Shown: piece after piece, positions 1 to 23,686 of the stretch
Position numbering within the stretch: position 1 is the first letter of the stretch
Layout of the letters: the number at the start of each line of letters is the position of its first letter
IMG/VR virus record: IMGVR_UViG_3300033155_000463
Span: 1 to 23,686 of that record
Strand: one strand, 5' to 3'
Length of the DNA: 23,686 bases
From: a virus
Notes under the pieces: model-generated
The model's database searches: none
What the model was told of the DNA's origin: nothing
Seen by the model: only the letters and a program-made list of their open reading frames with translations
Translations under genes and position numbers: made by a program

Positions 1-96
1 TATAGGTAAAGTAGGTGATTGGGCGGGGAGGAGTTGGGATTGGTGTCGTTAGGGTGACTGCGGTGCAGAGAAAGAAAAGTAGTAAAAGTAAAGAAG
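1..96. other. Window edge, possible 3' end of an upstream gene
   Basis: This stretch is G-rich and unlike the AT-rich remainder. On the + strand a frame entering from the window edge is open to a TAG at 50-52 and would encode a 16-residue tail ending GRSWDWCR. It may be the C-terminus of a gene left of the window, but it is too short to identify. A 4-bp CTGC/GCAG hairpin lies at 58-68 and is not followed by a T tract, so it is not called a terminator. Nothing else is supported here. Confidence 0.2.
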
Positions 97-489
97 TTAT
101 TTTGGGGTTATCCACATATTCCCTTGTTTTCCCCAGCGTACTTTATGTAAGGCATTAGCAGTTGGAGGTTTACCACCAACACTTTCTCCTATTGGCTCAC
201 CACCCAGTTTTAAATTAGAAAATCTATTATCTGCTTTCTCTCTATTCTTATGTTGTATGTAGGTATAAGGCCATTCTCCTTTTTCATAAAGCCATGCCAA
301 TCTATGTGCATACTGTTGGATACCATTTATAGTTATCATGTAATACCCTCTACATAGATACCCTGCTTCTTTATTTAAAAACCTCTTATTGCAGGCTCTA
401 CTAACCCATACCCTAATGAAGACTCCTGTTTCTGGATTATAATGAAACTGTTGTTTTAGCTGCTCTTGTGTAAGGTCTGTAGCTTTCAT
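97..489 (-). CDS. Small HNH endonuclease (HNH_3-type homing endonuclease)
   Basis: The protein has 130 residues and opposes all other genes in the window. The N-terminus has the usual 'HYNPETGVF' strand (16-24), followed by a GYYMITINGIQQYAHRLAW block (48-66) and the HNH core IQHKNREKADNRFSNL (78-93). H62, H80, N82 and the DNR/NL positions are conserved. The residue before H80, normally Asp in this family, is Gln79. The C-terminal region is short and lacks the AP2-type DNA-binding repeat often found in longer relatives. No Shine-Dalgarno precedes the ATG. Instead the stop of an 11-codon leader ORF overlaps it (TAATG), so translation probably depends on coupling. HNH genes near phage terminases can be free-standing homing endonucleases or packaging nicking enzymes; the opposite strand and the family favour homing. 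Activity is uncertain because of the Asp-to-Gln change. Confidence 0.85.
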   Translation of the reverse strand: MKATDLTQEQLKQQFHYNPETGVFIRVWVSRACNKRFLNKEAGYLCRGYYMITINGIQQYAHRLAWLYEKGEWPYTYIQHKNREKADNRFSNLKLGGEPIGESVGGKPPTANALHKVRWGKQGNMWITPK

Positions 490-524
490 TATGTAGGGAA
501 TTGTGCTAGACTGCTTAAAGACAT
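489..524 (-). CDS. 11-residue leader ORF coupled to the HNH gene
   Basis: On the minus strand an ATG at 524-522 is preceded by AGGAG (535-531) with a 6-nt spacer. It opens an ORF encoding MSLSSLAQFPT, whose TAA shares one base with the HNH start (TAATG). The HNH ATG itself has no Shine-Dalgarno, so this mini-ORF is the likely ribosome entry point. Its start codon lies in one arm of a 9-bp inverted repeat of the surrounding structured element, and its last codons in an arm of another, so opening it could control HNH translation. The sequence shows the ORF, the Shine-Dalgarno and the overlap; translation is inferred. Confidence 0.5.
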   Translation of the reverse strand: MSLSSLAQFPT

Positions 525-640
525 TGATTTCTCCTGCAAAAGAAAGTGATGTTTAGGGGATGTAGAAGTTCTTAGCTTCTACATCTCTGAGTTTACCAGA
601 AAGACCTCCCCTAAACAAGACAAATCAATGCATTCCCTAC
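493..640 (-). promoter_or_regulatory. Nested inverted-repeat element, candidate structured 5' leader RNA
   Basis: Four perfect inverted repeats are nested within 148 nt. They are 493-501 with 632-640 (9 bp), 522-530 with 622-630 (9 bp), 550-560 with 607-617 (11 bp), and 559-568 with 576-585 (10-bp hairpin with a 7-nt loop). The third and fourth share bases 559-560. Read on the minus strand, this is the 5' leader of the HNH gene: the second helix contains the leader-ORF start codon, and the AGGAG lies in the asymmetric internal loop between the second and third helices. Unequal internal loops on the two sides fit a folded RNA better than a simple DNA palindrome. A role as a cos/terminase-binding DNA site next to the small terminase gene remains possible. 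Confidence 0.6.
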
Positions 641-725
641 CACTTTTATAGAAATTACTTAGTATTTAGCTAGTTTGTGGTATTCTAGTACTTTATTTAC
701 TTACGCAAGGCGTATAGGAGTACTT

Positions 726-1439
726 ATGAAAGGCGATTCCGCTTCAATAATTAACCTAGATAGTGTGGTAAGTCCTGCAATTCTAGCCTCAATCTTTGGT
801 TGTAACGTATCATTAATATACCAATCATGCCAACAAGGTAGACTACCTACTCCTATAATTGAACATACATATAGAGAAGCAATACAACAGTACCTAAGCT
901 ACTATAAAAAGTCAGTAGAATTGCGACTAACTAAAGAAGCTAATGAACAAGAAGTAAAACTAGCTAAAGTAAAGTCAGATATGCAGTTTAAAGAGGACAA
1001 GATAAATGCTAAAGAGGCATTGTATAAGAAAGAGAAAGAACAAAGATCAAATCAGGAACAATATGATGAAAGTAATGAAGGTATGCCACCTTTAATAGCG
1101 GCTAAAACTAAACAAGATATACGTTTAGCTATTGCAAGAGAGCAACATCTCTGGATTAAAGCAGCTATAGAGAGAAGTGAGTATCTAAGTTTAGAATCTA
1201 TGATAGAGCTATGCGAACCTCTACTTTCAACTATAAAGCAAACTCTACTTTCTTTATCACATACCTCTGATGATGCTGAAAAAGCTGTTGATCTAGTAAT
1301 GCATACACTTTACCAACTAGGTGTAACGATGGTATCTCAATCTAAGATGGATGAGGACAACTTTATAAAGTCTATTATGGAAAGAGAGATAGATACAACA
1401 CTAATTGATGTAGAGGCGGCTCATGAGCCTTTATTATGA
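726..1439 (+). CDS. Terminase small subunit (gpNu1-like)
   Basis: This is the DNA-recognition subunit of the packaging motor, 237 residues. The N-terminus holds a helix-turn-helix (about residues 11-37, with SPAILASIFGC then SLIYQSCQQGRLP) like the winged helix of lambda Nu1, which binds cosB and recruits the large subunit. A charged, probably coiled-coil middle (about 65-115) and a helical C-terminal half follow. The start was set at ATG 726 because AGGAG lies at 716-720 with a 5-nt spacer; the longer frame from a TTG at 675 has no such site. The stop overlaps the ATG of the large subunit (ATGA), so the two subunits are coupled. The position directly before a gpA-type large subunit supports the call. 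Confidence 0.85.
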   Translation: MKGDSASIINLDSVVSPAILASIFGCNVSLIYQSCQQGRLPTPIIEHTYREAIQQYLSYYKKSVELRLTKEANEQEVKLAKVKSDMQFKEDKINAKEALYKKEKEQRSNQEQYDESNEGMPPLIAAKTKQDIRLAIAREQHLWIKAAIERSEYLSLESMIELCEPLLSTIKQTLLSLSHTSDDAEKAVDLVMHTLYQLGVTMVSQSKMDEDNFIKSIMEREIDTTLIDVEAAHEPLL

Positions 1440-3385
1440 GTAGTTTTAAGAGGAAGTTTACTAATATCTATGAGAGAAAGCTTTGGGGAAACCTTCTAAG
1501 TATACTAAGACCAGCAGTACGCATGAGTACTATAGAGTGGGCGCAAACCTTTAGAGTACTTACTAAAGAGGAGAGCCATCATGCAGGTAGGTTTGATTGT
1601 AGTAAGATTCCTGCCCTAGAGTATGTCTATACTTGTTGCGATAATAGGATGATTTACATTATAAGTGCTATGAAGGGTTCGCAAATAGGCTGGTCAGAGT
1701 TAACTAACAATGTAATTGGTAGAACTATACATACTAATCCCCAAAAGATACAGTGGGCATTTCCAGGGTTAGAGCCTAGTAAAGTATATAGTAGAGAGAA
1801 ACTAAAACCTTTCTTTACAGGTACTAAAGTATTAAGAGAATTAATTAACATAGGTGTGGCGAAAGAAAGCTTTAGTTTCTTTAAGTTCACAGGTGGCTTT
1901 CTAAAGCTAACTACATTAGGAGCTATATCATCTGCTAAGTCTTCTTCTATACCTTTTATAGGTTGTGAAGAGCCTGATGACTTTGTGGATAACGTAAAGA
2001 ATCAAGGTAGTACGTTAGAGAACTTGAAAGGTAGGCAGAAGTCTTTCCCTATAGGGTTTAAGAAACTACTAATAGGAGGTACGCCAACTGATAAAGACTT
2101 TAGTAGAGTTGAGTCTTGTTATAAAGAGTCTAATAGGATGATCTTTAAAGCACAGTGCCACCATTGTCAAGCGTTGGTTGAGCTTAGTCTTGATTACTTA
2201 AAGTATGATGAGTATCAAGATAGGTTTTTACATGAGCTTTATGGAAAGGATAATCCAGAGAGTGCCTATTTTGAGTGTCCTACTTGTTTACAGTCTTGGA
2301 CGTTTGAGGAGAAGAACAAGAACATTAGGGCGGGTATGGAGTTTGGCTTTACAGACTTTTGTGGTAACAAGTCTAGGGGATGGCATGCTAGTAAACCAGA
2401 AGTAACAGAGAACTTTGGTTTCTTACTACCTGAATTACTCTCTACATTAAGTTCCTCTACATTTGTAACACTTGCCCAGAACAAGATTAAAGCAGAAAAG
2501 GAATTAGCTAAAGGTAATGAAGGGCTATTGAAGTCTTTTACAAATAACTCCTATGGGTTGCCTTATGCTTCTGGTATTTCTTCTTTAGAACCTAATGAAC
2601 TTAAATTATTACGCAGTAACTATGAAGAAGGGATTGTTCCTATAGATGGACTTGTGCTAACTGCTGGTATAGATGTGCAAGATAATAGGTTTGCTTATGT
2701 AGTTAGGGCATGGGGGAGGAATAATAACTCTTGGTTAGTTAAGTGGGAAGAGATATTTGGGGATGTACTGAACCAAGATGATGCCATTTGGAAAGAGTTA
2801 ACTAATAGAGTAGTTACTGCTGAGTTTCCGCATGCTGGAGGAAAGGCACTAAAAGTAGCTGCTATATCTATAGATAGTGGGGATAATACAGAGTTAGTTT
2901 ACCGTTGGACTTTAGCAATGCAACAGCATAACCCTCAAATCTTTGCTACAAAAGGAGTTAAAGACTTACGTTGGAGTGAGAATGAGATATACCAAGAGCC
3001 TTCAGTCTTAGAGATTAATAGGGATGCCCAGACTAGAAAGACACTTGCAGAAACAATGGGACTAACTCTATTTAGACTTGCTTCTCATAAAGCACATGAC
3101 CAGATACTAAAGAGATTAGCTTTAAACTCTAATACAGATGCAAAGTCAAATATCTACTTCTTTAATCAACAGTCATATGGGCATTATGAAGAGCAGATGG
3201 TGTCATGTAGGAAGCTTGTAGATAGTGGAAGTGCCTATAGTAGGTCAACCTTTAAGTTGATTCCTGGGAAGCGTAAAGAAGCTATGGATGCTGAGAAGAA
3301 CGCCTTGCATGCTTCTTATGCTTTAGGAATTAGGAACTACACTCACGCAAACTGGCAAGCTATAGAAGAGTATTTACATAACTAG
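1436..3385 (+). CDS. Terminase large subunit (gpA family, ATPase-nuclease)
   Basis: This is the 649-residue motor of DNA packaging, close in length to lambda gpA (641). The ATPase half has a gpA-style deviant Walker A, KGSQIGWS (80-87), and a Walker B candidate at FIGCEEPDDF (174-183), where Glu178-Glu179 replaces the usual Asp-Glu. The GGTPTDKDFSRV segment (214-225) resembles the coupling region. A CHHC (241-244) plus CPTC (281-284) pair forms the zinc-knuckle insertion typical of this family. The C-terminal RNase H-fold nuclease begins at LTAGIDVQDNRF (408-419), with Asp413 and Asp480 (AISIDSGD) as probable metal ligands; NALHASYA (622-629) matches the final conserved helix. It acts at the prohead portal. 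The gpA family points to cos-type ends. No membrane or signal segments are seen. Confidence 0.95.
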   Translation: MSSFKRKFTNIYERKLWGNLLSILRPAVRMSTIEWAQTFRVLTKEESHHAGRFDCSKIPALEYVYTCCDNRMIYIISAMKGSQIGWSELTNNVIGRTIHTNPQKIQWAFPGLEPSKVYSREKLKPFFTGTKVLRELINIGVAKESFSFFKFTGGFLKLTTLGAISSAKSSSIPFIGCEEPDDFVDNVKNQGSTLENLKGRQKSFPIGFKKLLIGGTPTDKDFSRVESCYKESNRMIFKAQCHHCQALVELSLDYLKYDEYQDRFLHELYGKDNPESAYFECPTCLQSWTFEEKNKNIRAGMEFGFTDFCGNKSRGWHASKPEVTENFGFLLPELLSTLSSSTFVTLAQNKIKAEKELAKGNEGLLKSFTNNSYGLPYASGISSLEPNELKLLRSNYEEGIVPIDGLVLTAGIDVQDNRFAYVVRAWGRNNNSWLVKWEEIFGDVLNQDDAIWKELTNRVVTAEFPHAGGKALKVAAISIDSGDNTELVYRWTLAMQQHNPQIFATKGVKDLRWSENEIYQEPSVLEINRDAQTRKTLAETMGLTLFRLASHKAHDQILKRLALNSNTDAKSNIYFFNQQSYGHYEEQMVSCRKLVDSGSAYSRSTFKLIPGKRKEAMDAEKNALHASYALGIRNYTHANWQAIEEYLHN

Positions 3386-3458
3386 ACTTTTTTACCTTTA
3401 CTATTTAGTAAATATAGTGACCTTCTTCAGTATATGAGTAGTAAGACTTCTCTTAGTT

Positions 3459-3476
3459 TATTACATAGATGTGATA
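3459..3476. promoter_or_regulatory. Upstream operator candidate (imperfect palindrome O1)
   Basis: The 18-mer TATTACATAGATGTGATA matches the perfect palindrome at 3523-3540 at 16 of 18 positions and is itself a near-palindrome. It sits just upstream of the -35 region of the promoter ending at 3510. Its starts are 64 bp from those of the second copy, close to six helical turns, which would place both sites on the same DNA face. Confidence 0.6.
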
Positions 3477-3479
3477 ATG

Positions 3480-3510
3480 TTGGGGGTTTTTGTGCAGGGC
3501 ATGTTATAAT
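3480..3510 (+). promoter_or_regulatory. Extended -10 promoter for the winged-helix gene
   Basis: A perfect TATAAT (3505-3510) is preceded by TG at 3502-3503, giving an extended -10 (TGnTATAAT). The best -35 is weak, TTGGGG at 3480-3485 with a 19-bp spacer, as expected where an extended -10 compensates. Transcription would start near 3517, immediately before the second operator palindrome. Confidence 0.6.
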
Positions 3511-3521
3511 AAGTATGTAAG

Positions 3522-3541
3522 ATATTACATATATGTAATAT
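3522..3541. promoter_or_regulatory. Perfect 20-bp palindrome, operator candidate O2
   Basis: ATATTACATATATGTAATAT is fully self-complementary. It lies roughly at +5 to +24 of the predicted transcript and 23 bp before the start of the adjacent winged-helix gene. With its near-copy at 3459-3476 it brackets the promoter. The likely ligand is the protein encoded at 3565-3915 (inference from position). Confidence 0.65.
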
Positions 3542-3564
3542 TATCTTTAGGAAGTATACTGATT

Positions 3565-3915
3565 ATGAGAAAGGCTGTACTAAAAGAAGATTTGATTATG
3601 GTATTAAGTACCAAAGCTAAGAAAGTAAATTGTATTACTCCTTTAGAAGCTAAAGAGGTTTTATGCCTTACTAATGAATCTGCTTATGTATTATATTCTG
3701 CCTATAAAACATTCCCTTTTAAAGTGGCTAAAGAGATAACTGATACTGAAGTAGGTAAAGCCTTGGGATGGCAAACTGCAAAAGTACAAAGGAATAGGCT
3801 ACTCTTGGAGAAGAATAACCTATTTAGGCTCATTAGGTATGGTACTAAGTTTGATGGCGTTACGCGTGTTTATGTAGGTGTAGATGTTGTAGCTTTATGT
3901 CAGGCAGGGCAGTAA
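3565..3915 (+). CDS. Small winged-helix DNA-binding protein, putative autoregulator
   Basis: This 116-residue protein belongs to no named family I recognise. Residues 59-81 (TDTEVGKALGWQTAKVQRNRLLL) read as a helix-turn-helix. It is followed by a short basic helix and a beta hairpin (LFRLIRYGT, then GVTRVYVGVDVV, about 86-110) that looks like a wing. The start at ATG 3565 has AGGAAG upstream (3549-3554, 10-nt spacer); ATG 3598 (105 residues) is an alternative. A longer frame from TTG 3490 would have to translate the promoter and operator and is unlikely. It has its own extended -10 promoter flanked by two matching palindromes, so negative or looping autoregulation is the natural model. Finding a regulator between the terminase and portal genes is unusual. 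It may control the late genes that follow or a host promoter. Confidence 0.65.
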   Translation: MRKAVLKEDLIMVLSTKAKKVNCITPLEAKEVLCLTNESAYVLYSAYKTFPFKVAKEITDTEVGKALGWQTAKVQRNRLLLEKNNLFRLIRYGTKFDGVTRVYVGVDVVALCQAGQ

Positions 3916-4022
3916 AAGTCACCCCATTGACTTATTTTATTTTAAATGTAATAGTTGTAGCTATATACTTAACTAATAGATGGGCATTAGTAAGTATAGC
4001 TCTTGATATTGGTGAAGTCTAA
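3897..4022 (+). CDS. 41-residue micro membrane protein
   Basis: An ATG at 3897 opens a frame encoding MSGRAVKVTPLTYFILNVIV, then VAIYLTNRWALVSIALDIGEV. Residues 11-26 form a hydrophobic segment, followed by a Trp/Arg interface and a second partly hydrophobic stretch. It starts inside the last 19 bases of the winged-helix gene and has no Shine-Dalgarno of its own, so it would depend on coupling. Its TAA overlaps the AAGGAG of the next micro gene, a tight arrangement typical of real operons. The function is unknown; a holin-like or inner-membrane role is conceivable but unproven. Confidence 0.5.
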   Translation: MSGRAVKVTPLTYFILNVIVVAIYLTNRWALVSIALDIGEV

Positions 4023-4033
4023 GGAGTCCCCGA

Positions 4034-4201
4034 ATGGTTTATATTTTTAAAGAAACTATACAGTCTATAAATAACTTGTTTCTTAATATCCTATGTGCAA
4101 TAACTGGAGTTCTAGTTTTTTCACTTACACTTATAGTGATGATTCCTTACTCATTCTTTATGATAATTCTAACAGAGATATTTTATAAAAGGAAAAACTA
4201 G
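4034..4201 (+). CDS. 55-residue membrane protein
   Basis: AAGGAG (4021-4026) with a 7-nt spacer precedes this ATG. The product has an amphipathic N-terminus (MVYIFKETIQSINNLF), a hydrophobic stretch at about 17-37, a proline break (IPYS), a second hydrophobic stretch at about 40-50 and a basic tail, YKRKN. That fits one long or two short membrane helices with the tail in the cytoplasm. Its TAG is followed directly by the ATG of the gpW-like gene. A short membrane protein in the middle of head genes is odd. A holin-like, antiholin-like or host-modifying role is possible, but no family is recognised. Confidence 0.7.
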   Translation: MVYIFKETIQSINNLFLNILCAITGVLVFSLTLIVMIPYSFFMIILTEIFYKRKN

Positions 4202-4468
4202 ATGAAGATTACTTTAGAAGAAGCCGAACGTCAACTGCTTACTGTAAATGCAGCTATAGAAGCCCTCATAGCGGGTAAACGGTTAAATCAACTTAGAGTT
4301 GGTTCAGGTACATTTGCAAGGCTTTATGTCTTTTCAGAGATAACATTAGAAAACCTAAAACAGCATAGAGATGAATTGCTTTCTGTTATAGGAGGGCTAG
4401 AAGACGTAGCCCCTGAATTTACTAAGAATATGCATATACCTCTAATTGTCTCTAAGGAGATATTTTAA
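4202..4468 (+). CDS. Head-tail joining protein gpW-like
   Basis: The 88-residue protein has the two-helix, beta-hairpin plan of lambda gpW (68 residues). Helix one (TLEEAERQLLTVNAAIEALI) ends in AGKRLNQLRVGSG, matching the gpW 'LMTGKRVATVQKDG' region, and helix two is EITLENLKQHRDELLSVI. gpW fills the portal channel opening after packaging and prepares the head for tail joining. Residues 67-88 are an extension relative to lambda. Its place directly before the portal gene is the same as in lambda. AAAAGGA (4187-4193) serves as Shine-Dalgarno, and the stop overlaps the portal ATG (TAATG). Confidence 0.75.
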   Translation: MKITLEEAERQLLTVNAAIEALIAGKRLNQLRVGSGTFARLYVFSEITLENLKQHRDELLSVIGGLEDVAPEFTKNMHIPLIVSKEIF

Positions 4469-5892
4469 TGGCCGACTTAGAAGATATTTATAATGAAAGG
4501 GTAGTACAACCTTTAGCATTTGAAGGGGCTAGTACTTCTTATAAGTCTGGGTTAAGAGGGTTGATCTCTGGGGATGCAGATACTCTTGCAGCTAGAGAAC
4601 TACTCTTGTTACAGATGAGAAGCGCACATGCTATTAGGAATAATGGAACTGCTCAGGCTGCATTGCTCAAATACTTGACCAGTTTAGGGGCTGTTAAGGT
4701 TAAGTGGACTAATAAAGACGGTACTAGACATGATGTAGCTCAAGAAAAGTGGGATTTGTTCCAAGAAAACCCTAATATGGATGGGTATGGTACTTTAGGT
4801 AACACACAACTGGTATGGAATAGCTCTATATTCCAGACAGGTAACAGCTACACAAGAATGTTAGTTAGTAAAGGTGCGGAAGGGACAGTTCCACTAAAGT
4901 TACAGACTATTCCTTCTGAAATGCATGATGTTCTATATAATGGAGAGAGTGATAGGGATAATATAAGAACAGGCATTAAGTTTGTTAATAATGTACCAAA
5001 GACCTATTACTTTCGTGAAGGTTTGTACAATAGTTTATGGAATGGTAGTTCTTTCTCTTCAGACCTTATAAAGATTAAAGCAGAAGAGATTATCCATCAG
5101 TTCGATAGAGAAACTCCTGGACAATGGTTAGGTATTCCTAAGTTGGCTAGTGTTTTAGTCTCTCTTTATGAGTTAGATGAACTTCGTGATGCTACAGTAA
5201 GTAAACAAAAGGCAGCACAAGCAATTGCATGGATTGTAGAGAATACTAATCCTCTTTCTATGACCCCTACAGGTAGCCCTATAATGGCTAAAGATAAGGA
5301 TGAGAAAGATAAGATAGTGTTCAAGTCTTCAGGTGGTAATACACAATACTTGAACAAAGGGGAGAAGATTAATTTCTACCAATCTACTGATATAGGTACT
5401 AACTTACCTGTATTAATAAGCTCAGAGCTAAGAAGAATAGCTTCAAGCCTAGGCATGCCATATCACAGTTTAACAGGAGATACATCTGGTTTAGATTTCT
5501 CTTCATTAAGGGCTATTGCTATAGAACTTAGAACTAGATTAGAGTTTATCCATCAGTTTAGAACTATTCCTTTAGGCTTAGGTCAAGTAACAAAGAGATT
5601 TAAAGAGCTAGGTAGTCTATACTTTCCTATAGAGGACGCAATAGCTACTTATCAATTACCAAGATGGTATGGTGTAGATGATTTAAAAGATAGCCAAGCC
5701 AATCTACTAAATCTATCTATGGGTACTACCACTTTACAGAGATTACTTGATGAAAGGCATTTAACTTTTGAAGATATATTAGCTAGTAGGTCTATGTTAG
5801 AAGAAGTAGGATTAGGACATCTAATGGAAGGAAAGACAGATGCAAGCAAGCAAGTAACAAATAATGAAGCAAATATTAACAGTTCGGAGTAA
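4468..5892 (+). CDS. Portal protein (lambda gpB family)
   Basis: This 474-residue protein would form the dodecameric ring at the capsid vertex through which DNA enters and leaves. The N-terminal segment AARELLLLQMRSAHAIRNNG (41-60) is the typical lambda-family 'RSR.L.RNN..A' signature. A helix-rich region with VSKQKAAQAIAWIVENT and the later segment RRIASSLGMPYHSLTGDTSG are conserved features of Phage_portal_2 proteins. Translation starts at an ATG overlapping the gpW-like stop, with AAGGAG at 4454-4459. It is somewhat shorter than lambda gpB (533). The end is followed by a 60-bp gap with a consensus promoter, so portal and downstream head genes may be transcribed separately as well as together. 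Confidence 0.9.
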   Translation: MADLEDIYNERVVQPLAFEGASTSYKSGLRGLISGDADTLAARELLLLQMRSAHAIRNNGTAQAALLKYLTSLGAVKVKWTNKDGTRHDVAQEKWDLFQENPNMDGYGTLGNTQLVWNSSIFQTGNSYTRMLVSKGAEGTVPLKLQTIPSEMHDVLYNGESDRDNIRTGIKFVNNVPKTYYFREGLYNSLWNGSSFSSDLIKIKAEEIIHQFDRETPGQWLGIPKLASVLVSLYELDELRDATVSKQKAAQAIAWIVENTNPLSMTPTGSPIMAKDKDEKDKIVFKSSGGNTQYLNKGEKINFYQSTDIGTNLPVLISSELRRIASSLGMPYHSLTGDTSGLDFSSLRAIAIELRTRLEFIHQFRTIPLGLGQVTKRFKELGSLYFPIEDAIATYQLPRWYGVDDLKDSQANLLNLSMGTTTLQRLLDERHLTFEDILASRSMLEEVGLGHLMEGKTDASKQVTNNEANINSSE

Positions 5893-5898
5893 ATTACA

Positions 5899-5926
5899 TT
5901 GACAGTATTTAAAGAAGATGTATAAT
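5899..5926 (+). promoter_or_regulatory. Perfect-consensus sigma70 promoter before the protease gene
   Basis: TTGACA (5899-5904) and TATAAT (5921-5926) are both perfect matches, 16 bp apart, and lie in the portal-protease gap with transcription predicted to begin about 5933. A dyad, GTATAA-TC-TTATAC (5920-5933), overlaps the -10 and start region and could be an operator or chance in AT-rich DNA. It would drive the capsid genes independently of upstream transcription. Confidence 0.75.
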
Positions 5927-5952
5927 CTTATACTACCATTGGAGAAAGTTTT

Positions 5953-7146
5953 ATGACTATAGAGATCCTATCTAAGGACGATCTTATACAGTTAAAGAGA
6001 ACAGATAAGAAAACTCTCTTTAAAGAGAAGTCTAGTAAAATTAAATTTACCGATGGCCTAGTACATGGAGTACTAAAACCCTCAAAAGTAGGAAGTTCTT
6101 CAAAGGAAGTGAAGAGCAAAGCTGCTGATCCTCATCAATCTCTAGCAGATAAAGATACACTAGATGTTAAAATAGTGTGCAATACCGCATGGCTATGTGA
6201 TAGTCATATGGATGTTCTAACAGACACTTGTTATGACAAGTCTATATCTATGAAAGGTATAACTATTCCACATATTGCTGACCATAATCAAAGTAGTACT
6301 GCCCATGTTGGTGATGTTACTAGAATATATACTGCTAAAATAGCTATTGATCTATTAGGCAAAGTCTCTGAAGAAAACAAACACATAACTGCCTTAGTTA
6401 TGGAGTCTACTGTTAGAAAAGACTACAATGCAGATGTATATAAGTTCTATAAAAATGGAAAGATCAACCAACACTCTATAGGTTTAAAGTATGAAGAATT
6501 AAGTCTTGCTATAGATAGTTCCGATGAAGAGGATAAAGAGGAGAAGGCTGTTTGGGATGAGGCTTTTCCTAATGTACTTAATAAAGAGCTAGTCAAAGAA
6601 AGAGGCTATTTCTGGCTAGTGAAAGAGATTGACATCATAGAGAATAGTTGTGTTCTCTTTGGTGCTAATAGTTTAACTCCTACCTTGGAAGTTAAAGCTG
6701 CTACAAGAGCAACACCACCCATTTCAACTAAAGTAGGAATTACTATGGACTTAGAACAAGCCTTAGCTAAAAACCTGGAATTAACTTCCGAGGTTGCAGC
6801 ATTAAAGGCAGACAAAGCACTATCGTATACTAAAGGGGCTAGTGAAGAACAAGCTAGAGTTTTAGGTATTTTAAAATCCGCAGAAACATTAGGATTAAAT
6901 CAAGAAGTAGCATTAAAACGTATTGCTGCTAAATCATCAGTAGAGGATTCTACCTCAATGTTCACAGACATTGCAGAAGCAATTCAGAAGGCAGTTCCAG
7001 TAATTACTGATACTGCTACTATTACTTCCACTATTAATAAAGAGACTGTTCCTAAAGAAGAAGAGTCTTTCATCAAAGGCTTTGAAACAGCTATGTCTTC
7101 TTTAGATAAAGCTGAAGACGGTCGAGCTTCTTGGGGTAGTTTATGA
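5953..7146 (+). CDS. Prohead protease with C-terminal scaffold domain
   Basis: This 397-residue protein starts at an ATG with GGAG at 5941-5944. The protease part (about 70-245) has an HK97-type pattern: catalytic His candidate H111 in IADHNQSS, Ser candidate S175 in INQHSIGLKY, and a closing strand EIDIIENSCVLFGANSLTPT (225-244). Residues 186-199 form an acidic insertion. From about 265 the sequence turns into a helical, alanine- and lysine-rich scaffold-like region (DLEQALAKNLELTSEVAALK). This mirrors protease-scaffold fusions such as lambda gpC, whose C-terminal part is also made separately as Nu3. It would help assemble the procapsid and then cleave head proteins and itself. The stop overlaps the next ATG (ATGA). 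The assignment rests on motifs and on position between portal and capsid. Confidence 0.85.
   Translation: MTIEILSKDDLIQLKRTDKKTLFKEKSSKIKFTDGLVHGVLKPSKVGSSSKEVKSKAADPHQSLADKDTLDVKIVCNTAWLCDSHMDVLTDTCYDKSISMKGITIPHIADHNQSSTAHVGDVTRIYTAKIAIDLLGKVSEENKHITALVMESTVRKDYNADVYKFYKNGKINQHSIGLKYEELSLAIDSSDEEDKEEKAVWDEAFPNVLNKELVKERGYFWLVKEIDIIENSCVLFGANSLTPTLEVKAATRATPPISTKVGITMDLEQALAKNLELTSEVAALKADKALSYTKGASEEQARVLGILKSAETLGLNQEVALKRIAAKSSVEDSTSMFTDIAEAIQKAVPVITDTATITSTINKETVPKEEESFIKGFETAMSSLDKAEDGRASWGSL
6745..7146 (+). CDS. Internal-start scaffold protein (Nu3-like), in frame within the protease gene
   Basis: An in-frame ATG (codon 265 of the protease gene) is preceded by AGGA at 6735-6738 with a 6-nt spacer, a good internal ribosome binding site. 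It lies exactly where the protease domain ends and the helical scaffold region begins (MDLEQALAKN). The product would be 133 residues, the same logic as lambda Nu3 inside C. Separate translation is an inference from the site and the domain boundary. Confidence 0.6.
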   Translation: MDLEQALAKNLELTSEVAALKADKALSYTKGASEEQARVLGILKSAETLGLNQEVALKRIAAKSSVEDSTSMFTDIAEAIQKAVPVITDTATITSTINKETVPKEEESFIKGFETAMSSLDKAEDGRASWGSL

Positions 7147-7931
7147 GTTTAAATCAAAAGAATGGCGGCTTTATTGCTTATCCTGACAGAGTTCAGAATA
7201 AGACTTTCTTTAGAGCTACGGATAGAGCAACTAAGAAAGTAACTGTTAAAAGTGGACAGGTATTAAAAGCGTATTCATTTTTAAAGAGTGATGCTGTAGG
7301 TAAGTCTATTGCCTATAATGGATTCTTAGAAACCGCAGAAGTTACTTTTGCAAATATTACAGCAAGTCAAACTATTATTCTTGCTGGCTTAACCTATACA
7401 GATGGTGGTTCTGGTACTACTGCTGAACAACTAGCTGCTGCTTGGTCTAGTATTGCTGATGGTGCTGCTGGTGTAGATCCTGCGCAAGGCGCATTTACAG
7501 GTACTTTAACAGGTTACTTTACTCAGTCTATTGATACAACTAGAGTGATGTTTACTTCAACATCTCCTGATGAGAACGTAACTGATCTAGCTGATTCTGG
7601 TACTGCTACAGACCCATTGATTTCTATTATTCAGGGTACTGCTACTAGAGATGTTGTTGAAGGTGTTCTCTGTTTTGATGTAGATGCTACTTCTTCTGAT
7701 GTAGATGCTTCTGCTTTTACATCTGCGAGCTTTTGGCAAGATGCTTTAGTATGGGCTGTTGATGCCTCAGTAGACACTATTGAGTTATCTGATGGAACTA
7801 CTGTTTCTTGTACAGCTTATAATACAGGGTGTTCTGGCTCTTCAGAAGTATCACATTTACTTAAACGCAAATTTGTAGAAGGTTCTAGCTTTCAAGAGTT
7901 AGGATTTTTAACTGTAGGAGAGGAGGCGTAA
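7143..7931 (+). CDS. Head decoration protein with inserted beta domain
   Basis: The gene lies between protease/scaffold and major capsid protein, the place of lambda gpD, but its 262 residues are more than twice gpD's 110. Residues 33-65 (VKSGQVLKAYSFLKSDAVGKS) and the C-terminal part (VVEGVLCFDVDATSS, about 171-185) look like the decoration core. The Thr/Ala/Gly-rich segment of about 66-168 (ITASQTIILAGLTYTDGGSG, then TTAEQLAAAWSSIADG) resembles small beta domains inserted in many phage structural proteins. Such surface domains may bind carbohydrates or simply stabilise the shell. Translation is coupled to the protease gene by ATGA. The function is inferred mainly from gene order and the gpD-like start. 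Confidence 0.65.
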   Translation: MSLNQKNGGFIAYPDRVQNKTFFRATDRATKKVTVKSGQVLKAYSFLKSDAVGKSIAYNGFLETAEVTFANITASQTIILAGLTYTDGGSGTTAEQLAAAWSSIADGAAGVDPAQGAFTGTLTGYFTQSIDTTRVMFTSTSPDENVTDLADSGTATDPLISIIQGTATRDVVEGVLCFDVDATSSDVDASAFTSASFWQDALVWAVDASVDTIELSDGTTVSCTAYNTGCSGSSEVSHLLKRKFVEGSSFQELGFLTVGEEA

Positions 7932-7932
7932 C

Positions 7933-9069
7933 ATGGCACTAGAATTTATGAGTCCGTACACTGTACAGAAGCTATTGTCAGGAGTTATTCCTGCTAATCG
8001 GGATGATCGCCCTAATTGGTTACAAAGTTTCTTCGGACAAACAAGAACAACTGAAGATAAGACTGTAAACTTCGATGTAGAGTTTTCTACTAAGAATGTT
8101 ATGGGCATGAACGTAGCACCTAATGTAGATGCTACTCCTATCATGTTAGAAGACTTCGGCCATAAAGAGCTTAGTTTTTCTTATGCTAAAGAAGGTTTAA
8201 ACTCTCCTGATTATGAAGAGATTAATACTAGACGTTTAGGCCAAGCAATTGGTACTGTAAATGTACAAGAGAATGAAGTTCTTAATATTAGAGCTAAGTT
8301 AGCTATTGCAGAACAACGCTTTGAGAACTTGTTTGAGCTTAATGCTTCTAACATCATCTTTACTGGTGGTCATGTAGCTGAGAGTGAAAAGCATCCTAAA
8401 GTAGTCTATAACTTTGGACGTACTGTCAAAACAAGTGAAGCTGGTCTTAATTCTGGTTATGTTCCAGAAGTTGATCTTACTACTGTTAATGCTAATGGTG
8501 GTGTAGGTAAACGTGCTTGGGGTTCTACAGGTGGTACTGTTGACGTTTCCCCAGTACAAGATTTAGTTATTATGGTCAATACTGCTGAAAGACGCGGTGG
8601 TGTTAAAGCTGTAGTAATGTCTGGTGATGCTTATGAGCTATTTGAAGCAGATATTAATACTAACTACAAGGATGCTGCTACTCTTACATTAAGTATTCAG
8701 AACAGAATTGATCTTCATATTCTTCCTACTGTTGAGAAATTTCAATCTCTTAACTTTAGAAGAAGCTATCCTGTAGGAATGGGTAAGTTTGTAGACATCT
8801 ATACTTATGATGCTGTTTATCATGACAGAATCACTGGTGTAGAAACTAAGTTTGTTCCTGATGGTTATGTTGCTTGTCTACCTAATCCACAATTAGGTGT
8901 CAAGGTTTATGGACGTATCATGCATCCTGCCGCTAAGTATATGGCAATGCCTCGTTGGATTAACTACTGGTCTAATCCTAAAACAGGTAAACAAGAGTAT
9001 GAAACGCATATGAACTACATTCTAGGACACACAGATATTGATTCTGTAGTTGCTTGGAAAGTTAAGTAA
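7933..9069 (+). CDS. Major capsid protein (lambda gpE family)
   Basis: The 378-residue protein has the gpE-family start, with residues MALEFMSPYTVQKLLSGVIP followed by WLQSFFG. The conserved regions include the ELSFSYAKEGLNSPDYEEIN segment, a long helix ending RAKLAIAEQRFENLFELNASNI, and the late motif DGYVACLPNPQLGV. Length and pattern fit the HK97 fold used by lambda gpE (341). It has the strongest ribosome binding site in the window, GGAGAGGAGG ending at 7926, 6 nt before the ATG, matching the need for hundreds of copies per virion. The gene is followed within 10 bp by a perfect hairpin with a T tract that could limit downstream transcription. Confidence 0.92.
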   Translation: MALEFMSPYTVQKLLSGVIPANRDDRPNWLQSFFGQTRTTEDKTVNFDVEFSTKNVMGMNVAPNVDATPIMLEDFGHKELSFSYAKEGLNSPDYEEINTRRLGQAIGTVNVQENEVLNIRAKLAIAEQRFENLFELNASNIIFTGGHVAESEKHPKVVYNFGRTVKTSEAGLNSGYVPEVDLTTVNANGGVGKRAWGSTGGTVDVSPVQDLVIMVNTAERRGGVKAVVMSGDAYELFEADINTNYKDAATLTLSIQNRIDLHILPTVEKFQSLNFRRSYPVGMGKFVDIYTYDAVYHDRITGVETKFVPDGYVACLPNPQLGVKVYGRIMHPAAKYMAMPRWINYWSNPKTGKQEYETHMNYILGHTDIDSVVAWKVK

Positions 9070-9078
9070 GTTGGTTAG

Positions 9079-9116
9079 GAGAAACCTAGTAAGAGTTCTT
9101 ACTAGGTTTCTCTTTT
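9079..9116 (+). terminator. Rho-independent terminator/attenuator after the capsid gene
   Basis: GAGAAACCTAGTAAG (9079-9093) and CTTACTAGGTTTCTC (9098-9112) form a perfect 15-bp stem with loop AGTT, followed by TTTT (9113-9116). The next ATG is only 3 nt further on. The T tract is short, so partial termination is likelier than a full stop. The stem also contains the only AGG before the next start. Confidence 0.75.
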
Positions 9117-9119
9117 AAC

Positions 9120-9752
9120 ATGGCAAAATCCTTTGAATATAAAATATCAGGAGACTCTATAAAGGATATAGAGGACTTCCTAGATATAAAAAAATTACAT
9201 AAAGCTGCGAAAGAGGCTATAGACTATCATGCTACGCAGATAGACTTTGCAATCTACCGAAGCGTTAAGAATAGATATACACATAATATAGATACAAGGA
9301 AGCATAGGATAGGTAAGTCTTCTAGTAGAGCTAAAAGAGTTAAGAACCTTACAACAGGCGGCCTTGTTTATCTAAGAAGAACTTATGACCTTAGTAAATT
9401 TGATACTACTGTAGCTATGGGTAATATTAATCCTTCTGCTACAAAGAAGGGAAGAGTCCATACTACTCAGATAATCAAAGGAAGACGTAAAGTAATTTAT
9501 GGGAAAGTAGGGAATGGTGGGTTTATACCTATACATGCTAGGGAAAATCAGAATAGCCCTGCTACAAGAATGAGAATGAAAGGGGGTAAAACAGTTATGC
9601 TTGAAAGGATGGGGAATACCCGTAAACCTTCAGAGTTACTACGAGGCCCAACTTCTACTATGATGATTGCCTTCGCTTTAAAGAATGATACTGATGTTAA
9701 AAAGGCTGTAGCTGATTTTTCAACTAACTGGTTTTCATTTTACAACCCATGA
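9120..9752 (+). CDS. Tail completion protein gpZ-like
   Basis: The 210-residue basic protein resembles the lambda gpZ / Minor_tail_Z family (lambda gpZ 192 residues). Its N-terminal helix region is KKLHKAAKEAIDYHATQIDF, and a later motif is FIPIHARENQNSPATRMRM. In siphoviruses this protein sits at the head-proximal tail end. In lambda Z follows FI and FII; here it directly follows the capsid gene. It has no clear free Shine-Dalgarno, because the only candidate AGG (9104-9106) lies in the 3' arm of the upstream hairpin, so its level may be low, as fits a few-copy neck protein. Its stop overlaps the next ATG. Confidence 0.65.
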   Translation: MAKSFEYKISGDSIKDIEDFLDIKKLHKAAKEAIDYHATQIDFAIYRSVKNRYTHNIDTRKHRIGKSSSRAKRVKNLTTGGLVYLRRTYDLSKFDTTVAMGNINPSATKKGRVHTTQIIKGRRKVIYGKVGNGGFIPIHARENQNSPATRMRMKGGKTVMLERMGNTRKPSELLRGPTSTMMIAFALKNDTDVKKAVADFSTNWFSFYNP

Positions 9753-10072
9753 GAGAAACTAAAGAACAAATTGCTCTAACTTTAGAACATGCTGGAGAGG
9801 CATTGCAGTTTCCTGCTGGAGTTATACAAGGTATCCCAGGACATTTAGTATATAATGTTCAAGACTTCTCTTCTATATATGACTTAAATAAGCAAGACTT
9901 TGATTTTCAAGTTTCTAATGAGGAGTTTACTGCTATAGGCGGGTCTGTAAGAAACTCTTTCCTATATACTTTACTGAACAAATCTTATAGGTTTGAGATA
10001 GATACTATTGTAGATGACTTAACTGGATGGATGCAATTAACTACAAACTTAGTAGAGATAATTGATGTTTGA
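9749..10072 (+). CDS. Probable head-tail connector (gpFII-like)
   Basis: The protein has 107 residues, near the 117 of lambda gpFII, and a beta-rich pattern. The middle reads DFDFQVSNEEFTAIG, and the final part YRFEIDTIVDDLTGWMQLTT resembles the closing strands of small neck/connector proteins, with the usual 'DLTGWMQL' style end. It is the small ORF between gpZ-like and tail-terminator-like genes and would attach to the portal/gpW end or the tail terminator. Coupling to both neighbours is by overlap. Similarity is weak, so the call rests largely on size and position. Confidence 0.5.
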   Translation: MRETKEQIALTLEHAGEALQFPAGVIQGIPGHLVYNVQDFSSIYDLNKQDFDFQVSNEEFTAIGGSVRNSFLYTLLNKSYRFEIDTIVDDLTGWMQLTTNLVEIIDV

Positions 10073-10478
10073 TGAAATCTTCCTTATAGACTTAATTAAG
10101 TCTGCTAATCCTACTTATACAGTAGAGTATGCAAGAGATTCAGATATAGATAACATCCATAAGGTGGTTATTCAGCCTTTAGTGTATGTAGGTCATGTAG
10201 GAATTAAGAGGCAATTCCCTGAAGACTTTATAGCAGACGGCTACCACGAACTAGATAACAGTGAAATTCTTATAACTACTATCCAGTTCTTATGTAAGAG
10301 AGCGGCTCTTGTGGAAACAAGAGCTAATATTAAAAGAGCTTATGAAAAACAATCTCCATTTCCTAATGATTCTAATTACTCTAGTATAGTTTTTATGGAG
10401 GCTAGTGTAGTTGCTAAAACTGGTGTGAACGTGTGGTGGCAAGAGATTGTAGGTACTGTCATGCCTAGAATAAGTTAA
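10065..10478 (+). CDS. Probable tail terminator (gpU-like)
   Basis: This 137-residue protein (lambda gpU 131) is placed directly before the tail tube gene block. The C-terminal half contains a long helix (FLCKRAALVETRANIKRAYE) and a strand-rich end (YSSIVFMEASVVAKTGVNVW, then WQEIVGTVMPRI), in keeping with the alpha/beta fold of tail terminators. The terminator ring caps the polymerised tube and joins it to the head. ATG 10065 was chosen over the TTG codon immediately before it. The start overlaps the end of the previous gene by 8 bases. No diagnostic motif is available, so a head-tail joining role is the main alternative. Confidence 0.5.
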   Translation: MFDEIFLIDLIKSANPTYTVEYARDSDIDNIHKVVIQPLVYVGHVGIKRQFPEDFIADGYHELDNSEILITTIQFLCKRAALVETRANIKRAYEKQSPFPNDSNYSSIVFMEASVVAKTGVNVWWQEIVGTVMPRIS

Positions 10479-10494
10479 TTAAGAGGTTGTAGAT

Positions 10495-10671
10495 ATGTCT
10501 ATAGTAAGATTAGATACAAAGGGTAATAAAGTAGTTACTTCTAAAGGGGTGACTATTGTAGAAAAGGTAAAAACAATTAAGTCAAGAAATAAGAAGAAGG
10601 GATTGAAAACACCTTCTTGTATTAATGACATTCTAGAAACTGAAGAAACTATGCGTGAGGACGTAAAATGA
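10495..10671 (+). CDS. 58-residue basic/acidic small protein
   Basis: AGAGG (10482-10486) lies 8 nt before this ATG. The product starts MSIVRLDTKGNKVVTSKGV, has a strongly basic middle (KTIKSRNKKKGLK, 27-39), and ends acidic (DILETEETMREDVK). It fills most of the gap between the tail-terminator-like gene and the tail tube gene. Its TGA overlaps another ATG (ATGA). I recognise no family; a small accessory tail or nucleic-acid-binding protein is possible. Confidence 0.6.
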   Translation: MSIVRLDTKGNKVVTSKGVTIVEKVKTIKSRNKKKGLKTPSCINDILETEETMREDVK

Positions 10672-10721
10672 GTATTTTAATAGTACCATCATTAATTAAA
10701 GGGGAGTCGCATGGCTGGTGA
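10668..10721 (+). CDS. 17-residue mini-ORF bridging to the tail tube gene
   Basis: The ATG overlaps the stop of the 58-residue ORF and encodes MSILIVPSLIKGESHGW. Its TGA lies 8 bases inside the tail tube gene, and it covers that gene's Shine-Dalgarno. It may only serve to carry ribosomes across the gap. No other evidence supports a functional peptide. Confidence 0.25.
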   Translation: MSILIVPSLIKGESHGW

Positions 10722-12153
10722 AGTAAGGTTTCATGAAAAAGCTATTGCCATTTATGGTATAGCACAAAACTCTGAAGGAGTTTCTGCTGTTGTTGGTGGG
10801 CTAAAGCAAGGCACTATTACAGTAGCATTATCAACTACAGCAGTAGTTGGAGTTGGTACTTTCTTTGTTGCAGAAGCTATTGTCGGAGACTTGATTTATA
10901 ATTCAGGTGTTGAAATTGGCAGGATTCAATCTGTTACTGATAACACTAATATGGTTATTACTTCAGCAGCCATTGCGGTTACTGCTGATACATATTCCAC
11001 TACTAAAACTGTAACTTCAGGTACTATGTCTGTAACATCAGGAGCTACTGCTGTTACTGGAGTATCTACTGCATTTTTAACAGAAGTAGTTGCTGGAACT
11101 TATCTTTATGATGAAACTGGAGCTATAATTGCTCAAGTAGCGTCTATAGCTGATGATACAACAATAACTTTAGTTAGCAATGCCCCTTCAACTAAAGCGG
11201 GAACTATTTTCTCTGTAGGGTTAGGAGCTAAAAACGCTCTAGCAGTACTTAACTTAAATTATAATACAGAGATTTCTTCAGAAGCATTTGTATATGTAGG
11301 TGATGAGTTAAATAGAGATGAAGATACGGTTATTACTGATAAGTTCTCTAAGCTAGACTTTGAAACTTTCTTACCTAGTTTAGGTATTATTGCTACTCCT
11401 GGCGCACCTCCTTTAGATTCAGAAGTACCAATGGTAGACTGGTTTGGTGCTGTAGGTATGGCAACAGATCTTACAGCTAATGATGAAGCAACTTTTACTA
11501 ATGCTAGTCCTTCTAATGACTTCTTAACTATTGAGATTCGTAGAACTAGTCCTGGGATTTCTACAGATAAAGTATATACTTCTTTTGACAATAGAGGCAT
11601 GGTAGATTTAGATGCTACAATTGGTACAAGAGCTAAGTTAAAGTTTGATTTTATGGGTAACTTAGATAGTGTTACTCAGAAAACTAAACTTACAGCAGAC
11701 TTTGAAGATCAAAAATCAGAGCATATTGGTTCTTTAAAAAGTACTACAATCACCCAAGCAGAACTTAATCTATATAATGGGTCTACTCCACCTAGTTTCA
11801 CTCCTGGACTTAAAACAGTATGTTTTGATAAGATGATAGCTCCTAATGCAGCAGCATTTGAATACGCTAGATTCTTAACAGGTTGTGTAGATGGATGGTC
11901 TAAAGGTGCTACACCTTCTGATGTAACACTCACTATTTTAGAAGATGAAGCTGGCGCACTTTATAATCCAGATAATCAACTAGAGAAAAATCATGGGTTA
12001 AAGGTATCGTTTGGTACTGTTATTGGTAAAAAAGCTTCTATTCATTTTACTAAGTTACAACTTGCTAATGTATCTTCTTCAACTGTAGCTACTTACACAG
12101 GGCAAGATATTGCATTTAGAAATACAGGCAATACATTAATAACATTATCTTAA
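10711..12153 (+). CDS. Major tail tube protein with two inserted tandem domains
   Basis: The 480-residue protein occupies the gpV position directly before the tail chaperone pair. After a short N-terminal tube segment (VRFHEKAIAIYGIAQNSEG), residues 34-96 and 104-167 are two copies of a Thr/Val-rich domain sharing GT..V....TAV.GV.T.F..E...G...Y...G..I..V.S..D.T. The rest (about 175-480) holds the tube-like body, including ITDKFSKLDFETFLPSLG and DLDATIGTRAKLKFDFMG, and a C-terminus IAFRNTGNTLITLS. Lambda gpV (246 residues) carries one C-terminal surface Ig domain; here the decoration is N-terminal and doubled. GGGGAG (10701-10706) serves as Shine-Dalgarno. It polymerises as hexamers around the tape measure. 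Function follows from order, size and high Thr/Ser content. Confidence 0.75.
   Translation: MAGEVRFHEKAIAIYGIAQNSEGVSAVVGGLKQGTITVALSTTAVVGVGTFFVAEAIVGDLIYNSGVEIGRIQSVTDNTNMVITSAAIAVTADTYSTTKTVTSGTMSVTSGATAVTGVSTAFLTEVVAGTYLYDETGAIIAQVASIADDTTITLVSNAPSTKAGTIFSVGLGAKNALAVLNLNYNTEISSEAFVYVGDELNRDEDTVITDKFSKLDFETFLPSLGIIATPGAPPLDSEVPMVDWFGAVGMATDLTANDEATFTNASPSNDFLTIEIRRTSPGISTDKVYTSFDNRGMVDLDATIGTRAKLKFDFMGNLDSVTQKTKLTADFEDQKSEHIGSLKSTTITQAELNLYNGSTPPSFTPGLKTVCFDKMIAPNAAAFEYARFLTGCVDGWSKGATPSDVTLTILEDEAGALYNPDNQLEKNHGLKVSFGTVIGKKASIHFTKLQLANVSSSTVATYTGQDIAFRNTGNTLITLS
10810..11211 (+). repeat. Tandem duplicated domain in the tail tube gene
   Basis: The two protein-level repeats correspond to 10810-10998 and 11020-11211. 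They are clearly related in sequence (for example STTAVVGVGTFF against GATAVTGVSTAF) but diverged, so the duplication is old or the domains were acquired separately. The spacer between them is about seven residues. Confidence 0.65.
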
Positions 12154-12178
12154 TATTAATTAATTAGAGGGCAATCTA

Positions 12179-12718
12179 ATGGCAAAACAACTATATGTAA
12201 AGTTACAAACTGCTACTATTGAACTACCTATCTCAGCTAAAGATCCGTCTGGAGCTAAAGATACTATTATAGTAGGTTTTAAACGTGGAGATACTAAAAC
12301 TACAGGAGCAGTTCTTGAGTCTTTTTCTAAAGCGTCTGATATTTATGTGAGGATGCTCTATGGGCAACCTTTAGAAGGTAAAGTTACAGACGAAGATAAA
12401 GAGACTGAAGAGTACACTTCTGAAGAAGTAGAGAAAGCTATGGATGGTATCTCTAATATCATTAAAGAGAATATAATTTATTTAAAGAACGCTTCTTGTG
12501 TTGTTGTAGATTCAGAGGCAAGTGGTAAGCCTATTGATCTTCAAGTCAATGATACAAGAAAAGCCAAACCAACGGACTTCTGGGCAAATGAAGAAGAGTG
12601 TCTGGATGCCCTCCTGGAACTTTACCTTCTCGCAATGCCTTGGAAGTCCGCCTTTTCTATAGCCTTTAATAAGGCACTTATTAACATGGACACTACTGAG
12701 GAACGCACAAAAAACTAA
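12179..12718 (+). CDS. Tail assembly chaperone gpG-like
   Basis: This 179-residue acidic protein lies between tail tube and tape measure genes. In siphoviruses this slot encodes the chaperone that coats the tape measure before tube polymerisation. The N-terminal half is beta-rich (QLYVKLQTATIELPIS, then IIVGFKRGDTKTTGAVLESF). Its C-terminal half is helical (DFWANEEECLDALLELYLLA) and ends EERTKN. The last sense codons form a canonical slippery sequence, followed by two stops in a row (TAA TAG). AGAGGG (12167-12171 region) is the Shine-Dalgarno. The zero-frame product is the abundant G form; a minor GT form is described separately. Confidence 0.8.
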   Translation: MAKQLYVKLQTATIELPISAKDPSGAKDTIIVGFKRGDTKTTGAVLESFSKASDIYVRMLYGQPLEGKVTDEDKETEEYTSEEVEKAMDGISNIIKENIIYLKNASCVVVDSEASGKPIDLQVNDTRKAKPTDFWANEEECLDALLELYLLAMPWKSAFSIAFNKALINMDTTEERTKN

Positions 12719-13110
12719 TAGAGCTGGGCAAGGCGTTAGGATATGCTACTTTACAAGGGAATAGAAACTCTAAAGTAGCATCATCCAAACGAGATGAAGA
12801 TATTTTTGCTCAAGCTTTCCCTACACTTGCTCCAGAAGAGGAAGAAGAGGAAGACGAGGAAGAAGATATAGAGATTATCTATTTACATAAAGATAATGAA
12901 GAAGTGTATGTTATTTTTAGGATTCTTACTATGTATCTAGGAGAATACTACTCTATTGACTCAGCTATGTTATTAGAATTAATAAAAGATAAAGCGTTAC
13001 CTCTACAAGAGACACTATCCTATATTGCCCACATGCACAGTGAGTATGCTGGTATTTTAATCGCTTCAGCAAGAGATACTAAACAAGATGTCGACAACAG
13101 CGCCTACTAA
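12179..13110 (+). CDS. Tail assembly chaperone GT fusion made by -1 frameshift
   Basis: After AAC at 12713-12715 a -1 shift continues with CTA at 12715-12717, and the frame is open to TAA at 13108-13110, giving 310 residues (179 + 131). The T part begins LIELGKALGYATLQGNRNSK, has an acidic tract (about 12832-12869, mostly Glu/Asp) and ends with a helical domain (YYSIDSAMLLELIKDKALPL, then ETLSYIAHMHSEY). In lambda, GT is made at a few percent of G and its T domain recruits the tube protein. No good start exists for T alone at the beginning of its frame, which agrees with production only by frameshift. The end overlaps the tape measure start by 23 bases. Confidence 0.85.
12709..12715 (+). promoter_or_regulatory. 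-1 programmed frameshift slippery site A AAA AAC
   Basis: In the G frame the heptamer reads A AAA AAC (12709-12715), a canonical X XXY YYZ site directly before TAA. A Shine-Dalgarno-like GAGGAA at 12698-12703 lies 5 nt upstream and could stimulate shifting, as in E. coli dnaX. Confidence 0.88.
12743..12781 (+). promoter_or_regulatory. Hairpin downstream of the slippery site
   Basis: ATGCTACTTTA (12743-12753) pairs perfectly with TAAAGTAGCAT (12771-12781) around a 17-nt loop. It begins 27 nt after the slippery site, further than the usual 5-9 nt, so its role as frameshift stimulator is plausible but not certain. A pseudoknot bringing it closer was not identified. Confidence 0.5.
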
Positions 13111-16100
13111 AACCCTTAAATTAGACCTAGAAGTTGGTGTTACAGGGGAACAAGGGTTAAAATTTGCTTCAGACCTTGCAAAGCACCTTGGTGTAACACT
13201 AGAAGAATTAAAACATACTATTGAGGATGTAGGTACAGCACACGAAAAACGATTTCTACATATAGAGGCATCGAGTAAAAACGCTAGGCTATTACTAAGG
13301 CTTTATCAGCAACTAGCTTATGGTTTACGACAGTATACTGGGGAGCTTGATAAGAATGGGAAGAAGATACAGAAGGACTTTAATCTTGCCGATACCACAG
13401 CTAAAGTAGTCTCTGATCCTCTTCAAGAGCAAAAAGAGATAGAGACGGCTAGACTACTTGAACTAAACAAGAAGCTAAAAGAATTAGAACTTGAAGCTCT
13501 TGGTATAGACAAAGCTAGGGATAAATTTAACAAGGCTGCTGCTGAAGCTATATTAGTTCAGATAAAAAAAGAAATAGCAGGTCGTGAAGAGCTTCTTGCT
13601 TTACAAAAGAAGCAGTTTGCTGCTGGAAAGTCTCAAGCTATAGCTGAAAGCAAGCTAGAAGCTGAGAAAGAAGACAGAAAGAGAACTAACTTTTCACTAG
13701 CTCAATCAAAAGCTACTTGGAAAGATATAGTTGCTAGAGATAAAGCTGAAGCAGATTTAGCTGCTAGAAAACTAGATTTCATTAATACACATGCTGCCGC
13801 TGAGAGACGCTTACTAGATAAGCACCATCAACAAGCTATAGCAATTAATAAGTCTATAGATAAGGACATCAAGATAGGTTTAGAACTAAACCTATCTGAG
13901 CTTAGAAAAGATCTGAAAGAGGCAGAGGACTTACAGACAGAGTTCTTAAAGAAACAAGAAGCACAATTTAGAGAAGCTGTTCTTAGGAAAGAGACTTATG
14001 AGAAATCAAGGAGAAGTAGAGCTTCTACTGTAGATACTGGAGCATTAACTAGGATCAACAAGGTACTAGAGATAGAAAAGCAAGCTATCATCTCTGGTGC
14101 TAAGAGCATAGAAGTCTTTAGAATACAACAGAGTCATAAGCGACTAGAACTAGAAAGAGAAATTAGTGCCAAGTTAAGGGCTATCAGAGTACGGTTCGCT
14201 TCTAGAGACTTAACAGTACAAGAAGCTGCAAGAGAGAGAGAAGCTGCTTTAGAAAGATATAGAGTAGCCTCCCTTAGAGTACATAGAGAAACTGAAAAAA
14301 GAAATAAAGAGCATTTAGCATCGGAACAAAAGATTTCCAAGGCAAAAGCAAACCAACTTAAATCTACAAACTCACAAAATAAAGCTCTAAAGAGAACAAC
14401 CCATTTAATAGAGCCTACATTACTTAACAGTAATAAGAAGTTACTCAAAATCATATTAAAGTCTGTTGCTGGGTATAGGGCAATGAACTTCCTCATTAAT
14501 TCTGTTCAACGATCATTATTATCAATACCAAAAGCAGGTATAGCTCAACAAGCTAACATAGCGGCTTTAACAGGTACATTCGGATCAACTCTAGCTAGGA
14601 AAGAGTTAGCTTTTGTAAGTGAAGTAGCTGATGAATACGGATTAAGTCTAGAACAATTAGAAGGTAGTTTTGCTAAGTTTGCCCCTTCTGCAAGATTAGC
14701 AGGAGCATCTTTAGCTGAAGTAAATCAAATCTTTAAAGATTTTAGTGCAGTAGGTACTGTTCTTCACAAAACACCAGACCAAATGGACGCTATCTTCTTA
14801 GCATTAGAACAGATGTTCGCTAAAGGTAAAGTCCAATCAGAAGAGATCAAGAAGCAGTTAGGAAACCAATTACCTGCTGCTATTGCAATAGCCGCTGAAG
14901 CTGTAGGTAGAACTCCTAAAGCTTTTATGAAGGCAATGGAGATGAATCTAATCATTGCTAAAGATGCAGTGCCTAAGATAGCCGCTCTATATAAAGAGAT
15001 ATTTGCCCCAGAAAAAGTATTAGGGACAATTTCACAACAACTTCAAGCCCAGTGGCAGAGGTTAATAACTAGATCTACTGTACTTTCTAGAGAACTATTT
15101 GCTCGCTCCAAAGCCTTTATGAATAAGTTTGTTACGTCTGTTAATAAAGGTCTTGAAGTTGTTATAGACAATCTAGATGGCATTATACAAGGACTTCAAG
15201 CCATTGCAATAGTAATAGCTGTTAGAGTAGTCGGAGCTATAGCTGTAACTACTTCTCATATAATAGCAATGAACCTAGCCTTACTAGCTACTAAAGGTGG
15301 TCTTAACGCTATAATAACTATGGCTGTTGGTGCTGCTGCTGCTTTTCTACATGTAAATGCTCCCATAGTCTTAGCTATTGCTGGAGTAACTACACTAATA
15401 GGATTGTTTTTAAAGTTATCTGGCGTTAGTCTTAAATATGGTAAAGAGAATAGTGCGCAATTAGAAGTACAAACGAAACTTACAAAAGAGTGGGGTGATC
15501 TAGTAATAGTACAAGCTAATGCTAATGCTAAGATTGCCAAGCTCAAGAAAGACGGTGCTTCTGAGGATGATGCCAGAATTGTAGCTTTAGAGAAAGTAAA
15601 AGACCTACAGTTTGAGTCTCTGGAAGGGGCTAATAGAGCTTTAGATCATTTTAACGAAGTACAGCAGAAGTCTAATGCTATCTATGTAAATATGGCAGGG
15701 AAGAATGTAACTCTTTCTAATGCTCTATCAGCTACTTGGGAGCATATGTGGGGAGAGGCTAAGAAGGGTATGGAGCGTCTTATGGCCAGCATATCTGAAA
15801 CTATATCTGCTATATCGTCTTTATATACTGAGTTCACTGTTTTCATGGGGATTATCTATGATGTAATTGTTCATTGGCTAGAAGCGTCAAGTACAGCATT
15901 ACTAAACAAAGTTAAAGAGTCTATACTTGATGTAAAAAGCTTACATGATGACTTTATTGGAGATCTAACTGCACAGAGCCTTGCAATAGCTCATTTCTTT
16001 AAAACAGGCTCTCTTAATTCATACGAAGAAACACGAGAAGAAGCAGAAGCAGCTACTAAGAGTATCGTGGAATGGTCTAATGCTCTAGCGGAGACTTTGA

Positions 16101-17698
16101 AGACCACCTATAATAAGTATCTTAATATTGGTGTTGATGGTGTAACGTCAGTTACAACTGCCGTTGCTGAAGGTACAGGCAAAGCCGTAGACGCAGCTTT
16201 AGAAACTATAGATGAATTATCAGTGAAGGCTAAAGCCGCACTAGATGATCTACAAAAACATATAGATGCAACAACATTGAAGATAGCTACTTCTGCGGAA
16301 TCTAAAGATAAAATAGCACTACAGGCAAAATTAGATGCTCTTGAAGATAAGTTTCAAGAACAGTGGGAGAAGCATCAGCAAGACTTAAAAGACGCGAAAG
16401 ACGCGAAAACAAAAGCACAACTAGCTTATCTCAAGTCTTTAGAAGATACTGAAATTATCTTACTTAGATTACAAGGCTATACACATAAAGCTAATGTATT
16501 ACAAATACAGCGAGATACAGAAAGAAAGTTAGCGGCTATAAAGGGCGACAAAGCAGAAGAGGTAGCCGCAAGAAAACGTCTGGAGCAGATACGAACTCTA
16601 AAATTAAAAAATGCAGATATAGCGGCTGAGACTGTAAAGGCCAGAGAAGCTGAAAAGAAGTATAATAATGAAGTAGCTAAAACTACTGCTCTTGCTAAAC
16701 TGACAGGATCGGATCAAATAACACTACTTGATACCCTCCATAAGCTTAGAGAAGATCAAATACTTCAACAGGAACAATATCTACGACAACTTAGAGAAGA
16801 AGCCGCACTTACTGCTGAGTTAAGTCCTGCTGCTATAGCCGCTATAGATGCACAACAAGGTAGAGTAGATGCTCTTATAGCGCAAAGAGAAGGATTACCT
16901 GAAGTAGCTCCTGCTGGCGGAAGTATGCTTCATTCATTTAGTTCTGGGTTTGGTATACTAGATAAAGCAGACGAGGATCAGGCTTCATTAGACAGGAACT
17001 TCTCTACTTATGAAGACGCAGAAGAACAGAGATTAGACCGTATTTTTGAAGAGCAACTTGCTAAAGCTACCTCTAGAGAAGCAGAACAAAAAGCTGCTGA
17101 AGAGCATCATGAAGGACTACTAAATATAGAGAAAGTATATGCTGAGAAGTCTTTTAATATATCTATGAATAAAGGGATAGGTATATCCCAAGTAGGTGCT
17201 GATGTTGCTATGGGACTTACTAAGACAATGGTTAAGATGTATGGCGAAGAAAGTAAACAAGCTAGAATTGCTTTTGCCGCTTATAAAGCCTTTGCTATTG
17301 CTAAGACTATAATAGCTACTTCTCAAGGAGTCATGAGTGCTATAACTACTAGTGGCAATATCTATGTAGGTATAGCAATGGCGGCTATGGTAGCGGCAAT
17401 GGGTGCAGTAGAAATTGCTACAATTATAGCACAACCTATGCCTTCTGCTCATGGCGGCTTAGACTATGTACCTAAAGAACAAACTTATCTACTAGATAAA
17501 GGAGAAAGGGTACTTTCCCCTAGCCAAAATAAAGACTTTACTCAGTCATTAGCAAGAGATAAGCAACAAGAAGCCACACCACCTCAAGATATAAAGATAA
17601 TTAACACTGTAGACCCAGAAGTTTTTAATGAATTTCTAGAGAGTGAAGACGGTGAACGTGTTATAATGAATACTGTTAGACGAAACGAGGCAGCATAA
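13088..17698 (+). CDS. Tail tape measure protein
   Basis: This is the longest gene in the window, 1536 residues. Residues 1-440 are charged and largely coiled coil. Residues about 478-640 match the conserved tape-measure N-terminal domain type (TIGR02675-like), with AALTGTFGSTLARKELAFVS and MFAKGKVQSEEIKKQLGNQL. Residues about 688-780 contain several hydrophobic helices (IAIVIAVRVVGAIAV, LNAIITMAVGAAAAF) that could enter the host membrane at DNA ejection. A second coiled-coil zone lies at about 1050-1260. The C-terminus has AFAIAKTIIATSQGVMSAI and the familiar AHGGLDYVPKEQTYLLDKGE (1453-1472) motif. At about 0.15 nm per residue this predicts a tail near 230 nm. The start overlaps the GT frame and has only weak Shine-Dalgarno matches, suggesting coupling to GT/T translation. 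Confidence 0.93.
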   Translation: MSTTAPTKTLKLDLEVGVTGEQGLKFASDLAKHLGVTLEELKHTIEDVGTAHEKRFLHIEASSKNARLLLRLYQQLAYGLRQYTGELDKNGKKIQKDFNLADTTAKVVSDPLQEQKEIETARLLELNKKLKELELEALGIDKARDKFNKAAAEAILVQIKKEIAGREELLALQKKQFAAGKSQAIAESKLEAEKEDRKRTNFSLAQSKATWKDIVARDKAEADLAARKLDFINTHAAAERRLLDKHHQQAIAINKSIDKDIKIGLELNLSELRKDLKEAEDLQTEFLKKQEAQFREAVLRKETYEKSRRSRASTVDTGALTRINKVLEIEKQAIISGAKSIEVFRIQQSHKRLELEREISAKLRAIRVRFASRDLTVQEAAREREAALERYRVASLRVHRETEKRNKEHLASEQKISKAKANQLKSTNSQNKALKRTTHLIEPTLLNSNKKLLKIILKSVAGYRAMNFLINSVQRSLLSIPKAGIAQQANIAALTGTFGSTLARKELAFVSEVADEYGLSLEQLEGSFAKFAPSARLAGASLAEVNQIFKDFSAVGTVLHKTPDQMDAIFLALEQMFAKGKVQSEEIKKQLGNQLPAAIAIAAEAVGRTPKAFMKAMEMNLIIAKDAVPKIAALYKEIFAPEKVLGTISQQLQAQWQRLITRSTVLSRELFARSKAFMNKFVTSVNKGLEVVIDNLDGIIQGLQAIAIVIAVRVVGAIAVTTSHIIAMNLALLATKGGLNAIITMAVGAAAAFLHVNAPIVLAIAGVTTLIGLFLKLSGVSLKYGKENSAQLEVQTKLTKEWGDLVIVQANANAKIAKLKKDGASEDDARIVALEKVKDLQFESLEGANRALDHFNEVQQKSNAIYVNMAGKNVTLSNALSATWEHMWGEAKKGMERLMASISETISAISSLYTEFTVFMGIIYDVIVHWLEASSTALLNKVKESILDVKSLHDDFIGDLTAQSLAIAHFFKTGSLNSYEETREEAEAATKSIVEWSNALAETLKTTYNKYLNIGVDGVTSVTTAVAEGTGKAVDAALETIDELSVKAKAALDDLQKHIDATTLKIATSAESKDKIALQAKLDALEDKFQEQWEKHQQDLKDAKDAKTKAQLAYLKSLEDTEIILLRLQGYTHKANVLQIQRDTERKLAAIKGDKAEEVAARKRLEQIRTLKLKNADIAAETVKAREAEKKYNNEVAKTTALAKLTGSDQITLLDTLHKLREDQILQQEQYLRQLREEAALTAELSPAAIAAIDAQQGRVDALIAQREGLPEVAPAGGSMLHSFSSGFGILDKADEDQASLDRNFSTYEDAEEQRLDRIFEEQLAKATSREAEQKAAEEHHEGLLNIEKVYAEKSFNISMNKGIGISQVGADVAMGLTKTMVKMYGEESKQARIAFAAYKAFAIAKTIIATSQGVMSAITTSGNIYVGIAMAAMVAAMGAVEIATIIAQPMPSAHGGLDYVPKEQTYLLDKGERVLSPSQNKDFTQSLARDKQQEATPPQDIKIINTVDPEVFNEFLESEDGERVIMNTVRRNEAA
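13872..13897 (+). repeat. Perfect 12-bp inverted repeat inside the tape measure gene
   Basis: AGATAGGTTTAG (13872-13883) is followed after AA by CTAAACCTATCT (13886-13897). It encodes ordinary coiled-coil residues (KIGLELNLSE region) and has no T tract after it. It could form an RNA hairpin; function unknown. Confidence 0.6.
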
Positions 17699-18579
17699 TG
17701 GCGTATATTAATGGGACTGCTACAAACTATCATGACTTATTAGATACTATAAGGACTCATGTAGAAGTCACTCTTCCTGTTCTCGAACGATGGGTAGTTC
17801 TAGAAGAAGTAACTACTGGTATAGATAGATACACTATCTGGAAAGCTCCAGGTCTTGATGGTACTAAAGAAATCTTCATGGGTCTTAGAACTTATGAAAG
17901 TATTCCTTCTGATTACTACAATTATGAAATAGCTGGGTTCACAGGCTATACTCCAGGAAATACTTGGGAGACACAGCCAGGCTTTGTATCTAGAGGATGT
18001 CCTTTATGGAATGGAGCTATTCCTTATTGGATAGTTGCTAATGGGCAACGACTAGTAGTAGTTGCTAATATAGAAAGTAACTATGTAAGTTTCCATATGG
18101 GGTTTATGCTCCCTTTTGCTACTCCAGGACAATACCCTTACCCTTTACTAATAGGAGGTTGTTTAGCGGCAGGGCAAGTAGGTACAAGATATTCAAATAC
18201 AGTCTACAATAATTGGTGGAAGGGGTATAACTGGCGATCAGGTAGTGTATACACTGATAATGTTTATTTAAGAGATCCTGGCGGGGTATGGTGGAAACCA
18301 GAAGTACTGGCGTATTTCTATGTCGCTGGTGTATCTAGGGAAATGAGAAACACTATTCATGATAGTGGTATACAAGTAGGGTATTATGGAATAACTTCTT
18401 TAACACTATATGAGCATGATCTTGCCTCTATACAGGGGGACATAGATGGACTTTATCATATTTCTGGTTTTAATAATGTAACAGAAAACACTATAGTTGT
18501 AGATGGCATTACCTATATAGTTTTTAGGGATGTTTGGAGAACTGAGTTTGACGATTACATGGTACTAAGGGCTACTTAA
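17698..18579 (+). CDS. Virion structural protein, probable tail-tip/fibre component (first of two related)
   Basis: The 293-residue protein begins MAYINGTATNYHDLLDTIRT and is rich in Tyr, Trp and Gly. A central block (WIVANGQRLVVVANIESNYV, then MGFMLPFATPGQYPYPLLIG) matches a recurrent family of phage structural proteins found near tail genes, as far as I recall. The end reads NTIVVDGITYIVFRDVWRT, then DDYMVLRAT. It may bind the host surface or form part of the distal tail. It starts at an ATG overlapping the tape measure stop (TAATG), and its stop is followed directly by the next gene's ATG. No enzymatic motif is visible. The exact role is unknown. Confidence 0.6.
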   Translation: MAYINGTATNYHDLLDTIRTHVEVTLPVLERWVVLEEVTTGIDRYTIWKAPGLDGTKEIFMGLRTYESIPSDYYNYEIAGFTGYTPGNTWETQPGFVSRGCPLWNGAIPYWIVANGQRLVVVANIESNYVSFHMGFMLPFATPGQYPYPLLIGGCLAAGQVGTRYSNTVYNNWWKGYNWRSGSVYTDNVYLRDPGGVWWKPEVLAYFYVAGVSREMRNTIHDSGIQVGYYGITSLTLYEHDLASIQGDIDGLYHISGFNNVTENTIVVDGITYIVFRDVWRTEFDDYMVLRAT

Positions 18580-19812
18580 ATGGCATATCAAACAGGTTCA
18601 GTTGCAAATGGCGGTGCATTAAAAACTACATTAACTAGTTTTATGACTAGTAATGGGTATACTTTAGCTAATGGGTGGTATGGTAAAGGGAAGTCTTCTG
18701 TTAAATTTGCACATATGGCAGAAACAATATTTTATAAAATATTGTCTATATCTGGGAATAACGCACGACTATATTGGGGCAGTGGGTATACTTCGGACAT
18801 TTTAAATATTTCTATAGGAGATACTTTCAAGATACATTCTCCTGACATAAATTGGGATCAGAAAATTGGAACTGTATATAATATATCTCCGGTTTCACCA
18901 TATGCAACAAGTAACTGGTTAGACCTAAATTTTACTTCTGCAACTACATTATATGCAACTGCATATAATTCAGATGGTACTTACATTGAACGGATTTCTA
19001 CTGCTGGTATAGAAGAATCTTTAGTAGTATTATCTGAAGGAGACACTTTTTATGACCAGACTTTCAACATTTCTAAAAGGTGTCTAGTTTGGGTAGATGC
19101 GCAACATTGGCCTGTAACTTACCATATGTTTGCTTCTGATACCCAAATATCTTGCATAATACACTATGCAGGGGCTAAGATAATGCCACTATTTATAGGG
19201 GAGATAGTTAAAGTTGATGATAATGCTTTTGTAGGTGGCGAATGGGCATGGTGTAGTGCGCATATAGAGCGGCCTAGAGTATATTACCCAGGAGCTTCTC
19301 TATCTAAGGAATCTCGTGCATTTTTTACTCCAGTGTATGTTAGTTCAGTAATAGGAGCGACTATAAGTAGTACTGGTGTTCCTTTTGGAGGTTCTCAGTA
19401 CACTAATGTTACCACTTGGAATACTAGAATGCATTGCGAAATAGATGGAGAAACTTGGCTTGAAGGGACTGACCCTCTTAGAGGTTATTGTACTCCAGTA
19501 CAATATACTCACCAAACTCTAATAAGCGCATACGCAGGCTTTAACCCTTATACAGACCAAGCACAACTTGTTCCTATACATCTTCAAAATGGTATGGAGA
19601 ATAATTTAGAAGCCTACATAGGTTATTTAGACCATATAAGGATGATTAGAGTAGATCATTACAATATAGGGGATGTGATAACTATAGGAAGTGACAGTTG
19701 GATGATATTCCCTTGGTGTCTTAAAAATACAGAGCAGAGGAATGGTGCTACTTCCCCAGTCACTTATCACCATTCAGGGACTCTTGGATTTGCTATTAGG
19801 TATGTACTTTAA
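18580..19812 (+). CDS. Virion structural protein, probable tail component (second of two related)
   Basis: This 410-residue protein begins MAYQTGSVANGGALKTTLTS, like the start of the preceding gene's product. It ends with a comparable 'NIGDVITIGSDSWMIFPWCL' strand pair and LGFAIRYVL, so the two may be diverged paralogues. The middle is longer and beta-rich, with many aromatic residues (GWYGKGKSSVKFAHMAE, ARLYWGSGY). A tail-associated receptor-binding or structural role is the simplest reading. Only AAGG (18567-18570) precedes the start, which abuts the previous stop. A 22-bp perfect palindrome lies within it at 18724-18745. I recognise no catalytic residues. Confidence 0.55.
   Translation: MAYQTGSVANGGALKTTLTSFMTSNGYTLANGWYGKGKSSVKFAHMAETIFYKILSISGNNARLYWGSGYTSDILNISIGDTFKIHSPDINWDQKIGTVYNISPVSPYATSNWLDLNFTSATTLYATAYNSDGTYIERISTAGIEESLVVLSEGDTFYDQTFNISKRCLVWVDAQHWPVTYHMFASDTQISCIIHYAGAKIMPLFIGEIVKVDDNAFVGGEWAWCSAHIERPRVYYPGASLSKESRAFFTPVYVSSVIGATISSTGVPFGGSQYTNVTTWNTRMHCEIDGETWLEGTDPLRGYCTPVQYTHQTLISAYAGFNPYTDQAQLVPIHLQNGMENNLEAYIGYLDHIRMIRVDHYNIGDVITIGSDSWMIFPWCLKNTEQRNGATSPVTYHHSGTLGFAIRYVL
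18724..18745. repeat. 22-bp perfect palindrome in coding sequence
   Basis: Arms ACAATATTTTA and TAAAATATTGT are exactly complementary, with no spacer. It lies about 145 bp into the 410-residue structural gene. It may be an operator-like site, a hairpin or chance in AT-rich DNA. Confidence 0.6.
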
Positions 19813-19824
19813 TAAGGAAGTAAT

Positions 19825-20289
19825 ATGGCAACTAACAGTGCGTTTCAATGGTATGACAAAGGCGTAAAGAACTTAAACTTTGCAGGTGTTCTTACTTCTA
19901 CTTTAAAAGTAGCTTTAGTATACTCTACATATGTACCTGATAAAGTAAACGATGAGTTCTTTGATGTAGATGTGTCTCTTGATGAGTTAATTACCTTAAA
20001 TGGCTACACTACTGGTGGCATAGAACTAATTACTAAAACAGTAACAATAGGTCTATCTCCTGGAGAATGGAGATTTGGTTCAGATCAACCTATATGGACT
20101 ATAGCTGGAGGGGATGTAACTGCTAGATACTGGGTACTCTATGATGATACTCCTGTTTCTAATAAGCCTTTAGTAGGTTATGGTCTTTTAGATGATAACA
20201 ATGTAGATGTAACTACTTTAGACGGGTTTCTATTAACTATAGGTATTCCAGCAACAGGGTGGTTCTCTACTACTAAAACAGATGGATAA
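19825..20289 (+). CDS. Small virion structural protein
   Basis: The 154-residue beta-rich protein starts MATNSAFQWYDKGVKNL. It has the pattern GYTTGGIELITKTVTI, then PIWTIAGGDVTARYWVLYDD, then KPLVGYGLLDD. This pattern occurs in small structural proteins of many phages ('FDA-D-tWt-A-gg-itARyavlYd'), encoded near tail or fibre genes. It probably forms a jelly-roll-like trimeric or hexameric virion component. AAGGAAG ends a few bases before the start. The exact location in the particle cannot be told from sequence. Confidence 0.6.
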   Translation: MATNSAFQWYDKGVKNLNFAGVLTSTLKVALVYSTYVPDKVNDEFFDVDVSLDELITLNGYTTGGIELITKTVTIGLSPGEWRFGSDQPIWTIAGGDVTARYWVLYDDTPVSNKPLVGYGLLDDNNVDVTTLDGFLLTIGIPATGWFSTTKTDG

Positions 20290-20291
20290 GT

Positions 20292-22055
20292 ATGTCTAAC
20301 AATCTAGTTAATATATCTGGAGGTATTCTAGGTCTAGTAGGCTCAAGTGTTGTTGTACAAGCCAATACTACCCAACTTAACGGGGTTGTTTTATTTGGAG
20401 ATGTTCCTAATTCAATTATTGGGCAGACAGACAATCCCAACATCTCTGAAGATTTAGGAGAATATATACCACTACCCCATCCTAGAATACTTGTAAACCC
20501 TAGGATGGCTGTACCCCAAGCTATAAACTATTTAACCCTTATTCCTGTTTTAGGAACAAGACTCTCTGTTTATCTTAACTCAGTAGATATTCTATCCCCT
20601 TCTATAGCTAAAGGAGAACTTTATGACTTCTACTTTAGAATACATATTCTACCTAATACTATTGAGTTAGGCAATGTATTAGATAATGTTCTTAAAGAAG
20701 TGGAAGTCTGGAACTCTTATTTTATTACTAAAACATTAGCTGCTGCTACTACTACAGATTTAGATGGGACTGTTATAGGTATGCCAGGAGGTATACCTAG
20801 AGATTTCCTTCCTTTAGCAAATACTTATATGTCTGTAACTGTTTCTGGAGAAGGTGTTCCTATCTTAGATGGGTATATTACCTTAGATTACACTTCAGAA
20901 CAACCTATTTTAGAAGTTACAGGGACAAGAGTATACTTAATGGGGACAGATATTCCCTATAGAGATTTTGTAGAAGTAAGGGAATGGGTTACTAGTGTTA
21001 TAAAAGCTAAAGCAGGAGAGCAAAGAGAGGTATTAAGAGAAATTCCAAGACTAACTACCTCTTCTAAGTACTTTTTCTCCACTTATGAGAAATATACTAA
21101 AGCTAAAGGCTATGCAAAAGTATCTGCACACTCTAAATTAGGAGTGCCTCTATGGACTGAAGGAGTTAATCTACAACAAGTGACTTCTGGGGATTTAGTT
21201 ATAACTATGGATACGGCCTACTTAGATATTGAAGTAGGTACAAGTTTATTATTATGGACTAGGGAGAGTTCAGAAGCAGTTACTATAGCTAGTTTAACCT
21301 CTTCTGCAATTACTTTACAGAGGGCAGTTTCAGTTAGCAAGAAAAACCTTTGGCTATTCCCTATAGCTATAGGATATTCTAAAGGAGGTATGAAATTTAG
21401 TTTTAATTCTAAACTTGCTAAAGCTTCTTTATCTATAGTAGATGTACAACCCTATATTGACCCTTCTTGGACAGCATTGCAACATGATTCTTTACCTATC
21501 CTAACTACTCCCTCTTTACGAAAGGGGCTTAACTCTAAGTATACTAGAAAACAAGATACTCTAGATGCTAAATTAGGAGAAATAGTAAGAATAGATACTG
21601 AAGACTACACTAGAGAGTATAATACTATCTCTATGATAGCTAGAACAAGGCAAGAACTGTATGTTTTAAGAAGGCAGTTAGAATATCTACAAGGTAGATA
21701 CCAACCTTTCTGGTTGCCCTCCTTTATAGGAGATATGGTTCTAGTCCCTCCTGTAGATTATATGTTGTTAAATTCTGGGGGAATTAATGTAATAAGTAAT
21801 TCATGGGAAGCTTCTGCACCTACTACTGTTAGAATAGTAGGTGATGTAGAAGAGTCATTTAATATTTCGTCAGTTATAGATAATGGAGACGGCACTACTT
21901 CAATAGGGTTTGATAGTCTTGCTACTGCTGATATACTTAATATTACAACAATACAATTTATGGTGAAAGTGCGACTAGACTCTGATACAATACAATTAAA
22001 ACATTCTAAAGGAATAACAAGAGTAACTATTCCAGTTGTTGAGGTTATTGCATGA
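20292..22055 (+). CDS. Distal tail protein-like structural protein
   Basis: The 587-residue protein starts MSNNLVNISGGILGLVGSSV. Its later part contains a helix with Arg residues (ISMIARTRQELYVLRRQLEY) followed by LQGRYQPFWLPSFIGDMVLV (about 473-492). That is the recurring phage tail motif in which an Arg-rich helix precedes 'pFWlP'. It sits directly upstream of the DUF2163/BR0599-like gene, as in many siphoviruses where this pair forms the distal tail/hub. The N-terminal 250 residues contain loops and strands without recognised motifs. Its stop overlaps the next ATG (ATGA). A distal tail role is inferred. Confidence 0.65.
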   Translation: MSNNLVNISGGILGLVGSSVVVQANTTQLNGVVLFGDVPNSIIGQTDNPNISEDLGEYIPLPHPRILVNPRMAVPQAINYLTLIPVLGTRLSVYLNSVDILSPSIAKGELYDFYFRIHILPNTIELGNVLDNVLKEVEVWNSYFITKTLAAATTTDLDGTVIGMPGGIPRDFLPLANTYMSVTVSGEGVPILDGYITLDYTSEQPILEVTGTRVYLMGTDIPYRDFVEVREWVTSVIKAKAGEQREVLREIPRLTTSSKYFFSTYEKYTKAKGYAKVSAHSKLGVPLWTEGVNLQQVTSGDLVITMDTAYLDIEVGTSLLLWTRESSEAVTIASLTSSAITLQRAVSVSKKNLWLFPIAIGYSKGGMKFSFNSKLAKASLSIVDVQPYIDPSWTALQHDSLPILTTPSLRKGLNSKYTRKQDTLDAKLGEIVRIDTEDYTREYNTISMIARTRQELYVLRRQLEYLQGRYQPFWLPSFIGDMVLVPPVDYMLLNSGGINVISNSWEASAPTTVRIVGDVEESFNISSVIDNGDGTTSIGFDSLATADILNITTIQFMVKVRLDSDTIQLKHSKGITRVTIPVVEVIA

Positions 22056-22780
22056 GTGAACAATATCTATTTCAAGAAGGTATTACAAAGTATGGTTATA
22101 CTAATACCGTTTTAAGTAAAACTCTAAATGGGCAACTCTATAAACCTTCTACTGTAGAACGCTCTGCACTTAATATAACAGGCAACTATGCTAAGATGCC
22201 TATTACTTTAAAATTCCCTAGAACCAACTCCTTTATACTAAGTCTAGCTCAAAATTTACCAGAAAACCCTATAAGGATAACTATCTATAAAGATAGTGTA
22301 CTTTATTGGGAAGGTACAGTTATTGCTGCAAGCATCACAGGTTCTAAAATAGAAGTAAGTTGTGACGCGATAATAACTTCTTTACAGCGTAATGCCCTTC
22401 ATACTAAGTATACTTTAACATGTAGACATGTCTTATATTCTACAGACTGTAGTGTTAATAAGGCTTCTTTTTCTTCTTCTTATTCTGTAGGGGCTATAAC
22501 TTCTGCTGTAGTAGATGTGTTTGGAATAACACAACCATCAGGGTTTTTCTCTAGCGGCATAGCTGAGATAAATGGAGAGTCTCGGGGTATAGTAAAACAA
22601 GAAGGAACTACATTAACTTTATCCAATGCTTTCGCTGGCAACCCTAGTGGTACTATTGTTTTATATCCAGGATGTAGACTTACTGAAGCGGCATGTACTG
22701 CCTTTAGTAATTTAGATAACTTTGGGGGCTTCTCTAGAGTCCCTGTTAAAAACCCTTTTGAATCAGCAGGATTATTATAA
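22052..22780 (+). CDS. DUF2163 / Phage_BR0599-like tail hub protein
   Basis: The 242-residue protein has an N-terminal beta-barrel-like half (LYKPSTVERSALNITGNYAK, IRITIYKDSVLYWEGTVI). The C-terminal half has the BR0599 cysteine pattern: TCRHVLYSTDCSVNKASF, a strand region with GIAEINGESRGIVKQEG, and PGCRLTEAACTAFSNLDNFG, with FGGFSRVPVKNPFE at its end. The four Cys (TC..., DC, GC, AC) match the positions usual in that family. The family is found in the distal tail tip of siphoviruses and gene transfer agents. The stop overlaps the next start (TAATG). Confidence 0.85.
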   Translation: MSEQYLFQEGITKYGYTNTVLSKTLNGQLYKPSTVERSALNITGNYAKMPITLKFPRTNSFILSLAQNLPENPIRITIYKDSVLYWEGTVIAASITGSKIEVSCDAIITSLQRNALHTKYTLTCRHVLYSTDCSVNKASFSSSYSVGAITSAVVDVFGITQPSGFFSSGIAEINGESRGIVKQEGTTLTLSNAFAGNPSGTIVLYPGCRLTEAACTAFSNLDNFGGFSRVPVKNPFESAGLL

Positions 22781-23004
22781 TGTTATTAATATATTATGTT
22801 CTTTTAGTAGTCGTCTTAGCGGCTGTTCTTTTTCTCTTAGCCCCAACACCTAAAACCCCTCAGACTAAAGTAGCACAACTAGAAATCCCAGACTCAGAAT
22901 TAGGAATAGCTATACCTGTACTATTTGGCACTAGACAAATAAAATCCCCTTTCTTAGCTTGGTACGGTAATGTACGAATTGTAATGGTAGAAATACCCAC
23001 TTAA
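22780..23004 (+). CDS. N-terminal part of a split tail-tip protein
   Basis: The ORF encodes only 74 residues: a hydrophobic segment (LIYYVLLVVVLAAVLFLLAP), then a linker (TPKTPQTKV), then ELGIAIPVLFGTRQIKSPFL and AWYGNVRIV. In related phages the 'IPVLFGT..I..P.v.WYGd' block is the first part of a longer tail-tip protein that continues with 'YkYy.g.H..lcHGP.D.i..I.v..k.aW'. That second part appears here in a separate ORF from 23276. The gene ends by a TAA at 23002-23004 rather than at the window edge. It may be a genuine split, or it may work as a short separate polypeptide. Confidence 0.65.
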   Translation: MLLIYYVLLVVVLAAVLFLLAPTPKTPQTKVAQLEIPDSELGIAIPVLFGTRQIKSPFLAWYGNVRIVMVEIPT

Positions 23005-23023
23005 TAATATAAAGTAGATAATA

Positions 23024-23242
23024 ATGACTCTAGAAGAAGCTATTAAGAACGAGGATATTGTCATAACTGTTGGGGACGCAAGAAACTTCTTTAAAGGGTG
23101 TATTCCAGGATGGAGAAGTTTTGCAGAAGATAATGGTTTCGATTGGCCTACTGTAGTTAGAAGAGGGTTACTTGCTAGTGAACTTTACAATACAAATAAC
23201 CCTATGGCTATCTCCTTAGTAGAGTATTGCTATGGAAAATAA
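23024..23242 (+). CDS. Small conserved-type tail cluster protein lying between the split halves
   Basis: The 72-residue product (MTLEEAIKNEDIVITVGDAR, then FFKGCIPGWRSFAEDNGFDW, then PTVVRRGLLASELY) resembles small phage proteins with a pattern 'C.pG.r.F...hGLDw..fvr.Gv.as.l..tgd.mA...ve'. Such genes are usually found beside tail-tip genes and have unknown function. There is no strong Shine-Dalgarno before the ATG. The final bases contain the first copy of a 13-bp direct repeat, and a short out-of-frame ORF (23232-23279) starts within it. The frame is the same as the ORF that follows, separated by a single stop codon. Confidence 0.65.
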   Translation: MTLEEAIKNEDIVITVGDARNFFKGCIPGWRSFAEDNGFDWPTVVRRGLLASELYNTNNPMAISLVEYCYGK

Positions 23243-23278
23243 CTATACTTTTGTAGAATCCTATGGAGTATTGCTATG
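23222..23278 (+). repeat. 13-bp direct repeat GAGTATTGCTATG flanking the C-terminal half start
   Basis: Identical copies lie at 23222-23234 and 23266-23278, 44 bp apart. Each ends in ATG: the first begins a 15-residue ORF and the second is the start of the tail-tip C-terminal half. The second copy also contributes the GGAG Shine-Dalgarno (23265-23268). It may mark a small duplication linked to the gene split. Confidence 0.7.
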
Positions 23279-23686
23279 ACTGGAGGATCACCTGCAGCTG
23301 TAAAAGGTCCTACTTATTATGCAACTATACACTTTTGTCTAGGGCATGGCCCTATGGACAAGGTAACAGAGATTAGAGTTGACAATAAAGTAGCTTGGAC
23401 AGGTAGTGTTTCAACAGGCTCTCTTACAATAGATGAAAAGAAGCTATTTGGGGGTTTGAAAAGGGAAGGTGGTATAAAAGGAGAGGTAGAGATACATCAG
23501 GGAGGTTCTGGACAAGCCCCTATTGGGTATCTTTCTAATATACTTGGAGCTATTCCTGCATATAGGGGAGTTGTCTCAGCAGTACTGAAAGATATGTACC
23601 TTGGACGTTACCACTATTTAAAACCTTGGCAATTTCTATGTACTAGAATACATACTACAGGTGCAGGGGCTACTCAATGGCAAGAT
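23276..23686 (+). CDS. C-terminal part of the split tail-tip protein (runs off the window)
   Basis: An ATG with GGAG at 23265-23268 (7-nt spacer) opens a frame with no stop to the window end, at least 137 residues. It begins MTGGSPAAVKGPTYYATIHF, followed by CLGHGPMDKVTEIRVDNKVA. This reads as the natural continuation of the 74-residue ORF at 22780 ('H..lcHGP.D.i..I.v..k.aW' following the 'WYGd' block). Later residues (GGIKGEVEIHQGGSGQAPIG, YRGVVSAVLKDMYLGRYHYL) fit the same tail-tip family. The end of a 15-residue ORF (23232-23279) overlaps the ATG as ATGA. Protein and role are tail-tip structural, but the partial state limits certainty. Confidence 0.7.
   Translation, partial: MTGGSPAAVKGPTYYATIHFCLGHGPMDKVTEIRVDNKVAWTGSVSTGSLTIDEKKLFGGLKREGGIKGEVEIHQGGSGQAPIGYLSNILGAIPAYRGVVSAVLKDMYLGRYHYLKPWQFLCTRIHTTGAGATQWQD

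Follow-up and report, generated by a model that had tools for sequence, protein, structure and literature searches.

A moron-like insert with paired operator-like palindromes and a probable winged-helix gene at the terminase-head junction of an uncultivated phage

Overview

Between the large terminase (TerL) gene and an 88-aa gpW-like gene of the viral record IMGVR_UViG_3300033155_000463 lies a moron-like cargo insert (3386–4201, + strand) that is absent from the diverged relatives found. The window, which is the whole stretch of 23,686 bp that was analyzed, contains 816 bp of additional DNA comprising a promoter, palindromes, a 116-aa gene, and two small transmembrane (TM) ORFs. Two matching palindromes, O1 and O2, are located on both sides of an extended −10 sequence. 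The reading that we consider rather probable is that the insert brings its own promoter together with a small DNA-binding protein, probably of winged-helix type, which represses transcription of its own gene. The layout itself is best explained, at its simplest, by autoregulation, in which O2 would act with help from O1; the palindromes flank the promoter-like site and a coding-like ORF follows directly downstream.

The paired palindromes

O1 (3459–3476, no strand assigned) is an imperfect palindrome, TATTACATAGATGTGATA, and is the putative upstream operator at about −58 to −41. O2 (3522–3541, no strand assigned) is a perfect 20-bp palindrome, ATATTACATATATGTAATAT, and is the putative main operator at about +6 to +25. 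Direct reading of the O2 core (3523–3540) against O1 shows identity at 16 of 18 positions. Both the starts and the centres of the two cores are 64 bp apart, which corresponds to 6.1 turns at 10.5 bp per turn. The perfect palindrome, the 16/18 match, and the 64-bp spacing had all been claimed in the preliminary description, as had an extended −10 TGnTATAAT between the two sites, and re-reading of the sequence agrees with each of these, the −10 element being located at 3502–3510.

An extra half-site, TATGTAA, is present at 3514–3520 (no strand assigned), 18 bp 5′ of the right O2 half-site, and may be due to chance; the stretch 3505–3522 is identical to the O2 core at 13 of 18 positions. The half-site TTACATA also occurs at 3374–3380 within the final TerL codons. 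The window has 12 full half-sites in total, five of which are inside 3374–3538.

The O1/O2 motif was not found elsewhere in the 23,686-bp window, and the pair was not found in other contigs of the phage group. In IMG/VR, the paired pattern was found elsewhere only in a near-identical sister contig, with three differences in 9,382 bp and none at the palindromes. The search for the motif beyond the locus, proposed earlier as a check, therefore leaves the pair confined to one intergenic region, and for this reason a local autoregulatory circuit is favoured over a regulon. A single-site search with TATTACATANATGTAATA matched 26 other contigs, mostly within genes, and none of these 26 has an O1-quality pair or a gene related to the 116-aa ORF. 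One of them, L092, has a weak second match at 14 of 18 positions.

Promoter and transcript start

The extended −10 element, TGTTATAAT (3502–3510, + strand), is a match to consensus sequence only, and its −10 hexamer occupies 3505–3510, from which transcription would be expected to start near 3517. No good −35 hexamer is present at 15–19 bp spacing (GGGGGT is found at a spacer of 17), and taking TTGGGG as the −35 would require a spacer of 19–20 bp. Counting both strands, the window contains three copies of TGnTATAAT, so the −10 alone is unremarkable window-wide. The gap holds no good −10 other than TGTTATAAT, and the predicted initial transcribed region overlaps O2. With regard to a promoter of its own, as expected of a moron, the insert thus has the extended −10 consensus and lacks a −35.

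Two further regulatory-like sequences were observed in the head region. A perfect consensus promoter, TTGACA-N16-TATAAT, is located at 5899–5926 in a 60-bp gap between the portal gene and the next head gene, and the corresponding gap of three relatives (L005, L012, and L014) contains TTGACA- or TTGACT-like boxes, so that a promoter within the head genes may be conserved at this position. In the gap between the major head protein gene and its downstream neighbour (9079–9116), a perfect 16-bp inverted repeat encloses a 2-nt loop and is followed by TTTT; it is likely a terminator that was overlooked by the consensus scan.

The insert and its junction

The GC content of the insert is 31%, compared with 37–38% in the flanking genes. 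Downstream of the 116-aa ORF, the ORF scan gives a 41-aa hydrophobic ORF (3897–4022, + strand), which overlaps the 3′ end of the regulator ORF, has a coding-frame score of 0.164, and has no family match. It is followed by a 55-aa hydrophobic ORF (4034–4201, + strand), also from the ORF scan, with a good RBS (AAGGAGT) and a weak coding-frame score of 0.044, which abuts the gpW-like gene. The gpW-like gene and then the portal gene follow on the 3′ side.

Relatives were gathered via the large terminase, giving 36 loci at 44–72% identity, of which 35 belong to other contigs. The spacing between TerL and the gpW-like gene is 10–40 bp in most relatives, and other inserts occupy the junction at six loci. 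Among these, L006, L007, L013, and L014 contain only small hydrophobic ORFs of about 30–36 residues (small TM peptides), L037 contains an HNH endonuclease, and L035 (2627–3347) contains a TM protein and an endolysin, a lysis-like cargo within a packaging/head junction. A different HNH endonuclease gene, distinct from that of L037, is present in the window at 97–489 on the minus strand, beside the terminase genes. The 116-aa gene is absent from all diverged relatives found. Because the junction varies among relatives in this way, it is a slot for variable cargo, occupied here by the regulator-like gene. The earlier view that a regulator is not expected between terminase and portal loses force accordingly in this phage group.

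As in morons, the gene is present here and the same operon position is without it in diverged relatives. No terminator-like site was found on the + strand of 3386–4201, and the insert is called moron-like rather than a moron outright because it lacks a terminator of its own. An integrase (PF00589) was detected in none of the 23 related records, all of which are fragments, and the TerL alignment search of genome contigs found no prophage or host.

The 116-aa protein

The 116-aa ORF (3565–3915, + strand) encodes a probable (winged) helix-turn-helix (HTH) regulator, as suggested by its coding-frame score, a shared motif, and a match to phrog_21584. Its codon usage is that of the phage itself, at 0.198 per codon in-frame with negative values in the other frames; for comparison, terS and the gpW-like gene score 0.237 and 0.203, respectively. 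By inspection, residues 59–83 are HTH-like and residues 84–110 are wing-like. The segment EVGKALGWQTAKV fits the motif [DE][VI]GxxLGWxxxKV, which is present in several HTH proteins that are real IMG/VR ORFs. In several of the motif-bearing ORFs an HTH profile lies at or near the motif, and is significant only for HTH_31 in L057, the rest being below the cut-off. A degenerate DNA pattern for the HTH matched HTH-containing but non-homologous proteins, together with chance matches in short frames.

Profile searches gave a match to phrog_21584 (E = 0.001), whose function is unassigned, no Pfam match up to E = 10, and no credible NCBIfam match, so that neither Pfam nor NCBIfam places the protein in an HTH family. 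The only homologue in IMG/VR is that of the sister contig, and no credible homologues were found in phages, plasmids, 84,980 species genomes, or the related records. A PDB sequence search gave no match. Two AlphaFold models built on the single sequence are of low confidence and mostly strands, with mean pLDDT of 52 and 59. Of the earlier proposal of a small DNA-binding winged-helix product, the coding ORF with a plausible HTH segment is retained, and the fold is left with poor structure models and no Pfam match; the protein is probably winged-helix, judging from its residues. The gene looks like ordinary self-regulating cargo that is unusual mainly in lacking protein relatives.

Proposed circuit

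A dimer of the 116-aa protein would occupy O2, immediately 3′ of the transcription start, and thereby block initiation or promoter escape. Binding at O1, which lies 64 bp further upstream and faces the same side of the helix, would strengthen repression via dimer-dimer contact, bending, or wrapping. Because the insert has no terminator, transcription from the promoter would also cover the two small ORFs for membrane peptides and continue into the head genes. We infer the fold, the dimerisation, the binding, the sign of regulation, any loop, and the read-through. Without a DNA-bending protein, a DNA loop of only 64 bp would be very tight, and looping over this distance, which had been suggested earlier, would require bending or wrapping. 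The self-contained circuit of the preliminary description holds as far as paired sites, a promoter-like site, and an HTH-like ORF occur together, but its winged-helix fold finds no profile or model support. Against autoregulation stand the lack of homologues outside the sister contig, the low-confidence models, and the missing −35; moreover, another regulator could be the one that uses the sites. It is a long shot that the protein represents a novel family of phage winged-helix regulators in which two in-phase operators, spaced by 64 bp, support a very small repression complex on its own promoter, with read-through that tunes the head genes.

Alternative explanations

Fortuitous AT-rich palindromes around a constitutive cargo promoter are very improbable, as estimated with shuffles that preserve dinucleotides. 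When the whole window was shuffled, 17 of 300 versions (about 6%) contained a perfect palindrome of 20 bp or longer, so the location of O2 matters; in shuffles of the 179-bp intergenic region, such a palindrome arose in 10 of 20,000. A perfect 22-bp AT-rich palindrome of unrelated sequence, located at 18724–18745 inside a tail-region gene, likewise agrees with a chance origin. However, given O2, a second site matching at 16 or more of 18 positions appeared in the same gap in only 3 of 50,000 shuffles of the remaining sequence (near 6e-5). Set against the whole-window frequency for a palindrome, this makes the O1/O2 pair the strong part of the observation, which a lone palindrome or a lone −10 would not be. 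It is equally hard to credit that O2 is not an operator but forms a hairpin in the 5′ leader RNA that influences translation or stability. As RNA it is predicted to fold into a 9-bp stem with a 4-nt loop, but the stability of the leader is ordinary (z = −1.3), Rfam gives no match, and O1, which is upstream of the promoter, shares this sequence, most of the loop included.

Two rivals matter most: the sites may be bound by another regulator, or O1 may serve activation. Many host repressors typically recognise AT-rich dyads, and O1 and O2 are AT-rich dyads of this kind. A different host- or phage-encoded regulator might thus bind both sites and silence or time the insert, with the 116-aa protein acting elsewhere; the window is a fragment, and the remaining regulators of the phage are unseen. 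We regard this as improbable while keeping it in serious consideration, since an HTH-like gene lies directly downstream of the sites and the motif is absent at other promoters of the window, such as the consensus promoter at 5899. From a position just upstream of the −35 region an activator can contact RNA polymerase, and O1 lies just upstream of the expected −35 place. The 116-aa protein could accordingly be an activator, or activate at O1 and repress at O2, with binding centred near −49 helping a promoter that has no good −35. This appears unlikely, as the better site, O2, is downstream of the start, which is typical for repression, and extended −10 promoters can function without a −35.

Comparison with known systems

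Mnt and Arc are ribbon-helix-helix proteins that control an antirepressor. In P22-like phages their genes belong to the ant moron (immunity I region), in which repressor genes are inside the virion operon and vary among relatives (PMC2629481). Similar to the ant moron, the insert places a regulator gene within a virion-gene operon, where relatives have either nothing or other cargo, and transcription of the downstream structural genes may be affected. In contrast, the ant moron sits before the tailspike gene, and no antirepressor, antisense RNA, or sequence relation to it was recognised in the insert. The ant moron is a close parallel in layout, and the variable slot matches the published description of morons.

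BlaI, MecI, and CopY are small winged-helix repressors. Their operator core is TACA-N2-TGTA (PMC7253601). The sites described here are also TACA...TGTA dyads, which in that family are often present as two per promoter, whereas the core of O2 is TACA-N4-TGTA. Membership in the family was rejected on account of the 4-bp spacer instead of 2 bp, and the penicillinase-repressor Pfam profile was unmatched (E up to 10). Two in-phase operators around a promoter are likewise a feature of the Lac, Gal, AraC, and Fur/arsR loops, the comparison for two-operator repression being Fur at H. pylori arsR (PMC5007355). The 64-bp distance is shorter than in typical loops and would need bending help or wrapping.

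Significance

The insert is ordinary in kind and carries an orphan protein; the observation is confirmed and its interpretation is partly supported. It would represent a compact autoregulator-like module added to the packaging/head cargo slot of an uncultivated phage group. If true, it would provide a simple, testable case of a regulator within a virion operon and a function for a protein without known relatives.
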